Assembly: GCA_022953095.1 (NCBI GenBank)
Contig: JALJCR010000003.1
Location: forward strand, 124,001 to 188,000
DNA from: Qipengyuania sp. ABI-127-1
Lineage (GTDB): Bacteria; Pseudomonadota; Alphaproteobacteria; Sphingomonadales; Sphingomonadaceae
Length of the DNA stretch: 64,000 nt
Direction of reading: 5' to 3'
The position numbers were made by a program, and so were the translations under genes. Positions 1-64,000 of the stretch are shown one piece after another. The first letter of the stretch is position 1; each line of letters begins with the position of its first letter. The notes beneath the pieces were generated by a model, which saw nothing but the letters and a program-made list of their open reading frames with translations, did not search any database and had not been told where the DNA came from.

Positions 1-48
1 ATGCTATCCTCATATACACAGCATGCTATGGATACTCAAGGTCCCGCG

Positions 49-486
49 ATGCCATTCGAAAAAAACGCCTCCATGGGCTTTGTCACCAACCGGCTGGCGC
101 GGTTGTTTGCCCAGCATCTGCACGCCCGCATCGCGCCTCTGGGACTCGCCCCGGCGCAATTCATGACGCTTCTGGAACTTTGGGAAGGCGATGGTCTGAC
201 CCAGGCAGAGCTTACCGATCGCCTCGATGTCGAGCAGGCGACCATGGCCAACACGCTCGCGCGGATGAAGCGGGACGGGCTGATCGAGCGGACGCCGCAT
301 CCGCAAGACCGGCGCGCGCAGCTTGTCTGGTTGACCGACAAGGCACGGTCTCTCGAGCAGCCGGCAAAACAGGCGGCGCATTCGGTCAATCAATTGGCGC
401 TGGCCGGGTTGGAGGGGGGCGATGCCGCACAGGTGCTCGGTCATATGAACGCGATGATCGAGAGCTTGCGCGATAAGCCCGGATGA
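49..486 (+). CDS. MarR-family transcriptional regulator
   Basis: A 145-residue winged-helix regulator of the MarR type, expected to bind a short palindrome as a dimer. The centre reads as the classic wHTH: LTQAELTDRLDVEQATMANTLARMKRDGLIERTPHPQDRRAQLVWLT-like order, with helix-turn-helix followed by the DxR wing (PQDRRA). The frame is open from base 1, with ATGs at 1, 28 and 49. Position 49 is preferred because AAGG lies at 38-41, seven bases upstream; the others lack a Shine-Dalgarno. The gene sits at the window edge, so its own promoter and any target partner may lie outside. The ligand is unknown. Confidence 0.85.
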   Translation: MPFEKNASMGFVTNRLARLFAQHLHARIAPLGLAPAQFMTLLELWEGDGLTQAELTDRLDVEQATMANTLARMKRDGLIERTPHPQDRRAQLVWLTDKARSLEQPAKQAAHSVNQLALAGLEGGDAAQVLGHMNAMIESLRDKPG

Positions 487-657
487 GAGTGCCAGGGGCT
501 CAGACATGGGGCGGTCAACGCCCTCAGGTCCTGACGCCCGGGTCACGAGCGCCAGCCATAGCGAGCGTTCCGATACTCTTTCCGATGTGCTCCGAACGGC
601 GGCCCGAAGACCGCGCTCCCCCCGAAACCTTGGATCATCTCTTCGATTTCAGGGGAT

Positions 658-745
658 TGGTGCGGTCGAGAAGACTCGAACTTCCACGGGTTATTCACCC
701 ACAACGACCTCAACGTTGCGCGTCTACCAGTTCCGCCACGACCGC
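658..745 (-). tRNA. tRNA-Leu(GAG)
   Basis: Read on the minus strand, 745 to 661 folds as a class II tRNA. The acceptor GCGGTCG pairs with CGACCGC, followed by discriminator A and an encoded CCA at 660-658. The D arm carries GGCGGAACTGGTAGACGC. The anticodon stem CAACG/CGTTG closes a TTGAGGT loop, giving anticodon GAG (codon CTC). A long variable arm (about 15 nt) and a T loop TTCGAGT follow. All stems pair, with one G-U in the T stem. It lies downstream of, and in the same direction as, the zinc-ribbon gene. No integrase or attachment-site duplication is visible beside it. Confidence 0.97.
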
Positions 746-809
746 ACACAGTCTGCATCGGGAGCGAATCCTGTCGGATGCTCCCGCCGGTAGGAGCGCG
801 CCACTAGCA

Positions 810-827
810 GCGAGGCTGCGCCCTCGC
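810..827. repeat. Small palindrome between tRNA-Leu and the zinc-ribbon gene
   Basis: GCGAGG and CCTCGC form a perfect 6-bp stem around a 6-nt loop just downstream of the minus-strand zinc-ribbon gene. There is no T run, so it is at best a weak transcript-end structure. Confidence 0.3.
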
Positions 828-855
828 AAGCACCTTTGTTGCCCGAATTCGAAAG

Positions 856-1692
856 CTAGCGCGGCGCCCAGCCTATATCCGCGAACACGGCCGATTTCGG
901 TACATCGGTGACGGCTTCGTTGATGGTCAGCTCCTCGCCCGGCGCTAGGTTCGATTGGGGGGGCTGGACGACCCAACTGTAGACCTGCCGCTCGCGCTGG
1001 TCGCGCAAGACGATCAGAATTGGCGGGATCTGCCGTGATTCGCGCGCGGTATTCTTGACAATGATCCGCGCGCCGAAGAATTCGGTCCCGTTGGGCAGTG
1101 TGCGCCGTTCCTGCTGGTCCACGGGGAAGGCCAGTTCGAGATCGGGTTGCGCGGCTCCGAACAGCGGGCGTGTCACCGGCACCCATTCGGGGAGACCGAC
1201 AGAGTTTACCGCCGCCACCGTGCCGAGTGCGATTACCGCGAAGAGGGCCGCGGCCCAAGTCCATAGCTTGGTGACGTTCCGGCGCGGGCGGAACGGGGGT
1301 GAATGATCGAAGCGTGAAGGCCCTTGTTCGGTTTCGGTCTCCGGCGGCGGCGGGAGATCTTCCTGCACCTCGCCATAGGGGGGTGCGGCTTCGTCGAAAT
1401 CAGGTCCATCGCGGCCGGTTCTTCCGCTATCCGCATCATCATATGTAAAGCCCGGCTTGGCTGCCGGATCGGGTGCGGCCGACTTTTCGACAGCAGCCGG
1501 TTGCGGCGCAGTCGGCTCTGGCGGCGGTGGCGGCACCGGCGCTGTATCGACGGCCTCGAAGCGTTCGGCATCGGGGCCGTCCTGGAACCAGCTATGCTTG
1601 CATTTCGCGCAGCGCACCATGCGCCCGTCGAGTCCGATGGCACTGTCGGGCACGACATAACGCGTCGAGCAAGCGGGGCAGGCGATGATCAT
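856..1692 (-). CDS. Zinc-ribbon (MJ0042) and DUF3426 membrane protein
   Basis: A 278-residue protein. Residues 1-35 hold an MJ0042-type zinc ribbon: CPAC near the N-terminus and CAKC about 22 residues later (CPACSTRY, VRCAKCKHSWF). A Pro/Ala/Glu-rich linker follows, then one membrane segment around residues 145-170 (TWAAALFAVIALGTVAAV). The C-terminal DUF3426-type beta domain ends in GEELTINEAVTDVP. The frame is open up to 1848, but the ATG at 1692 puts the zinc ribbon at the N-terminus as in relatives. It is divergent from ftsE, a common neighbour in sphingomonads. The molecular role of the family is unknown. Confidence 0.85.
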   Translation of the reverse strand: MIIACPACSTRYVVPDSAIGLDGRMVRCAKCKHSWFQDGPDAERFEAVDTAPVPPPPPEPTAPQPAAVEKSAAPDPAAKPGFTYDDADSGRTGRDGPDFDEAAPPYGEVQEDLPPPPETETEQGPSRFDHSPPFRPRRNVTKLWTWAAALFAVIALGTVAAVNSVGLPEWVPVTRPLFGAAQPDLELAFPVDQQERRTLPNGTEFFGARIIVKNTARESRQIPPILIVLRDQRERQVYSWVVQPPQSNLAPGEELTINEAVTDVPKSAVFADIGWAPR

Positions 1693-1847
1693 GGTGACCC
1701 AAGGCCTTAGGCTGCCTCGTGAATCACGACAAGCGACTGTCCTGTTCGCAAACCCCGACGGCGCCTTTTTTCCACATGCAAGCGCGGGTATAGGCTGTTT
1801 CGGACAATGACGGGCGCTTTCTTCCTCTTGATCGACCGGGCCGGACA

Positions 1848-2573
1848 ATGAGCGGGGCCGAGAGCGAAGTCGTCCAGTTCGACAATGTCGGGCTGCGTTA
1901 CGGCACCGATCGCGAAGTGCTCTCCAATGTTTCCTTCACGCTCTATCCGGGGCGTTTCTATTTCCTCACGGGGGCCAGCGGTGCGGGCAAGACCTCGCTG
2001 CTCAAGCTGCTCTATCTCGCCCAGCGTCCGTCGCGCGGCGCGATCCGCCTGTTCGGGACCGATGTCATCACCCTCCCGCGCGAGCGCCTGCCCGCCTATC
2101 GCAGGCGGATGGGCGTGGTTTTCCAGGATTTCCGCCTGGTCGACCATCTCTCGGCCTTCGACAATATCGCGCTGCCGCTTCGCGTGTCGGGCGTGCGCGA
2201 GGCGGATCTTCAGGGGCCGGTTTCCGATATGCTCGACTGGGTGGGGCTCGCCAACCGGGCCGACGCCCGTCCGGCGACGCTATCGGGCGGCGAGCAGCAA
2301 CGGGTCGCCATCGCTCGCGCGGTAATCGGGCGGCCCGATATGCTCGTGGCCGACGAGCCGACGGGCAATGTCGATCCCGAAATGGCGTTGAAGCTCATTC
2401 GCCTGTTCGAGGCACTCAATCGTCTCGGCACCACCGTGGTGGTGGCGACCCACGATGTCCACCTGCTGCGAAAAGTGCCCGATTCGCTGATCATGCGGCT
2501 CGACAAGGGCGCATTGTCGGACCCCACGGGTGCCCTGCGCTACCCGCCACGCCGTGTGGGGGCGGGGGAATGA
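1848..2573 (+). CDS. ftsE: Cell division ATP-binding protein FtsE
   Basis: A 241-residue ABC ATPase that pairs with FtsX at the divisome and couples ATP hydrolysis to control of septal peptidoglycan hydrolysis. Walker A is GASGAGKTS, the signature is LSGGEQQR, Walker B is [12 protein letters not shown], and the H-loop is [12 protein letters not shown] is characteristic of the FtsE/LolD branch. The start ATG overlaps nothing upstream. The 3' end overlaps ftsX by ATGA, so the two are translationally coupled. Length is typical (about 220-240). Confidence 0.96.
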
Positions 2574-3502
2574 AGAAGCCTCCGGTCGTCACCCGCGCGG
2601 TGGAGCGCGGCCTGTCGCCCTTCCGCGGCCGCCGGGCGGCGCATCTCCTGCCGCAGGCGCGCCTGGGCGGGCCGATGCCGTGGGTCATAGCGATCATGGT
2701 CGCGCTTGTCGTGCTAGCCGCAGGTGGCGGGCTGGCGCTCGGCAATCTGGCCGACCGCGCGAGAGGAGAACTCGCGGGCAGTGCGACGGTCCAGATCGTC
2801 GAAGCCGATCCCGCTCTGCGCGCGCAGCAGGCGCAAGCGGCGGCGGCGATTCTCTCGCAGGACTCCGCAGTGGCGAGCCTGTCGGTGGTTCCGCAGGAGA
2901 CGGTGGCGCAATTGCTCGAACCCTGGCTGGGCACCGACGATCCCGAGCAGACGGTGCCGATCCCCGCCCTGATCGACGTGCGCTTGCGCGACGGCGCCGA
3001 TGCGGCGACGCTCGATCGATTGCGCCGCTTGCTTGTCGATCACGCGCCGTCCGCACGGATCGATACGCAGGCGCAATGGCTGGCGCCGGTCCTGTCGGCG
3101 CTTTCCGCGCTCGGCTGGATGGCGCTCGGCTTGATCGCCTTGCTGGCCTTTACCGGCGCGGCAGCGGTCTGGCTGGCTGCACGCAATGCGCTGGGTGCCA
3201 ATCGCGAGACAATCGAGATTGTCCATCTTCTCGGCGGCAATGACGACCAGATTGCCCGCATTTTCCAAAGATCGATTTTCGCCGATGCGCTGGTCGGGGG
3301 TGTGTTGGGGCTGGTGGTCGGTTCCATGGCCGTGTGGCTGATGGGGGCGCAATTCGCGGCGCTGGATTCAGGTCTGGTGTCGGGCGGCGGCCTTGAGACG
3401 AGCGACTGGCTGGTCTTGGCCCTTGTCCCCGTGGGCGCGGTTGTTCTAGCGGTCTACACGGCACGTTTGACCGTGCTGGCCTCGCTCAGGAAAATGCTGT
3501 GA
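2570..3502 (+). CDS. ftsX: Cell division protein FtsX
   Basis: A 310-residue permease-like partner of FtsE. One N-terminal membrane segment (about residues 35-57, MPWVIAIMVALVVLAAGGGLAL) is followed by a periplasmic domain of about 110 residues. Three membrane segments follow at the C-terminus (about 170-200, 235-260, 275-300), the FtsX topology. ETIEIVHLLGGNDDQIARIF in the cytoplasmic loop is the conserved FtsX stretch. It overlaps ftsE by ATGA. Its stop overlaps the GTG start of the next gene, so four genes appear to be read as one unit. Confidence 0.95.
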   Translation: MKKPPVVTRAVERGLSPFRGRRAAHLLPQARLGGPMPWVIAIMVALVVLAAGGGLALGNLADRARGELAGSATVQIVEADPALRAQQAQAAAAILSQDSAVASLSVVPQETVAQLLEPWLGTDDPEQTVPIPALIDVRLRDGADAATLDRLRRLLVDHAPSARIDTQAQWLAPVLSALSALGWMALGLIALLAFTGAAAVWLAARNALGANRETIEIVHLLGGNDDQIARIFQRSIFADALVGGVLGLVVGSMAVWLMGAQFAALDSGLVSGGGLETSDWLVLALVPVGAVVLAVYTARLTVLASLRKML

Positions 3503-4029
3503 TTCTCCGTTTCTTCGCCGCCGCCCTGCTGGTTTATGCGTTCGGTTTCCTCGGCTTCGCCGTGTCCCTGCCAAAGCCGGTTTCGGGAGAGCCGACCGAT
3601 GCCGTCGTCGTGCTCACCGGCGGGCCGGGCCGCATCGCACGCGGTCTTTCTGTGGTCGAACAGGGGCTGGCAAAGGAAATGTTCGTATCCGGTGTCGATC
3701 CGGAAGTGCGACCCGCCGAATTCGCGGCCGAATTCGATGTCTCGGCCCGCACGATGGAATGCTGCGTCAAGCTTGGCTACCTCGCGGTCGATACCCGCAG
3801 CAATGCCGGTGAGGCGGCGCAATGGCTCAAGGAGAACGACTTCCGATCCGTCCGGCTGGTGACGACGGATTGGCACATGGCGCGGGCCGGTTCCGAATTC
3901 GCCGAAACGCTTCCGCCGGAGATAAGAGTAGTCGAGGATGCGGTTTCCTCGCACCCCAATCTCGCCACGCTCTTTCTGGAATATAACAAGCTTCTGGCGG
4001 CTGCGATTTCGCAAGGCTTGCCGAGCTGA
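3499..4029 (+). CDS. YdcF/DUF218 family membrane protein
   Basis: A 176-residue protein with one N-terminal membrane segment (FFAAALLVYAFGFLGFAV) and a DUF218 domain. The domain shows DAVVVLTGG near residue 35, a basic stretch after it, DTRSNAGEA around 100, and RLVTTDWHMARA around 120. These are the usual DUF218 landmarks (TGG, E-x-x-S-x-N, T-x-x-x-H-x-x-R). The start is GTG at 3499, overlapping the ftsX stop as GTGA. Relatives (YdcF, SanA, ElyC) act in envelope homeostasis, and ElyC affects peptidoglycan precursor carrier use. The operon with ftsEX and plsC fits an envelope role. The exact reaction is unknown. Confidence 0.85.
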   Translation: MILRFFAAALLVYAFGFLGFAVSLPKPVSGEPTDAVVVLTGGPGRIARGLSVVEQGLAKEMFVSGVDPEVRPAEFAAEFDVSARTMECCVKLGYLAVDTRSNAGEAAQWLKENDFRSVRLVTTDWHMARAGSEFAETLPPEIRVVEDAVSSHPNLATLFLEYNKLLAAAISQGLPS

Positions 4030-4037
4030 GGCCCGTC

Positions 4038-4718
4038 ATGCGACTGCTGCGCAACTTAGCCTTCTATTTCGCTTTTTACGTCGGCTCGCTGCTGATTACC
4101 TCGGCCTCGCTGATCGCGCTTACCTTCAGCGTGGAGACATTCCGGGCGCGGGTGCGGGACTGGTCGCAATGGCAGCGCTGGTGCCTGACCCATCTGCTCG
4201 GTTGCGAGATTGTGATCGAGGGCGCGCCGCAGAGCGAGCCGGTCCTGTATGCCATCAAGCATGAAAGCTTCTTCGAAGCGATCGATGCGCCCGCGCTGCT
4301 GGATTGCCCCAGCGTATTCGCCAAACAGGAACTGTTCGACATCCCGCTATGGGGCCGCGCGGCGGCTGCCTTCGGTCTGGTTCCGGTGGAACGCGATGCC
4401 GGGGCAAGAGCCCTGATGACCATGATCCGTTCGGCCAAGGCGCTGGTGGCGGATGGGCGTCCGCTGGTGATCTTCCCCGAAGGTACCCGCGTGCCGCATG
4501 GCGAGAAACGCAAGCTGCAGGCAGGCTTTGCGGGCCTCTACAAGATGCTCGGCCTTCCGGTGGTGCCGGTCGCGGTCGATAGCGGGCCGGTCTATCACAG
4601 GCGACTGAAAAAGCCGGGCCGGATCACCTACCGCTTTGGCGAGCCGATCCCGCCGGGCCTCCCCCGCGCGGAAGTGGAAGAGCGGGTGCGCGAGGCGATC
4701 AACGCGCTCAACCGGTGA
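4038..4718 (+). CDS. plsC: 1-acyl-sn-glycerol-3-phosphate acyltransferase
   Basis: A 226-residue acyltransferase that makes phosphatidic acid from lysophosphatidic acid at the inner membrane. An N-terminal membrane segment (FYFAFYVGSLLITSASLIAL) precedes the catalytic motif I KHESFFEAID (HX4E variant), motif II VPVERDAGA and motif III FPEGTRVPHG; GLPVVPVAV is the fourth block. It follows the YdcF-like gene by 8 bp and closes the ftsEX unit. A short hairpin (AGCCC/GGGCT, about 4736-4750) separates it from the convergent MarR gene. Confidence 0.92.
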   Translation: MRLLRNLAFYFAFYVGSLLITSASLIALTFSVETFRARVRDWSQWQRWCLTHLLGCEIVIEGAPQSEPVLYAIKHESFFEAIDAPALLDCPSVFAKQELFDIPLWGRAAAAFGLVPVERDAGARALMTMIRSAKALVADGRPLVIFPEGTRVPHGEKRKLQAGFAGLYKMLGLPVVPVAVDSGPVYHRRLKKPGRITYRFGEPIPPGLPRAEVEERVREAINALNR

Positions 4719-4776
4719 GTTCGCCGCGCCTGCAAGCCCAGGAAACGGGCTGTGGGAAAGCGTCGGCATCGCAAAT

Positions 4777-5289
4777 CTAACCGCAGTGGTCTTCGACGCG
4801 TTGGGAAAGCGGTTTCCTCTCCAGTGCATCTTCCAGCCGATCAATCGCGGCGATGGCATCGCCTGCTTCCGCGTTCAACTCGATCGCGGCCTTGTCGAGC
4901 GCATCGAACAGCGGAGCCAATTGCCGGGCGAGAGCCATCCCCTTGTCGGTAAGGGCAAGCACGCGTCGCCTGCCGTCGCGTTCGTCCGCCCGTGACCCGA
5001 CGAGGCCCTCCTTCTCGAGCGCGCTCCTGATAACGCTGATCGAAACGTGCGAAACCTGGAGGCGATCCGCGAGATCGGTAACCGACATCGGTTCTCCGCT
5101 GCGAAGGCAATTGAAGACGGGAAACCAGCGCTGCTCGAACGCAACCCCGCGTTCTTCGTAGAGCGCCTTTGCTTCGCGATCGATTCTGTCGCTCAAGCGC
5201 CTCAGCCGACCACCGAGCGCGGCAGCCCCGTAGGCTCTGACCGCGTCTCGCGCGGGTTCCTCTGGTGTCGTTTCCATCCTGCTTGACAT
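4777..5289 (-). CDS. MarR-family transcriptional regulator, divergent from serine hydrolase
   Basis: A 170-residue protein with a MarR-type winged helix in the middle: MSVTDLADRLQVSHVSISVIRSALEKEGLVGSRADERDGRRR-like order with the DGRRR wing. A long C-terminal helix pair would form the dimer. ATGs occur at 5289 and 5277; neither has a strong Shine-Dalgarno. It is divergent from the lipoprotein hydrolase at 5347 with only 57 bp between them. That gap holds a near-palindrome placed inside a promoter (see 5283-5311). It probably controls itself and the hydrolase; the ligand is unknown. Confidence 0.85.
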   Translation of the reverse strand: MSSRMETTPEEPARDAVRAYGAAALGGRLRRLSDRIDREAKALYEERGVAFEQRWFPVFNCLRSGEPMSVTDLADRLQVSHVSISVIRSALEKEGLVGSRADERDGRRRVLALTDKGMALARQLAPLFDALDKAAIELNAEAGDAIAAIDRLEDALERKPLSQRVEDHCG

Positions 5290-5311
5290 ATCCGTAACCG
5301 ATTACATAAAT
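5283..5311 (+). promoter_or_regulatory. Candidate promoter with embedded MarR-type operator
   Basis: TTGACA at 5283-5288 is a perfect -35 box, followed after 17 bp by ATAAAT. Between them GTAACCGATTAC (5294-5305) is a 12-bp palindrome with one mismatched pair. An operator between -35 and -10 fits repression by the adjacent MarR protein. The -10 match is weak, so this is a proposal. Confidence 0.4.
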
Positions 5312-5346
5312 GGGTTTCGATAGCAAATTGAAAGTGAACCTCGCAA

Positions 5347-6825
5347 ATGTCGATAACGAAGATTTTTCGCCGCAAGGCTTTGGCTATCGGTGCCGCAGCG
5401 GCGCTCCTTGTCCCGCTTTCCGGATGTCTGACGCCTTTGGACGGGACTGCGGCACCGGATCTGGAAAGCTATGCGTCAAAGCTCACACGAACCGCCGACT
5501 TCAGCGGGGTGATTCTCCTGGCGCGAGAGGGCGAAATCGAATTCCAGGGCGCTTACGGGCTGGCGGACAGGCAGAGCGGACGATCGAACACGGTCGATAC
5601 GAAATTCAGCCTGGCGTCGGTGCCGAAGATGTTCACCGCAGTGAGCATCCTCCAGCTTGTCGATATCGGCGCAATTTCGCTGGATGACACCATCGGCACA
5701 CACCTGCCCGATTATCCGAACCGCGCTGCGGCAGAGCGCGTCACGATCGAGCATCTTCTGATGCACACCTCCGGCGTCGGCAATTATTGGGCGGCGATGG
5801 AGAAGCTGGATGATGACAGCCTGGACGCCCTGGACAGCCATAGCGACTATCTGCCGCTGTTCGCCGACATCCCGCTCGAACATGAGCCGGGAACGGCATT
5901 TTCCTATTCGAATGGCGGCTATGTCGTTCTTGGGCTGATTATCGAAGCGGTGACCGGCACCAACTATTACGACCATGTGCAGACTGCGGTTTTCGACAGG
6001 GCCGGAATGCAGGATACAGGGTATTTCTTCCCCGGAAAGCCGGTGCCCGATCGGGCCAAAAGCTACATGCGATCCGTCGAGCGTCCGGGCATGTGGGATG
6101 ACATGGCTGCCCGAGCCGAGCCGCGCGGCAGTGCGGCAGGGGGTGGCTATTCGACTGCCGGAGACCTGCTCCGCTTCGCCACCGCGCTCACGCAACACCG
6201 GTTGCTGAGCCCGGGCATGACCGATGTCTTCCTGCAGGGACGCCGTGAAACACCGGTTGGGAATTATGGCTACGGGATCATCGAGCAATCGCTCAACGGA
6301 ACGCGTCTCCTCGGCCATTCCGGCGGCCATTACGGCGTCGCTGCGGAGCTGATGATATTTCCGGACCTCGACACCGTTTTCGTCGTCCTCTCCAACGGCG
6401 ATGTCGATGCTTACTGGGATGTGGAGATGTATGCTCACGAAATGATTGTGGGACCGACCGATGAAACCCGCAATTACGCCTTCACCAAGCAACTCATCGC
6501 GGAAACGGTCGCGCGGGGATACGATGCCGGGCTGAAAATGCACCGCGACCGGGAAGCCGCGCGAAAGGTGCGGGGCGGCGTGATCGATCTGGCTGCCTTC
6601 AAATACATTCACCGGAAACACTATGAGGAGGGGATCGATCTGCTGCGCCTGAACCGGGCGATGGCGCCCGATTCCGATGACGCCATCTTCAGTCTGGCAC
6701 AGGGTTTGCGCATTGCCGGACGAAACGAAGAAGCGCTCGAGACCTATCGCGCCTATCTTGAGAGAGTGCCCGAGAGTTCCGAAGCGAAATCCTTCATCGC
6801 GGCGATCATGCGGGACGGGGCCTGA
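5347..6825 (+). CDS. Lipoprotein serine hydrolase, beta-lactamase/CubicO family, with C-terminal TPR
   Basis: A 492-residue exported hydrolase. The signal peptide ends in a lipobox (PLSGC, Cys27). The class C beta-lactamase fold shows S91-V-P-K94 (SxxK), a YSN triad element in FSYSNGGY, and HSGGHYG as the third motif. The last about 75 residues look like TPR helices (DSDDAIFSLAQGL, ALETYRAYLERVPES). Such proteins are usually esterases, D-Ala-D-Ala carboxypeptidase-like or peptide hydrolases rather than true beta-lactamases. The substrate cannot be read from sequence. It is divergent from a MarR regulator. Confidence 0.85.
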   Translation: MSITKIFRRKALAIGAAAALLVPLSGCLTPLDGTAAPDLESYASKLTRTADFSGVILLAREGEIEFQGAYGLADRQSGRSNTVDTKFSLASVPKMFTAVSILQLVDIGAISLDDTIGTHLPDYPNRAAAERVTIEHLLMHTSGVGNYWAAMEKLDDDSLDALDSHSDYLPLFADIPLEHEPGTAFSYSNGGYVVLGLIIEAVTGTNYYDHVQTAVFDRAGMQDTGYFFPGKPVPDRAKSYMRSVERPGMWDDMAARAEPRGSAAGGGYSTAGDLLRFATALTQHRLLSPGMTDVFLQGRRETPVGNYGYGIIEQSLNGTRLLGHSGGHYGVAAELMIFPDLDTVFVVLSNGDVDAYWDVEMYAHEMIVGPTDETRNYAFTKQLIAETVARGYDAGLKMHRDREAARKVRGGVIDLAAFKYIHRKHYEEGIDLLRLNRAMAPDSDDAIFSLAQGLRIAGRNEEALETYRAYLERVPESSEAKSFIAAIMRDGA

Positions 6826-6897
6826 TACCTTTTCGGCCCATCGTGGGTGGCATAGGACTGGGGGCGACAGTCCGACTGCCAGCCTTCCCGTCCGAGC

Positions 6898-7803
6898 CTA
6901 GTGATCCTTGCGTCCGAAATCCGCCCTCGCATCGTCCTGGCCTTTTTCGATGATCGAGCGGCGGATGGTGCGGGTACGCTCGAACAGGTCGAACAGAGTG
7001 TCGCCGTCGCCGTTGCGGATGGCGCGCTGGAGGCGGCTGAGATCCTCTGTGAAACGTCCCAGCACTTCCAGCACTGCGTCGCGGTTCGACAGGAAGACGT
7101 CGCGCCACATGGTCGGGTTGCTCGCCGCGATGCGAGTGAAATCGCGAAAACCGCCGGCCGAATATTTGATCACCTCGCCCCGGGTTACATCTTCCAGATC
7201 GCTGGCGGTGCCCACGATGGTATAGGCGATGAGGTGCGGTATATGGCTGGTCACCGCAAGCACGAGGTCGTGGTGGTCGGCATCCATGATTTCGACCTTC
7301 GCGCCAAGGCCCTCCCAGAAGGCCCTGACAGCCTCGATGGCCTCCTGCGGTGCGTCCTTGCCCGGGGTGAGGATGCACCAGCGATGGCGGAAAAGTTCGG
7401 CGAAACCGGCATCCGGCCCGCTCTTCTCGGTTCCGGCGACAGGGTGTGCGGGAATCACCACCGCCTCGGGCAGTGCCTTGGTCAGCGCGTCGCCGACACT
7501 GCGCTTGGACGATCCCACATCGCTGACCACGGTTCCCTGCCTCAGATGCGGAGCTATGGCTTCGGCGGCATACCCCATGGCGCCGACGGGGACGCACAAA
7601 ATGACCAGATCGGCTTCGCCCACGGCATCGGCCACGCTGTCGCACACAGCGCCGACCAGCCCGCGTTGTGCCGCACGGGCGCGCACGTCGGAAGCGGCAT
7701 CCCAGCCAGTGGTCGCGACTTCGGGCTGCATGGCGCGCACCGCCAAACCGATCGATCCCCCGATCAGACCCAGTCCGACAATCGCCACGCGCTTGATGGT
7801 CAT
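6898..7803 (-). CDS. tyrC: Prephenate/arogenate dehydrogenase
   Basis: A 301-residue NAD(P)-dependent enzyme of tyrosine synthesis that oxidatively decarboxylates prephenate (or arogenate). The Rossmann motif [11 protein letters not shown] lies at residues about 7-17. [10 protein letters not shown] carries the catalytic His of the family, and [12 protein letters not shown] is the second conserved block. There is no chorismate mutase or ACT domain. ATG at 7803 overlaps the hisC stop as ATGA, so the reading frame extending to 7818 is not needed. It is the second gene of a hisC-tyrC operon. Confidence 0.93.
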
Positions 7804-8903
7804 GCGTCTTCCCCGCACAGACTGCGCAGCACGCCGATGATCTCGTCCATCTGATTCGTGGTGCCGATGGTAATGCGCAGCGCCTGCGCCAGGCCCTGGC
7901 CGGGCAGGTGGCGAACGGCATATCCGGCCTCGGCAATGGCATCGAGCGCGGCCTCGGCGGCAAGATCGCCCTCGAACAGCACCAGCACGAAATTCGCCTT
8001 GCTGGGAATTGCGCGCAGGCCGTGATTGTCCAGCCCCTCGATTGCCGCGACAAAACGCTTGCGCTCCTCGCGATTGGCCTCACGCGAGCGGGCGAGAAAG
8101 GCATGGTCGGCGATGGCGGCCAAGGCTGCGCGTTGCCCGCTGGAGGTGACATTGAACGGGCCGCGAATGCGGTTGAGCACATCGATCAGGTTAGGCGTAC
8201 CCGTTGCCCAGCCGATACGCTCGCCAGCCAGGCCGTAAATCTTCGAGAAGGTGCGCGTGACGAGTACGTTCTCATGCACCATTGCCAGGTCTAGCCCGCC
8301 GTCATTCTCTCCGGGTTCGAGATATTCGGCATAGGCCTGGTCGATCACCAGCAGCACATCGCCCGGCAATCCCGCATGCAGCCGCTCGACCTCCGTCCGC
8401 GGCAGATAGGTTCCGGTTGGATTGTTCGGATTGGCAAGGAACACGACCCGCGTGCGCTGTGTCACTGCGGCGAGCAGAGCATCGACGTCGGCCGCGTAAT
8501 CCGTATCCGGCGCTTCGACGGGGGTAGCCCCGCACCGGCGCGCGGCGATGTCGTAGACCGCGAAGCTGAAGCGGCTGAAAAGCACCTCGTCGCCCGGCCC
8601 GGCGAAACCCTGCGCGGCAAGGTTGAGCAATTCGTCCGAACCCGTACCGCACACGATTCGCGCCGGATCGATCCCGTGCTGTTTGCCGATCGCGGTGCGC
8701 AGGGCCGTGGCGTCCGGATCGGGGTAGGCCGCAGGCGCATGATCGGTGGCAAGTGCCGCCAGCGCCGAGGCGCTACAGCCCAGCGGGTTCTCGTTGGCGG
8801 AGAGTTTGACGAGCCTGCGCCCATCCGCGCCGGTCGACTTGCCGGGGACATAGGCGTGGATGCCCTCGATCCAGGGCTTCATTGGGGGAGCTTGCTTTGC
8901 CAT
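7800..8903 (-). CDS. hisC: Histidinol-phosphate / aromatic aminotransferase
   Basis: A 367-residue PLP-dependent class I/II aminotransferase. LSANENPLG near residue 35 is the HisC N-terminal signature. [12 protein letters not shown] binds the cofactor. The Schiff-base lysine is in [17 protein letters not shown]. Linkage to tyrC by ATGA suggests that in this strain it serves aromatic amino-acid transamination as well as, or instead of, histidine synthesis. No other his genes are in the window. Alternative ATG at 8882; neither start has a clear Shine-Dalgarno. Confidence 0.92.
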
Positions 8904-8932
8904 CTGTGCTTCGCCGCATGAAAGAATTACGG

Positions 8933-9006
8933 CCCTTCGACAAGCTCAGGGCGAATGGCGAGGAAAAAACATATCTCGCAAAGACCGAGGCTGAGCTTGT
9001 CGGAAG
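8933..9006. repeat. REP-like inverted repeat between hisC and metX
   Basis: The left arm CCCTTCGACAAGCTCAGGG (8933-8951) and the right arm CTGAGCTTGTCGGAAG (8991-9006) are inverted copies separated by about 40 bp; CTTC-GACAAGCTCAG pairs with one mismatch. This core is a familiar dispersed intergenic repeat of alphaproteobacteria (recalled, not searched). It lies between the divergent hisC and metX starts. Confidence 0.55.
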
Positions 9007-9060
9007 CGAAGCGGGCGCGTAGCGCCGATCCCTGTTCTTTTCTTCTCGCGAAGGTCAGTT

Positions 9061-10149
9061 TTGAGCGCGACGTCGCAAACGATTACACTACCCGGCCCGC
9101 TCCCTCTCGATGGGGGAGGCGACCTGGCACGTGTCGAGGTGGCGCTTGAAACCTATGGCGAGCTGAATGCGGACCGCTCCAACGCGATCCTGCTGTGCCA
9201 TGCGTTGACCGGCGATCAATATGTCGCCTCGGCCCATCCGATCACCGGCAAGCCCGGCTGGTGGGAGCGAATGGTCGGCCCAGGCAAGCCGATCGATACG
9301 GATCGCTTCCATGTCATCTGCGCCAATGTCATCGGCAGCTGCATGGGCTCGACCGGCCCCGCAAGCGCTGCCCCCGACGGCGCTCCCTATGCCATGCGCT
9401 TTCCGGTCATCACCATCCGTGACATGGTGCGCGCCCATGTCGGCCTGCTCGATGCGCTCGGGATCGACCGTCTCCATGCGGTGGTCGGCGGATCGATGGG
9501 CGGGATGCAGGCGCTCAGCCTTGCCGCCAACTGGCCCGAACGCACTGCCCGTGTTCTGGTGATCGCCTCGACCAGTCGCCATTCGGCGCAGAACATCGCT
9601 TTCCATGAGCTTGGACGCCAGGCGATCATGGCCGATCCGCGTTGGAAGCAAGGCAATTATTACGGGGGCGAAGCGCCCGATAACGGCCTCGCCGTGGCGC
9701 GCATGGCAGCGCATATCACCTATCTTTCCGAAGAGGCGTTGACCGGCAAGTTCGGGCGCAATCTACAGGACCGGGACGCCAAGAGCTTCGGTTTCGATGC
9801 CGATTTCCAGGTCGAGAGCTATCTGCGGTATCAGGGCAGCGGTTTCACCCGGCGGTTCGATGCCAACAGCTATCTCTATATCACCCGCGCGATGGATTAT
9901 TTCGACCTTGCGGAAGAGCATGGCGGCAGGCTGGCTAACGCATTTGCGGGGGCCGATGCGCGTTTCTGCCTCGTCAGCTTCGACAGCGACTGGCTTTATC
10001 CCACGAGCGAGAGCCGTCATGTCGTCCACGCGCTGAATGCGGCGGGGGCCGCGGTGAGTTTCGTCGAACTTTCCGCGCCGCACGGGCATGACAGCTTCCT
10101 GCTCGACGTGCCCGCGCTCGACCGGGTTATCGGGGGGTTTCTTGGGTGA
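9061..10149 (+). CDS. metX: Homoserine O-acetyltransferase (or succinyltransferase)
   Basis: A 362-residue alpha/beta hydrolase-fold enzyme that activates homoserine for methionine synthesis. LLCHALTGD gives the oxyanion region, and the nucleophile Ser145 sits in [16 protein letters not shown] and [10 protein letters not shown] supply the catalytic Asp and His. The start appears to be TTG at 9061, preceded by AAGG at 9051-9054; no ATG lies nearby in frame. The 3' end overlaps metW as GTGA. Acetyl versus succinyl donor use cannot be decided from sequence alone. No SAM-II-like fold was recognised upstream. Confidence 0.92.
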
Positions 10150-10745
10150 GCCATCCTGCAACCGAACTGCGCCCCGATCTCGCGGTGATCGCCGACCAGA
10201 TCGAGCCGGGCAGCCGGGTGCTCGATATCGGTTGCGGCGATGGCGCGCTGATGCTGGCCCTGCGCGAAAAGGCATGCGACGTGCGCGGGATCGAGATCGA
10301 CGGTGCCTGTGTCGAGCGCTGCGTATCGCAGGGCCTGTCCGTGGTGCAGGGCGATGCGGACCGGGATCTGGGCGATTATCCGGACAAGGGGTTCGACTAT
10401 GCCGTGCTGAGCCAGACGCTCCAGACCGCCGAACGACCCGACCGGATGCTGGGTGAATTGCTGCGCGTGGGAAACCGCGCCTTTGTCAGCTTTCCGAATT
10501 TCGCCCACTGGCGGACTCGTGCGGCGCTGATGTTTGGCGGACGCATGCCGGTAACACGGGCGATTCCGGTAAGCTGGTACGAAACGCAGAACATCCACCA
10601 CGTCACCATTCTCGACTTTCGCGACCTCGCTGCCGAAAAGGGCGCGACGATCGAGCGCGACTGGTATTTCGCCAAAGAGCGCCCGATCGGTCGCTTGGCC
10701 GCCAACAGCCGTGCGGAGTTTGCTGTGTTCGAACTCGCGCGCTGA
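10146..10745 (+). CDS. metW: Methionine biosynthesis protein MetW
   Basis: A 199-residue SAM-methyltransferase-fold protein that accompanies MetX in many proteobacteria. Motif I is [13 protein letters not shown], and [11 protein letters not shown] is the later conserved block. NFAHWRTR and [12 protein letters not shown] are typical MetW stretches. GTG at 10146 overlaps the metX stop. By family knowledge it is needed with MetX for homoserine acylation in some bacteria. Confidence 0.93.
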
Positions 10746-10748
10746 TCG

Positions 10749-11249
10749 TCAGCCGGCTTTCTTCGGAATTTCCGCCACGTGCGGTTCATGCCCCCAATGG
10801 CGCAGCAGGGCGAGGACATGCTTGCCGGACAGGCCGAGCGTGCCGTTGTTGCGCAAGGGGTGAATGTTCATCCGCTTCGCCTCGGCGATCGATCGATCGA
10901 GCACCACGGTCACACTTTCGGGCTGTGCGTTGATCATCGCGAGAGGTGTGACCGAACCGGGCGTTATGCCCAGCAGGCGGTCCATATCCCCTGTTATGCC
11001 GAAACTCACGCGCTTGCAGCCGATCGCGGCGGGCAGGGCCTTCAAATCCACGCGTGCCTCGGCTGGCACGGTGACCAGCCAGAAGGCGCCGCCCGCATCT
11101 TTCAGGAACAGATTCTTGGTATGCGCGCCGGGAATGTCGGCATCGATTGTCCGGCTCTCCTCGACTGTAAAGACCGCCGCGTGCTCATGCGCCTCGAACG
11201 GGATTGCCAGCGCGTCGAGGTCCGCCAGCAATCCCGCTTCGCCGCGCAT
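10749..11249 (-). CDS. Prolyl-tRNA editing domain protein (YbaK/ProX type)
   Basis: A 166-residue stand-alone INS-type editing domain, expected to hydrolyse mischarged Ala- or Cys-tRNA(Pro). HTKNLFLKD (the lysine is the key residue of the family), SFGITGDMDRLLGITPGSVTPLAMIN and HPLRNNGTLGLS are the conserved blocks. TPGSVTPL contains the GxxxP-type substrate loop. ATG at 11249 overlaps the stop of the VOC gene by one base (TGATG). A GTG at 11252 is also possible. It is convergent with metW, 3 bp apart. Confidence 0.87.
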   Translation of the reverse strand: MRGEAGLLADLDALAIPFEAHEHAAVFTVEESRTIDADIPGAHTKNLFLKDAGGAFWLVTVPAEARVDLKALPAAIGCKRVSFGITGDMDRLLGITPGSVTPLAMINAQPESVTVVLDRSIAEAKRMNIHPLRNNGTLGLSGKHVLALLRHWGHEPHVAEIPKKAG

Positions 11250-11641
11250 CACGCTTCGCGGTGGATGCCGCAGATCTTGTGACCGTCGAGATCGCGGAAA
11301 TAGGACAGGTGCATCGTACCCATGGCGTTCTGGCGCGGTCCGGGCGGGTCTTCGATGCTAGTGCCACCAGCCGCGATGGCCGCGTCGTGCAGTTCCTTTA
11401 CCTGGTCGCCGCTGTCGCATTTGAAGCCGATCGTCATGCCATTGGCGCAGGTGGCTGCCTCGCCATCGATCGGCTGGGTCAGGCAGAAGGTGCCGCCATT
11501 ATGCATGAAGAAGACGCGCTTGTTGCCCTTCGCATCGGTATTGTCGATCGCCATTTCGCAGCCGACGACCTTGAGCACCTTTTCGTAAAAGGCCTTGGCC
11601 TTGTCGATATCGTTGGTGCCGATCATGATGTGGTTGAACAT
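11249..11641 (-). CDS. VOC (glyoxalase/bleomycin-resistance) family protein
   Basis: A 130-residue protein of two beta-alpha-beta-beta-beta modules: FNHIMIGTNDIDKAKAFYEKVL at the start and GMTIGFKCDSGDQVKELHDAAI in the middle, ending in YFRDLDGHKICGIH. His4, Glu/Asp and the terminal DGHK residues resemble a metal site. ATG at 11641 follows AAAGGAGAGAGA, a strong Shine-Dalgarno, so the longer frame to 11692 is not used. It is coupled to the tRNA-editing gene. The substrate is unknown. Confidence 0.85.
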   Translation of the reverse strand: MFNHIMIGTNDIDKAKAFYEKVLKVVGCEMAIDNTDAKGNKRVFFMHNGGTFCLTQPIDGEAATCANGMTIGFKCDSGDQVKELHDAAIAAGGTSIEDPPGPRQNAMGTMHLSYFRDLDGHKICGIHREA

Positions 11642-11755
11642 CCCGTCTCTCTCCTTTGGGTTTCGATTCGCCACCTTACTGGGCCGCGGCATCCTGACAA
11701 GCGGCGATCGTACTTCGTCGCTTGCGGTTCAGCCAGGCGCGCGTAAAAGCGCCGC

Positions 11756-12124
11756 ATGTCGACTATCTTCGCCTCGCTCGCCCTGTCCTTCATGCAAGCC
11801 GCCACCGGCGCTCCGGCGGCCTCGGCCGCGCAGCTTCCCGATCTCACGCTCGAACAGGCCAGCGGATTGCGCTGTTCGGTCGCCTTCGGGCTGGTCCACC
11901 GCGCCCAGCGCGATGGCGAACTTGCGCATTATCCCGTCATGGCCGAGCGCGGGCAGGAATTCTTCGTGCGCACGACCGCCCGGTTGATGCACGAACTCGA
12001 TACCGATCGCGATACGATCATGGGCCTGGTGATGCGCGAGCATGAAGAATTCGGCGGATCGCCCGAGCGGCTGGACGAAGTGATGCCCGCCTGCCTGCTG
12101 ATGCTGGACGCATCGGGCCTGTAA
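11756..12124 (+). CDS. Exported hypothetical protein
   Basis: A 122-residue protein with an N-terminal hydrophobic stretch resembling a signal peptide (MSTIFASLALSFMQAATGAPAAS) and a helical mature part. It has a single Cys after residue 38 (LRCSV) and another near the C-terminus (PACLLML). No family is recognised. Codon use matches its neighbours, which supports a real gene. Confidence 0.6.
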   Translation: MSTIFASLALSFMQAATGAPAASAAQLPDLTLEQASGLRCSVAFGLVHRAQRDGELAHYPVMAERGQEFFVRTTARLMHELDTDRDTIMGLVMREHEEFGGSPERLDEVMPACLLMLDASGL

Positions 12125-12196
12125 CTCCCGTTCAGGATCGCGTCAGCCCGCATGCGCTAGCGGTGTGAGCCGATCGTGAACCTGCCGGGGATACCC

Positions 12197-12616
12197 ATGC
12201 GTAAAATCCTCCTGCCAGCCTTGCTCGCGGGGCTTGCCACCCCCACCATGGCCGAGGCCGCCGGACCTGCCGATGCGCCGCTCGCGGCCTTCGGCGAGCA
12301 TCTGCACGATCCCGAACGTCAGCGCGACATGGCGCTGATGCTGCAGGCAATGACCGAGGTGCTGCTCGACATGCCGATCGGCCCCCTTGCCGAAGCCGCC
12401 GCCGACATGGCGGGCGAGGAAGCGCGCCGGATCGATCCCGACATGACGCTGCGCCAGATGACGCCCGAAGCCGACCGCATCGGCGAAGAGGTTGCGCGCA
12501 ATGTCCCGCGCGCCATGCAGGCCGCAGGTTCGATGGCCGAGAGTCTGGCGGCGATGACTCCGCTGCTACGCGAAATGGCCGAGCGGTTCCGCGAAGCGAT
12601 GCCGGAACGCGATTGA
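12197..12616 (+). CDS. Exported hypothetical protein, helical and Met/Ala-rich
   Basis: A 139-residue protein. [21 protein letters not shown] is a signal peptide. The rest is predicted amphipathic helix with many Met and Glu residues (MALMLQAMTEVLLDMP, MTPLLREMAERFREAMPE). ATG at 12197 follows GCCGGGG at about seven bases; the GTG at 12176 would spoil the signal peptide. No family recognised. Confidence 0.6.
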   Translation: MRKILLPALLAGLATPTMAEAAGPADAPLAAFGEHLHDPERQRDMALMLQAMTEVLLDMPIGPLAEAAADMAGEEARRIDPDMTLRQMTPEADRIGEEVARNVPRAMQAAGSMAESLAAMTPLLREMAERFREAMPERD

Positions 12617-12693
12617 TCCACCGCTAAATTGGCACCTTGCCTTCTCGGCCCGGTGGACGGGCGGCCCGCCCTTGTGGCAATGCGGCTGAATCC

Positions 12694-13365
12694 ATGTGGC
12701 AACTTCATCAATTCCCCCTGTGCCCCTTCAGCCGCAAGCTGCGCCTGCTGATGGGCGAAAAGAACGTCGCTTACGAACTGGTGCGCGAATACCCTTGGGA
12801 AGGGCGCGACGAGCTGTGGCACCTCAATCCTGCCGGACGGACGCCGGTATTGCATGACCCCGCGCGCCGGGTGGCGCTGAGCGACAGCCAGGCGATCTGC
12901 GAATTCCTGGAAGAAACGGTCGACCGCACACCGATGATTTCCGGCAGTGCGCTGCAGCGTGCGGAAATCCGCCGCCTGGTCAGCCTGTTCGACGAGAATT
13001 TCTATCACGACGTGACCGAGCCCGCGCTGCACGAGAAGATGAAGAAACGCCTCGTGCTGCGCCAGTCGCCCGATGCGCAGGTGCTGCGGAGCATGGGCCG
13101 CCTGCTGCACGGCCATCTCGACTATATCGACTGGCTGGTCGATACGCGCCAGTGGCTCGCGGGGCCGACGCTGAGCCTCGCCGACCTCACCTGCGCGGCG
13201 CATCTCTCGGTGGTCGACTATCTTGGCGGGATCGAGTGGAAGGGCCATGACCAGGCGCGCCAGTGGTATATGGTCATGAAAAGCCGCCCCAGCTTCCGCC
13301 CGCTGCTGAGCGAGAAAATGGACGGCCTACCCCCGCCACGGGAATATGCTTCGCTGGATTTGTGA
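12694..13365 (+). CDS. Glutathione S-transferase family protein
   Basis: A 223-residue protein. The N-terminal thioredoxin-like domain shows FPLCPFSRKLRL, a CPFS in the position of the GST catalytic residue, then NPAGRTPVLHD with the cis-Pro, and LSDSQAICEFLEE with the glutathione-binding Glu-Ser equivalent. A helical C-terminal domain follows with ADLTCAAHLSVVDYL. ATG at 12694 puts the catalytic motif at residue 8, as in the family. Detoxification is assumed; the substrate is unknown. Confidence 0.85.
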   Translation: MWQLHQFPLCPFSRKLRLLMGEKNVAYELVREYPWEGRDELWHLNPAGRTPVLHDPARRVALSDSQAICEFLEETVDRTPMISGSALQRAEIRRLVSLFDENFYHDVTEPALHEKMKKRLVLRQSPDAQVLRSMGRLLHGHLDYIDWLVDTRQWLAGPTLSLADLTCAAHLSVVDYLGGIEWKGHDQARQWYMVMKSRPSFRPLLSEKMDGLPPPREYASLDL

Positions 13366-13377
13366 GGCAAGTCGGGA

Positions 13378-13818
13378 TCAATGCCCGTGTAGCACTGCAC
13401 TTTCCAATTTCTGATCCATCAGTTCGGCAATATCCTGACGGAAAACGTCGAGTGCTGCGTAAGTAGTGCGAAAGGACGTTTTGAGGCGCTGCGAGCGATC
13501 GTGATCGTCAGCGATTTCGACCGAAGCCAACAAGCGGCCCAACGCGTCTTTCGGTTCGATACGGATTCGAATGATGACATCGTCTCCCTCTAGCGTATCG
13601 TAGCCCCACAGAGTTTCGACCGGAGCGTCCTTCGCAATTGGATATGTGCGAAGGCTCTCACCGAACGCGACTACATCCTGCCACCGTACCCAAAAGCCAC
13701 CCTTGCCTCGAAAACGTTCGGTTTCGATTTGGACTGAAAGCCGCCCAAAGTCCTCATGAGGCAGACTCTTGTCTTCGTGACTGTCATCATAGCGGTATTG
13801 AAGAGTCAGTTTGTCCAT
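13378..13818 (-). CDS. Hypothetical protein of lower GC, possible immunity-type protein
   Basis: A 146-residue cytosolic protein without signal or membrane segment. FWVRWQDVVAFGESLRTYP in the middle, flanked by beta-rich segments with many acidic residues, recalls WapI-like orphan immunity proteins, but this is only a visual resemblance. The DNA is clearly lower in GC than its neighbours by eye, which suggests acquisition by transfer. It sits between GST and mutM, with no toxin gene next to it. Confidence 0.6.
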   Translation of the reverse strand: MDKLTLQYRYDDSHEDKSLPHEDFGRLSVQIETERFRGKGGFWVRWQDVVAFGESLRTYPIAKDAPVETLWGYDTLEGDDVIIRIRIEPKDALGRLLASVEIADDHDRSQRLKTSFRTTYAALDVFRQDIAELMDQKLESAVLHGH

Positions 13819-13871
13819 GCGCTGTTATGGCTCGCAATTTTCAGCTCGCAACAGGTTAGATGGACCCGCCT

Positions 13872-14687
13872 TCACTTCTGACAAACCGGACAGAGCCACG
13901 TGCTGCGCCCGCCCTGTACGATGCGGCGGATCGTGCCGCCGTCCTCGTGGTGGCAGGGCTCGCCTTCGCGGCCGTAAACGTGGAAGCGGGTGGCGAAATA
14001 GCCCAGCTCGCCATCGGGCTGGGCGAAATCGCGCAAGGTGCTGCCGCCGTCGCGGATGGAGCGCTCGAGCACATCCTTGATCGCCGGGACGAGGCGCTTG
14101 AGCTGCGGCATGGTCACCTTGCCGCCTGCCTTTCGCGGATGGATGCCCGCGTGCCACAGCGCCTCGCAGACATAGATATTGCCGAGGCCCGCCACGATCC
14201 GCTGGTCGAGCAGCAGCAGCTTGATCGCCTGCTTGCGGCCTCTGGTGGCCTCGCGCAAATGTTCCGCCGTCAGCGCCTCGCCTAGCGGCTCCGGCCCCAG
14301 CGCGGCGAAGGGTGGCCACACGTCGAGCTCGGGGGCGAGCAGCAGGTCGACCGATCCGAACCGCCGAGGATCGTTGAGGGCAAAGACGTTGCGCGCCGTC
14401 TCGATCACGAGATGGTCGTGCTTGTCCGCCTCCTCCGGATCGATCCGCCACCGACCGCTCATGCCGAGGTGAAAAACCATCGCGTGGTCGCGGTCGGTAT
14501 GGATGAGACCGTATTTCGCGCGGCGCGAAAGATGCGTCACGCTCGCCCCGGTCAGCGCCTGCACCAGACCGGGCGGGAAGGGGCGGCGCATATCGGGGCG
14601 GTTCACGACAACGCGTGTGATCGTCTCGCCCTCGAGAAAGCGCGCCAGACCGCGCACTGTGGTTTCGACTTCGGGTAGCTCCGGCAT
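13872..14687 (-). CDS. mutM: Formamidopyrimidine-DNA glycosylase
   Basis: A 271-residue base-excision repair enzyme that removes 8-oxoguanine. PELPEVE follows Met1, providing catalytic Pro1 and Glu2. Lys at about residue 58 lies in HLSRRAKYGL. GLGNIYVCEALW is the helix-two-turn-helix. The C-terminus has a zinc finger with HHEDGGTIRRIVQGGRST followed by CPVC, where the Arg enters the DNA gap. Length is typical. It is divergent from ubiE, with the first 114-bp repeat copy in between. Confidence 0.95.
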   Translation of the reverse strand: MPELPEVETTVRGLARFLEGETITRVVVNRPDMRRPFPPGLVQALTGASVTHLSRRAKYGLIHTDRDHAMVFHLGMSGRWRIDPEEADKHDHLVIETARNVFALNDPRRFGSVDLLLAPELDVWPPFAALGPEPLGEALTAEHLREATRGRKQAIKLLLLDQRIVAGLGNIYVCEALWHAGIHPRKAGGKVTMPQLKRLVPAIKDVLERSIRDGGSTLRDFAQPDGELGYFATRFHVYGREGEPCHHEDGGTIRRIVQGGRSTWLCPVCQK

Positions 14688-14717
14688 GGTTGGGGTGCGG
14701 GTAACAGGGAGTCTTGA

Positions 14718-14831
14718 TGGCGTCTATTCGCTCCCTTCGGTCGCGGCGCCCTGTTCCGTCCCACGCCCCCTCCCGACCACCCACGGCACGGTATCTTATG
14801 GGTGGTCGGGAGGGGGCGTGGGACGGAACAG
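14718..14831 (+). repeat. 114-bp repeat copy 1 with perfect 33-bp hairpin
   Basis: A 114-bp unit between mutM and ubiE. It holds a 33-bp conserved lead, then arms 14751-14783 and 14799-14831 that are perfect inverted complements around a 15-nt loop. The second copy at 15660-15773 is 106/114 identical. The stem differs between copies at two base pairs, A-T here and G-C there, so pairing is kept. Confidence 0.9.
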
Positions 14832-14924
14832 CAAGGGAAGCGCGGATGCGCTTCACGCACGCGACAAAAACTCCCTTCCAACCCGCATTTACCTTGCGCC
14901 CATCACCCCCTAAGGCCGTTACCC

Positions 14925-15656
14925 ATGAACGACACCGTTTCCTTCGGCTACGAAGACATCGACGCGACCGAAAAGACCGGCCGCGTGGGCGAGGTCTTTT
15001 CCAATGTCGCCGCCAAATACGACGTGATGAACGACGCCATGAGCGGCGGCATGCACCGGCTTTGGAAAAACCGCTTCGTGGCCCGCGTGAAACCGCAGCC
15101 GGGCGAGGCGATCCTCGATATGGCGGGCGGCACGGGCGACATCGCCTTCCGCATGGCGGAGCGCGGGGCGAGCGTCACCGTCTCCGACATCAACCAGGAC
15201 ATGCTCGATGTCGGCATCGAACGCGCGATGGAACGCGGGATCGACGGGCTGGTGTGGAGCCGCCAGAACGCCGAGGAGCTAACCTTTTCCAGCCGGATCT
15301 TCGATGCCTACACCATCGTCTTCGGCATCCGGAACGTCACCTATATCGACAAGGCCTTGCGCGAGGCGCACCGCGTGCTGAAGTTTGGCGGTCGCTTCTA
15401 TTGCATGGAATTCAGCCAGACCGACTGGCCGGGGTTCAAGGAAATCTACGACCTCTATTCGCACAAGGTCATGCCGCAGCTTGGCAAGGTGATCGCGAAT
15501 GACGAGGACAGCTATCGCTATCTCGCCGAATCTATCCGCCGCTTTCCCAGGCCTGCGGAATTCGAGGCGATGATCCGCAGTGCCGGTTTCGAGAATACAC
15601 GCGTCGAATCGATTCTCGGCGGTGCGGTGAACATTCATTCGGGGTGGAAGGTGTGA
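14925..15656 (+). CDS. ubiE: Demethylmenaquinone/2-methoxy-6-polyprenyl-benzoquinol C-methyltransferase
   Basis: A 243-residue SAM-dependent methyltransferase of ubiquinone synthesis. FSNVAAKYDVMNDAMSGGMHRLWK is the UbiE N-terminal signature. LDMAGGTGDIAF is motif I, and DAYTIVFGIRNVT is the second UbiE signature. ATG at 14925 gives the usual length; the frame open to 14802 runs through the repeat and is not coding. It is followed by ubiB, so two quinone genes are neighbours, with a second repeat copy between them. Confidence 0.96.
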   Translation: MNDTVSFGYEDIDATEKTGRVGEVFSNVAAKYDVMNDAMSGGMHRLWKNRFVARVKPQPGEAILDMAGGTGDIAFRMAERGASVTVSDINQDMLDVGIERAMERGIDGLVWSRQNAEELTFSSRIFDAYTIVFGIRNVTYIDKALREAHRVLKFGGRFYCMEFSQTDWPGFKEIYDLYSHKVMPQLGKVIANDEDSYRYLAESIRRFPRPAEFEAMIRSAGFENTRVESILGGAVNIHSGWKV

Positions 15657-15659
15657 CAG

Positions 15660-15773
15660 TGGCGTCTGTTCGCTCCCTTCGGTCGCTGCGCCCTGTTCCG
15701 TCCCGCGCCCCCTCCCGGCCACCCACGGCACGGTATTCTATGGGTGGCCGGGAGGGGGCGCGGGACGGAACAG
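15660..15773 (+). repeat. 114-bp repeat copy 2 with perfect 33-bp hairpin
   Basis: Second copy, starting 4 bp after the ubiE stop and ending 26 bp before ubiB. Arms 15693-15725 and 15741-15773 pair perfectly around a 15-nt loop. It has the same orientation as copy 1. The position within a likely ubiE-ubiB transcript means the hairpin may act on RNA. Confidence 0.9.
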
Positions 15774-15799
15774 CCGAGCCGTCAGGCGAGCTGAACTAG

Positions 15800-17362
15800 A
15801 TGGCTCGTCCTTCGACGCATATCTGGCGTCTCCTGAAGTGGGGGCGCACGCTCGCAAGGCATGGCGCGCTGCGCGGGATCGAGCGCGATCCCAACACACC
15901 GCCTCCGGTCAAGCGGCTGGTGCGTATTGCCCGCTTCGGCACCGTGCAGCCCACGGAACCCGACTATGCGGGCGCTTTCCGCGAAATCGGCCCGGCGGCG
16001 ATCAAGCTCGGCCAAACGCTCGCCACGCGGCCCGACCTCGTCGGCGAGGACGCGGCGCGCAATCTGCTGACCTTGCAGGACGATCTGCCACCGGTCGATT
16101 TCGAGCAGATCAGGCAGAGTATAGAGGCGAGCTTCGAGCAACCTCTCACGGCGCTGTATTCCGAATTCGATCCCGTTCCGATCGGCGCCGCCTCGATCGC
16201 GCAGGTCCACCGCGCAGTCACGACCGAGGGCAGGCAGGTTGCGGTCAAGGTGCTGCGCCCCGGTGTGCGCGAACAGTTCGCCCGCGATATCGACACCTAT
16301 GAATGGGCCGCCGCGCATGTCGAGGCGATGGGCGGCGAGGCTTCGCGCCTCCGCCCGCGCCTGGTCATCGCCAATTTCAAGCGCTGGACCAATCGCGAGC
16401 TGGACCTGCGCCGCGAGGCGGCGAGCGCTTCCGAACTGGCCGAACATATGGTCGGGACGCCCGGATACGAAATACCCGGTATCGATTGGGACCGCACCAA
16501 TGGCCGGGTTATGACCATCGACTGGATCGATGGCATCAAGATCAGCAATACCGAGGCGATCCGTGCGGCGGGCCACGATACCGACGAACTTGCCAGTCGT
16601 CTGGTGCTGGCCTTCCTCAAGCAGGCGATCGCTGCGGGTTTCTTCCACGCCGACATGCATCAGGGGAACCTGTTCGTGAAGGCGGACGGGACCATTGCCG
16701 CGATCGATTTCGGTATTATGGGCCGGATCGACCGGCGCGCGCGCATGTGGCTGGCGGAAATCCTCTATGGGCTGACGACGGGCAATTACCGCCGCGTCGC
16801 CGAAATCCATTTCGAGGCGCAATACGTGCCCAGCTATCACAATGTCGACGAATTCGCGACGGCGCTGCGCGCGGTGGGCGAACCGATGCGCGGCAAGCCC
16901 GTGAGCGAGCTGTCGGTCGGCCAGATGCTCGACGGACTGTTCGCCATTACTCGCGATTTCGACATGCAGACCCAGCCGCACCTGCTGCTGCTGCAAAAGA
17001 CCATGGTGATGGTCGAGGGCATCGCCACGCAGCTCAATCCCAGCATCAACATGTGGGACACTTCCGCACCCTATGTCCGCAGCTGGATCCGCGACGAGCT
17101 GGGGCCGGAAGCCGCGATTGCCGACCGTATTCGCGAGGATACCGAGACGCTGCTGCGCATTCCCGACCTCGTCCGCAGGATCGAGGATCGCTTTCCGGCC
17201 AAGGGCGGCGCGCCCGAACCGCCACCGCTGCCCGATGTGGAATTGATGTGGGAAAGGCGCCGTCGCAAGGAGCGTTCGCGAGGGCTGCTGGGCTATGCCG
17301 TGGCGGCAGTGGCAGGGGGGCTGGCAGCATGGGCGGCGATAGCACAGGGGTGGATCGGCTAG
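15800..17362 (+). CDS. ubiB: Ubiquinone biosynthesis protein UbiB (ABC1/COQ8-like kinase)
   Basis: A 520-residue atypical protein-kinase-like ATPase of the UbiB/COQ8 family, needed for ubiquinone assembly at the inner membrane. IKLGQTLATRPD is the KxGQ motif that occludes the active site. PIGAASIAQVH is the Ala-rich nucleotide loop. ADMHQGNLFV and AIDFGIMG supply the catalytic Asp/Asn and the DFG-like Asp. A membrane helix near the C-terminus (YAVAAVAGGLAAWAAIAQGW) anchors it. Its 3' end overlaps the next gene by 34 bp. Confidence 0.95.
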   Translation: MARPSTHIWRLLKWGRTLARHGALRGIERDPNTPPPVKRLVRIARFGTVQPTEPDYAGAFREIGPAAIKLGQTLATRPDLVGEDAARNLLTLQDDLPPVDFEQIRQSIEASFEQPLTALYSEFDPVPIGAASIAQVHRAVTTEGRQVAVKVLRPGVREQFARDIDTYEWAAAHVEAMGGEASRLRPRLVIANFKRWTNRELDLRREAASASELAEHMVGTPGYEIPGIDWDRTNGRVMTIDWIDGIKISNTEAIRAAGHDTDELASRLVLAFLKQAIAAGFFHADMHQGNLFVKADGTIAAIDFGIMGRIDRRARMWLAEILYGLTTGNYRRVAEIHFEAQYVPSYHNVDEFATALRAVGEPMRGKPVSELSVGQMLDGLFAITRDFDMQTQPHLLLLQKTMVMVEGIATQLNPSINMWDTSAPYVRSWIRDELGPEAAIADRIREDTETLLRIPDLVRRIEDRFPAKGGAPEPPPLPDVELMWERRRRKERSRGLLGYAVAAVAGGLAAWAAIAQGWIG

Positions 17363-18471
17363 GCAAAGCCGCTACGGCGCCAGCCTGGGACCGCTTCGCC
17401 CATTGGAGGCCATGGCCCGCCCGCATCCTGTTGGCAGCGGTGGTTGCCCTGCTGGTTCTTGCCGCGCTCACTCCGCTGGGCGCAAGCGTGGATGGCACGC
17501 CTTCGGAAGGTGCCGACTTGCTCTCCATCGAGCCGTCAGCCGAGAGCGAACCTGCGCGCGACGATGATCTTGCCTTCTACGACCGCGTGATCGAGCGGAT
17601 CGCTGGCGGCGAGGCCTATTACGATGTCGTCGTCGAGGAACAGCGCGCGCGAGACTATCCGGTGCGCCCTGGCCTTGCGGTCCGGCTCCCGACGCTCGCC
17701 TATATCCACGCTGCTCTGGGCGAAGCGGGGATGACTGTCCTCGCGATCTTGCTGATGGGCGCGACTGTCTGGGCGTGGTGGAAACGCCTCGGCGAAGAAC
17801 CGGGCGGTCGGCGCGTGCAGCGGATCGGTGCGGCATTGATACTCATGGGCGCCTCGCTCGGCCTCAATCGCTACTATTTCGTGCTGCACGAGCTGTGGGC
17901 GGGAATGCTTCTGGCGCTGGCCTTAGGGCTGCACCGGCCCGGGCGCTGGGGTGGGTCTCTGGCCGTGGCGGCGCTGGCTTTGGCCATCCGCGAACATGCC
18001 TTGCCTTTCGTCCTGCTCATGGGGGCTATTGCGGCCTGGCGGCGGGATTGGAAGGAGGCAGCGGCATGGGGCGCTCTGATAATGATATTCCTTTTGGCAT
18101 TAGCCTGGCATTTTGCGCTGGTTTCGTCGCACGTCCTGCCCAGCGATCCCGAAGGCCCAGATTGGCTGGTGCTGCGCGGATTATCGGGCTGGCTCGGTAA
18201 TATCGTCTTGAGCTCGAACTTACGCTTCCTGCCGCATGAAATCGCCGGACCGCTGGTCCTGCTGATGGTGCTCGGCTGGGCGGGCTGGAAATCGCCAGCA
18301 GGAACGACCGGCACGCTCCTTTATCTTGGCTATGGTCTTGCCTTCATGCTCGCGGGCCGGGCGAACAATTTCTACTGGGGAGCGGTCGTTTCGCCTGCGA
18401 TGTTCGTCGGGCTCGCCTTCGTGCCCATGTCAGTTACGTCACTGATGCAATCTGCGCGAGGCAAGGCGTGA
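17329..18471 (+). CDS. Polytopic membrane protein, GT-C-like, paralogue A
   Basis: A 380-residue protein with about nine membrane segments. After the first segment a periplasmic loop carries DDLAFYDRVIERIAGGEAYY. The acidic residue before an aromatic, then GE-YY, resembles the first-loop motif of GT-C glycosyltransferases such as GT87/DUF2029 (inference). It aligns with the next gene over most of its length (GE-YY, VR-P-LA, HE--AGMLL, A-RE-ALPF, YW). ATG at 17329 lies inside the end of ubiB, and the frame upstream of it is ubiB antiframe. The stop overlaps paralogue B as GTGA. The sugar and acceptor are unknown. Confidence 0.75.
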   Translation: MGGDSTGVDRLGKAATAPAWDRFAHWRPWPARILLAAVVALLVLAALTPLGASVDGTPSEGADLLSIEPSAESEPARDDDLAFYDRVIERIAGGEAYYDVVVEEQRARDYPVRPGLAVRLPTLAYIHAALGEAGMTVLAILLMGATVWAWWKRLGEEPGGRRVQRIGAALILMGASLGLNRYYFVLHELWAGMLLALALGLHRPGRWGGSLAVAALALAIREHALPFVLLMGAIAAWRRDWKEAAAWGALIMIFLLALAWHFALVSSHVLPSDPEGPDWLVLRGLSGWLGNIVLSSNLRFLPHEIAGPLVLLMVLGWAGWKSPAGTTGTLLYLGYGLAFMLAGRANNFYWGAVVSPAMFVGLAFVPMSVTSLMQSARGKA

Positions 18472-19562
18472 CCCTGCCCGAACGGCCTTTCGCACGTCTG
18501 CCGCGCTGGGCGGCGCTGGCGCTGCTGCTGGCGATGCTGTTCGCCTGTGTCTGGAACGCCTTTGCGCTCGAGACGCGCAACGCTGCGCACGAGGCGGATA
18601 TCGAACAGCGGCTCGAACGCGGGCAGCGGGTCGATATGGACCTCTACCGCGCGGTGAACGCGCGCGTGGCGGCGGGGGAGGACTACTACGCCGTGGCGGC
18701 AGACGAGCATCGCGATTTCGGCATGCCGCTGACGCCTTTCGTCACTGTCCGCACACCGATTCTGGCATGGACGAGCGCGCTTTGGGGGGAAGGGGGCTGG
18801 CGCATTATCGCGGTAATTCTCTGGAGCGCGAATGTGCTGGGATGGATGGTCGCTTTGCGGCGGGAACGGCGGTTGGAACGGCTCGCCGCAACTGCACTGG
18901 CCGGGCTGTTCGGCGTGGTGGCGTTTATCGCCGATATTCCCTTCAGCCATGAAATCCTCGCCGGGATGCTGCTGTCGCTGGCGCTGGCCGCTTCGGTGGG
19001 CAGCCTGTGGGTTGGCGGTTTGGCGCTTGCGCTCGCCGCGATAGCCTTGCGCGAACTGGCGCTGCCCTTTCTGCTTGCGTGGGCCGCCATTGCCATATTC
19101 GCGGGCGAACAACGCAAGCTGGTCGCGATTTCAGGCGCACTGGTCCTGATCGCGCTTGGCCTTGCCCTTCATGCGTCGGCTGTCGCCAATGTGCGTGCGC
19201 CCGGCGATCTCGTTTCGCCCGGGTGGCACGGGATGATCGGACCTGCTCTGCCGTTTTACGGCATCCACATCACCACCTTGCTGCAAACGCTTCCTGCATG
19301 GCTCGCCGGCCCGCTCGGTGTGCTCCCGCTGTTCGGCTGGCTTGCCGTGGGCGGCCGACTTGGCGCATTCGCAAGCCTGTGGTTCGCAGGCTTCATCGCG
19401 GCGGTCGCCATTTTCGCGCGACCGGAGAATGTCTACTGGATGGGTCTGTTCATCCCCGCTTACGGTGTTGGCCTGGCCTTCGCCCCACGTGCTCTTGTCG
19501 ACCTGGTCGGTGCGATCAGGCGTCCGGTTTCGGCATGCCCCAGGCCCGCATGGCCACGATGA
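18468..19562 (+). CDS. Polytopic membrane protein, GT-C-like, paralogue B
   Basis: A 364-residue relative of the preceding gene with the same layout: one N-terminal segment, a periplasmic loop with DMDLYRAVNARVAAGEDYY, then about eight more segments. Shared landmarks in order are VRTPILAWTSALWGEGG, SHEILAGMLLSLAL, RELALPFLLAWAAIA and PENVYWMGLFIP. GTG at 18468 overlaps the stop of paralogue A. The last 47 bp overlap the convergent gene at 19516. Origin by tandem duplication followed by strong divergence is likely. Confidence 0.75.
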   Translation: MTLPERPFARLPRWAALALLLAMLFACVWNAFALETRNAAHEADIEQRLERGQRVDMDLYRAVNARVAAGEDYYAVAADEHRDFGMPLTPFVTVRTPILAWTSALWGEGGWRIIAVILWSANVLGWMVALRRERRLERLAATALAGLFGVVAFIADIPFSHEILAGMLLSLALAASVGSLWVGGLALALAAIALRELALPFLLAWAAIAIFAGEQRKLVAISGALVLIALGLALHASAVANVRAPGDLVSPGWHGMIGPALPFYGIHITTLLQTLPAWLAGPLGVLPLFGWLAVGGRLGAFASLWFAGFIAAVAIFARPENVYWMGLFIPAYGVGLAFAPRALVDLVGAIRRPVSACPRPAWPR

Positions 19563-19905
19563 TGACGATGCAATGGAACGCCTCCACCGCCATGGGCATC
19601 ATCCACCCGTCATAGGGGCCTTGCGCGATTACGTTGATGAACCGCCCGATAAAGGCGATGCCGAACAGGCCGAGCGCGGGCAGAAGCGCTTCGGGACGCC
19701 GCTTCCATGCGCCCCAGGCAAGCGACACGGCAGTCACATAGAAGAATGCGGTCATGTCTCCGCGCAGGGTGGATTCGCCATGAGTGGATGCGATTGCCAG
19801 CCCGAAATCGCCCGCCGCGCCTGCCGGGTCGACCAGGAAGCTGGTTCCCAGCACCAGATCGAGGATCGCCAGCGCAAGCAGAATCGCGCTCAGGATCACA
19901 TGCAT
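19516..19905 (-). CDS. Small polytopic membrane protein
   Basis: A 129-residue protein with four membrane segments (ILSAILLALAILDLVLG, MTAFFYVTAVSLAWG, LLPALGLFGIAFIGRFI, VEAFHCIVIIVAMRAWG). The layout resembles DUF4345-type proteins, but the family assignment is uncertain. Its 3' end overlaps the convergent paralogue B by 47 bp. Confidence 0.65.
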   Translation of the reverse strand: MHVILSAILLALAILDLVLGTSFLVDPAGAAGDFGLAIASTHGESTLRGDMTAFFYVTAVSLAWGAWKRRPEALLPALGLFGIAFIGRFINVIAQGPYDGWMMPMAVEAFHCIVIIVAMRAWGMPKPDA

Positions 19906-20090
19906 GAAAACCTCCCCGTTTCCCCTTTTTTCACCATGTGATGTTAGGCGGATTCGGGAAAAACGCCAGTGCTATGCGCTGGTCATGTCGGACGGGGGGC
20001 GCTAGCAAGCGCAGCGATGAGTTTACGGGTTACCATTCGCCGATCGGCCCGGAAGGGTGCGGGCATGATGCAGGCCGGTGGAGTCGCGGC

Positions 20091-21779
20091 ATGAGCGGTC
20101 CGAAGATCCTGCTCGTCATCGGGGGCGGCATCGCGGCCTACAAGTCGTGCGAACTCGTCCGGCTGATCCGCAAGGCGGGGGGCGAGGTCACCTGCGTGCT
20201 GACCAAGGCGGGGCAGCAATTCGTCACCCCGATGGCGCTCGCCGCCCTGTCCGAGAACAAGGTCTATACCTCGCTGTTCGATCTCAAGGACGAGGTCGAG
20301 ATGGGGCACATTCAGCTCAGTCGCGAAGCCGATCTCGTGGTCGTGTGTCCAGCCACCGCCGACCTGCTGGCCAAAATGGCAGCGGGCATTGCCGACGATC
20401 TCGCGACCACGCTGATCCTCGCCACCGACAAGCCGGTGCTCACCGTGCCGGCGATGAATGTGAAGATGTGGGAGAATTCGGCAACCCGGCGCAATGCCGA
20501 CTGGCTGCGCCAGGCGGGCGTGGCAGTAATGGATCCGGACGAAGGCCCGATGGCGTGCGGCGAGTTCGGTCCAGGCCGGATGCCCGAGCCACCTGCGATA
20601 CTGGGCCGCATCGGCGAGGAGCTGGGTCTCGATATCGAGCTGCCCGAACTGATGGCGCCCGCGCCCGCGCAGCTTGCGGCGCCCGCAGAGGACATCGCCG
20701 ACGATTCCTACACGGCGGAAGACCTCGAGGACGAGGACGAGGCGGAGCCGAGCGGTGGCGGATTGGGCGGCCTGCTTGCGATGATTATTCCGCGCTCGAC
20801 CCAGCAGCGCAGCCACGAAGAGATCGAAGCCGAGCTCGAGGACTTGCCCGAAGCGGATGCGCCCGAGATCGCCGAACCGCCCGAGGCGGACGAACCGCTG
20901 CCCGATGCGGGGCCGATCCTTGCCAAGAAGGGCAAGGCGTCATCCGCCCCGCCGATCGATCCCGCAGCGCTCAATCATGAAGTCGCTCGGCAGGACATGC
21001 GCGCCATGCCGCAGCCGGTCGCGGACCGGACTGCGACCACTACGGTCGCGTTTGACGATTCCCCGCTGGCGGGACAGGCCGCTTTCGATCCCGATCCGGC
21101 GCATCGTCCACTCTACGGCAAGCATGTGCTGATCACCGCCGGGCCGACTCGCGAGCCGATCGATCCGGTGCGCTATATCGCCAACCGGTCGAGCGGGAAG
21201 CAGGGCTTCGCCATTGCCGCGATGGCCGCCGCCGCCGGTGCGCGGGTCACGCTGATCGCCGGGCCAGTCCATTTGCCGACGCCGGTTGGGGTGGACCGCG
21301 TCGATGTGGAAACGGCCGAGGACATGGCCGAAGAGGTGCGCCGTGCCCTGCCAGTCGACATCGCCTTCATGGTGGCTGCCGTCGCGGACTGGAAGAGCAA
21401 GCATATCGCAGGCGAAAAGATGAAGAAGCGCGGCAGCGCACCGCCAGCCCTGATCCTGGCCGAAAACCCCGATATCCTTGCAAGCACTGCCGCCGGGCAC
21501 AAACGCCCCACATTGTTGATCGGCTTTGCCGCAGAGACCGAGAACGTGGTCGAGAACGCCAAGTCGAAACGCAAGCGCAAGGGGGCCGACTGGATCATCG
21601 CCAACAATGTCTCAGGCGCGGAAGGCGACAGCGTGATGGGCGGTGACCTGAACCAGGTTCACATCGTCACCGCGAGCGGTGTCGAAAGCCTGCCGGAAAT
21701 GCCCAAGGAAGACGTGGCGCGCGAACTGGTGCTTCGTGCCGCCGAAGCCCTTCAGCCCGTAGAGGACGACCATGACTGA
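20091..21779 (+). CDS. coaBC: Bifunctional CoaBC with long acidic interdomain insertion
   Basis: A 562-residue fusion of phosphopantothenoylcysteine decarboxylase (CoaC) and phosphopantothenate-cysteine ligase (CoaB), steps of coenzyme A synthesis. CoaC covers about residues 1-185: GGGIAAYKS for FMN, MGHIQLS with the catalytic His, [11 protein letters not shown], and CGEFGPGRM with the active-site Cys. CoaB starts near residue 343 ([21 protein letters not shown]) and includes AAVADWK and [12 protein letters not shown]. The link between them is about 155 residues of acidic, Ala/Pro-rich sequence, absent from the usual roughly 400-residue enzymes. It overlaps dut by 8 bp. Confidence 0.95.
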
Positions 21780-22233
21780 ACCCGTCGGCGTGCGGCTCAA
21801 ACGCCTGCCTCACGGACACGGGCTCGATCTGCCCGCCTACGCCACCAGCGGCGCGGCGGGGATGGATGTGCTCGCGGCTGAAGATCTGACCCTGAAACCG
21901 GGCCAGCGTCATGCGGTTGCGACCGGCCTCGCCTTGGCGATCCCTGAAGGGTATGAAATTCAGGTCCGCCCGCGTTCGGGCCTTGCGCTCAAGCACGGCA
22001 TCACCGTGCCGAACACGCCGGGCACGATCGACAGCGATTACCGGGGCGAGGTGAAGGTCATCATGATCAATCACGGGGCCGACGATTTCGCGATTCAGCG
22101 CGGCGATCGTATCGCCCAACTGGTGCTTGCCCCTGTCACTCGGGCCGCGTGGGAGGAAGTCGACGAACTCGACGACACCGTGCGGGGCGCCGGCGGTTTC
22201 GGTTCGACCGGCGGGCACGCACGGCTTGGCTAG
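21772..22233 (+). CDS. dut: Deoxyuridine 5'-triphosphate nucleotidohydrolase
   Basis: A 153-residue homotrimeric dUTPase that removes dUTP and supplies dUMP. The five motifs are in order: [41 protein letters not shown] and GAGGFGSTG (C-terminal arm). Length is typical. The start overlaps the end of coaBC, a pairing common in alphaproteobacteria. Confidence 0.97.
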
Positions 22234-22523
22234 ATGATCTTCCCGGTCGCCAGTTCGACCCAGACGAGCATCGCCAGCGCAATCGCCCCGCCAATGCCGA
22301 TCAGCCGCGCCGAGGCCGTCCGGGCAAGCCGCAATACCGCTTCGAGCGCGATCCCGAGCATGGCGAGCAGCGCGGCCATGGCCGCGAAATCGCGCAGATC
22401 CCACGCCACTTCGCTGGTGAATTGCATGGCGATTGCCGGGATCATCATCACCAGCAGAGCCAGGCCGGCATATATGCGACGGACCGATCCCGAGCTGGGC
22501 AGCCGCAAGTCGGATCTAGTCAT
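22230..22523 (-). CDS. Small membrane protein
   Basis: A 97-residue protein with three membrane segments ([54 protein letters not shown]). It ends convergently with dut, overlapping its stop by 4 bp. No family recognised; the hydrophobic pattern and normal codon use support a gene. Confidence 0.6.
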
Positions 22524-22630
22524 TTCCCATCTCCTTCGCTTGGTATTCTAGCCGGGGAAGGGCGCAAATACCCAGGTCGTCCATCGAGCGAGCAGGGACG
22601 CAGGCAGAATTAGACGAACGCAAACGAACG

Positions 22631-22661
22631 AAAAAGGGCGGCCCGCTCCATCGGCCGCCCT
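22631..22661 (-). terminator. Rho-independent terminator of the DUF4136 lipoprotein gene
   Basis: AGGGCGGCC (22635-22643) and GGCCGCCCT (22653-22661) form a perfect 9-bp stem with a 9-nt loop. On the minus strand it is followed by five T. It lies 34 bp after the stop at 22695. Confidence 0.85.
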
Positions 22662-22694
22662 GTTCCTGTCATTACGTCGGTGGTGGATGCGCCG

Positions 22695-23399
22695 CTAGTC
22701 GATTCGGCGGACCGTGGTCTTTTCCGGTGCGATCGAGATGCGCAGCGTCTCGCCCGAATTGCCCGGGAAGTCGGTAAACATCGCTTCGACCAGATTGGGC
22801 ACCAGATATTGCAGACGGTTCGAGGTGGATACCGCCTGGGCCTTGCCTTCGAACAATCGTTCGCCGGTCGCCGCGCGGTCGATCTTCATGTCGATTCCGC
22901 TGGTATAGACGGTATAGCTGCGCACTTCGGGGCCGCCGAACCACGGATCGTAGAAGCCGTAGCCCCAGCGACTGCCGTAATAGCGCGGGCGGTAATATCC
23001 CAGCCGCGAACGGTAGCCAAAGGGTGAGCGGTAGCCGTACCAGGGCGAATAGAACGGGTCGTGAAAGCCTGTCGTGCGCACCCGCTCGCGGCCATTGTCG
23101 ACCCCGTAATCGAAGCGCACCAGCAGCGTAGCGTCTTCTGGCGAAGCGGCTTCCGCATAGCCAAGCCGCGCCATCTGCGCTTCGACGAGATCGGCATATT
23201 GGGCGAATTCGAGACCGCCTGCGAGCGCCGGATCGTCCGCGACCACAAAGTAACTTTCGCCCTGCGGAGCGGGCAACTGCGTCTGATAGCGCGAAACGTC
23301 GGCTTTGAACGGTGTGGCGCAGGCGGCCAGGCCTGCCAGGATCATCGGTACGGAGGCAAGCTTGAGTGTGCGCCCCCAACCCTTTTTGCGGTCGGTCAT
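22695..23399 (-). CDS. DUF4136 lipoprotein
   Basis: A 234-residue envelope lipoprotein. The signal peptide ends in a lipobox (LAACATP). The mature part has the DUF4136 pattern: ADVSRYQTQL at the start and RLFEGKAQAVSTSNRLQYLVPNLVEAMFTDFPGNSG at the end. A Tyr/Gly/Arg-rich stretch of about 45 residues in the middle (YGYRSPFGYRSRLGYYRPRYY) is typical of the subgroup. ATGs are at 23402 and 23399; GAGGAC sits 7 bases before the latter. Function unknown. Confidence 0.85.
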   Translation of the reverse strand: MTDRKKGWGRTLKLASVPMILAGLAACATPFKADVSRYQTQLPAPQGESYFVVADDPALAGGLEFAQYADLVEAQMARLGYAEAASPEDATLLVRFDYGVDNGRERVRTTGFHDPFYSPWYGYRSPFGYRSRLGYYRPRYYGSRWGYGFYDPWFGGPEVRSYTVYTSGIDMKIDRAATGERLFEGKAQAVSTSNRLQYLVPNLVEAMFTDFPGNSGETLRISIAPEKTTVRRID

Positions 23400-23574
23400 C
23401 ATCAGTCCTCTTCGAACGAGCACGCATCTACCACGATTACGCGCATTTGCGCAGTCCGCCGCTTCCCCAAGGCACACTGCCAGTAACTGTGCCTGTGTGT
23501 AGACGAACGCCCATGAACCCGGTTTGAATGCCCGGATTCACATTTCCTGTATCTACGTACCGTCCCTGAAGGAC

Positions 23575-24642
23575 TTAGCGGACGAGACCGAGCGCAGTGT
23601 AGGCCGCCTCCAATGTCGGTCGTCCGATTTCGCGCGCCTGGCTGGCGCCGCGCGCGAGAATTGCATCCAGAGCTTCGCGATCGTCGAGCAATGCGGTGAA
23701 GCGCTCCGAAATAGGGCGCAGGGTTTCCACCAGCAATTCGCCCAGCGCCGGCTTGAACTTGCCGAAACCCTCGCCGCCGAAGTCCTTCAGCACGTCCTCG
23801 ACGCTGCCATCGGTCAGCGCGGCATAGATTGTGACGAGGTTCAGCGCCTCGGGCCGACCTTCCAGGCCCTTTTCCTCGCTCGGCAGGGGTTCTGGATCGG
23901 TCTTCGCCTTCTTGATCTTCTTCATCACCTCGTCGGGTGTGTCGGCGAGTTCGATGCGGCTCATGTCCGAAGGGTCGGACTTGCTCATCTTCTTGGTTCC
24001 GTCCCGCAGATTCATGATCCGCGCGGCTTTGGGCGGGCTGATCGGATCGGGCAGGGTGAATACCGGCGCATCCTCGGAAGCGAAGTCGTTATTGAACTTC
24101 TGCGCGATATCTCGGGCGAGTTCGAGATGCTGCTTCTGATCCTCGCCCACGGGGACGTGCGTTGCCTGATACAGCAATACGTCGGCCGCCTGCAGCACCG
24201 GATAGGTGAACAGCGCGGCGCTGGCGCCTTCCCGGTTCTTGCCGCTCTTGTCCTTGAACTGGGTCATGCGGTTCAGCCAGCCCATGCGGGCCGTGCCGTT
24301 AAGCAGCCATTGCAATTCCGGATGGGCCGGTACCTGTGCCTGGTTGAACAGGACGCTACGCTGCGGATCGATCCCGCAGGCGACCAATGCGGCGGCCATT
24401 TCCAGCGTTGCCCGTTTAAGCTCCGCCGGATTGTGCGGCATGGAAATCGCATGCAGATCGGCAAGGAAGAAAAGACATTGGTTCCTGCCTGCATCGCCGC
24501 TCTCCGTCGTCCCCTCTGCGCGGTTCGCTTCTTCCATGTCATCCTGCATGCGCACCCAGTTGCGGATCGCCCCCAGATAATTGCCGAGGTGGAGATTGCC
24601 GGTAGGCTGGATGCCCGAAACTACTCTCATTGCAGGGCGCAT
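23575..24642 (-). CDS. trpS: Tryptophanyl-tRNA synthetase
   Basis: A 355-residue class I aminoacyl-tRNA synthetase. SGIQPTGNLHLGNYLGAI carries the HIGH-type motif, and GTKKMSKSDPSD is KMSKS. FLADLHAIS and LYQATHVPVGEDQKQHLEL are typical TrpS blocks. Starts at 24642 and 24630 are both possible; the 24642 ATG has AGAGGA upstream at a long distance of about 12 bases. It follows murJ by 4 bp and is probably co-transcribed with it. Confidence 0.96.
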   Translation of the reverse strand: MRPAMRVVSGIQPTGNLHLGNYLGAIRNWVRMQDDMEEANRAEGTTESGDAGRNQCLFFLADLHAISMPHNPAELKRATLEMAAALVACGIDPQRSVLFNQAQVPAHPELQWLLNGTARMGWLNRMTQFKDKSGKNREGASAALFTYPVLQAADVLLYQATHVPVGEDQKQHLELARDIAQKFNNDFASEDAPVFTLPDPISPPKAARIMNLRDGTKKMSKSDPSDMSRIELADTPDEVMKKIKKAKTDPEPLPSEEKGLEGRPEALNLVTIYAALTDGSVEDVLKDFGGEGFGKFKPALGELLVETLRPISERFTALLDDREALDAILARGASQAREIGRPTLEAAYTALGLVR

Positions 24643-24646
24643 GGGA

Positions 24647-26218
24647 TCAGGGATTCCTCTTTTTGGTGAGGGCAGCGATGCGCTGCCGGTCGATGGCGCC
24701 GACAGCGAAGGCGACGCCGAAATAGACGATGGCCGAACAGGCGACGAGCACCGCGAGGGCGGCGAGGCGCGCGAACAGTCCCGCAGCGAACCAGCCGGTT
24801 AGCAAATCGCGCGCATAGAACAAGGCAAGGCCCATCGCCCCGGCTGCGATCAGTTGCCGCGCGATCCGCAGCAGCAGGGCGCCCGGCACCGCGTACCAGC
24901 CGCGCTTCGCCAGTACGAGGCAGAGGAAGCCCACATTGATCCAGGCGCCGATCACGCTGGCATAGGCGACGCCGATCACTCCGAACCGCTGGAGGAAGGC
25001 CAGGTTGAAACCGATGAAGACCGCGAGCGAGATGAAAGCGGCGATCACCGGCGTCTTGGTGTCCGCACGGGCGTAGAAATTGGGCACCAGCACCTTGACC
25101 AGGACGTAGGCCGGCAGGCCGAGAACCAGCGCGGCGAGCACTTCGCCCGCAATGGCCGCATCCTCCACGCTGAACCGGCCGCCCTGGAAGATCATGGTCA
25201 CGAACGGCGTGGCGCAGATCCCTAGCGCCACCGCTGCGGGAATCGTCAGCAGCATGGAAAGTTCTATGGCGTCGGACTGGATGCGGTCGGCACCCTGCTT
25301 GTTCTCGCTGCCGACGAATTTCGACAGCGTCGGCAGGATCGCGGTGGACAGCGCAATGCCGATGATCCCAAGCGGCAACTGGTTCAGCCGATCGGCATAA
25401 TTCATGTAGCTTACCGAGCCTGCGGCAAGCTGGTTGAGGAAATAGAGCTGAACCAGCGTGTTGATCTGGTAGGCGCCGCCGCCGATCGCCGCGGGCAGGG
25501 CGATGATCGACAGGCGTTTCACCTCGGGCGTGATACGCGGCCACAGAAGGCGCGGGCGAAAGCCTTCCACCCGGCTCCAGTAATAGAGCCAGGCCAGTTG
25601 CAGCACCCCGCCCCCGGTGACCGCCCAGGCCACGCCGAAGGCGACCTGCTCGACACTCCAGCCGAACGCGCCCATGGCATAGTCGCCAGCAAGCAGCGCG
25701 GCGATCAGCACCAGATTGAGGATTATCGGAAAGCTCGCCCCGGGGGCGAAGCGGCTGACCGAATTGAGCATGCCGGTGAACAGCGTGACCAGGCTGACCA
25801 GCACGATATAGGGAAACATGATCCGCGCGAAGGCGACGGCTATATCGAATGTCGCGGGATCGACCGGCTTGTCCGACAACAGCCAGATGACGCCCGGCAT
25901 GGCCAGCATCATCACCGCGCACAGCGCGATGAGCACCGGCAGGAAAACGCTCAGCACATCGTCGGAGAAGCTGCGTGCGTCGTCGATCCCGCCTTCGCCG
26001 TTCAGGCGTTTGGAAAACATCGGGACGAAGGCGGCGGAAAACGCCCCTTCCGCAAACAGGCGGCGGAAAACATTGGGGATGATGAAAGCCTGAAACCAGG
26101 CATCGGTCACCGCATTGGCGCCGAGGACGCGCGAGAAAATCATCTCGCGCGCCATCCCGGCCACGCGGCTGACAAGGGTCAGCCCGCCGATCGTTCCGAC
26201 GTTTTTGAGCAGGCTCAC
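24647..26218 (-). CDS. murJ: Lipid II flippase MurJ
   Basis: A 523-residue MOP-superfamily flippase that moves lipid II across the inner membrane. Fourteen membrane segments can be traced. The N-terminus has the MurJ signature SRVAGMAREMIFSRVLGA with basic residues of the central cavity, followed by FRRLFAEGAFSAAFVP. It lies between secB and trpS on the same strand; secB ends 29 bp upstream. Confidence 0.96.
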   Translation of the reverse strand: MSLLKNVGTIGGLTLVSRVAGMAREMIFSRVLGANAVTDAWFQAFIIPNVFRRLFAEGAFSAAFVPMFSKRLNGEGGIDDARSFSDDVLSVFLPVLIALCAVMMLAMPGVIWLLSDKPVDPATFDIAVAFARIMFPYIVLVSLVTLFTGMLNSVSRFAPGASFPIILNLVLIAALLAGDYAMGAFGWSVEQVAFGVAWAVTGGGVLQLAWLYYWSRVEGFRPRLLWPRITPEVKRLSIIALPAAIGGGAYQINTLVQLYFLNQLAAGSVSYMNYADRLNQLPLGIIGIALSTAILPTLSKFVGSENKQGADRIQSDAIELSMLLTIPAAVALGICATPFVTMIFQGGRFSVEDAAIAGEVLAALVLGLPAYVLVKVLVPNFYARADTKTPVIAAFISLAVFIGFNLAFLQRFGVIGVAYASVIGAWINVGFLCLVLAKRGWYAVPGALLLRIARQLIAAGAMGLALFYARDLLTGWFAAGLFARLAALAVLVACSAIVYFGVAFAVGAIDRQRIAALTKKRNP

Positions 26219-26247
26219 CTGTCAGAGCCTCATCGCAAGTCTGTCGC

Positions 26248-26781
26248 TCAGGCGTCGCCGGCGGGCGGCGTTGCGCCCTGGGCTTGCTGTTCCTGCGCGC
26301 GGGCGGCCAATTGCTGCTGGTAAAGCGCGCCGAAATCCATCGGGTCGAGCATCAGCGGCGGGAAGCCCGCATCGCGGCTGGCATCGGCGATTACGCGCCG
26401 TGCGAAGGGGAACAGGAGGCGCGGTGCTTCGGCGAAGAGGAAGGCGTGCGCATGTTCGTCGGGCAGGTTGCGCATGCCCATCAGACCGCAATAATCGAGA
26501 TCGATCAGGTAGAGATTGCCCTGGCTGGTCTTGGCCGTGGCCGTGATCTTCAGCGTTACCTCGTGGACTTCATCGGATACCTTGTCGGCGCCGATATTGA
26601 CCTGCACGTCGAGCTGCGGCTGTTCGTTCCACTGGAAGCACAGGGGCGCGTTCGGGTTTTCAACCGACAGGTCTTTGATATATTGCGAGATAATTCCCGC
26701 GCTGGGCTGGTTGTCGACGCCATTGGCGCCGGCTGCGGGATCCATGTTGAGGTCGGTGAGAACGTCGCCTTCGTCGGCCAT
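26248..26781 (-). CDS. secB: Protein-export chaperone SecB
   Basis: A 177-residue homotetrameric chaperone that keeps preproteins unfolded and hands them to SecA. IKDLSVENPNAP is the conserved N-terminal block, VTLKITATAKT and DYCGLMGM the middle, and CPYARRVIADA corresponds here to FPFARRVIADASRDAGFPPLML. ATG at 26781 follows the usual alphaproteobacterial N-terminal extension; the frame to 26865 is not needed. It is divergent from the Tim44-like gene, 252 bp away. Confidence 0.95.
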   Translation of the reverse strand: MADEGDVLTDLNMDPAAGANGVDNQPSAGIISQYIKDLSVENPNAPLCFQWNEQPQLDVQVNIGADKVSDEVHEVTLKITATAKTSQGNLYLIDLDYCGLMGMRNLPDEHAHAFLFAEAPRLLFPFARRVIADASRDAGFPPLMLDPMDFGALYQQQLAARAQEQQAQGATPPAGDA

Positions 26782-27033
26782 GAGCAGTCGCTTTCCAATT
26801 ATCCGAATGTGCGTCCCCGCGTGCCGCTGGTGGCGCGCGGGACTGTCGGGGCGCGCGCCTAGCATTGTCGGCCGCGCGTAGCAATGCGTCGCCGCGAGCG
26901 GTCGCGGCGCGGGGGGATGTTCATCGCACTACCATTGTCGGTTTGTAATTCTTCCCTATCTAGGGCAGGAAAGACGCTGGACTGCCGGGGGCACGCTGCC
27001 GCCCGCAAAGAAGTAGGGAAGCAGGTTACTTAC

Positions 27034-27690
27034 GTGATCATCGAGATCGTCATTCTTGCCATGATCGCCGCCTTTCTCGGGCTGCGGCTCTATTCGGTGC
27101 TCGGTCGCCGTTCGGAGCATGAGGAAGAGGTGATTCCACACCGGTTCGAACGTGGGGATACCTCGCCGCCTGCGGACAATCCGCCGCGTCAGCTACGCCA
27201 GCCGGTCGTTTTGCGCGGGGCCGACGACAGCCGCGCGCCGGCTAACGAAGCGGGCGTCCGCGCGATTGCTTCGGCAGATCCGGCTTTCGATCTGCTCGGC
27301 TTTCTCGAAGGGGCCAAGAGTGCCTATGGCATGATCCTCGAAGCTTTCTGGAACGGCGACAAGGAAACCCTGCGCGAACTCACCGACGATGATGTTTATG
27401 CCAGCTTCGCGGGCGCCATCGATGCGCGCGAGGAAGCGGGCGAAACGCTCGATAACCGTCTGATCCGGATCGAGGATGCCAGTATTCATTCGGCCGACCT
27501 CGACGGGCGGACCGCCCGCATCGCGGTGCTTTTCGTTGCCGATATCGCTGCCGTGACGCGCGATGCCGATGGGAATGCGATTGCCGGTTCGCTGGACGAT
27601 GCGATCGAGAGCCGCGACGTGTGGACATTCCGCCGCAATATCGGGGCGTCCGATCCCAACTGGGTGCTCGACGAGACGGACGAGGGCTGA
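27034..27690 (+). CDS. Tim44/TimA-family membrane-anchored protein
   Basis: A 218-residue protein with a single N-terminal membrane helix (IIEIVILAMIAAFLGLRLYSVLG) and a C-terminal Tim44-like domain of about 150 residues (FLEGAKSAYGMILEAFWNGDKETLRELTDDDVYASF at its start). This is the alphaproteobacterial TimA adaptor type. GTG at 27034 with AGG eight bases upstream places the helix right at the N-terminus; no coding need is seen for the longer frame. It lies 26 bp before mltA. Its bacterial client is not known with certainty. Confidence 0.88.
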   Translation: MIIEIVILAMIAAFLGLRLYSVLGRRSEHEEEVIPHRFERGDTSPPADNPPRQLRQPVVLRGADDSRAPANEAGVRAIASADPAFDLLGFLEGAKSAYGMILEAFWNGDKETLRELTDDDVYASFAGAIDAREEAGETLDNRLIRIEDASIHSADLDGRTARIAVLFVADIAAVTRDADGNAIAGSLDDAIESRDVWTFRRNIGASDPNWVLDETDEG

Positions 27691-27716
27691 CGCCCCGCGC
27701 GCAACGGGGAGGGTTC

Positions 27717-28901
27717 ATGCACAAATCGATGGTGATCGCGATGACGCTGGCGCTTGCCGCCTGCGTCAGGATGGTGCCCGATACCAGGCCGGTCCAGGGT
27801 GTGGCGCTACCGCCGGGAACCGTCTCCAGTGCCGCCTTCGCGCCGATCGAGCGCGGAGCGGATGTGGCAGCGTTGGGGTTGGCGCCCGACGATGCAGGCA
27901 CGGCGCTGGTATCCTTCATCGAGTCGTGTCCATCGATCCTCAAGCGCGAGGATGCCAGCGGGCTGACGTTCGCGGAAGACTGGCGCCCCGCTTGCGAAGC
28001 CGCGGCAACCTGGCCGGTGTCCGACGCGCGGCGCTTCTTCACCAGCTATTTCGAAACCGCGCGTGTGGGCGATGGTGCGGCTTTCGCCACCGGCTATTTC
28101 GAACCCGAAATCCGCGGTAGTCGAGTGCGTGCCGCGGGGTACGACGTACCCATCTATGGCGTCCCGCCCGAACTCACGCGCGCCTGGCCCGAAGACATGC
28201 CCGAAAGCGAGCGCGAAGGGCGCCCGCCGCTGGGCCGCTACGACGACAGGGGCGAATTCGTGCTGTTCCACGATCGCACCGAGATCGAACTGGGCGCGCT
28301 GGAGAATCGCGGTCTGGAAATTGCCTGGGCGGCGGACCCGGTAGAGTTCTTCTTCCTCCAGATTCAGGGCTCGGGCCTGCTGCGCCTGCCCGACGGTTCG
28401 CTGATGCGGATCGGTTATGCGGGTCAGAACGGGCGCGAATATGTCGGCATCGGGCGCGTCATGCGCGAGCGCGGTCTGATCGGCGAAGGCACGCCTTACG
28501 AAACCTCGATGCAGGGCATTATGGCCTATATTCGTGATCATCCCGCCGAGGGGCGCGACATCATGCGCCTCAACAAGAGCTGGGTGTTCTTCCGCGAGCT
28601 GAATTCGGATGGTCCGCTGGGTTCGCTGGGCGTGCCCGTCCGCCGTGAAGCCTCGGTCGCGGTCGACCCGAAATTCGTGCCCTATGGAGCCCCGGTATTC
28701 CTCGATATGGAAACCGATGTCGCCGATGGCCTGTGGATCGCGCAGGATACGGGCGGGGCGATCAAAGGGGCCAATCGGTTCGACACTTTCTGGGGCAATG
28801 GCCGGGATGCGCGCGCGATTGCGGGCGAGATGAGCACGCGCGGATCGGCGCTGGTCCTGCTGCCACGAGGGACGATCGAACGGCTCGAAGCCCGGCGATG
28901 A
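27717..28901 (+). CDS. mltA: Membrane-bound lytic murein transglycosylase A
   Basis: A 394-residue outer-membrane lipoprotein that cleaves peptidoglycan glycan strands with 1,6-anhydro ends. The lipobox is LALAAC. The MltA domain follows (FFTSYFETARVGDGAAFATGYFEPEI), with FFLQIQGSGLLRLPDGS and RIGYAGQNGREYVGIGRVM as conserved blocks. A 3D domain ends it, with catalytic-type Asp residues in LWIAQDTGGAIKGANRFDTFWG. It overlaps the Smr gene by ATGA. Confidence 0.95.
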   Translation: MHKSMVIAMTLALAACVRMVPDTRPVQGVALPPGTVSSAAFAPIERGADVAALGLAPDDAGTALVSFIESCPSILKREDASGLTFAEDWRPACEAAATWPVSDARRFFTSYFETARVGDGAAFATGYFEPEIRGSRVRAAGYDVPIYGVPPELTRAWPEDMPESEREGRPPLGRYDDRGEFVLFHDRTEIELGALENRGLEIAWAADPVEFFFLQIQGSGLLRLPDGSLMRIGYAGQNGREYVGIGRVMRERGLIGEGTPYETSMQGIMAYIRDHPAEGRDIMRLNKSWVFFRELNSDGPLGSLGVPVRREASVAVDPKFVPYGAPVFLDMETDVADGLWIAQDTGGAIKGANRFDTFWGNGRDARAIAGEMSTRGSALVLLPRGTIERLEARR

Positions 28902-29467
28902 GCGCGCCGCGCGGATTGTCGGCAGAAGAGGCCGCTGCATGGGAGAAGGTTGCGGCGACGACAGTGCCGCTGCATCCGCTCAAGCCTGTCCAACCCCGCC
29001 CCGCGCATGAGGCGAAAGCGCCCGCCCAGCCAGGGCCGACCAGAAAGGCGAGCCTGCCACGGGCGCCGAAGTCGGCCCACATCGCGCCGCCACCGCCACC
29101 GAACCAGCCAACCCAACCGGACCGGGGTCTCGATTCGCACTGGGACCGGCGGCTCAAATCCGGCGCGCTGCAACCGGAGCTGACGCTGGACCTGCATGGG
29201 CATAATCTCGATGCCGCCTATGACCGGCTGATGAGCGGGGTGGCGCAGGCACGGGCGATGGGCGCACGCACGATCCTGCTGATCACAGGCAAGCCGCGCC
29301 CGGTGGCGTCGGCGGATCGCAGCGCGCGCCGCGGCGCGATCCGCGCCAAGGTGCTCGATTGGCTGGCGGCATCGAGCCACCATTCGGCCATCGCCGCCGT
29401 CCGCCGCGCGCATCAGCGCCACGGCGGCGACGGTGCACTCTACATCGTGCTCAGGCGCGAACGCTGA
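28898..29467 (+). CDS. Smr/MutS2-type domain protein
   Basis: A 189-residue protein. The first half is Pro-rich and disordered. The C-terminal Smr domain begins at ELTLDLHGHNLDAAYDRLM (the LDLHG motif) and has TILLITGKPRP and a GGDGALYIVLRR ending (HGGxGALYV-like). Smr domains are structure-specific nucleases for DNA or for RNA on stalled ribosomes. ATG at 28898 overlaps the mltA stop. It ends 4 bp from the convergent katA. Confidence 0.88.
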   Translation: MSAPRGLSAEEAAAWEKVAATTVPLHPLKPVQPRPAHEAKAPAQPGPTRKASLPRAPKSAHIAPPPPPNQPTQPDRGLDSHWDRRLKSGALQPELTLDLHGHNLDAAYDRLMSGVAQARAMGARTILLITGKPRPVASADRSARRGAIRAKVLDWLAASSHHSAIAAVRRAHQRHGGDGALYIVLRRER

Positions 29468-29471
29468 AGGG

Positions 29472-31022
29472 TCATTCGGCGTTGGCCTTCGACGCGACGC
29501 CCTCACCGGAAATCGACAATGCGCTGGCCATTCCCGGCGCCTTCGACTTACCGCCGATCTTGTCGCGGACGGCTTCTTCGATGCGATCGCCGATCGCGGC
29601 ATCGACATTGCGCCAGTATTCGAAGGCGCGCACCAGAACCTTCTCGCTGACGCCATCGGCCAGATGGCCCGCGACATTGGACACGAAGCGATCGCGCTGG
29701 GCATCATCCATGACGTCGCGCACGAGGATGCCCGCCTGCGTCCAATCGTCATCGTCCTCACGCAGGGTGTAGGCCTGCCGCACCATATCCCCATCGGCGT
29801 GCCAGGTGGCTTCGCCGCCCACCTCGGGCTGTGCGACCGGTCCGCCATAGGAATTGGGGGCATAGACCGGATCGACGGCATTCTTCACCCGCATATCGCC
29901 TGCGCGCGAATAGGAATGGACCTCCGCGTTTTTGGCCGAATTCACCGGGATCTGCTTGTAATTGACGCCCAGCCGCGCGCGATGCGCATCGGCATAGGAA
30001 AAACCGCGAGCGAGCAGCATCTTGTCGGGCGACAGGCCGATACCGGGAACCATATTGTTGGGTTCGAAGGCGAGCTGTTCGATCTGCGTATCCCAATCGA
30101 CCGGGTTTTCGTTCAGCATCAGCTTGCCGACTTCGATCAGCGGATAATCCTCATGCGGCCAGACCTTGGTGAGGTCGAACGGATTGATGCGATAGGTCTT
30201 GGCATCCTCATAGGGCATGATCTGCCATTTCAGCGTCCAGCTCGGATAATCGCCCTTGTGGATCGCATCGAACAGGTCGCGGCGGTGGTAATCGCTATCC
30301 TCGCCCGCTTTCTTCACCGCTTCGTCCTGCGTGAGATGTGCGTTTCCGCTCATGTCGCCGACATCGGTGTGGAAGTGGAATTTGACCCAGAACTTCTCGC
30401 CCTCGGCATTGATGAGCATGTAGGTATGGCTGCCATAGCCGTTCATCTCGCGCCAGTTCTTGGGCACGCCGCGATCGCCCATCAGATAGGTCACCTGATG
30501 CGCGCTTTCGGGGCTCAGCGTCCAGAAATCCCACATCATATCGTGATCGCGTAAGGCATTGTCGGCGCGGCGCTTCTGGCTGCGGATGAAATGCTGGAAC
30601 TTCAGCGGATCGCGGATGAAGAAGATCGGCGTGTTGTTGCCGACCATGTCGAAATTGCCATCTTCGGTATAGAATTTGACCGAGAAGCCGCGCGGATCGC
30701 GCCAGGTGTCGGGGCTGCCGCGTTCGCCCGCCACGGTGGAAAACCGCATTGCGACATCGGTTTTCACGCCCGGCTGAAACAGCTTGGCCTTGGTATATTT
30801 CGAGACGTCGCCAGTCGTCTCGAAGTACCCGAATGCGCCCGAACCCTTGGCATGCGGTTGGCGCTCGGGAATGCGCTCGCGATTGAAGTTCGCCATCTGC
30901 TCGATGAGATAGTGATCGTTGAGGACGATCGGACCATCGCGGCCGATCGTCAGCGAATGCTCGTCGCTCTGTACGCGGATACCTGCATCGGAGGTGGTGG
31001 GGGGGATTTTTGAGCCGGACAT
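29472..31022 (-). CDS. katA: Monofunctional haem catalase
   Basis: A 516-residue catalase that dismutates hydrogen peroxide. The distal His57 lies in [16 protein letters not shown], distal Asn130 in GNNTPIFF and proximal haem-ligand Tyr343 in [14 protein letters not shown]. The usual VVHA is QPHA here. There is no long C-terminal flavodoxin-like domain, so it is the small-subunit type. AAAGG sits eight bases before the ATG. It is the last of four peroxide-defence genes on this strand, after its own gap from katG. Confidence 0.96.
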
Positions 31023-31130
31023 GGGCGACGCCTTTCAGTTGGAGTGTGATAGACATACGAGCCGGTTGCGGGTTCGGGTCCCGGGCCTGGTGACACATTT
31101 TGCCGCTCGGTGTGATCGGATCGCACGAAT

Positions 31131-31162
31131 ACAAAAACCCCCGGCATTTCTGCCAGGGGTTT
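31131..31162 (-). terminator. Rho-independent terminator of katG
   Basis: AAACCCCCGGCA (31135-31146) and TGCCAGGGGTTT (31151-31162) form a 12-bp stem with one mismatch and a TTTC loop. On the minus strand a five-T run follows. It lies 22 bp after the katG stop and so separates katG from katA. Confidence 0.8.
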
Positions 31163-31183
31163 CGTGCGAACCGGCGGGCCGGA

Positions 31184-33397
31184 TCAGTGATATTTGGCGT
31201 ATTCGAGATCGAAGCGATCGGCTTCCATCACCTTGGTCCAGGCCTTGACGAAATCGTCGACGAATTTCCGCTCGTTCCCGTTTTCGGCATAGACTTCCGC
31301 CACGGCGCGGAGCTGCGAATTCGATCCGAAGACGAGGTCGGTGCGCGTGGCGTGCCACTTCACATCCCCCTTGAGGCGGCACTTGCCGACGAACTCCTCG
31401 TCTCCGCTCTCATCGACGACTTCCCACACCGTGCCCATGGCGAGCAGGTTGGTGAAGAAGTCGTTCGACAGCACGCCGGGACGATCGGTGAGGACGCCGA
31501 TACTGTTGCCATGCTGCGTATGCTTGCTGACCGCGCCCAGCGCGCGCATGCCGCCGAGCAGTGCGGTCATTTCGGGCATGGACAGGCCGAGCAGATGTGC
31601 CCGGTCGACCAGCATGTCTTCGGTCTTCACGCTGGCCTTGGTCTTGAGATAGTTGCGGAACCCGTCCGCGAAGGGTTCGAGCGGCTCCCAGCTTTCGGCA
31701 TCGAACTGGTCTTCGGTGGCGTCACCGCGCCCGGTGGACACATCGACGCTGACATCGAAGCCGCCATCCCGCGCTGCCTTCTCGATCGCTGCGGCACCGC
31801 CCAGCACGATGGCATCGGCCAGCGAGAGCTCACCGCGCAGTTCGTCCAGCTTGGCCAGGACCTTGCCCAATTCCTCTGGATCGTTGACCGCCCAGTTCCT
31901 CAGCGCATCGAAGCGGATATGCGCGCCATTGGCGCCGCCGCGATGGTCCGAATTGCGATAGGTCGAGGCCGAGGCCCAGGCCGCCTTGACCAGTTCGCTG
32001 ACGGTGAGTCCGCTATCAAGGACCGCCCGTTTGAAGTCGGCTATCGCGCTGTCCGAAGCCTGCCTCCCGGCGGGGACCGGATCCTGCCAGATCAGGTCTT
32101 CGGCCGGGACTTCCGGACCGAGGTAGCGAACCTTTGGCCCCATGTCGCGGTGACACAGCTTGAACCATGCACGCGCAAAGGCATTGTCGAGCGCTGCCTG
32201 GTCGTCGCGGAAACGCTCGGAAATCTTGCGATATTCCGGGTCGCGCTTCAGCGCCATATCGGCGGTGGTCATCATGGTCGGGACCTTCTTGGACGGATCG
32301 CGCGCATCGGGCGCCATGTCCTCCGGGTCCGGATCGATCGGCTGCCACTGGTTCGCGCCCGCCGGGCTTTGCACCAGCTCGTAATCGTATTTGAACAGCA
32401 GGCGGAAATAGTCGCCGCCCCATTCAATCGGGTTCGGCGTCCAGGCCCCCTCGATACCGCTGGTGGTGATATGGCCCTTGCCGATTTCTTCGGGGTCGGT
32501 CAGCCAGCCGAAGCCCATAGTGTGCAGGTTTTCGCCTTCGGGGGCCTTGCCGAAAGTGTCGGAAGGCTTGGCACCATGCGCCTTGCCGAAGGCGTGGCCG
32601 CCTGCCGTCAGCGCGACCGTTTCCTCGTCATTCATCGCCATGCGGGCAAAGGTTTCGCGCATATCGCGCGCCATGCCTTCGGCATCGTGCGGATTGCCGC
32701 CCGGCCCTTCGGGATTGACATAGATGAGACCCATCTGGATCGCCGCGAGCGGGTTTTCGAGCGCCTTGCCTTCATCGGGCAAGATGCGCGTTTCCGCGCC
32801 GGTATCGACCCACTGTTCCTCGGTGCCCCAATAGACCGTTTCCGGTTCGAACACGTCCTTGCGGCCACCGCCAAAACCAAAGGTCGGGCCGCCCATCGAT
32901 TCGATCGCGACATTGCCGGTGAGGATGAAGAGATCGGCCCAGCTGATATGTTTGCCGTATTTCTGCTTGATCGGCCACAGCAGGCGGCGCGCCTTGTCGA
33001 GATTGCCGTTGTCGGGCCAGCTATTGAGCGGGGCGAAGCGCTGCTGGCCGCTGCCCGCGCCGCCGCGCCCGTCGCCGGTGCGATAAGTGCCTGCTGCGTG
33101 CCATGCCATGCGGATGAAGAAAGGGCCGTAATGGCCGTAATCCGCCGGCCACCAGTCCTGGCTGTCGGTCATGAGATCGATCAGATCGCGTTTCAGGGCC
33201 TGATAGTCGAGCGCGTTGAACGCCTCGCAATAGTCGAAATCCTCGCCCATCGGGTCGGCACTGCGGCCGCCCTGCTGGAGGATTTCGAGCTGCAGGCTGT
33301 CGGGCCACCAATCGCGGTTGGTCCGGCCCAGCAGGCCGCGCATCTCGCCATCGCCATGGAAGGGGCAGCCGCTCATTTCACCTGTCTTGGCGTCCAT
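31184..33397 (-). CDS. katG: Catalase-peroxidase
   Basis: A 737-residue bifunctional haem enzyme. The distal Arg96, Trp99 and His100 are in [10 protein letters not shown]. The Met-Tyr-Trp adduct is intact as Trp99, Tyr226 ([10 protein letters not shown]) and Met253 ([10 protein letters not shown]). The proximal His268 lies in [12 protein letters not shown]. The inactive C-terminal repeat domain is complete. Length matches the family (about 720-740). ATG at 33397 has a GAGAGAG stretch upstream. No oxyR gene is present in the window. Confidence 0.97.
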
Positions 33398-33532
33398 CGT
33401 CTCTCTCCACTCTCTTTAGATTCGAAAATCCGGTGAAAGAATGATGCGCCTTTGGCGGTAATCCGTCCAATCGATTAATTGCGTCGATTTAATAGCCTTA
33501 GGCGATGACTGGGCGGACCGCGCTCCAGATGC

Positions 33533-33569
33533 GAAAAGCGCCGCCATCCCGTTGGAATGGCGACGCTTT
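33533..33569 (-). terminator. Rho-independent terminator of ahpF
   Basis: AAAGCGCCGCCAT (33535-33547) and ATGGCGACGCTTT (33557-33569) form a 13-bp stem with one mismatch and a 9-nt loop. On the minus strand four T follow. It lies 22 bp after the ahpF stop. Confidence 0.8.
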
Positions 33570-33590
33570 CATGACCGGTCTGTGGCAAGC

Positions 33591-35180
33591 TCAGGCGGCT
33601 TGCGCAATGTCTTCAGCCGGTTCGGTACGGATGAGGTAGTCGAAGGCCGACAGGCCCGCCTTCGATCCTTCCCCCATGGCAACCACGATCTGCTTGTAGG
33701 GCACATCGGTCACATCGCCCGCGCCGAAAATGCCCGGCAGGTTGGTGCGGCCTTCTTCGTCGGTGACGATTTCGCCGAACTTGGTGAGTTCGAGGCCCGA
33801 ACCCTGCAGCCATTCGGTATTGGGGACGAGGCCGATCTGCACGAACACGCCTTCGAGCTCGACCCGGCGCTCCCCGCCCGATTCGCGATCCTTCAGCACG
33901 AGCCCGTCGACCTTGCCGTCCTTGCCGGTAATCTCGGTCGTCTGGCCGCTGGTGACAATCTCGACATTGGCCATCGAACGCAGCTTCTTCTGCAGCACCT
34001 CGTCGGCACGCAAGCTGTCGTCATATTCAATGAGCGTCACATGACCGACGATCTTGGCCAGATCGATCGCCGCCTCGACACCGGAATTGCCGCCGCCGAT
34101 CACGGCAATGCGCTTGCCTTTGAACAGCGGACCATCGCAGTGCGGGCAATAGGCCACGCCCTTGTTGCGATATTCCGCTTCCCCCGGAACGCCGAGATTG
34201 CGCCAGCGCGCGCCGGTGGCAAGGATCAGGCTGCGCGCCTTGAGGCTTGCGCCATTGCCAAGCTCCACCGTGTGCAGACCGCCTTCCTGTTCGGCAGGCA
34301 CCAGCTTCACTGCCTTGGCGAGATCCATCAGGTCGATGTCGTATTCGCCCACATGACGCTTCAATTCGCCCGCCAGTTTCGGCCCTTCGGTATAGACCGT
34401 GCCGGGCAGGTTCTCGATCCCCAGCGTATCGTGCAACTGGCCACCGAAACGTTCGGCGGCGATGCCGGTGCGAAAGCCCTTGCGTGCGGTGTAGATGGCG
34501 GTCGCGGCCCCGGCCGGGCCGCCGCCGACCACCAGCACTTCGAACGCGTCCTTGGCCGACAGTTTCTCTGCCGCCTTCGCTTCGCTGCCGGTGTCGAGCT
34601 TCGCCAGGATTTCGGCCAGCTCCATCTTGCCGTTGTAGAACGGTTCGCCATTGAGGAAGGTCGCCGGCACGGCCATGACCTCGCGTGCATCGACCTCCTC
34701 CTGGAAGGTGCCGCCCTCGATCAGCGTGGCGGTGATGCGCGGGTTTTCCAGCGCCATCAGGGTGAGGGCCTGCACCACGTCGGGGCAGTTATGGCAGGAA
34801 AGCGAGAAGTACATCTCGAACGCGTAATCGCCTTCGAGGCCGCGGATCTGCTCGAGCAGGTCTGCGTCAATTTTCGGAGGGTGGCCACCGGCCCACAATA
34901 GGGCCAGCACAAGGCTGGTGAATTCGTGACCCATCGGCAGGCCCGCGAAACGGACCCACTTTTCTGCATCGCCGCCGCGGCGAATGACGAAGCTGGGCCT
35001 GCGCTCATCGGTCCCGTCGAAACTCGCGCTCACCAGGTCGTGAAGCGCGGCGACCTCCTCGAGCAATTCGCGCGTCTGCGCGCTCTTGGCGTCATCGCCG
35101 AGCGAGGCGACCAGTTCGACCGGTTCGCGCAGATTCGCGAGATAGGTCTTGAGCTGCTGGGTCATGGTTGCGTCGAGCAT
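33591..35180 (-). CDS. ahpF: Alkyl hydroperoxide reductase subunit F
   Basis: A 529-residue flavoprotein that reduces AhpC with NAD(P)H electrons. The N-terminal tandem thioredoxin folds carry the redox pair SCHNCPD. The FAD motif is [11 protein letters not shown], the thioredoxin-reductase-type active site is [10 protein letters not shown], and the NAD motif is [26 protein letters not shown] ends the FAD site. ATG at 35180 follows GGAG at seven bases; an ATG at 35165 is the alternative. It lies 172 bp after ahpC with a strong hairpin between them. Confidence 0.96.
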
Positions 35181-35234
35181 GGGCGGACTCCGGGCTCCGG
35201 GTGGGACGAAGGATTCGAAAATCTTGGGGAAGGG

Positions 35235-35301
35235 AAAAGGCCCGGGGCGAGGGGGGAGGGGGGTGCCCCGGGCCTTCCAGCGACCCGAGTTTTAGGCTCG
35301 G
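35235..35301 (-). terminator. Hairpin terminator/attenuator between ahpC and ahpF
   Basis: AAGGCCCGGGGC (35237-35248) and GCCCCGGGCCTT (35265-35276) form a perfect 12-bp stem around a purine-rich 16-nt loop, with a TTTT run on the minus strand. A second stem CCCGAG/CTCGGG lies at about 35284-35301. Together they can end or reduce ahpC transcription before ahpF. Confidence 0.75.
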
Positions 35302-35352
35302 GCTCTTATGCGGGCGCCCCTAGAGCGCCCGATCTGTCATCAGGCTTAACGC

Positions 35353-35919
35353 CTAGATCTTGCCGACGAGGTCGAGCGAAGGCGCCAGCGTGTCTTCGCC
35401 TTCTTCCCATGCGGCCGGGCAGACCTGGCCGGGATTGTTGCGGACGTACTGGGCCGCGCGGATCTTGCGGACCAGTTCGTTGGCATTGCGGCCGACACCT
35501 TCGCAGGTCTGCTCGACAAGCTGGATGACGCCATCGGGATCGACCACGAAGGTCGCCCGATCGGCAAGGCCGACGCCTTCACGCAGCACGTCGAAATTGC
35601 GCGCCAAAACGTGGTTCTGATCGCCCAGGAACGGGAAGTTCAGCTTGCCGATCTTCTCGCTGGTGTCGTGCCATGCCTTGTGGCTGAAATGGGTGTCGGT
35701 CGACACCCCATAGACTTCGACGTCCAGTTTCTGAAGCATTTCGTAATGTTCGCCGAGATCCTCGAGTTCGGTCGGGCAGACGAATGTGAAGTCGGCCGGA
35801 TAGAAGAAGAAAACGGCCCACTTGCCCTTCACGTCTTCGTCCGTGACTTCGAAGAAGTCCTTGCCGGCCTGAAACGCAGTGGCGGTGAACGGTTTGATCT
35901 CGCTTCCGATGATACCCAT
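35353..35919 (-). CDS. ahpC: Alkyl hydroperoxide reductase subunit C (2-Cys peroxiredoxin)
   Basis: A 188-residue typical 2-Cys peroxiredoxin. The peroxidatic Cys48 lies in [17 protein letters not shown] and the resolving Cys167 in [26 protein letters not shown] is the conserved late block. The 5' region (35920-36213) is shared with a divergent lipoprotein gene. It heads the minus-strand peroxide block ahpC-ahpF-katG-katA. Confidence 0.97.
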
Positions 35920-36213
35920 GAATGTCTCCGTAGTTCGGGTTGAAACTGATGGTGGTCAGATAGGGCTTGTTGCGATGCACAAAAGCGATAAGTTGCGATT
36001 GCGAGGATCGAAATAATCGATCAAATCGATGGAACCTTCGATAAGCTCGGCATCCAGACGCGTTCGTGGTTTTCCATCCCGTGCCGGTCGCCCTGCTGGG
36101 GTGCCGCCCCGCAGCCGCCCATAGAGGAACGCGAATAACGGCCGGTCGTTGTGCCTGTCATGCGGGCCGACGAGCACGTGAAGGCTGCGATCCGTTTGCG
36201 AGGAAGGAATTCG

Positions 36214-36600
36214 ATGATGCGAAAACTGGGAATTTCGATGGCGATCACGGCGCTGGTCGGCCTTGCCGCGTGCGACCAGGGTGGCCAGGATGCCGACCCG
36301 AGTGCCGCGGAGGCGGAAATCGCGGAGGCAGAAATCGAGCAGGTTACCGGCTCGCAAACTCCGGTGGCGGAACGCAAGATCAGCTTCTGCGATGGCGAAG
36401 GCAACCGCTATGCGAGCGAAGCGGAAGCGCAAGCCGCCGGTCTCGAACCTGCGGAATACGGAGCGACTTATTGCCCCGAATATCTCGATCCGACCATGCA
36501 TCCGAGCTGGGATGCGGATCGTGACGGGATCAACGATTGCGAAGCGGACGGGATTTGCGACGATTCGGTCGATTACACGCAGCCCAGACCCCGGGAATAA
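36214..36600 (+). CDS. Small lipoprotein with calcium-loop-like acidic motif
   Basis: A 128-residue lipoprotein. The lipobox is GLAAC at about residue 21. The mature part has an Ala/Glu-rich linker, a central stretch with two Cys (ISFCDGEGN and ATYCPEY), and near the C-terminus DADRDGINDCEADGICDD. This has the D-x-D-x-D-G spacing of EF-hand-like or thrombospondin-type-3 calcium loops, with two further Cys. AGGAAGGA lies five bases before the ATG at 36214. Divergent from ahpC. Function unknown. Confidence 0.75.
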   Translation: MMRKLGISMAITALVGLAACDQGGQDADPSAAEAEIAEAEIEQVTGSQTPVAERKISFCDGEGNRYASEAEAQAAGLEPAEYGATYCPEYLDPTMHPSWDADRDGINDCEADGICDDSVDYTQPRPRE

Positions 36601-36645
36601 CGCGCACGGCAAGCGTGCATTTGACGTAACCGCGACGTGCGGCAT

Positions 36646-37728
36646 TCAGCCGCATTGTGCGCGGTGGAGCAGCTTGTGATCGGCCAGAACCAGCGCCATC
36701 ATCGCTTCGACCACGGGTGTTCCGCGGATACCAACGCACGGATCGTGGCGCCCCTTCGTGCGCACTTCGGTCGCCTCGCCGTCGCGGGTCACGCTGGCGA
36801 CCGGGGTTAGGATCGAGCTGGTGGGTTTGAACGCCACCCTGCAGGTGACCGGCTGGCCGGTCGAGATACCGCCCGCGATCCCGCCTGCATGGTTGGCCTC
36901 GAAACGGGGACCGTCATTGCCCCCATCGTTTAAAGAGGGCCGCATCGGGTCGGCGTTCTGTTCGCCCGTCAGCCGCGCGGCTTCGAAACCGTCGCCGATC
37001 TCGACCCCTTTGACTGCGTTGATGCTCATCATGCCTCCCGCAAGGTCGGCATCGAGCTTGGCATAGACGGGTGCGCCCCAGCCCGCTGGCACACCCTCGG
37101 CCACGCATTCGACCACTGCGCCGAGCGACGAGCCGGCCTTTCGCGCCTCGTCGACCAGCTTTTCCCAGCGTTTTGCGGCCTGTGCGTCGGGGCACCAGAA
37201 GGGATTGCGCGCGATTTCCTCGCGGTCGAAATTCGCGGGGTCGATCCGGTCGCCGCCGATTTCCGCGACATAGGCGACGATGCTTACCTCGGGGATGACC
37301 AGCCTCGCCACGGCGCCCGCCGCCACGCGCATTGCCGTCTCTCGCGCCGAACTGCGCCCGCCGCCGCGATAGTCGCGGAAGCCGTATTTCGCGTCATAGG
37401 CATAGTCGGCATGGCCCGGTCGATAGGATTTCGCGATCTCGGAATAGTCCTTCGATCGCTGGTCGGTGTTCTCGATCAGCAGGCTGATCGGCGTGCCCGT
37501 GGTCTTGCCTTCGAACACGCCCGAAAGGATGCGGACCGCATCCGGTTCCTTGCGCTGCGTGGTGAACTTGTTCTGTCCGGGCTTTCGTGCATCGAGAAAG
37601 GGCTGGATGTCGCTTTCGGACAATGTGATCCCCGGCGGGCACCCGTCGACCACCGCGCCGATCGCGGGGCCGTGGCTTTCGCCCCAGGTGGTAAAGCGCA
37701 GCACGCGTCCGAATGTGTTCCAGCTCAT
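36646..37728 (-). CDS. aroC: Chorismate synthase
   Basis: A 360-residue FMN-dependent enzyme for the last step of the shikimate pathway. [18 protein letters not shown] is the N-terminal signature, [15 protein letters not shown] and [12 protein letters not shown] are the second and third signatures, and the C-terminus has [18 protein letters not shown] at 37728 gives the usual length; the frame reaching 37872 is not needed. Its stop codon lies in the loop of a TGCGGC/GCCGCA hairpin. Confidence 0.96.
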
Positions 37729-38036
37729 ACGCCTGTCTTGTCCCAAGCAGTCAGGCCTGTCCACTTTGCCTTTTTTGGGGCGGGGTGAAGCCGAGATTTT
37801 CCTACATGGTCGAAAATTTGCGATAGGAATGGGGAGTAAGAAAGGGGGGGCGGGGTGCCCGCCATGTGTCACCCTGGTCCTCGAGTGATATTACGCCGCG
37901 AAATCATGGGTTTGTGCCATAAATCTATGGGGTGACGGGGTGTCGCCTTTGTCACCCGGACCCGGCTGGGCCAGGTGCTGGCGATAATTCGCCCGCCGGA
38001 CTGGTCAAGTCGTTCAATGTCGGGCAGGAACAAACC
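37729..38036. other. Intergenic region aroC-ruvA with repeated GTCACCC elements
   Basis: A 308-bp stretch between divergent aroC and ruvA with no supported gene. It contains G-runs (about 37828-37860) and three copies of a 7-mer: GTCACCC at 37868 and 37951 and its complement GGGTGAC at 37930. The last two can pair across 14 nt. GTTC and GAAC flank the ruvA Shine-Dalgarno, but spacing does not match the alphaproteobacterial LexA box. ruvC, a usual neighbour, is absent here. Confidence 0.5.
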
Positions 38037-38645
38037 ATGATTGCAAAGCTCAAGGGACTGCTCGACGAAACCGGCGCGGACTGGGCGGTGATCGATGTGT
38101 CGGGCGTCGGCTATCTCGTCCATTGCTCTACCAAGACGCTTGCTGCGCTGGGCGAGGTGGGCGAGGCCTGCACCGTCTATACCGATCTGCAGGTGAGCGA
38201 GACCGATATGCGCCTGCTCGGTTTCGCCGATGCCGCCGAGCGGGACTGGTTCCGTCTGCTTACCCAGGTACAGGGTGTCGGCAGCAAGGTGGCGCTGGCG
38301 ATCCTCTCCGCGCTTTCGACGGGCGAGGTGCAGGCCGCCTGTTCGAACGGCGATGCGGCGATGATCGCGCGCGCAAACGGTGTCGGGCCGAAACTGGCGG
38401 GGCGCATCGTCAACGAGCTGAAGGACAAGGCAGGCGCGCTGCCGGGCGGCGGGATGGTCGGCGCTGCGGGTGTCGCCGTGACCCCCGCGGGCAGTGCCAG
38501 CGCCGATGCGGTGAGCGCGCTCGAAAATCTCGGCTTCAAACCCGCCGTGGCCGCGCGCGCGGTGGCTGCGGCGCAGGGCGAACTGGGTGAGGATGCGGGC
38601 GAGGGCGACCTCATTCGCGTCGCATTGAAGAGGGCAGCGGGATGA
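38037..38645 (+). CDS. ruvA: Holliday junction branch migration protein RuvA
   Basis: A 202-residue DNA-binding subunit of the RuvAB branch-migration motor. MIAKLKGLLDETG is the usual N-terminus, and VQGVGSKVALAILSAL and ANGVGPKLAGRIVNELKDK are the two helix-hairpin-helix motifs. The C-terminal three-helix domain that contacts RuvB follows (ALENLGFKPAVAARAV). It overlaps the DsrE gene by ATGA. Two extra genes stand between it and ruvB. Confidence 0.96.
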   Translation: MIAKLKGLLDETGADWAVIDVSGVGYLVHCSTKTLAALGEVGEACTVYTDLQVSETDMRLLGFADAAERDWFRLLTQVQGVGSKVALAILSALSTGEVQAACSNGDAAMIARANGVGPKLAGRIVNELKDKAGALPGGGMVGAAGVAVTPAGSASADAVSALENLGFKPAVAARAVAAAQGELGEDAGEGDLIRVALKRAAG

Positions 38646-39199
38646 GAGTGGCAATTTTGCGATATGCGATGACGGCGGCCTTGGCGGCGCTGGTAGCTTC
38701 GGCGGCAAGCGCGCAGGACATGAGCGCCTTCGAGACCGGGCCGGTGTTCGAGGACTTCGGGCCTCACGCGCCGGTCGAGGGCGTGGGAAAGCTGACGGCA
38801 GGCACGGCGTTCAAGCACAGCTTCGACGTCAGCGAGGCGGCGAGCGAGGGGAAGGCCAACCGCCATATCGAAAGCGCCGCGCGCTTCATCAACATGCACG
38901 TCGGCGCCGGAGTCGATCCCGAGGATATTCAGGTCGCGGTCGTGGTCCATGGCGGTGCTTCGCTCGACTTGCTCAAGGAACCGGCATGGGAGGCGCAGGG
39001 CAAGTCCGGCGTGAACGCCAGCCACGCCCTGGTGCGCGACCTTCTCGACCAGGGTGTGCGCGTGATCCTGTGCGGCCAGAGCGCCGTCGCGCATGGCATT
39101 GCCCGGTCCGATCTCATCCCCGGCGTCGAATTGGCGCTTTCCGCCATGACCGCGCATGCGCTGCTGCAGCAGGCAGGCTATTCGGTGAACCCGTTTTGA
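38642..39199 (+). CDS. Exported DsrE-family protein
   Basis: A 185-residue protein with a signal peptide (MTAALAALVASAASAQ) and a DsrE/DsrF-like fold. VAVVVHGGASLDLL and GVRVILCGQSAVAHGIARSDLIPGVELALSAMTAHALLQQ are the family landmarks, including the single conserved Cys in ILCGQ. Periplasmic DsrE proteins of this type are widespread and uncharacterised; sulfur-carrier or thiol roles are guesses. Overlaps ruvA by ATGA and the next gene by TTGA. Confidence 0.85.
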   Translation: MRVAILRYAMTAALAALVASAASAQDMSAFETGPVFEDFGPHAPVEGVGKLTAGTAFKHSFDVSEAASEGKANRHIESAARFINMHVGAGVDPEDIQVAVVVHGGASLDLLKEPAWEAQGKSGVNASHALVRDLLDQGVRVILCGQSAVAHGIARSDLIPGVELALSAMTAHALLQQAGYSVNPF

Positions 39200-39687
39200 G
39201 TGAGGAAAACAAACTTACCCCGGAGAGGGTACAGCAGCTCCGAGATAGGACAGCCCCTCAAGCCCTGTATTGGCTTGAGGAGTCGAAGTTTTATAGGGAG
39301 CAAGCAACCGGCACGGAGCGCTGGTTGCTGGCAGCGCAACTTTCCATCACATCTGGCGGCATCATCACACTTCTCAATTCAGATGGCTTGGATGCAAACT
39401 CGCGCTTTTATGCGTTGATTTGGTTCTTTCTTGGCCTTGCTTGCACTTTGATTGTCGCTCATTTTAGGGCGCAGGCTTTCGCTAAAATGCACCTCTTCGT
39501 GTCAAGGGCGGGCCGGGGTCTGCAGGACTTTGCCTCGACCGGCGAGGCGGAAGGGTTGCCCCAAGCGCTGGATGAGACTTCGGCGTCCGAAGTGACAAAG
39601 GCCGAGAAAGTGATCGAGATTGCTTACTACCTACCATTTATCACGATCCTTATTGCCTCCTTTATAACGATTGAGGGGTTGGGATGA
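39196..39687 (+). CDS. Low-GC membrane protein inside the ruvA-ruvB unit
   Basis: A 163-residue protein with three membrane segments: [38 protein letters not shown] and a C-terminal [20 protein letters not shown]. Between segments two and three is a cytosolic stretch with [18 protein letters not shown]. The start appears to be TTG at 39196, overlapping the DsrE stop, and the stop overlaps the ruvB ATG. Base composition is visibly lower in GC than ruvA or ruvB. No family recognised; the layout is somewhat like SLATT-type effectors, but this is weak. Confidence 0.65.
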
Positions 39688-40709
39688 CCGAACCCGTCCC
39701 CCTCCACTCGCCCAATCGCCAGCCCGAGGACCCCGACGCGGCGCTGCGGCCGAAGTCGCTCGCCGAATTTGTCGGGCAGAAGGCGGCGCGCGAGAATTTG
39801 CGCGTGTTCGTCGAGGCTGCAAAGGGGCGCGGCGAGGCGATGGATCATGTGCTGTTCTTCGGCCCGCCCGGCCTCGGCAAGACCACGTTGGCGCAGATCG
39901 TCTCGAAGGAGCTGGGCGTGGGGTTCCGCGCCACCAGTGGTCCGGTAATCGCCAAGGCGGGCGATTTGGCCGCGCTGCTCACCAATCTCGAGCCCAACGA
40001 CGTGCTCTTTATCGACGAGATTCACCGGCTCAATCCGGTGGTCGAGGAAGTGCTCTATCCGGCGATGGAGGACCGCGCGCTCGATATTATCATCGGCGAG
40101 GGGCCGTCGGCGCGCAGCGTGCGGATCGATTTGCCGCCCTTCACGCTGGTCGGTGCGACCACGCGGCAGGGGCTGCTGACCACGCCCTTGCGCGACCGCT
40201 TCGGTATTCCGGTGCGGCTCAACTTCTACACCGAGGACGAACTCTTGAAGGTCGTCACCCGCGGGGCAGGGCTGCTCGGCATGGGGATCGACGAGGGCGG
40301 CGCACGCGAGATTGCCCGCCGCAGCCGGGGCACGCCGCGTGTCGCGGGCCGCCTGATGCGCCGCGTGCGCGATTTCGCCAGCGTGCTGGGCGAGCCGATC
40401 GTGACCACGAGAGTGGCGGACGAGGCATTGACCCGGCTAGAGGTCGATTCGCTCGGCCTCGATGCAATGGACCGCCGCTATCTCACCATGATCGCCACCA
40501 CATATAAGGGTGGTCCGGTCGGGGTGGAAACGCTCGCGGCGGGCCTGTCCGAGCCGCGCGACACGGTCGAGGAGGTGATCGAACCCTATCTCATCCAGCT
40601 CGGCCTGATCGCCCGTACCGCGCGCGGGCGTTGCCTCAACGATGGCGGCTGGGCGCATCTGGGCCTGCCCTCACCATCGACGCCCCAGAGCGATATGTTC
40701 GACAAATAG
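39684..40709 (+). CDS. ruvB: Holliday junction branch migration helicase RuvB
   Basis: A 341-residue AAA+ motor of RuvABC. Walker A is [11 protein letters not shown], Walker B is [10 protein letters not shown], sensor 1 is VGATTRQG, and the arginine finger region is LRDRFGIP. The winged-helix domain at the end includes [20 protein letters not shown] overlaps the stop of the small membrane protein as ATGA. Length and motifs are normal. Confidence 0.97.
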
Positions 40710-40880
40710 GGTTATCGGTGCGGTAAGAAAGCCACGCTCAACGGTCCCGAAACGGGACGGGGCTTGCGCAACCCTCGCATTTCCGCGAAAAATTTACTTT
40801 CTGCATGCATGAGCGATCAGTAAATTCGCGCGAAAATCCGAAAACGGGCGCTGCATAAAGAATCAAAGGTCGCTGCAAGG

Positions 40881-40919
40881 AACGGAAATTCCTCCGTTTC
40901 TTGCGCGGTCGCAAGAGGA
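40881..40919 (+). promoter_or_regulatory. Two leader hairpins at the ribosome binding site of the Ser/Thr-rich gene
   Basis: AACGGA/TCCGTT (40881-40898) and CTTGCG/CGCAAG (40900-40915) are adjacent 6-bp stems. The second stem includes the first bases of the Shine-Dalgarno AAGAGGA (40913-40919). The ATG follows at 40928. Occlusion of the ribosome site is possible. Confidence 0.45.
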
Positions 40920-40927
40920 ATTTTACG

Positions 40928-41935
40928 ATGTCGGTCAAGTCAGCTCTCGCCAAACTCTCGGCCACCGCGGCGGGTGGTGCGCTGCTTGCGGGCGGCGCGG
41001 TGCATGTCGCGGAAAAGCCGATTTCCGACAATCCGCAATATAAGTCGAAAGCGGTGAAATACGTCAAGCAGGCCAAGCCGCGCGCCGTGCCGCGGCCGAC
41101 CGTGCCGCGTGCCCGCACCATTCCGCGCCAGGTCGAATGCGTGCCCGCCGAATCGCCCGAAGCGGCCTATAATCCGAACAATATCTGCCCGCCGGTCTAT
41201 CGCCAGGCGATGGCCCCCGTTCCCGTACCTCCGTTGCCCGCAGCGGCGCCGGTCGGCGGCGGTGGCGGCGCGGCCCGTTCGATCCCCGGCGGTGGCTATG
41301 GCGGCGGATATGGCGGCGGTTTCGGCGGTGGCTTCTTCGGCGGTTTTTTTTCCGGCTCGAGCGGCGGCGGCAGCGTCATCGTCAACTCGACCACCACGAC
41401 CGGGGGCGAAACGCCCGATGTGATCGTCGACGTATCGACCACCACCTCGACCGGCGGCAGTTCCACCTCCACCTCGACCGGCGGGTCCTCGACTTCCACC
41501 TCGACCGGCGAAGTTTCCACCACCACCAGCTCGAGCAGCAGCACGGGCGAGGTCTCCACCTCGACCGGCGCGGTTTCGACCACCACGAGCACGGGTGAGG
41601 TTTCGACTTCCACCGGCGCGGTCTCGACATCCACGGGAGAGGTCTCCACTTCGACCGGCGCTGTCTCGACCTCGACCGGCGAAGTATCGACGACGAGCGG
41701 CAACATCACCTCGAGCACCAGTTCCTCATCCTCCACCAGCACGTCGAGCTCATCGTCGTCTTCCACCTCGACCTCGAGTTCCTCCTCGACCAGCACGTCG
41801 AGCTCCAGCTCCACCTCCAGCTCGGGCAGCAGCAGCGGGACCGACGTGCCGGCTCCGCCGATGATGGCGCTGTTCGGTATGGCGGCTGCCGCGATTCTCG
41901 GCCGTCGCAAGTTCCGGATCAAACGCGGCGCCTGA
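40928..41935 (+). CDS. Ser/Thr-repeat surface protein with CTERM-like sorting tail
   Basis: A 335-residue low-complexity protein. The N-terminus is weakly signal-like (ATAAGGALLAGGAVHVAE), followed by a basic/Pro-rich region and one Cys pair (VECVPAE, NNICPPVY). A Gly-rich stretch comes at about 118-150. From about 165 to 305 come Ser/Thr repeats, including alternating seven-residue units STGEVST and STGAVST and then pure Ser/Thr. The end is VPAPPMMALFGMAAAAILGRRKFR: a VPxP-type motif, one hydrophobic helix and basic residues, as in PEP-CTERM substrates of exosortase. No exosortase gene is in the window. A heavily modified surface protein is an inference. Confidence 0.75.
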   Translation: MSVKSALAKLSATAAGGALLAGGAVHVAEKPISDNPQYKSKAVKYVKQAKPRAVPRPTVPRARTIPRQVECVPAESPEAAYNPNNICPPVYRQAMAPVPVPPLPAAAPVGGGGGAARSIPGGGYGGGYGGGFGGGFFGGFFSGSSGGGSVIVNSTTTTGGETPDVIVDVSTTTSTGGSSTSTSTGGSSTSTSTGEVSTTTSSSSSTGEVSTSTGAVSTTTSTGEVSTSTGAVSTSTGEVSTSTGAVSTSTGEVSTTSGNITSSTSSSSSTSTSSSSSSSTSTSSSSSTSTSSSSSTSSSGSSSGTDVPAPPMMALFGMAAAAILGRRKFRIKRGA

Positions 41936-41957
41936 GGAAATTGCCTGCGGCAGGAGC

Positions 41958-42677
41958 TTAGTCGCGCTGTTGCAGGCTCCATGCGCCCTGGCGGTACCAT
42001 TGCGTCACGACATATTTGGCCCCCGCTTCCACGGGTAGCGCGGCGTGGCGTGTTGCGCGGTTGGGGCGGCCCTTGCGGTCCATATTGTCCCACATGACCA
42101 GCATTCCCGCTTCGGGTGCGATCTTCAGATCGAGTTCCGGGAATTCGGTTTCGCCACCCGCCTCGACCCCGTTGAGATAGACCATCGCGGTCCAGCTTCT
42201 TTGCCCGCCGCGTCGGCGCTCGACCTGCCAATGTGGTCGATCGACGCGAAAATGGTCACGGTGGTGACGGTATTCCTCACCCTTGCGGTAGCGCTGCCCT
42301 TGCAAGGGTTCGGCATGCCGTCGATCCAGGCCCGTCACCTCGCCGATTCTCGCCGCGAGCTTTTCCGTCTCGGGCAATCCCTCGGCGAAGAAATGAGTCG
42401 AACTCGTCCGGCCCCTCGGCGCCACTTTTTCCGAAAACAGGACAGAGGGCTGGATTCGGCTGTCGATGATCGCGATGAGCTCGCGACATTGCTGCGTCGG
42501 CAGAAAATCGCGCATGAGGAACATGTCCGCCTTGTCGCCCCCCGCCGGTTCCAGGCGCGGATTGCTCATTGCCTGGCGACGCACAGTGTCGCCGATTTCC
42601 CGCATAACGATCGGATCGGCCTGCGGGTCGATTTCCTCGCGACCCAATAGCTTGGCCAGATATTCGATCAGAGCCAT
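41958..42677 (-). CDS. Prolyl 4-hydroxylase-type 2-oxoglutarate/Fe(II) oxygenase
   Basis: A 239-residue oxygenase. The C-terminal half has the P4H core: QRYRKGEEYRHHRDHF with the HxD pair, WTAMVYLNGVEAGGETEFP, and the distal RATRHAALPVEAGAKYVVTQWYR with the second iron His and the 2-oxoglutarate-binding Lys. The N-terminal 85 residues are helical and specific to this subgroup. It lies 44 bp after the rhodanese gene and may be co-transcribed with acnA. The substrate is unknown; bacterial relatives act on proteins or small molecules. Confidence 0.87.
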   Translation of the reverse strand: MALIEYLAKLLGREEIDPQADPIVMREIGDTVRRQAMSNPRLEPAGGDKADMFLMRDFLPTQQCRELIAIIDSRIQPSVLFSEKVAPRGRTSSTHFFAEGLPETEKLAARIGEVTGLDRRHAEPLQGQRYRKGEEYRHHRDHFRVDRPHWQVERRRGGQRSWTAMVYLNGVEAGGETEFPELDLKIAPEAGMLVMWDNMDRKGRPNRATRHAALPVEAGAKYVVTQWYRQGAWSLQQRD

Positions 42678-42721
42678 GTCAGGCGCGCACTGCGCCGGTT
42701 GCCGCTCCAGGTAAGGCGGGG

Positions 42722-43143
42722 TCAGTCACGCTCTACCGGAAAGTCGGAGGCCTCCCAGGCAAGGATGCCGCCATCCAGATGCAGGGCGGCCGTACCCGAT
42801 GCGGCGGCCAGCCGTTCGGCGGCGATGCCCGAGCGGCGGTCGGACCGGCAATAGAGTATGCGCTCGCTTCCCCGAGGGTCGGGCAGGGCTTCCGGATCGA
42901 ATTCGCCGAGCGGGATGTTGATCGCGCCTGCCAGATGGCCCTGAGCAAACTCTTCCGGCGTGCGAACATCGATGAGCTGGACCGGCTCGCCTGCGGCGAT
43001 CTTCGCTGCCAGCGTGTCCGGGGCGATGGTCTCGGCGGCGGCGCGGGCAGACGCTTCCGCCACATCGTCGTCGGCAGGGCGCGCCTGCGCGGAACAGGCG
43101 CCGAGCATAGTCGTCGCCAATCCCGCGAGGAGCGCATGCCGTA

Positions 43144-43147
<4 letters not shown>
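42722..43147 (-). CDS. Rhodanese-domain lipoprotein
   Basis: A 141-residue protein. The lipobox is MLGAC (Cys about residue 18), then a rhodanese domain: [25 protein letters not shown] and the active-site loop YCRSDRRSG with C-x4-R. Expected to sit in the periplasm and transfer or hold persulfide sulfur. ATG at 43147 overlaps the acnA stop as ATGA. The two substrate-loop arginines resemble phosphatase-like rhodaneses, so the activity is open. Confidence 0.87.
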
Positions 43148-45819
<2,672 letters not shown>

Positions 45820-46036
45820 GCGCGCATCTGTCCTTTCAGTTGAGAGCCGTCACCCGACCAATGGGCGGGGCGGTAGAATGTGCCGCGCACCTGCGCCGGA
45901 ACGCCGAAAAAATCAAGAGTGCGGCACTGCAACATAGACCAATTGGGGAACCTAGGGGCGGCTTCAGCGCTTATTAAGGCAAAATCAGGGCAGGTGCGCC
46001 GCATCGGGCAGCACGGTCCGAAGGATGGAGTTAACA

Positions 46037-46189
46037 ATGTCTTCGCTTCTGGAATTGGGTGACAGCCCGCATCGTTCGCTTCGCGTCGCTGTCCTCGCAG
46101 CCGTGCTTGGCGTTGCAGGCTGTTTTACCGCTGCTTTCACTTTCGCCGATCAGCCGGCACAGGCGGCCGAGGTCGAGCAGAGTCGCTAA
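46037..46189 (+). CDS. 50-residue exported or membrane microprotein
   Basis: ATG at 46037 follows AAGGATGGAG, a good Shine-Dalgarno, at about seven bases. The protein is basic at the start (SPHRSLRV), then has one hydrophobic segment (AVLAAVLGVAGCFTAAFTFA) with a Cys in a lipobox-like context (VAGC), and ends in ADQPAQAAEVEQSR. Its stop overlaps the end of the convergent EamA gene by 4 bp. No family recognised. Confidence 0.55.
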   Translation: MSSLLELGDSPHRSLRVAVLAAVLGVAGCFTAAFTFADQPAQAAEVEQSR

Positions 46190-47076
46190 ATCTGGCGGTC
46201 TCTGGTCGGGGTGCGTGGTTTGCGCGCCGCTACCCAGCATGACGCGACAATGATGGCCGTGCCCATGATCGTTGGCGTGGTCAGCTTTTCGGCGAAGAAT
46301 ATCCAGCCAAACAGCGAAGCCCATAAGAACCCCGAATATTCCAGCGGGACGAGCACTTGTGCCTCGGCGCGGGCATAAGCCCAGGCGAAGGCCATCGCGC
46401 CTACGACTGTCAGAACCGCAGCCGCAGTGAGGTCAACCAGTGTGCTGCGGTCGGGCATCTCGAACAGGAACGGGACCGCAAGGCCGAGCAGGACGACCGA
46501 CACGCCTGAATGGAAGGTAGCGATTTCGGCAGGCCCGGCGACTTGGGACTGCCTTCGGATCAGGATGAAGCTGTAGGCATAGAGCAACGCGGAAACGAGG
46601 ATGGCCGCGAGGCCGAGTGCCGTATCGTAGTCGAAATCAGCCTGTCCGATCTTTCCGCCGATGATTACGAGCGTTCCCGCAAACCCAAGGAGCGATGCAA
46701 CCACGGCCTGTCGGCTGATCGTCTCGCCCAGCAGAACGCGTGCCAGGTAGAGGGCGATCAGCGGCGCGACGAAACTGATTGCGATCGCTTCGGCCAGGGG
46801 CAGTGTGGTGAGGGCATAGAAAAAAGTCAGCGCCATGAAAGTCGCAACCACCGAGCGTTGCAGATGCAGTTTCAGTACCTGCTTGCCGGGCCACCGTCCG
46901 CCACGCGCCAGCCACAGGGGCAGCGCTATGCCGGTCGCGATTGCCGAGCGGAGCCAGGCGGCCGTAAGCGCACCCACCGCCAAGGCGGCGCTTTTCATAT
47001 AGGCGTCCATCAGTGAAAGGCTGGCAACCGCCAGGGTAGCCATCGCCATGGGGAGAAGGACATGGTTGCGGTTCAC
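46186..47076 (-). CDS. EamA-family (DMT) transporter
   Basis: A 296-residue protein with ten membrane segments as two EamA repeats. ALTAAWLRSAIATGIALPLW and AEAIAISFVAPLIALYLARVLLGE are the typical first-repeat blocks; GAMAFAWAYARAEAQVLVPLEYSGFLWASLFGWIFF is the second. It probably exports or imports a small metabolite; the substrate is unknown. Divergent from the L,D-transpeptidase gene. Confidence 0.88.
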   Translation of the reverse strand: MNRNHVLLPMAMATLAVASLSLMDAYMKSAALAVGALTAAWLRSAIATGIALPLWLARGGRWPGKQVLKLHLQRSVVATFMALTFFYALTTLPLAEAIAISFVAPLIALYLARVLLGETISRQAVVASLLGFAGTLVIIGGKIGQADFDYDTALGLAAILVSALLYAYSFILIRRQSQVAGPAEIATFHSGVSVVLLGLAVPFLFEMPDRSTLVDLTAAAVLTVVGAMAFAWAYARAEAQVLVPLEYSGFLWASLFGWIFFAEKLTTPTIMGTAIIVASCWVAARKPRTPTRDRQI

Positions 47077-47224
47077 CGGGCCGCCCTATCTGGCCGAACG
47101 ACCTACGTCACTGCCAATTCAGCCTTGCGAAAGCCAACGTACTGGATTGGCGCCGCGCAACCGATTACTGTAATGTCAGGCTGCACGCGCCGCATGGGGG
47201 CTTGGGCCGAACCTGGTAGGATTT

Positions 47225-48652
47225 ATGACACGCTTTCGTCTGATTATCGGCACCGCAATGGGTGCTGCGCTCTGCGCGACCTCGGTTTGGGCGCAGGATA
47301 GCGCGCCGGAAAACCTTCTTCCGCCCGAACCGGAAAAGGTCACCGAAGAGCTTCCCGATTATACTGCCGATGCACCGCGCCCGGCGGCGCAGCCAAGTGT
47401 CGATGAAAGCTTCGACGATATCCGCATGGAGCGTGGCGAGATCGTTCAGCAATTGCCGGTCCTCGTCCGCGAATGGAGCATTGCCCAGGCCCGGGATCTG
47501 CTCGCTTTCATTCCCACGGTCGAGGCCGAGGGACTCGTGCCCTCCGACTACCGTCCCGCTGAATTGCGCATGGCGATCGATAGTGGCGAAGGCGCAGCGC
47601 TCAACGAGATGGCGAGCGAAATCTTCATCTGGTTGGTGGAAGACCTGCGCGACGGTCGGACGCCGATGGACGCGCGCCGCCAGTGGTTCGTCGTCGATCC
47701 CGATCCCGATGTCCTGCCATCGCACCGCTTGCTGGAAGCTGCGGTCGAGAGTGGCGACATCGCGGGCACGCTAACGGCGCTCAACCCGGTTTCACCCGAC
47801 TATGCGCGCCTGAAGGAAGAGCTCGCGGTCACGACCGATCCGGCCAAGCGCAAGCTGATCCGGGCCAATATGGATCGCTGGCGCTGGCTCGCGCGCGATC
47901 TGGGCAAGCAGTATCTTCTGGCGAATGTTCCCGAATACCAGCTAAGGCTGACGGTGAACGACAAGATCATCAAGCATTACCGCGTGGTGGTCGGCAAGCC
48001 GGGTCGCACCGCGACGCCGCAACTTGCGGAGATGGTCGAAGCGGTCATCTTCAACCCGACCTGGACGGTGCCGCAATCGATCGTGAAGGGCGAAGGGCTG
48101 GGCGCGAAGGTTCTGAACAATCCCGGCTGGGCGCGGGCCAATGGCTACAAGGCGACCAAGGGCGCCAATGGCTGGATCACCGTGGTCCAGCAACCGGGGC
48201 CGGGCAATTCGCTCGGGCTAATGAAGCTCGACATGCCCAATCCGCATGCGATCTTCTTCCACGACACGCCCGCAAAGGCGTTGTTCGCGCGCGACAACCG
48301 CGCCTTGAGCCATGGCTGCATCAGGGTGCAGGGTGCGCGCGAGCTGGCGATGACGATGGCCATGCTGGGAAATGCCGACAGCCGCGAAGACCTGCCCGTG
48401 ATCCAGCAGGAAGTCTCCGAAATCACAGCATCGCGCAAATACACGCGCTACCCGATGGAAAAGCAGTGGCCCGCCTACATCACCTATTTTACCTACGGGG
48501 TGGATGTGAACGGAGAGCTGCGCCGGTTCGACGATATCTATGGCCGCGATGCGCCGGTTCTGGATGCCCTCGATGCGCCGCGCCAGCGCGAGCGGGCGCG
48601 GGAAACGAGCGAAGAGGTCATCGAGATCGTCGACGATCTCCAGACGAGCTGA
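47225..48652 (+). CDS. L,D-transpeptidase, YcbB type
   Basis: A 475-residue periplasmic enzyme that makes 3-3 peptidoglycan cross-links. The signal peptide is LIIGTAMGAALCATSVWAQ. A scaffold domain is followed by ANVPEYQLRLTVNDKII at the start of the YkuD domain. The catalytic Cys365 lies in ALSHGCIRVQ, with the upstream His in FFHDTPAK. The C-terminal 100 residues include YPAYITYFTYGVDVNGELRRFDDIYGRD, as in YcbB/LdtD-like proteins. AGGA precedes the ATG. It is convergent with a second, unrelated-family L,D-transpeptidase. Confidence 0.92.
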   Translation: MTRFRLIIGTAMGAALCATSVWAQDSAPENLLPPEPEKVTEELPDYTADAPRPAAQPSVDESFDDIRMERGEIVQQLPVLVREWSIAQARDLLAFIPTVEAEGLVPSDYRPAELRMAIDSGEGAALNEMASEIFIWLVEDLRDGRTPMDARRQWFVVDPDPDVLPSHRLLEAAVESGDIAGTLTALNPVSPDYARLKEELAVTTDPAKRKLIRANMDRWRWLARDLGKQYLLANVPEYQLRLTVNDKIIKHYRVVVGKPGRTATPQLAEMVEAVIFNPTWTVPQSIVKGEGLGAKVLNNPGWARANGYKATKGANGWITVVQQPGPGNSLGLMKLDMPNPHAIFFHDTPAKALFARDNRALSHGCIRVQGARELAMTMAMLGNADSREDLPVIQQEVSEITASRKYTRYPMEKQWPAYITYFTYGVDVNGELRRFDDIYGRDAPVLDALDAPRQRERARETSEEVIEIVDDLQTS

Positions 48653-48658
48653 TCGGGA

Positions 48659-49366
48659 TTAGAAAACGCCCGGGTTGGTGCGGCTGAAGGTCGTGCCATC
48701 CTCGCGGCGGAGAAGGTCGTACTGTGCGACCGGGGGTGCCGTGGTGCTGCCGTCTTCCGCAAGGCCATAGCTCCCCGCCACCAGCAGTCGTCCGCCCGAC
48801 AGGTCGATCAGCGCGCGGTCGAACTGCTCCGGCCCCATGGCGAAACAGCCGTTGGACCGGCCGAGGCGGCCCCAGCGGTCGACATGCTCGGGCGTGGCGT
48901 AATTCGCCTGGTGCATCACGATCGCGCGGGGAAGGGCGTTGGAATTGGTCGGATCGAGGCCGTCCAGGCGGATCGAGGTGCCATAACGTCCGACATACCA
49001 ACTGCGCGTCATGAAAGCGCCGCGGCTCGATGCCTCGCTACCCTCGATATTCGAATAGCGCTTGAGCCAGCCATCGTGTTCGCCATCGGAGCCCGTGCCA
49101 TGGCTGACATGATAGCTTGCCACGCGTTCGTTCTCGAGATCGACGAAATGGAAGCGCTTGCTTGCCGAATGCAGCCCGAAATCGGCGATCCCGACGATAT
49201 CCTTGCGCCAGACTTTCGATCCGACCCGTTCCAGTTCAGCGCGAGCAATCGCCATCAGCTTCGCGTCGCGTGCAGAAGTGGGATTGACCTGTGCAAACAG
49301 GCGCGTGGGAAGGGCTGCCACTGCTCCGGCAGCAAGAGTGCTCTTGATAAGATCGCGGCGTTTCAT
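48659..49366 (-). CDS. Murein L,D-transpeptidase catalytic domain protein (YkuD_2 family)
   Basis: A 235-residue exported protein. The N-terminus MKRRDLIKSTLAAGAVAALP looks like a Tat signal. The YkuD_2 domain shows YHVSHGTGSDGEHDGW, SSRGAFMTRSWYVG and the catalytic-type GRSNGCFAM (Cys174). ATG at 49366 has AAGGA eight bases upstream; the TTG at 49372 would give two more residues. It lies 6 bp from the convergent L,D-transpeptidase. Confidence 0.88.
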   Translation of the reverse strand: MKRRDLIKSTLAAGAVAALPTRLFAQVNPTSARDAKLMAIARAELERVGSKVWRKDIVGIADFGLHSASKRFHFVDLENERVASYHVSHGTGSDGEHDGWLKRYSNIEGSEASSRGAFMTRSWYVGRYGTSIRLDGLDPTNSNALPRAIVMHQANYATPEHVDRWGRLGRSNGCFAMGPEQFDRALIDLSGGRLLVAGSYGLAEDGSTTAPPVAQYDLLRREDGTTFSRTNPGVF

Positions 49367-49428
49367 CGACAATTTCCTTAGCAGGGAGCGACTGACGACG
49401 CCATGAACATTGCGCCCGGCCGGTCTGG

Positions 49429-49980
49429 CTATTCGCCCAGCACCATGCGGTCGCCCTCGATCCGTACCGGCTGGATGGTGGTCAGAAAGCTCTGGCCGAG
49501 CAGCGAGACGGCAAGACCATCGGGCACGATGACAGCGCGAACATTGCGCGCTTCGTGGCCGCCCAGGGTCACCCTATCCAGTGATACTTCCACGCCATGC
49601 ACCGGACCCGACGCGCCGCGGCCCACCGGGCGTATGTCTGCCGGGGACCAAAACAGACCCGCCGCCCGCGCATCGGTGCCGGTCAGCGCGACTATGCTTG
49701 CCCCGGTATCGATCAGGAAGGTGAGCCGCGTTCCGTTGATGTTGGCATCGGCATAGAAATGGCCGTCCGCGGCGCGCGGCAATTCGGTCGCACCCGCAAC
49801 CCATGCGGCATAGCTGTCGGTGTCGCCCGCTTGCGGATCGCTCGCGGTGTACGCGGCCGTGTCAGCGATGGCTGTGTCGGCGGGCGCGCCTTCGGTGGCG
49901 AAATCCATCGGGCCATCGGGCACCAAGGCTGCGCCCGCGAAGGCCGTGATGGCAATAGCAAGAAGGGCGATCTCCCGCAT
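49429..49980 (-). CDS. TIGR02281-type clan AA aspartic protease
   Basis: A 183-residue retropepsin-like protein with an N-terminal hydrophobic segment (IALLAIAITAFAGAALV). The single catalytic motif FLIDTGASIVALT contains the Asp-Thr-Gly, and SLLGQSFLTTI is the second family block (Leu-Leu-Gly). One copy implies dimer action. This family is widespread in alphaproteobacteria; substrates are unknown. Confidence 0.88.
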   Translation of the reverse strand: MREIALLAIAITAFAGAALVPDGPMDFATEGAPADTAIADTAAYTASDPQAGDTDSYAAWVAGATELPRAADGHFYADANINGTRLTFLIDTGASIVALTGTDARAAGLFWSPADIRPVGRGASGPVHGVEVSLDRVTLGGHEARNVRAVIVPDGLAVSLLGQSFLTTIQPVRIEGDRMVLGE

Positions 49981-50006
49981 GATGGCGGACTATGCGCAAG
50001 GCGGTG

Positions 50007-50495
50007 TTAAATCGCGGTAAAGCGCAGCAGCTCCGCATAGATTGCGTCGGCATCGCGGCTTGCCGCATTGCGCCAGGTGGTGGCGGTTTCTGGGTTCACC
50101 AGCGTCCCCTGCGGATCGACCACCAGCAGATTGGGCGTGCCCGGCAACGCCTCGAGGCCGAAACGGCGAGCAATATGCAGATTGTGGCCGTCATCGGTCT
50201 GAGGCATTCCGACATTTACGATGACCAGTTCGAAATGTTCGTCGATCAGTTCCGCAAAGCGCGGCGTTTGGAACAGGCCGGCCAGCGCCCGGCTGTCGTG
50301 ACACCAGTTCGCGCCCATGACCAGCAGCACTTTGGTATCGCGTTCACCCGCCCGCGCCAGTGCCGAATCCACGGCAGCGGTGGCATCCATCTGGGCATCG
50401 TAAGCCCGCGCTTCGGGATGGTGAGGCGCTTGGGGTGCTGGTGTGTGGGAACACGCTGCCAAAAGCAGCGCCAAACCGGCAGCGATGCAACGCAT
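50007..50495 (-). CDS. Thioredoxin-fold lipoprotein with CxxS motif
   Basis: A 162-residue lipoprotein (lipobox LLAAC). The thioredoxin-like domain has GANWCHDSRALAG, with the second Cys of the usual CxxC replaced by Ser, and the cis-Pro region GLEALPGTPNLLVVDPQG. A monothiol site suggests sulfenic-acid or mixed-disulfide chemistry rather than classical disulfide exchange (inference). ATG at 50495 begins two bases after the ispG stop. Confidence 0.82.
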   Translation of the reverse strand: MRCIAAGLALLLAACSHTPAPQAPHHPEARAYDAQMDATAAVDSALARAGERDTKVLLVMGANWCHDSRALAGLFQTPRFAELIDEHFELVIVNVGMPQTDDGHNLHIARRFGLEALPGTPNLLVVDPQGTLVNPETATTWRNAASRDADAIYAELLRFTAI

Positions 50496-50497
50496 TG

Positions 50498-51640
50498 CTA
50501 TTCCGCCGCCTCTCTCGCATGCGGATCGAAGGCCACTGCCTCGCCCGCCTCGATGAGTGCCGCTTTCTCTTCCACCAGTTTCACGATGTGGTCGAGCATG
50601 TCGTCGCTCTTCACATGGTGGTCGGTCACGCCTGAGAGGTAGACCATGTGTTTGCCATTGCCGCCGCCGGTGATGCCGATATCGGTCTCGCGCGCTTCGC
50701 CCGGGCCGTTGACCACGCAGCCGAGGACCGAGAGGCTCATCGGCGTCTTGATGTGTTCGAGCCGCTTTTCGAGCGTTTCGACCGTGCGGATCACATCGAA
50801 ACCCTGGCGCGAACAGCTCGGGCAGGACACCACCCGGACGCCGCGCGTGCGCAGGCCCAGGGCTTTCAGAATCTCGTAGCCGACCTTCACTTCCTGCTCG
50901 GGCTCGGCAGAGAGCGAGACGCGGATCGTGTCGCCGATGCCCGCCCACAGCAGGCTGCCGATCCCGATCGAGCTCTTCACCGTCCCGCCGACGAGGCCGC
51001 CCGCCTCGGTAATGCCGAGATGCAGCGGGCAGTCCACTGCCTCGGCCAGCCCGTGATAGGCGGCTACCGCGAGGAACACATCGCTGGCTTTCACCGCCAC
51101 CTTGTATTCGTGGAAATCGTGGTCCTGCAGCAGCTTGATGTGGTCGAGCGCGCTTTCGATCAGCGCTTCGGGGCAGGGCTCGCCGTATTTTTCGAGCAGG
51201 TCCTTTTCCAGGCTTCCGGCGTTCACCCCGATGCGGATCGCGCAGCCATTGGCCTTAGCCGCGCGGACCACCTCGGCCACGCGGTCGCTGCTGCCGATAT
51301 TGCCGGGATTGATCCGCAGGCAGGCCGCGCCTTTGTCGGCGGCCTCGAGCGCGCGCTTGTAGTGGAAATGAATGTCGGCGACGATCGGGACGCCAGCCGC
51401 CTTGGTGATCTTGTCGAAATGTTCGGTCGATTCCGCCGTCGGGCAGGAAACGCGAATGATATCCGCGCCCGCATCCTCGCAGCGGCGGATTTGATCGATC
51501 GTCGCGCCTACATCCTCGGTCGGCGTATTGGTCATGGTCTGCACGGTGATCGGCGCATCGCCACCTACGGGGACGTTGCCGACCATGATCTGGCGGGACT
51601 GGCGGCGCTCGATAGTGCGCCAAGGGCGGATGGAAGACAT
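50498..51640 (-). CDS. ispG: 4-hydroxy-3-methylbut-2-enyl diphosphate synthase (flavodoxin)
   Basis: A 380-residue 4Fe-4S enzyme of the MEP isoprenoid pathway. The N-terminus has [24 protein letters not shown]. The cluster cysteines are in [12 protein letters not shown] and [18 protein letters not shown] and [20 protein letters not shown] are typical blocks. ATG at 51640 is the natural start; the frame continues upstream to 51910 but that part has no homology-like features. Confidence 0.96.
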
Positions 51641-51980
51641 GATGCGCGATATAGTCTGTGGAGCATGAAGGGGCAATGACAGGGCATATACCGTGCTGCA
51701 CGAATCGCCCGATGCCTTTGGCAATCTTTCTGGTGACCATGATGGGGTTTGGTCGCCCTGAGTTTCCCGGCCGACCTGCCTGGGATGATTTTGGTCCACT
51801 ATCGGGAATGGCCGGTCGGGCGGTGGTTGGGGGCTTGGCCTTGGAGGGCGCTGCTTCCGCACACGCGACCGCGCAGGCCGAAGCGTGCTTTCTGTAAGAT
51901 GACCGGACAATTCACAAGGACGTCATCACCCGGGTCTTAGCGGCTGTCGTCGAGGAAATGCACAGCAGCCGAGGGAAAAC
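51641..51980. other. Intergenic region ispG-DUF2799
   Basis: 340 bp between divergent genes. Short frames at 51658-51897 and 51749-51940 lack a ribosome site and the local codon pattern. The region presumably holds the two divergent promoters; no repeat, RNA gene or clear promoter boxes were recognised. Confidence 0.5.
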
Positions 51981-52532
51981 ATGGCGATCGGAAAACTCAA
52001 ACTGATATGCTCAGGCACAATCCTGATCGCAGGTTTATCGGCTTGCGCGACTATCTCGGAAAAAAGCTGCGCCTATGACGCATGGTATGATGTGGGTTTT
52101 CGCGGAGCGATGGCCAATCACGATCGAGCGGACTATCTCGACGACATCTTCAAAGACTGCGGTAAGCACGGTTTCGAACCAAATATCGCCGAATTGCAAC
52201 GTGGTTTTGCAGATGGGACGGAGCGCTTTTGCGAGCCCGATAACGGGTTTGCCTGGGGGCGCGCCGGACACGGCTATAACGGGATCTGCCGCTCGCCCGA
52301 ATTTTCCAATGCCTATGCGGAAGGCTACCACATCTATGAAATCGAGACACGCCGATCGGCGATTGTCTCGCGCCTGTCCTCGATCCGGTCCGAACTGGAA
52401 AAGCTGGAGAAGACGCTGGACGAGGATGAACTAACCGAAAAAGAACAACGCAAGGCCCGGCGCAAATACGACAAGCTTCGGCGCGAACGCAAGGATCTCA
52501 GGCGTGAGCTCGAGGCTCTGCCCTTTGTCTGA
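51981..52532 (+). CDS. DUF2799 lipoprotein
   Basis: A 183-residue lipoprotein (lipobox GLSAC). The DUF2799 pattern is seen as DWYDVGFRGA-like WYDVGFRGAMA, GRAGHGYNGICRSPEFSNAYAEGY and paired Cys residues. The C-terminal 60 residues form a charged coiled coil (SELEKLEKTLDEDELTEKEQ, KYDKLRRERKDLRRELE). Base composition is somewhat lower in GC than the flanks. Role in the envelope unknown. Ends convergently with nrsF. Confidence 0.85.
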   Translation: MAIGKLKLICSGTILIAGLSACATISEKSCAYDAWYDVGFRGAMANHDRADYLDDIFKDCGKHGFEPNIAELQRGFADGTERFCEPDNGFAWGRAGHGYNGICRSPEFSNAYAEGYHIYEIETRRSAIVSRLSSIRSELEKLEKTLDEDELTEKEQRKARRKYDKLRRERKDLRRELEALPFV

Positions 52533-52559
52533 TCGGGCTGCCGATGGTCGGTGGTCGGA

Positions 52560-53201
52560 TTACCAACGCACCAGCGGCGGGACGGCGAAGCGCCCGACAA
52601 GCGCGCCGAGAGCCACCGGCAAGGCATGCCAGGTGCCAAGGTGGGCCAGCGTGTCGATCGGGCAGGCCAGGCCATAGGCGAAGCTTCCCAGCGCGCCCGC
52701 CGCGATGCCGGTAAAGGTCCCGGCAAGCGTGGTCGAGACCGGTGCTCCGCGCCGCAGCCAGCCGACCAGCGCGGCAAAGGTCAGCACGCTAAAGGCCGAA
52801 CCGGCGAGGAAACAGTCCAGCCCATAAGGATCGTGCGTGACTTCGTGCAGATCGCCATGAAAGCCGAGCGTCACCAGCGCCGCAACCGGCAGCACCGCGA
52901 ACATCGCCAGTGACCAGCGCGCGCCGTCATGGCTGTTGCCGACGCGCGGTCCGGCCATGCGCACCACGGCCAACGCCGTTGCCACACCGAGCAGGCCCAG
53001 CATCCCATTGACGATGAAGAAAAACGCCGATGCGTGGCCCGACAGAACGCCGCGCCATAGCCCATCGAGCAGTTCGACGGCGAGGATCGTGCCGACGACG
53101 GCCAGTGCCACCAGCACAATACCGTGCATCAGCTTCATCGGCTGGACTGGCGACAGATCGGTCGCGAGCTCGTCGATCAGGGAATTGGGAACCCGGTTCA
53201 T
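52560..53201 (-). CDS. nrsF: NrsF-type membrane anti-sigma factor (DUF1109)
   Basis: A 213-residue protein with six membrane segments. Two cysteines, Cys130 (PYGLDCFLAG) and Cys180 (YGLACPIDT), are in the positions known in Caulobacter NrsF for sensing heavy metal or oxidant (from recall of that system). It begins 1 bp after the sigF stop, so the pair is co-expressed. It should hold SigF at the membrane until thiol modification releases it. Confidence 0.9.
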   Translation of the reverse strand: MNRVPNSLIDELATDLSPVQPMKLMHGIVLVALAVVGTILAVELLDGLWRGVLSGHASAFFFIVNGMLGLLGVATALAVVRMAGPRVGNSHDGARWSLAMFAVLPVAALVTLGFHGDLHEVTHDPYGLDCFLAGSAFSVLTFAALVGWLRRGAPVSTTLAGTFTGIAAGALGSFAYGLACPIDTLAHLGTWHALPVALGALVGRFAVPPLVRW

Positions 53202-53202
53202 G

Positions 53203-53733
53203 TCAGTCTGCTTTCTCTACGAGCGCGGACAGCTTCTTCAATCCGCGATGAATGTTTACCTTGACCAGGCTTTCGCTCTGGCCGGTCTTGGCCGAGGCTT
53301 CGGCGATCGACAGCCCTTCGATCTTGACCAGTTCGATCACTTCGCTCTGCTTGTCCGGCAGGTGAACGAACAACCGTTCCAGGCTCATCCGGGCCATCAC
53401 CGCCTCTTCGTCGCTGTCTTCGGCAGCGTCGTGGTCGCCCAGTTCGTCTTCCGCCTTGCGATAGACCTTGCGCAAGTGATCGACCCAGCGATAGCGCGCG
53501 ATCGCCGCCAGCCAGGGCAGGAAGGCGCGGGTCGGGTCCCAGGTCGCGCGCTTGGCGTGTACGGCCATCATCACTTCCTGAACCAGATCGTCGAGCTGCG
53601 CCGGGGCGACCCGGCGGCGGAAATAGCGTTCGAGCCACAGCTGGATTTCGGCGAGGAGCACGCGATAGGCGCTGGCATCGCCCTTTTGCGAGGCGGCCAT
53701 CAGCTGCGCAAGGCTGGCTTCGTCGGCGATCAT
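53203..53733 (-). CDS. sigF: ECF RNA polymerase sigma factor, SigF type (ECF16)
   Basis: A 176-residue sigma factor. Region 2 shows DDLVQEVMMAVHAKRATWDPTRAFLPWLAAIARYRWVDHLR with the DLVQE and W-L--IARN-like motifs. Region 4 is LPDKQSEVIELVKIEGLSIAEASAKTGQSESLVKVNIHRGLKKL. The Asp-Pro-x-R-x-F-x-x-W and K-V-N-I-H-R signatures fit the SigF/NrsF class. AGAAGGA lies four bases before the ATG. Order on this strand is bufA1-like, doxX, sigF, nrsF, so the sigma factor lies inside its own probable target operon. Confidence 0.92.
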   Translation of the reverse strand: MIADEASLAQLMAASQKGDASAYRVLLAEIQLWLERYFRRRVAPAQLDDLVQEVMMAVHAKRATWDPTRAFLPWLAAIARYRWVDHLRKVYRKAEDELGDHDAAEDSDEEAVMARMSLERLFVHLPDKQSEVIELVKIEGLSIAEASAKTGQSESLVKVNIHRGLKKLSALVEKAD

Positions 53734-53763
53734 CGCGTCCTTCTCCCCTCGATCCGCAGGCTA

Positions 53764-54222
53764 TCAGCTGGCGCGGCGCGAGGCGAGCAGCGCGTCGAGC
53801 GAGAACAGGCCTCCCCCGCGCGATACCAGCACTGCCGCCATGGCGACCCACACGATATGCGTTTGCCACCATGCTTCGGGATAGACGAAGATCTGGATCA
53901 CCAGCGTCATCACCAGCAGCGCCAGCGCCGAGAACCGCGAAAAAAAGCCGAGCACCAGCAGGATGGGGAAGAGGTGCTCGGCATAGGTGGCCATCGGGGT
54001 CGCGATGGCCGGGGGGATGGGCAGATCCGAATATTCATATTCGAACAGGAAATAGGCCTGGTCGCTGATCGAGAGCAGCGAACCGTCCTCGACCTTGGTG
54101 CGGCCCGAGCGCCAGAAGATCCCGGCGAGCGCCACACGGGTAAGCAGCAGCGCCAGCCCTTCCGGCACGCGCGAAGCGAGCCATGCGGCAAGGTGATCGT
54201 AGCGGGCTAGTAGCGTCTGCAT
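53764..54222 (-). CDS. DoxX-family membrane protein
   Basis: A 152-residue protein with four membrane segments. LLLTRVALAGIFWRSGRTKV is the DoxX N-terminal signature, and PFWLLLGLAT-like FPILLVLGFFSRFSALALLVMTLVIQIF the middle. DoxX proteins recur in bufferin operons (BufD position, from recall); the role is unclear. It lies between the four-Cys peptide gene and sigF, 30 bp from each. Confidence 0.88.
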   Translation of the reverse strand: MQTLLARYDHLAAWLASRVPEGLALLLTRVALAGIFWRSGRTKVEDGSLLSISDQAYFLFEYEYSDLPIPPAIATPMATYAEHLFPILLVLGFFSRFSALALLVMTLVIQIFVYPEAWWQTHIVWVAMAAVLVSRGGGLFSLDALLASRRAS

Positions 54223-54254
54223 GGCTTACCTCGTGTGGCTGGGAGCGGGATCGG

Positions 54255-54542
54255 TCAGCGCTTGATGGCGGTCAGCGAACCCTTGCCCTTGGGTGTGGAG
54301 ATCTTCTCGCAACTGCCCTTGGGGACGAGCTTCCAGGCATTGCCCTGGTAATCGCGGGTGGAGGTTCCGGCGCAGCTGGTGCCAGGTCCTGCGGCGCAAT
54401 CGTTTTCGCCAGCCTTGGCGACGCCGTAGCATTTTTCCATCGCGGGTTTCTTCTGCGCGGCGGCTGGGGTGGCGGCAAGACCGGCGGCGACGCTGGCGGA
54501 CAGCGCCATACCGGCGAGACGGGCAATCGATTGGGTGTTCAT
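54255..54542 (-). CDS. BufA1-like bufferin precursor (DUF2282), four Cys
   Basis: A 95-residue exported peptide. The signal peptide is cleaved near AATPAAAQ. The mature part carries four cysteines, Cys38, Cys49, Cys57 and Cys78, in the contexts [23 protein letters not shown] and PKGSCEK. This is the DUF2282/BufA1 pattern, a ribosomal peptide modified by an MNIO enzyme to bind copper (family knowledge). ATG at 54542 follows GAGAGAGAT; the frame to 54629 runs through the promoter. First gene of the arm that contains doxX, sigF and nrsF. Confidence 0.88.
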
Positions 54543-54609
54543 ATCGGTATCTCTCTCGAAAACTTCATCTGGGGGGCGCCCCGGCACGAACGCCGGAACT
54601 GGCCTGTCA

Positions 54610-54635
54610 TTCGGGCGGGTGCCGGGCATCGTTAC
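54610..54635 (-). promoter_or_regulatory. SigF-type promoter, minus arm
   Basis: On the minus strand GTAACG (54635-54630), exactly 16 bp, then CGAA (54613-54610). This matches the SigF consensus GTAACC-N16-CGAA known from Caulobacter except for the last -35 base. It lies 68 bp before the ATG of the four-Cys peptide. Confidence 0.75.
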
Positions 54636-54660
54636 AGCGCGACGAAAAAATTCCGGCGGT

Positions 54661-54686
54661 GTAACCGGCGCGGGCCAGCGCGCGAA
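54661..54686 (+). promoter_or_regulatory. SigF-type promoter, plus arm
   Basis: GTAACC (54661-54666), exactly 16 bp, then CGAA (54683-54686), a full match to the SigF consensus. It lies 52 bp before the ATG of the six-Cys peptide and 25 bp from the divergent SigF promoter. Confidence 0.8.
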
Positions 54687-54738
54687 CGACCCCCGTGTGC
54701 GCAGTCCCGCGCATCACGATCAAAAGGGATCACGTCCA

Positions 54739-55023
54739 ATGACCGCCATTCGCAAACCCGCCGCCGCAGCCGCCGCCGCAGCCTTCGCGCTTTCCTCCAT
54801 GGCTGCTTTCGCTGCCGAACCGCCCGCGGGCAGCACCGGCCGCGCGCTCGGTGCGGAAGACACCGTCCATTGCTACGGCGTGCATTCGTGCAAGGGTCAG
54901 GCCGACTGCGCGACCACCGAGAATGCCTGCAAGGGCCAGAACGACTGCAAGGGTCACGGCTTCAAGGCGATGAAGGCGGGTGACTGCCTCGCCAAGGGCG
55001 GCACGATCGGCGACCTCGGCTGA
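54739..55023 (+). CDS. BufA2-like bufferin precursor, six Cys
   Basis: A 94-residue exported peptide with an Ala-rich signal peptide ending at AAFAAEP. Six cysteines, Cys45, Cys51, Cys57, Cys64, Cys70 and Cys83, have the spacing C-x5-C-x5-C-x6-C-x5-C-x12-C with repeated CKGQ, as in HSCKGQADC and NACKGQNDCKGHG. This is the BufA2 pattern. In studied bufferins such Cys become thiooxazole-type metal ligands. ATG at 54739 lies behind AAAAGGG. Followed at 80 bp by the MNIO maturase gene. Confidence 0.9.
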   Translation: MTAIRKPAAAAAAAAFALSSMAAFAAEPPAGSTGRALGAEDTVHCYGVHSCKGQADCATTENACKGQNDCKGHGFKAMKAGDCLAKGGTIGDLG

Positions 55024-55103
55024 TCCGTCTCCCGGCGGCCCGGCCAACCCCTATCCTCCTCCGGTCCGCCGGGCCGCAACCTCCTTCTCGTAACGGAGTC
55101 ACA

Positions 55104-55940
55104 ATGAGCGCGATCGCCCCCTTTCACGGTTTCGGCCTCGGCCTCAGGCGCACCCACTACGCCGACTTCCTCGAGGGCGAGGTCGATGTCGATTTCGTCG
55201 AGGTCATTTCCGAAAACTACATGGTCGAGGGCGGCAAGCCTTTGCGCGTGCTCGAACAGGTGCGCGAAAAGCACCCGGTGATCCTTCACGGCGTGTCGAT
55301 GTCGATCGGGTCCGCGCAAGGGTTGGATGAAGATCACCTCTCGCAGCTGCGCGGGCTGGCCGACCGGATCGATCCGCTGTGGGTGTCCGACCATCTGTGC
55401 TGGACCCGCACCAGTGCGCACAACAGCCACGACCTCCTGCCGCTGCCGCTGACGCGCGAGGCGCTCGACGCGGTCTGTGCCAATATCGACCGCGCGCAGG
55501 ACGCGCTTGGGCGGCCGATGTTGTTCGAAAATCCGTCGAGCTATCTGACCTTTCCCGAAGACGAGATGGCCGAATGGGAATTCCTGTCGGAGATGGCGCA
55601 GCGGACGGGATGCTACCTGCTGCTCGACATCAACAATGTCTATGTGAGCGCGCATAATCACGGGTTTTCGGCGCGCGACTACATCGCCGGGCTCCCGCTC
55701 GACCGGGTGCGCCAGATCCATTTGGCAGGGCACGAACCGGGCGAGATCATCATCGACACGCACGACCGCGCGGTGAGCGGCGGCGTGTGGGAGCTTTATG
55801 CGGATACGATCGCGCAGCTCGGGCCGGTCGCGACGATGATCGAGCGCGACGACAAGATCCCGCCGCTGGCCGAGTTGCTCGCCGAACTCGAGCTCGCGCG
55901 ATCGCTGGGGCGGGGCAATGCGGGGGCCATCGCAGCATGA
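55104..55940 (+). CDS. bufB: MNIO-family (DUF692) bufferin maturase
   Basis: A 278-residue multinuclear non-haem iron oxidative enzyme with a TIM-barrel fold. Metal-site residues are visible in order: FVEVISENYM, VILHGVSMSIG, WVSDHLCW, MLFENPSSYL, LLLDINNVYVSA, QIHLAGHEPG, DTHDRAV and MIERDDKIP. The family oxidises Cys of the partner peptide to form heterocycles. It directly follows the six-Cys precursor. The stop overlaps the ATG of the DUF2063 gene, so the two are coupled. Confidence 0.93.
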   Translation: MSAIAPFHGFGLGLRRTHYADFLEGEVDVDFVEVISENYMVEGGKPLRVLEQVREKHPVILHGVSMSIGSAQGLDEDHLSQLRGLADRIDPLWVSDHLCWTRTSAHNSHDLLPLPLTREALDAVCANIDRAQDALGRPMLFENPSSYLTFPEDEMAEWEFLSEMAQRTGCYLLLDINNVYVSAHNHGFSARDYIAGLPLDRVRQIHLAGHEPGEIIIDTHDRAVSGGVWELYADTIAQLGPVATMIERDDKIPPLAELLAELELARSLGRGNAGAIAA

Positions 55941-56779
55941 CCGGCCTTGCCCAGCGACAGGCGGCCTTTCTCGGCGCGATTCTTGACGATGAGGCACCTT
56001 TGCCAACGGGCTGGGGCGACGAACGCGCGCCGGGTCTCGCGATTTATCGCAACAATTACCGCACGTCGTTGATGGAAGCGCTACGCTCGACCTTCGAGAG
56101 GACCGAGCGGCTTGTCGGCGAGGATGCGTTCCGCCGCGCCGCCGCGCATCACTGCATCATGCATCCCCCGCGAAGCTGGACTCTCGACCTCGTCGGGAAG
56201 GGCTTTCCCGAAACCTGCACCGAGCTTTTCACACACGATCCCGACGTGGCCGAACTGGCTGCGCTCGAATGGGCGATGCACGAGGCATTTGTCGCACGGA
56301 ACACAAAACCGCTGACCACCGCCGGATTCGGGGAGGCCTGCGCCAAATTCACCGAAGGCGACTGGGAAGACCTCACATTAACCTTGGTGCCCGATCTGCG
56401 CGTGGTTGGCGCAAGCCATGATCTCGTTCGCCTCTGGTCTTCCCTTGCTGCGGATAGGGCGAAACCGGATGTGGTCCCGTGCGGAGAGGCGCAATGTGCG
56501 ATCGTCTGGCGCGAGGGCGAACGACCCGTCTTCGCTCTTCGGCCGGCATGGGAAGGCGCGGCACTGGACGCGTTTCAGAGGGGCGCGACATTCGGCGCGG
56601 TTTGCGCGGCGCTGATCGAAACGCTGGGCGAAGAAGCGGCAATCGCCGAAGCCGGTGCGATGCTGGCCCGATGGGTCGGCGAAGGGCTGGTCGAAAAACT
56701 GGCTCAGGGGGTAGTGGCGTCGCCCGCCGTTACCCCGCTCTCGCCCTTCGCGTCCGACTCGTCCTTGTCGGTCCGGTAA
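55937..56779 (+). CDS. bufC: DUF2063 protein, bufferin maturation partner
   Basis: A 280-residue protein. The N-terminal DUF2063 domain shows LAQRQAAFLGAIL, GLAIYRNNYRTSLMEALRSTFERTERLVGEDAFRRAA and HPPRSWTLDLVGKGFPE. A second, looser domain follows with AELAALEWAMHEAF and ends in a winged-helix-like part. It recruits or presents the precursor to the MNIO enzyme in related systems. ATG at 55937 overlaps bufB. The last 76 bp overlap the convergent peptidase gene. Confidence 0.9.
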   Translation: MTGLAQRQAAFLGAILDDEAPLPTGWGDERAPGLAIYRNNYRTSLMEALRSTFERTERLVGEDAFRRAAAHHCIMHPPRSWTLDLVGKGFPETCTELFTHDPDVAELAALEWAMHEAFVARNTKPLTTAGFGEACAKFTEGDWEDLTLTLVPDLRVVGASHDLVRLWSSLAADRAKPDVVPCGEAQCAIVWREGERPVFALRPAWEGAALDAFQRGATFGAVCAALIETLGEEAAIAEAGAMLARWVGEGLVEKLAQGVVASPAVTPLSPFASDSSLSVR

Positions 56780-58791
56780 CGGTCGAACCAGGCGAGGATG
56801 TTCTCGGTTTTGGCAATCAGGCGCGATGGCCGCGCGGCAATGCCATGCGAACTGCCCGGAACGCGAATGAGCATTGTGTCGACGCCGCGCAATTTCAAGG
56901 CCTGGTAGAACTGCTCGCTCTCCGTGATCGGTGTGCGGTGGTCCTCTTCGCCGGTCAGCAGCATGGTCGGCGTGGTGACATTGCCGACCAGGCTCAGTGG
57001 CGAGCGTTTCCAGTAATGCATCGGGTCCTCCCATGGGAGGACGGGGAACTGATGATGCGTCTGGAAAATATAGCTGTCTGCCGTCAGCGTCTTCGATAGC
57101 CAGTTGATCACCGGCTTGGCCGCCACCGCCGCATTGAAACGATCGGTCAGCCCGACGAGATAGGCGGTGGCGATCCCGCCTGCCGAACCGCCGGTGACGA
57201 AGAGATTGTCCTCGTCGATAAAGCCCTTCGCGATCATCGCATCGACGCCCGACATGTGATCGGCGGCGTCCTCCTCGCTCGAATATTTGTGCTCGAGCAG
57301 CAAAGCGAAATCCTCGCCATAGGAGGTCGAACCGCGATGGTTGTCGTAGAAGACGACGTAGCCCTCGGCGGCATACCGCTGCACCTCGGCGCTGAAATGC
57401 GGGCCATAGGCGGCATGGGGGCCGCCGTGGATCTCAAGGATCAGCGGGTATTTCTTCCCCGGGTCGAAGCCGGGCGGCGTGACGTACCAGCCCTGGATCT
57501 CGGTGCCGTCGAAACTCGAATTATAGGTGATCTCGTGCACCTTGCCGAGCGTTCTGTGGGCGAGAACGTCCTCGTTCAGGGACGTAAGCTGGCGAGTGCG
57601 GTTGCCGCTGCGCACGGCGAGATCGGCGGGCCGCTGGCTGGTCCCCGCGGTCCAGGCCAGCGTGCCGTTTGCCGCCACATCGTAAGTGCCGCTTGTATAG
57701 GGACGCCCAAGAGTTGTGCCGCCGAGACCCTCCGCAACGGTTGTGACACGACCGTCCAGCGATACACGGCCGATCTTCTTCTCGCCGCGATCATCGAAGG
57801 TGACATAGATCGCGCGATTGCCGCCCCAGCGGATATCGCCGACCTCGCGATCGAGGCTTTGGGTGAGATTGCGCGCGCCGCTACCGTCGGCATTCTTCAC
57901 GCAGACGTCGATCTGCCACACCGGCCGCTTGACATTCGGCATGCAGACGAAAGCCACATGCGTGCCGTCGGGCGAAACTTGCGGGTTGCCTTCCGCCCCG
58001 CTGCCGGAAGTGAACTGGCTGAGCGCGCCGCTGCCGACATCGACCGTATAGATGTCGCTCTCGACCGTCTGCAGTTCCCAGCCCTCGTTGCGATTTGCGG
58101 AGAAATAAATGCTTCGGCCGTCGCGGCTCCACGATAGCGGTCCGTCGTGATCGAAATCGCCTTGGGTCAATTGGCGCGGCGTGCCGCCATTTGCGGGAAC
58201 CACGAAAATATGGCGGAAGGCCGGGTCGAGAAAGCCCTGGCCGTCGCGGCGGAACTGGGCGTGGTCGATCACCTTGACCGCGTCCGACCATTTGGCGCCT
58301 TCAGGCTTTTTCGGCATCTTAGCCAGCGGTTTGCGCTCGGCATCGACATTGCTGGTAAAGGCGATCCATTGCCCGTCGGGCGACCAGGCCAGGCTGCTCG
58401 CACCGCTGTCCAGACTTGCTACCTGCTGAACCTGTCCGCTGTCCATCCAGCGCGTGTAGATCGCGGCACGGTCGTTGGAGCCGCGCCCGGTATAGGCAAT
58501 GCGGCGACCATCGGGTGACCATTCGGCACGGCTTGCCCCTTCGACCACCAGGCGCGGTTCACCACCGGCCACGGGGACCATCCAGATCGCTCCCTCGGTC
58601 CGGTCGGACATGATGTCGTTCGAGCGGCGGACGAAGAGAACAGTGCGACCATCGGGCGATATCCTGGGGTCGTCGGCATATTCCAGCGCGAACACGTCCT
58701 CGGCGCTGAATGTCGTATCGTCCTGCGCCGCCAGCGGTCCCGCCGCGATCAGCGGTGCGGCCAACACCCATGCCCCGAAAAGGCTTCTCAT
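56704..58791 (-). CDS. S9-family prolyl-oligopeptidase-like peptidase
   Basis: A 695-residue exported peptidase. The signal peptide is LFGAWVLAAPLIAAGPLAAQ. A seven-bladed propeller of WD40/TolB-like repeats (ISPDGRTV, WSPDGRRIAY, WSPDGQWIAF, WSRDGRSIYF, VSPDGTHVAF) precedes the alpha/beta hydrolase domain. The catalytic triad is Ser536 (GGSAGG), Asp617 (GEEDHRTP) and His649 (PGSSHGI). GGAG and GAGG lie before the ATG at 58791. It probably removes dipeptides or small peptides in the periplasm. Confidence 0.93.
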   Translation of the reverse strand: MRSLFGAWVLAAPLIAAGPLAAQDDTTFSAEDVFALEYADDPRISPDGRTVLFVRRSNDIMSDRTEGAIWMVPVAGGEPRLVVEGASRAEWSPDGRRIAYTGRGSNDRAAIYTRWMDSGQVQQVASLDSGASSLAWSPDGQWIAFTSNVDAERKPLAKMPKKPEGAKWSDAVKVIDHAQFRRDGQGFLDPAFRHIFVVPANGGTPRQLTQGDFDHDGPLSWSRDGRSIYFSANRNEGWELQTVESDIYTVDVGSGALSQFTSGSGAEGNPQVSPDGTHVAFVCMPNVKRPVWQIDVCVKNADGSGARNLTQSLDREVGDIRWGGNRAIYVTFDDRGEKKIGRVSLDGRVTTVAEGLGGTTLGRPYTSGTYDVAANGTLAWTAGTSQRPADLAVRSGNRTRQLTSLNEDVLAHRTLGKVHEITYNSSFDGTEIQGWYVTPPGFDPGKKYPLILEIHGGPHAAYGPHFSAEVQRYAAEGYVVFYDNHRGSTSYGEDFALLLEHKYSSEEDAADHMSGVDAMIAKGFIDEDNLFVTGGSAGGIATAYLVGLTDRFNAAVAAKPVINWLSKTLTADSYIFQTHHQFPVLPWEDPMHYWKRSPLSLVGNVTTPTMLLTGEEDHRTPITESEQFYQALKLRGVDTMLIRVPGSSHGIAARPSRLIAKTENILAWFDRYRTDKDESDAKGESGVTAGDATTP

Positions 58792-58832
58792 CTGCCTCGT
58801 CTCCTTATTTCCCGGGATGCGGCGTAGCACAG

Positions 58833-58869
58833 AAAAAGGGGCACGGAAGATCAAATCCCGCACCCCTTT
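58833..58869 (-). terminator. Rho-independent terminator of the MscS-related gene
   Basis: On the minus strand AAAGGGGTGCGGGA and TTCCGTGCCCCTTT form a 14-bp stem (three G-U pairs) around a 7-nt loop, followed by five T. It starts 25 bp after the stop at 58894. Confidence 0.8.
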
Positions 58870-58893
58870 AGCGGTGCCGAAGGGCTGTTATGT

Positions 58894-60102
58894 TCAGGCG
58901 CCCGGAGGCAAGGGATCGTCCGATTTCGGGGCCGATCCGGCTAGATCGCTGTCCATCTGTTCGAGCTTCCGTGCAGCCCAGTCGCGGCCGCCGAGACCGA
59001 AAGCGAGCGCGCCCGCGACCGCGATTCCCGCGATGAGGATGGTCAGCGCATTCGCCGGGATCATTCCGCCGATGCCGGTGAATTGCAGTCCCATGAAGAC
59101 GAACAGAATGATCGTTGCCCAGCGGACGATGGTCGCGGCCGTCGTGCTTCCGGCATCGCCCGCGATGAGACGGGCAAGCAGATTGGCGATCAGGAAGCCG
59201 AAGGCGATGACCACCGCCCCGAAGATCACCCGTCCGCCCAGTTCGAGCAGTTGATCCAAGATCACGGTCAGTTCGGGAAAACCGAGCAACCGTGTAGCCG
59301 CGATGGCGAAGAACAGGATGATCGCGACTTGTACCACGCGGGCGATGATGCCCGATGCGGTGGTGCCGTCTCCGACCAGTCCGGTTTCCGCCAGTGCCCG
59401 GTCGACCCCAAGGCCCGGCAACACCTCTTTGATGATCTGCACCACGAATTTGCTGATCAGATAGCCGATCCCCAGCAGCACTGCCGCGGCGATGATGTTC
59501 GGGATGGCGGCGAAGATCATCTCGAGCATGCGCGAAGCCGGACCGCTGATCGAATCGATGCCAAGCTGTTCGAGCGCGGCGATTGCCACCGGAATGGCGA
59601 TCAGGACATAGATGATGGTGCCGATCGTCTTGCTGATCGTGGTGTTGCCGGTGACATTGTCGACCCCGCCGCGATTGGCCCATTTGTCGAAATCGACTGT
59701 TTGCAGCGTCGTCACGACCAGGTCGCGCGCAATCCGCGCAACCATCATGCCGATGAAGAAGATCAGGCCCGCCCACAGCAGGTTGGGCAGGAAATCGACG
59801 ACGTTCTCGAGCAGGCTGTCGATCGGCCCCGCAACACCGCCCAGTTCGAGGATATTGAGAATGATCAGCAAGCCGAACAGCCAGATCAGCAAGGATACGA
59901 TCTTGCCCAGCGATTCTCCCAGCGACTGGCCGCTGCCCGTTCCGCGCTTGAAGAAATCGACAGCGTCGACGAGTTTGGCGAAGGCCCATTTCGCCGCGCG
60001 TGCGGCGAGCCAGGTGATGACGAGCGCAACGATGGCCAGCAGGATTTTTTCCCCCAGCTCCATCGCCAGCTGTTCGTCGAAACGATAGCGATCGAAAATC
60101 AT
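58894..60102 (-). CDS. Mechanosensitive-channel-related membrane protein (CmpX-like)
   Basis: A 402-residue protein with about ten hydrophobic segments organised as tandem TM-helix repeats (LPNLLWAGLIFFIGMMVARIARDLV, IPNIIAAAVLLGIGYLISKFVV, GRVIFGAVVIAFGFLIANLLARLI). The end, ILIAGIAVAGALAFGLGGRDWAARKLE, is the short MscS-like pore helix with Gly/Ala packing. It lacks the large cytoplasmic MscS beta domain. GGAGAGG precedes the ATG at 60102. It has its own terminator. Confidence 0.82.
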   Translation of the reverse strand: MIFDRYRFDEQLAMELGEKILLAIVALVITWLAARAAKWAFAKLVDAVDFFKRGTGSGQSLGESLGKIVSLLIWLFGLLIILNILELGGVAGPIDSLLENVVDFLPNLLWAGLIFFIGMMVARIARDLVVTTLQTVDFDKWANRGGVDNVTGNTTISKTIGTIIYVLIAIPVAIAALEQLGIDSISGPASRMLEMIFAAIPNIIAAAVLLGIGYLISKFVVQIIKEVLPGLGVDRALAETGLVGDGTTASGIIARVVQVAIILFFAIAATRLLGFPELTVILDQLLELGGRVIFGAVVIAFGFLIANLLARLIAGDAGSTTAATIVRWATIILFVFMGLQFTGIGGMIPANALTILIAGIAVAGALAFGLGGRDWAARKLEQMDSDLAGSAPKSDDPLPPGA

Positions 60103-60211
60103 GAAACCTCTCCCCATTGGTTTCCGTAGCGTCAGGGCTATCACGGTGTCGGAAATCTACAAAATGCTTCTGGGGGATTGAGTGGATAACTCGCCGTGCT
60201 ATCCCTCTCGC

Positions 60212-61309
60212 ATGAGAGGATTTTTCACACCGCTAGCCCGCGCTTTCGCCGCGATTTCGATTTTGTTCGCATATCCTGCGGCGGCGCAGGAGGATCCGGG
60301 CTGGTCGATCGCCATCCATGGCGGTGCCGGGACCATTGAACGCGAAAGCATGACGGCGGAGCAGGACGCGGCTTATCGCGCGGCGCTGCAGAAGGCGCTC
60401 GATGCCGGGGCCAAGGTGCTGCGCGAAGGCGGCAGCGCGATGGATGCGATCCAGGCGGCGATCGAACCGATGGAGGACGATCCGCTGTTCAACGCCGGAC
60501 GCGGCGCGGTGCTGACTTGGGATGGCGATATCGAACTCGACGCTTCAATCATGGACGGGCGCACGCGCGATGCGGGCGCCGTGGCGGGCGTCACCGGCAT
60601 CCGCCACCCGATCGAGCTTGCCCGCAAGGTCATGACCGACAGCCCGCATGTCATGCTGGCGGGGGACGGGGCAGAGGCATTCGCGGCGGAACAAGGCCTG
60701 GAACTCATGCCGCCCGAATGGTTCGAGACCGAGCGGCGCAGGAATTCGCTCGAACGCATGAAGGCCGAGAAGCTTTCCGCGATCGACGTCGATATCAAGT
60801 TCGGAACCGTCGGTGCGGTGGCGCTCGACAGCGAGGGCAACATGGCGGCGGGCACCTCGACCGGCGGGATGACGGGCAAGCGCTGGGGCAGGATTGGTGA
60901 TGCCCCGATCATCGGCGCAGGCACCTATGCCGACAACCGCGCCTGCGCGGTTTCGGCCACGGGCTGGGGCGAGTTCTTCATCCGAGTCGGCGTTGCGCAT
61001 GAGATCTGCACGCGCCTGCGCTATCGCTATCAGACGGAAATCGGCGCCGCGCAGGCCGAAGTGCCGCGCGACAGTGAAGGGCAGCCGACCTATATCGTCC
61101 ACGCCAGCGAGTTCGGGCTCGATGCCACCCAGGCGCAGGAAGAGATCGATGCGGTGATCGCCGAGGTTGGGGCGCTGGGCGGCGATGGCGGTGTCATCGT
61201 CGTGACCAGCGAGGGGCACCCGCTGTTCAGCATGAATAGCAGCGGCATGTATCGCGGCCGCGCTACCAGCGATGGCACGAACGAGGTGGCGATCTACGCC
61301 GACGAATAA
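60212..61309 (+). CDS. Periplasmic isoaspartyl peptidase/L-asparaginase (Ntn hydrolase)
   Basis: A 365-residue plant-type asparaginase with a signal peptide (FAAISILFAYPAAAQ). WSIAIHGGAGTIERESM is the N-terminal family block, NAGRGAV and ELDASIMDG follow. The autocatalytic cleavage site places the nucleophile at Thr199 (KFGTVGAVALD); GTSTGGMTGKRWGRIGDAPIIGAGTYAD is the downstream signature. A GTG at 60182 is an alternative start; the ATG at 60212 gives the proper signal peptide. Cleaves isoaspartyl dipeptides or asparagine. Confidence 0.92.
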   Translation: MRGFFTPLARAFAAISILFAYPAAAQEDPGWSIAIHGGAGTIERESMTAEQDAAYRAALQKALDAGAKVLREGGSAMDAIQAAIEPMEDDPLFNAGRGAVLTWDGDIELDASIMDGRTRDAGAVAGVTGIRHPIELARKVMTDSPHVMLAGDGAEAFAAEQGLELMPPEWFETERRRNSLERMKAEKLSAIDVDIKFGTVGAVALDSEGNMAAGTSTGGMTGKRWGRIGDAPIIGAGTYADNRACAVSATGWGEFFIRVGVAHEICTRLRYRYQTEIGAAQAEVPRDSEGQPTYIVHASEFGLDATQAQEEIDAVIAEVGALGGDGGVIVVTSEGHPLFSMNSSGMYRGRATSDGTNEVAIYADE

Positions 61310-62239
61310 TCAGGCCTTTATGGACGCTTCGTGGCTTTTCGCCCAATCGGCGAGGAGCCTTCCCACTTGCGCGAAGGTCGCGTCGACTCTTTGGCCATCG
61401 ATCGGTGCCCCGACAGGCGACTGATGATACACGGCAAAGAATGTGGGCGCTTCAGAGGGATCGAGCGCAAAGCCGATATTCCCGCGCAGATAACCCATTG
61501 CTGGATGCGCGCCCGAATTTCCGGTCTTGTCGCCAGCGACCCAGTCTTCGGGCAGCCCCGCCCTCACGCGCTTGAGACCGGTCGTCGATTCGATCATCCA
61601 CCGGCGCAGTTCCCGTCGCCGAGGTGCTTCGAGTGGCGATTCGCTGTTCGTAGCGAGCATTTTCGCGAGTGTGCGAGCCATGGCTACCGGCGTCGTCGTG
61701 TCGCGGACATCGCCTTCCGGGACGAAATTCACCGCCGTCTCCATCCGGTCGAGCCGCGAAGTCTCGTCGCCGAGCCTGCGCCAGAAGGCCGTCAGTCCGG
61801 CAGGGCCGCCGACCCGGTCGAGCAGCAGGTTGGCCGCCAGATTGTCCGACACCGTCTGGGCGGCATGAGCGAGTTCGCGCAGCGTCGCTCCCTGCGCGAC
61901 ACGTTCGCCGGTGAAAGGTGTGTGAAAGATGAGATCGTCGGCTGTCCAGGTCACCCGCTCGGAAAGGTCCAGCGTGCCGTCCTGTCCGAGTGATAAGACC
62001 TGCGCCGCGAGCGATGTCTTGAATGTCGAACACATTGGAAAACGTTCATCGCCGCGATATGCGACATGGGCGTGACGTGCCGGAGTATGGAACGCGACGC
62101 CAAGCCGCCCTCCCAATGCGCGCTCCAGGATACGAAACGTCGCTAAGAAGCGCCCGTCCGTGCTCCGGTCGAGAGGCACGCAGGCCATGCCCGCCAGAGC
62201 TGCTGCGCCTGCAATCATGCTGCGCCGGTCGAGCGTCAT
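61310..62239 (-). CDS. Class A beta-lactamase with Tat-like lipoprotein signal
   Basis: A 309-residue serine beta-lactamase. All class A motifs are present: Ser71-Thr-Phe-Lys74, Ser131-Asp-Asn133 (VSDNLAAN), Glu167 with Asn171 in ETAVNF, and Lys238-Thr-Gly240. The N-terminus has DRRSMIAGAAALAGMAC, a twin-arginine-like signal with a Cys in a poor lipobox. ATG at 62239 overlaps the pheA stop as ATGA. No ampR-type regulator is adjacent. The substrate range cannot be read from sequence. Confidence 0.93.
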   Translation of the reverse strand: MTLDRRSMIAGAAALAGMACVPLDRSTDGRFLATFRILERALGGRLGVAFHTPARHAHVAYRGDERFPMCSTFKTSLAAQVLSLGQDGTLDLSERVTWTADDLIFHTPFTGERVAQGATLRELAHAAQTVSDNLAANLLLDRVGGPAGLTAFWRRLGDETSRLDRMETAVNFVPEGDVRDTTTPVAMARTLAKMLATNSESPLEAPRRRELRRWMIESTTGLKRVRAGLPEDWVAGDKTGNSGAHPAMGYLRGNIGFALDPSEAPTFFAVYHQSPVGAPIDGQRVDATFAQVGRLLADWAKSHEASIKA

Positions 62240-63129
62240 CCGCGCTTCCGTGCCTGGGCATAGCTGCCTAGCAGGCGGACCTCGTTCGTCTGGAAGGCGA
62301 GTTCCTCCAGCGCGGCATCCACGCGCGGATCGCCCGGGGCACCTTCGATATCGGCAAAGAACTGCGTTGCCGCGAAGCTCGCGCCCTTTTGATAGCTTTC
62401 CAGCTTGGTCATGTTGACCCCATTGGTCGCGAAGCAGCCTAACGCCTTGTAAAGGGCGGCGGGGATATTCTTCACTTCGAAAATGAACGTGGTCATCGCC
62501 AGTGCGCCTTCGAGCGCCATGGGATCGCGCGCCTCCTTCGCCAGCACAACGAATCGCGTCGTATTGTCATGCGCGTCCTCGACTTCGCGCTCGATAATGT
62601 CGAGACCGTACAGATCTGCCGCCAGCGCCGGGGCGATGGCTGCGACATCCCGCCTGCCACTCTCCGCAACGAAGGCCGCCGCGCCCGCTGTATCGGCATG
62701 GCTGAGTCCGATGATCCCGCGTTCGGACAGGAATTTGTGCGACTGACCGAGCGCTTGCGGATGGCTGTAGGCGGCCTCGAACGGACCCGGACCGAGCGCA
62801 ATCAGGCAGTGCGTGATGCGCATGAAATGTTCGGCCACGATGGCCAGACCGCTGCCGGGAAGCAGGAAGTGGATATCGGCCACGCGGCCATGCTGGCTGT
62901 TCTCGATCGGGATCATCGCGCAGCCTGCCGCACCGCTTTCGACCGCTTCGAGCGCATCTTCGAAGCTGAAGCACGGCAAAGGCAGCGCATCGGGAGCGAA
63001 CTGCATAGCCGCCTGATGCGAGTTCGAACCCGGCGCGCCGCCAAAGGCAATGGCGCGCACGGGATCTTGCGCTGCGGCGGCGCGCATCGAGTCGACGAGG
63101 GCGAGAGCGGGCTTGGCGAATTGGCGCAT
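62236..63129 (-). CDS. pheA: Prephenate dehydratase
   Basis: A 297-residue enzyme that makes phenylpyruvate. The catalytic domain shows IAFGGAPGSNSHQAAMQ, IPIENSQHGRVADIHFLL and THCLIALG, and the Thr-Arg-Phe motif in DNTTRFVVLA. The C-terminal ACT domain has TTFIFEVKNIPAALYKALGCFATNGVNMTKLESYQ (ESRP replaced by ESYQ), the phenylalanine-binding site. There is no chorismate mutase domain. Start ATG at 63129 is preferred; the frame continues to 63231. Coupled to the beta-lactamase gene. Confidence 0.94.
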   Translation of the reverse strand: MRQFAKPALALVDSMRAAAAQDPVRAIAFGGAPGSNSHQAAMQFAPDALPLPCFSFEDALEAVESGAAGCAMIPIENSQHGRVADIHFLLPGSGLAIVAEHFMRITHCLIALGPGPFEAAYSHPQALGQSHKFLSERGIIGLSHADTAGAAAFVAESGRRDVAAIAPALAADLYGLDIIEREVEDAHDNTTRFVVLAKEARDPMALEGALAMTTFIFEVKNIPAALYKALGCFATNGVNMTKLESYQKGASFAATQFFADIEGAPGDPRVDAALEELAFQTNEVRLLGSYAQARKRG

Positions 63130-63265
63130 GGTCCGAGCGGCGTTACGGATGCGTTGTGGTCGCATCAAGCGGTATTGCGCCCTGCGCACTTGCGCAAGGC
63201 GTGCACGCGCACTAGAGCGGCGCGCAACCATCAGACCAACCGATTTTTCGCCGGGTATTTACGCA

Positions 63266-63973
63266 ATGGACGATCGCTTCAACACCGCCGCTGGCTGGGT
63301 TCTCTTCGCGGGCATCATTGCCCTTGGTGGTTCCATAGTTTCGGGGATGTATTTCCACGCCGACGATGGCGGGCTGCCGGAGGGTGTGGAACCCGGGTAT
63401 TTCATCGAAGGCGAGGAAAGCGAAGGCGGCGCCGATGCGGGACCCGACCTGGGCACTTTGCTGGCCAATGCGGATGCCGCCGCTGGCGAGCGCGTTTTCG
63501 CCAAGTGCACGGCCTGCCACACGATCGATCAGGGCGGGGCCAACGGTATCGGTCCCAATCTTTATGGCGTCATGGGCAAGGCGATTGCCGGCGGCGCGGC
63601 CGGTTTCGCCTACAGCTCGGCGCTCAGCGAAAAGGGTGGCCAGTGGACATGGGAAAACATGGATGCCTGGCTGACGAGCCCGCGGGGCTTTGCCAACGGC
63701 ACGAAGATGAGCTTTGCGGGCCTCAGTAAACCTGAAGACCGGGCCAATGTCATGGAGTTCATGGCAACTTACGGGGGGGCACCGGCCAAGCCCGAGCCCG
63801 CCGCTCCTGAAGAAGAGGTTGCCGAAGGCGAGGATGCGCCGGGCGCCGGTCCCGGTCCGGTCGAAGGCGCCGAAGTGGGCGCCGCGGAAGCTGCTGGCGG
63901 GATGAGCGCCGACCAGCCGGTTGCTGCCGACAACGCCGCGATCGACAATGAAGGCGCAACCAAGGTCGACTGA
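63266..63973 (+). CDS. Membrane-anchored c-type cytochrome (CycM-like)
   Basis: A 235-residue electron carrier. One N-terminal membrane segment (WVLFAGIIALGGSIVSGMYF) anchors it. The haem site is Cys81-Thr-Ala-Cys84-His85, with Met148 (GTKMSFAGL) as the sixth ligand and class I features (GPNLYGVMGK). A 65-residue Pro/Ala/Glu-rich tail follows the haem domain. ATG at 63266 places the helix at the N-terminus. Typically passes electrons to a terminal oxidase. Divergent from pheA. Confidence 0.93.
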   Translation: MDDRFNTAAGWVLFAGIIALGGSIVSGMYFHADDGGLPEGVEPGYFIEGEESEGGADAGPDLGTLLANADAAAGERVFAKCTACHTIDQGGANGIGPNLYGVMGKAIAGGAAGFAYSSALSEKGGQWTWENMDAWLTSPRGFANGTKMSFAGLSKPEDRANVMEFMATYGGAPAKPEPAAPEEEVAEGEDAPGAGPGPVEGAEVGAAEAAGGMSADQPVAADNAAIDNEGATKVD

Positions 63974-64000
63974 CCCCGGTTTCGCTATCGATCAATTTCG

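Follow-up and report, generated by a model that had tools for sequence, protein, structure and literature searches.

Can one maturase pair serve two unlike bufferin precursors? The question is raised by positions 52560-56779 of the window, the 64,000-nucleotide stretch of Qipengyuania sp. ABI-127-1 DNA analyzed here, where nrsF-sigF-doxX-bufA1 on the reverse strand diverges from bufA2-bufB-bufC on the forward strand (Table 1). The preliminary description had reported a four-Cys and a six-Cys precursor arranged divergently with a single DUF692/DUF2063 pair, and all seven genes were recovered in their places. It had proposed three options for BufA1: modification by this pair, modification by an enzyme elsewhere, or no modification. 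Our analysis suggests that the region is probably a copper-bufferin locus under sigma-F control, with one BufB-BufC pair modifying both BufA2 and BufA1.

A divergent bufferin locus with one maturase pair

Table 1 Genes and promoter-like sites of the divergent locus, in window positions.
Feature	Coordinates	Strand	Description
nrsF	52560..53201	-	membrane anti-sigma factor; PF06532 135.2 bits vs cut-off 26.8
sigF	53203..53733	-	ECF sigma factor; Sigma70_r2 and r4_2 above cut-off
doxX	53764..54222	-	DoxX-family membrane protein; PF07681 61.4 bits vs cut-off 23.6
bufA1	54255..54542	-	four-Cys Buf1 precursor; PF10048 (DUF2282) 92.7 bits vs cut-off 22.4
sigma-F-type site, bufA1-facing	54610..54635	-	GTAAC-N17-CGAA, GTAACG form
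sigma-F-type site, bufA2-facing	54661..54686	+	GTAAC-N17-CGAA, GTAACC form
bufA2	54739..55023	+	six-Cys Buf2 precursor; NCBIfam BufA2 NF050166 102.2 bits vs cut-off 60
bufB	55104..55940	+	MNIO (DUF692) maturase; PF05114 366.3 bits vs cut-off 25; NCBIfam MNIO_BufB NF050167 382.6 bits vs cut-off 310
bufC	55937..56779	+	DUF2063 and RRE-like partner protein; PF09836 72.1 bits vs cut-off 27.2

The bufB and bufC genes overlap by 4 nt, and sigF lies 1 nt from nrsF and 30 nt from doxX. The locus of Qipengyuania flava DSM 16421 (L068) has the same layout, and its SigF is 92% identical to that of the window. The DoxX protein scored 52.7 bits with the NCBIfam HvfX model, under the cut-off of 80. NrsF is a PF06532 family member but misses the cut-off of the NCBIfam equivalog NF042994 (42.4 vs 300 bits); its description as a two-Cys anti-sigma factor was borne out, as Cys130 and Cys180 are each kept in 99 of the 100 aligned rows (relatives and window).

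By eye, the N-terminus of BufA1 carries a hydrophobic stretch ending in Ala-Ala-Ala, a possible Sec signal peptide. Five of the BufA2 Cys columns are kept in 88/88 distinct sequences and one in 87/88. BufB carries the H/D/E/N positions conserved in more than 95% of 142 alignment rows, candidates for its metal-binding and catalytic residues. No relative of BufC was found in a sequence search of the PDB, so its fold was predicted (mean pLDDT 92.2). Foldseek gave moderate matches of this model to TglHI (8hi7_A, E 3.1e-05, TM 0.53/0.55) and to NGO1945 (3dee, E 5.2e-04, TM 0.50/0.66); together with the PF09836 match, this identifies BufC as a PME-type 1 partner (DUF2063 plus RRE) with a predicted NGO1945/TglI-type fold.

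Whole-genome profile searches of the host assembly (99.99% complete) returned one MNIO gene (PF05114), one DUF2063 gene (PF09836), one BufA2 gene and one NrsF gene. One DUF2282 gene was also found; bufA2, which lies at the cut-off of the DUF2282 model, was not picked up by it. With a single PF05114 and a single PF09836 gene, the assembly contains no second maturase pair, the observation that the preliminary description had named beforehand as speaking against it. An MNIO-type enzyme elsewhere is thereby excluded within the reach of the assembly and the model. Cys modification by enzymes of other classes is conceivable, and BufA1 might be processed by such an enzyme, undetected elsewhere in the genome; given the single PF05114 and PF09836 genes, we regard this as highly improbable.

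The one-pair layout is recurrent in the family and no quirk of this genome. Of 28 sampled genomes of the family that carry the two precursors, 18 have a single MNIO gene. In the window's genus, 27 genomes were sampled: DUF2282 and MNIO genes occur together in 16 and are both absent from 11, and no genome has just one of them.

Sigma-F-type sites face both arms

Both promoter-like sites match GTAACS-N16-CGAA exactly. The bufA2-facing site, which starts 78 nt before the bufA2 ATG, is an exact GTAACC-N16-CGAA, and the bufA1-facing site has G as its sixth base. Both divergent sites, one upstream of bufA1 and one upstream of bufA2, are present in all 53 comparable shared loci.

With one mismatch allowed, 12 matches were found in the window, where 4.58 were expected and 2 of 100 shuffles reached as many; only the two exact window sites were used. 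An attempt to derive a genome-wide sigma-F regulon from the motif was abandoned: 12 exact matches were found in the genome vs 18 for a backward control pattern, and the motif alone is therefore uninformative outside the locus. Scans for sigma-70 promoters and terminators gave nothing useful.

The positive feedback on sigF proposed in the preliminary description would agree with the close spacing of the operon's genes and with the sigma-F-type site before bufA1. In Caulobacter, sigF is reportedly not strongly auto-regulated (PMC3511200).

Genomes without bufA2 keep the pair facing bufA1

In Erythrobacter-type relatives, Erythrobacter longus DSM 6997 (L091) among them, bufA2 scored over the cut-off of the BufA2 model in 0 of 19 genomes, with one weaker match. 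Exactly one MNIO gene was matched in each, which also argues against a further MNIO acting on BufA1 there, and this sole MNIO, in bufBC, faces bufA1. All 19 loci have a sigma-F-type site upstream of bufA1 and all 19 have one facing bufB. The tree includes 18 of the 19 BufB proteins (L097 left out), and these branch from within the shared-locus portion of the Buf2-type clade. The strongly conserved H/D/E/N positions are kept in 19/19, one position in 18/19. The loss of bufA2 corresponds to one or two events, rather than 19 independent ones.

A search of the bufA1-bufB stretch with the BufA2 profile gave a best E of 0.063 on the bufB strand, with stronger matches on the bufA1 strand. No other Cys-rich exported peptide recurred in place near bufBC among the matches listed in a rough search. 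The BufA2 model gave no match in the control genome of Caulobacter vibrioides, for which a Buf2 is described in the literature, and could thus have overlooked a distant BufA2 at another place in the 19 genomes. Two of the 19 (G041 and G121) were searched for a second DUF2282 gene and both have one, the product of which could be a BufBC substrate instead. The residue after the catalytic Asp is not Asp in 7/19 of these BufB proteins vs 4/44 in bufA1/bufA2-divergent loci, a difference that we did not rely on, as its p-value (Fisher, 0.013) ignores kinship.

Loss of the central Cys or gene decay in four of five genomes without a detected MNIO

Buf1 is modified at its two central Cys according to PMC12452194. 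The four Cys of BufA1 are all kept in 52/52 complete shared-locus proteins and in the 19 from genomes without bufA2. We collected five genomes with a Buf1 gene in which no MNIO was found. In two, which belong to one genus, the DUF2282 proteins lack exactly the two central Cys and keep the outer two. Two other genomes, near copies of each other, carry a decayed Buf1 gene in which central Cys codons are still visible. The fifth, G184, retains all four Cys, and its contig ends ~210 bases past the match.

The conserved Cys also bear on the possibility that the Buf1 arm is a passenger, a bufA1 that has lost its maturase and is retained mainly as head and promoter of the doxX-sigF-nrsF operon. Related operons reading A1-B1-C1-DoxX-SigF-NrsF occur in 12 of 158 stretches, so bufB1-bufC1 may have gone from the window's arm, but the conservation of four Cys in every complete shared-locus BufA1 is unexpected for a passenger, and we consider this account quite improbable.

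Does BufBC act on both precursors?

Several observations speak against sharing. BufB belongs to the Buf2-type clade in the tree and has an Asp directly after the catalytic Asp, a residue tied by modelling to Cys-Lys substrates (PMC12668002), and the central Cys of BufA1 precede Ala, not Lys. FonBC left some foreign motifs unprocessed (PMC12668002), and MNIOs can therefore be selective. The leaders of BufA1 and BufA2 also look dissimilar by eye. The clade, the active-site position and the leaders would suit a pair that modifies BufA2 only, with BufA1 exported unmodified and either binding metal through plain thiols or disulfides or sensing stress for the sigma-F circuit; that some precursors may stay unmodified is considered in PMC12452194. 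This alternative does not readily account for the 19 genomes without a detected bufA2 that keep bufBC facing bufA1, nor for central Cys that are invariant in complete shared-locus BufA1 and missing where no MNIO was found in two genomes out of five. The unmodified option of the preliminary description is thus unlikely.

BufBC most likely modifies BufA1 too, because genomes without bufA2 keep the pair facing bufA1 and MNIO-free genomes lose the central Cys or show a decayed gene (four of five). Of the three options, we infer that a single pair for both precursors is the best supported. BufB-BufC would install Cys modifications, thiooxazoles judging by the family, on two exported precursors, the adjoining BufA2 and BufA1 from the opposite arm. 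Products carrying a 5-thiooxazole would be captophorins. Stress on the NrsF cysteines would set SigF free, and both divergent promoters would fire. The left arm would then yield BufA1, DoxX and more SigF and NrsF, and the right arm BufA2 and the maturase.

Divergent loci with a bufA1 arm opposite bufA2-bufB-bufC were also found in Caulobacter sp. S45 (L105), Asticcacaulis (L117), a Sphingomonas MAG (L114) and genome G020 (L211), all of which retain bufB1-bufC1 on the Buf1 arm. The window's layout probably arose from two complete divergent operons of the kind seen in Caulobacter sp. S45 and Asticcacaulis, by loss of bufB1-bufC1 from the Buf1 arm. An Erythrobacter branch probably went on to lose bufA2, so that Buf1 became the sole partner of a maturase that had belonged to Buf2. 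The SigF tree mixes operon types, and we do not date the bufB1-bufC1 loss from it; a BufA1 tree (61 columns) was too short to resolve. On balance, we lean towards a Buf2-type pair that natively matures two precursor families and was captured by Buf1 alone in the Erythrobacter branch after bufA2 loss, that is, a RiPP maturase switching substrate family via a promiscuous intermediate under one self-amplifying sigma factor.

Comparison with known systems

The sigma-F regulon of Caulobacter vibrioides (CC3254-3257, CC2907-2905 and sigF-nrsF; PMC3511200) shares with the locus its gene families and the GTAACC-N16-CGAA promoter form. There, both bufferin operons are under sigma-F and NrsF has two conserved Cys (PMC3511200); in the window, a sigma-F-type site faces each arm and NrsF likewise has two conserved Cys. 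In Caulobacter the two precursors lie in separate operons, each with a DUF692/DUF2063 pair, as stated in the preliminary description and in agreement with Table 1 of PMC3511200, whereas the window has one pair in one divergent locus. Likewise, sigF-nrsF forms a separate operon in Caulobacter, whereas sigF of the window lies downstream of bufA1-doxX.

Genomes with several bufferin-like precursors, one MNIO gene and one PME-type 1 gene were already noted in PMC12452194, and the layout recurs in the family, so the case is not singular. In that paper the single-pair genomes are a general remark, and its Discussion names as open whether one MNIO pair serves several precursors. In a word search of its main text, no word began with Sphingomonad- or Erythrobacter-, and 'divergent' occurred in the title of a reference and nowhere else. 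It reports sigma/NrsF genes for Buf1 clusters and none for those of Buf2, whereas those of the window share a locus with a Buf2 set. If one pair does act on both precursors, substrate recognition must cope with leaders and Cys contexts that differ between the two; this would bear on the design of copper-binding peptides and on substrate change in RiPP enzymes. The window locus and its relatives without bufA2 offer a ready test of the question named there, as enzymes of one clade are encoded next to two precursor families in the former and next to Buf1 only in the latter.

A single maturase pair accompanies both precursors

The divergent locus is laid out as the preliminary description had it, with gene positions in agreement. 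BufA1 contains four cysteines in a DUF2282 setting, and BufA2 contains six. Family searches of the whole genome (3.15 Mb, 99.99% complete) identified one PF05114 gene, one PF09836 gene, and one gene each for DUF2282, BufA2, and NrsF. No second maturase pair, which the preliminary description had named as evidence against one BufBC pair serving both precursors, was found in these genome-wide PF05114 and PF09836 searches. The top BufB matches among named genomes were from Qipengyuania.

Bufferin locus and flanking genes in the window
Feature	Window positions	Strand	Arrangement
Whole locus	52560-56779		bufA1 arm divergent from bufA2-bufB-bufC
bufA1, doxX, sigF, nrsF		minus	successive gaps of 32, 30, and 1 nt
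bufA2, bufB, bufC		plus	bufA2/bufB gap of 80 nt; bufB/bufC overlap of 4 nt
DUF2799 family protein (59.9 bits)	51981-52532		convergent with nrsF, immediately past it
S9 peptidase gene	56704-58863	minus	convergent with bufC; 76-base overlap at 56704-56779

Sigma-F-type sites on both arms

Sites of the form GTAAC-N15to19-CG(A/T)A were sought within 300 nt upstream of each gene. One was found for 104 of the 127 bufA1 genes, with a spacer of 17 in all 104, and for 72 of the 94 bufA2 genes, with this spacer in 70, where single-letter shuffles predict 0.6 in either case. The Caulobacter promoter form, GTAACC-N16-CGAA, is contained in the spacer of 17 (PMC3511200). All 53 loci in which bufA1 faces bufA2-bufB-bufC (48 distinct BufA1 sequences) carry both sites. 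Exact GTAACS-N16-CGAA occurs twice in the window, both times at this locus; genome-wide, the motif was not enriched (12 matches versus 18 for the backward control).

Descent of BufB

A BufB tree of 93 rows chosen from 142, obtained by a short search with long-branch warnings, separated the enzymes of Buf1 operons (16) from the other 77 (Buf2-only, shared, and bufA2-less) with a support of 100, and the window BufB fell on the Buf2 side. Its catalytic Asp is directly followed by another Asp, as in 40 of the 44 rows with bufA1 divergent from bufA2 (window included) and 43 of the 44 Buf2-only rows. Where the enzyme has a bufA1 of its own, this residue is Thr, Gly, or Ser in 22 of 28 rows and Asp in 3. 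The residue following the MNIO catalytic Asp has been linked to those surrounding the modified Cys (PMC12668002).

Relatives lacking bufA2

In 19 loci, mainly from Erythrobacter records, bufB-bufC faces bufA1-doxX-sigF-nrsF, and no bufA2 was found between bufA1 and bufB. Each of these genomes has exactly one MNIO match, and all 19 loci have a sigma-F-type site facing bufA1 and another facing bufB. Eighteen of their BufB rows form one group (support 79) inside the shared-locus part of the main tree, and a quicker tree requires two changes to the bufA2-less state; thus, bufA2 appears to have been lost once or twice, BufB then being kept with its conserved positions.

None of the 19 genomes has a BufA2 over the cut-off (one gave a weaker match). 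The BufA2 model missed the control Caulobacter vibrioides, so a distant BufA2 could escape it; a relocated Qipengyuania-type BufA2 should be detectable, since all over-cut-off matches in family genomes score at least 89.7 bits. The simplest reading is that the substrate of the bufA2-less BufB is a Buf1 protein. In two of these genomes (G041 and G121), a second, lipoprotein-like DUF2282 gene is present, and the substrate could therefore be either DUF2282 protein, or both; the search for further DUF2282 genes covered these two of the 19 genomes.

Relatives lacking the maturase

A DUF2282 match without an MNIO was found in five genomes; the family sample contributed 2 (of 46 DUF2282 genomes) and the order sample 3 (of 165). 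The modified Cys of Buf1 are the central ones (PMC12452194). Two genomes of the same genus (G051 and G128) have lost both central Cys and kept the outer two. In G323 and G349, the DUF2282 gene is decayed, with an in-frame stop and the C-terminal part gone, and the central Cys codons are still discernible. The fifth, G184 (a draft, 93% complete), keeps all four Cys; its contig ends ~210 bases beyond the DUF2282 match, and a maturase gene could lie past that end.

Distribution of the layout and of other MNIO and DUF2282 genes

Among 149 sampled family genomes, DUF2282 was present in 46, an MNIO in 48, and BufA2 over the cut-off in 30. Both precursors occur in 28, with a single MNIO match in 18 and two or three in 10, including G018, whose two matches are partial, one at a contig end. 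Profiles seeded with the window's proteins served to annotate 158 stretches (the best 80 BufB-matched loci, 77 further loci, and the window). The arrangement of nrsF-sigF-doxX-bufA1 against bufA2-bufB-bufC was found in 40, window included, which is no census because one source is limited to the best 80 loci; some species are also present in both sources.

The gammaproteobacterium Luteimonas kalidii (locus L100) has a divergent locus whose BufB lies among Sphingomonadales rows, and this placement suggests likely horizontal transfer. Its sigF match is on the opposite strand, behind bufC, and its NrsF match is split over two frames.

A third kind of MNIO was met in L209, L213, and L263 (genomes G016, G023, and G120). 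In each case, the open frame before it spans 237-274 residues and has 12 Cys, a CMGLNSCK motif, and no evident signal peptide. The peptide ahead of a distant MNIO in L234 (G052) shows GGKCASGKCG and DGKCG motifs, resembling the EGKCG class. DUF2282 genes standing apart from MNIO genes (L206, L215, L224, L226, L239, L248, L250, L253, L257, and L266) have a lipoprotein-like leader, as judged by eye, and their genomes encode one or two MNIOs elsewhere.

Proposed mechanism and comparison with known systems

The predicted structure of BufC (mean pLDDT 92.2) matched TglHI (8hi7_A; E 3.1e-05, TM 0.53/0.55) and NGO1945 (3dee; E 5.2e-04, TM 0.50/0.66), as expected for a DUF2063-RRE partner. We propose that stress on the NrsF cysteines would free SigF, the release model put forward in Caulobacter from Cys mutants and the relocation of SigF to the cytoplasm (PMC3511200). 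Free SigF would lead to transcription of both arms. Prior to export, the two precursors would both be modified by BufBC, and the products would then bind surplus copper in the periplasm, a role described for bufferins (PMC12452194).

That a genome can combine several precursors with a single pair has already been noted, with the modification of all precursors left open (PMC12452194); words for sphingomonads or Erythrobacter are absent from the main text of that paper by word search. Among the paper titles listed, which did not include the original bufferin paper, none was on this locus. The one-pair divergent layout is thus a new form of an already known bufferin system, and we believe the comparative test of maturase sharing to be the new part. 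Gene order makes self-amplification of sigF likely, because sigF follows bufA1 and doxX within a tightly packed operon. In Caulobacter, sigF-nrsF is separate and strong auto-regulation was not seen.
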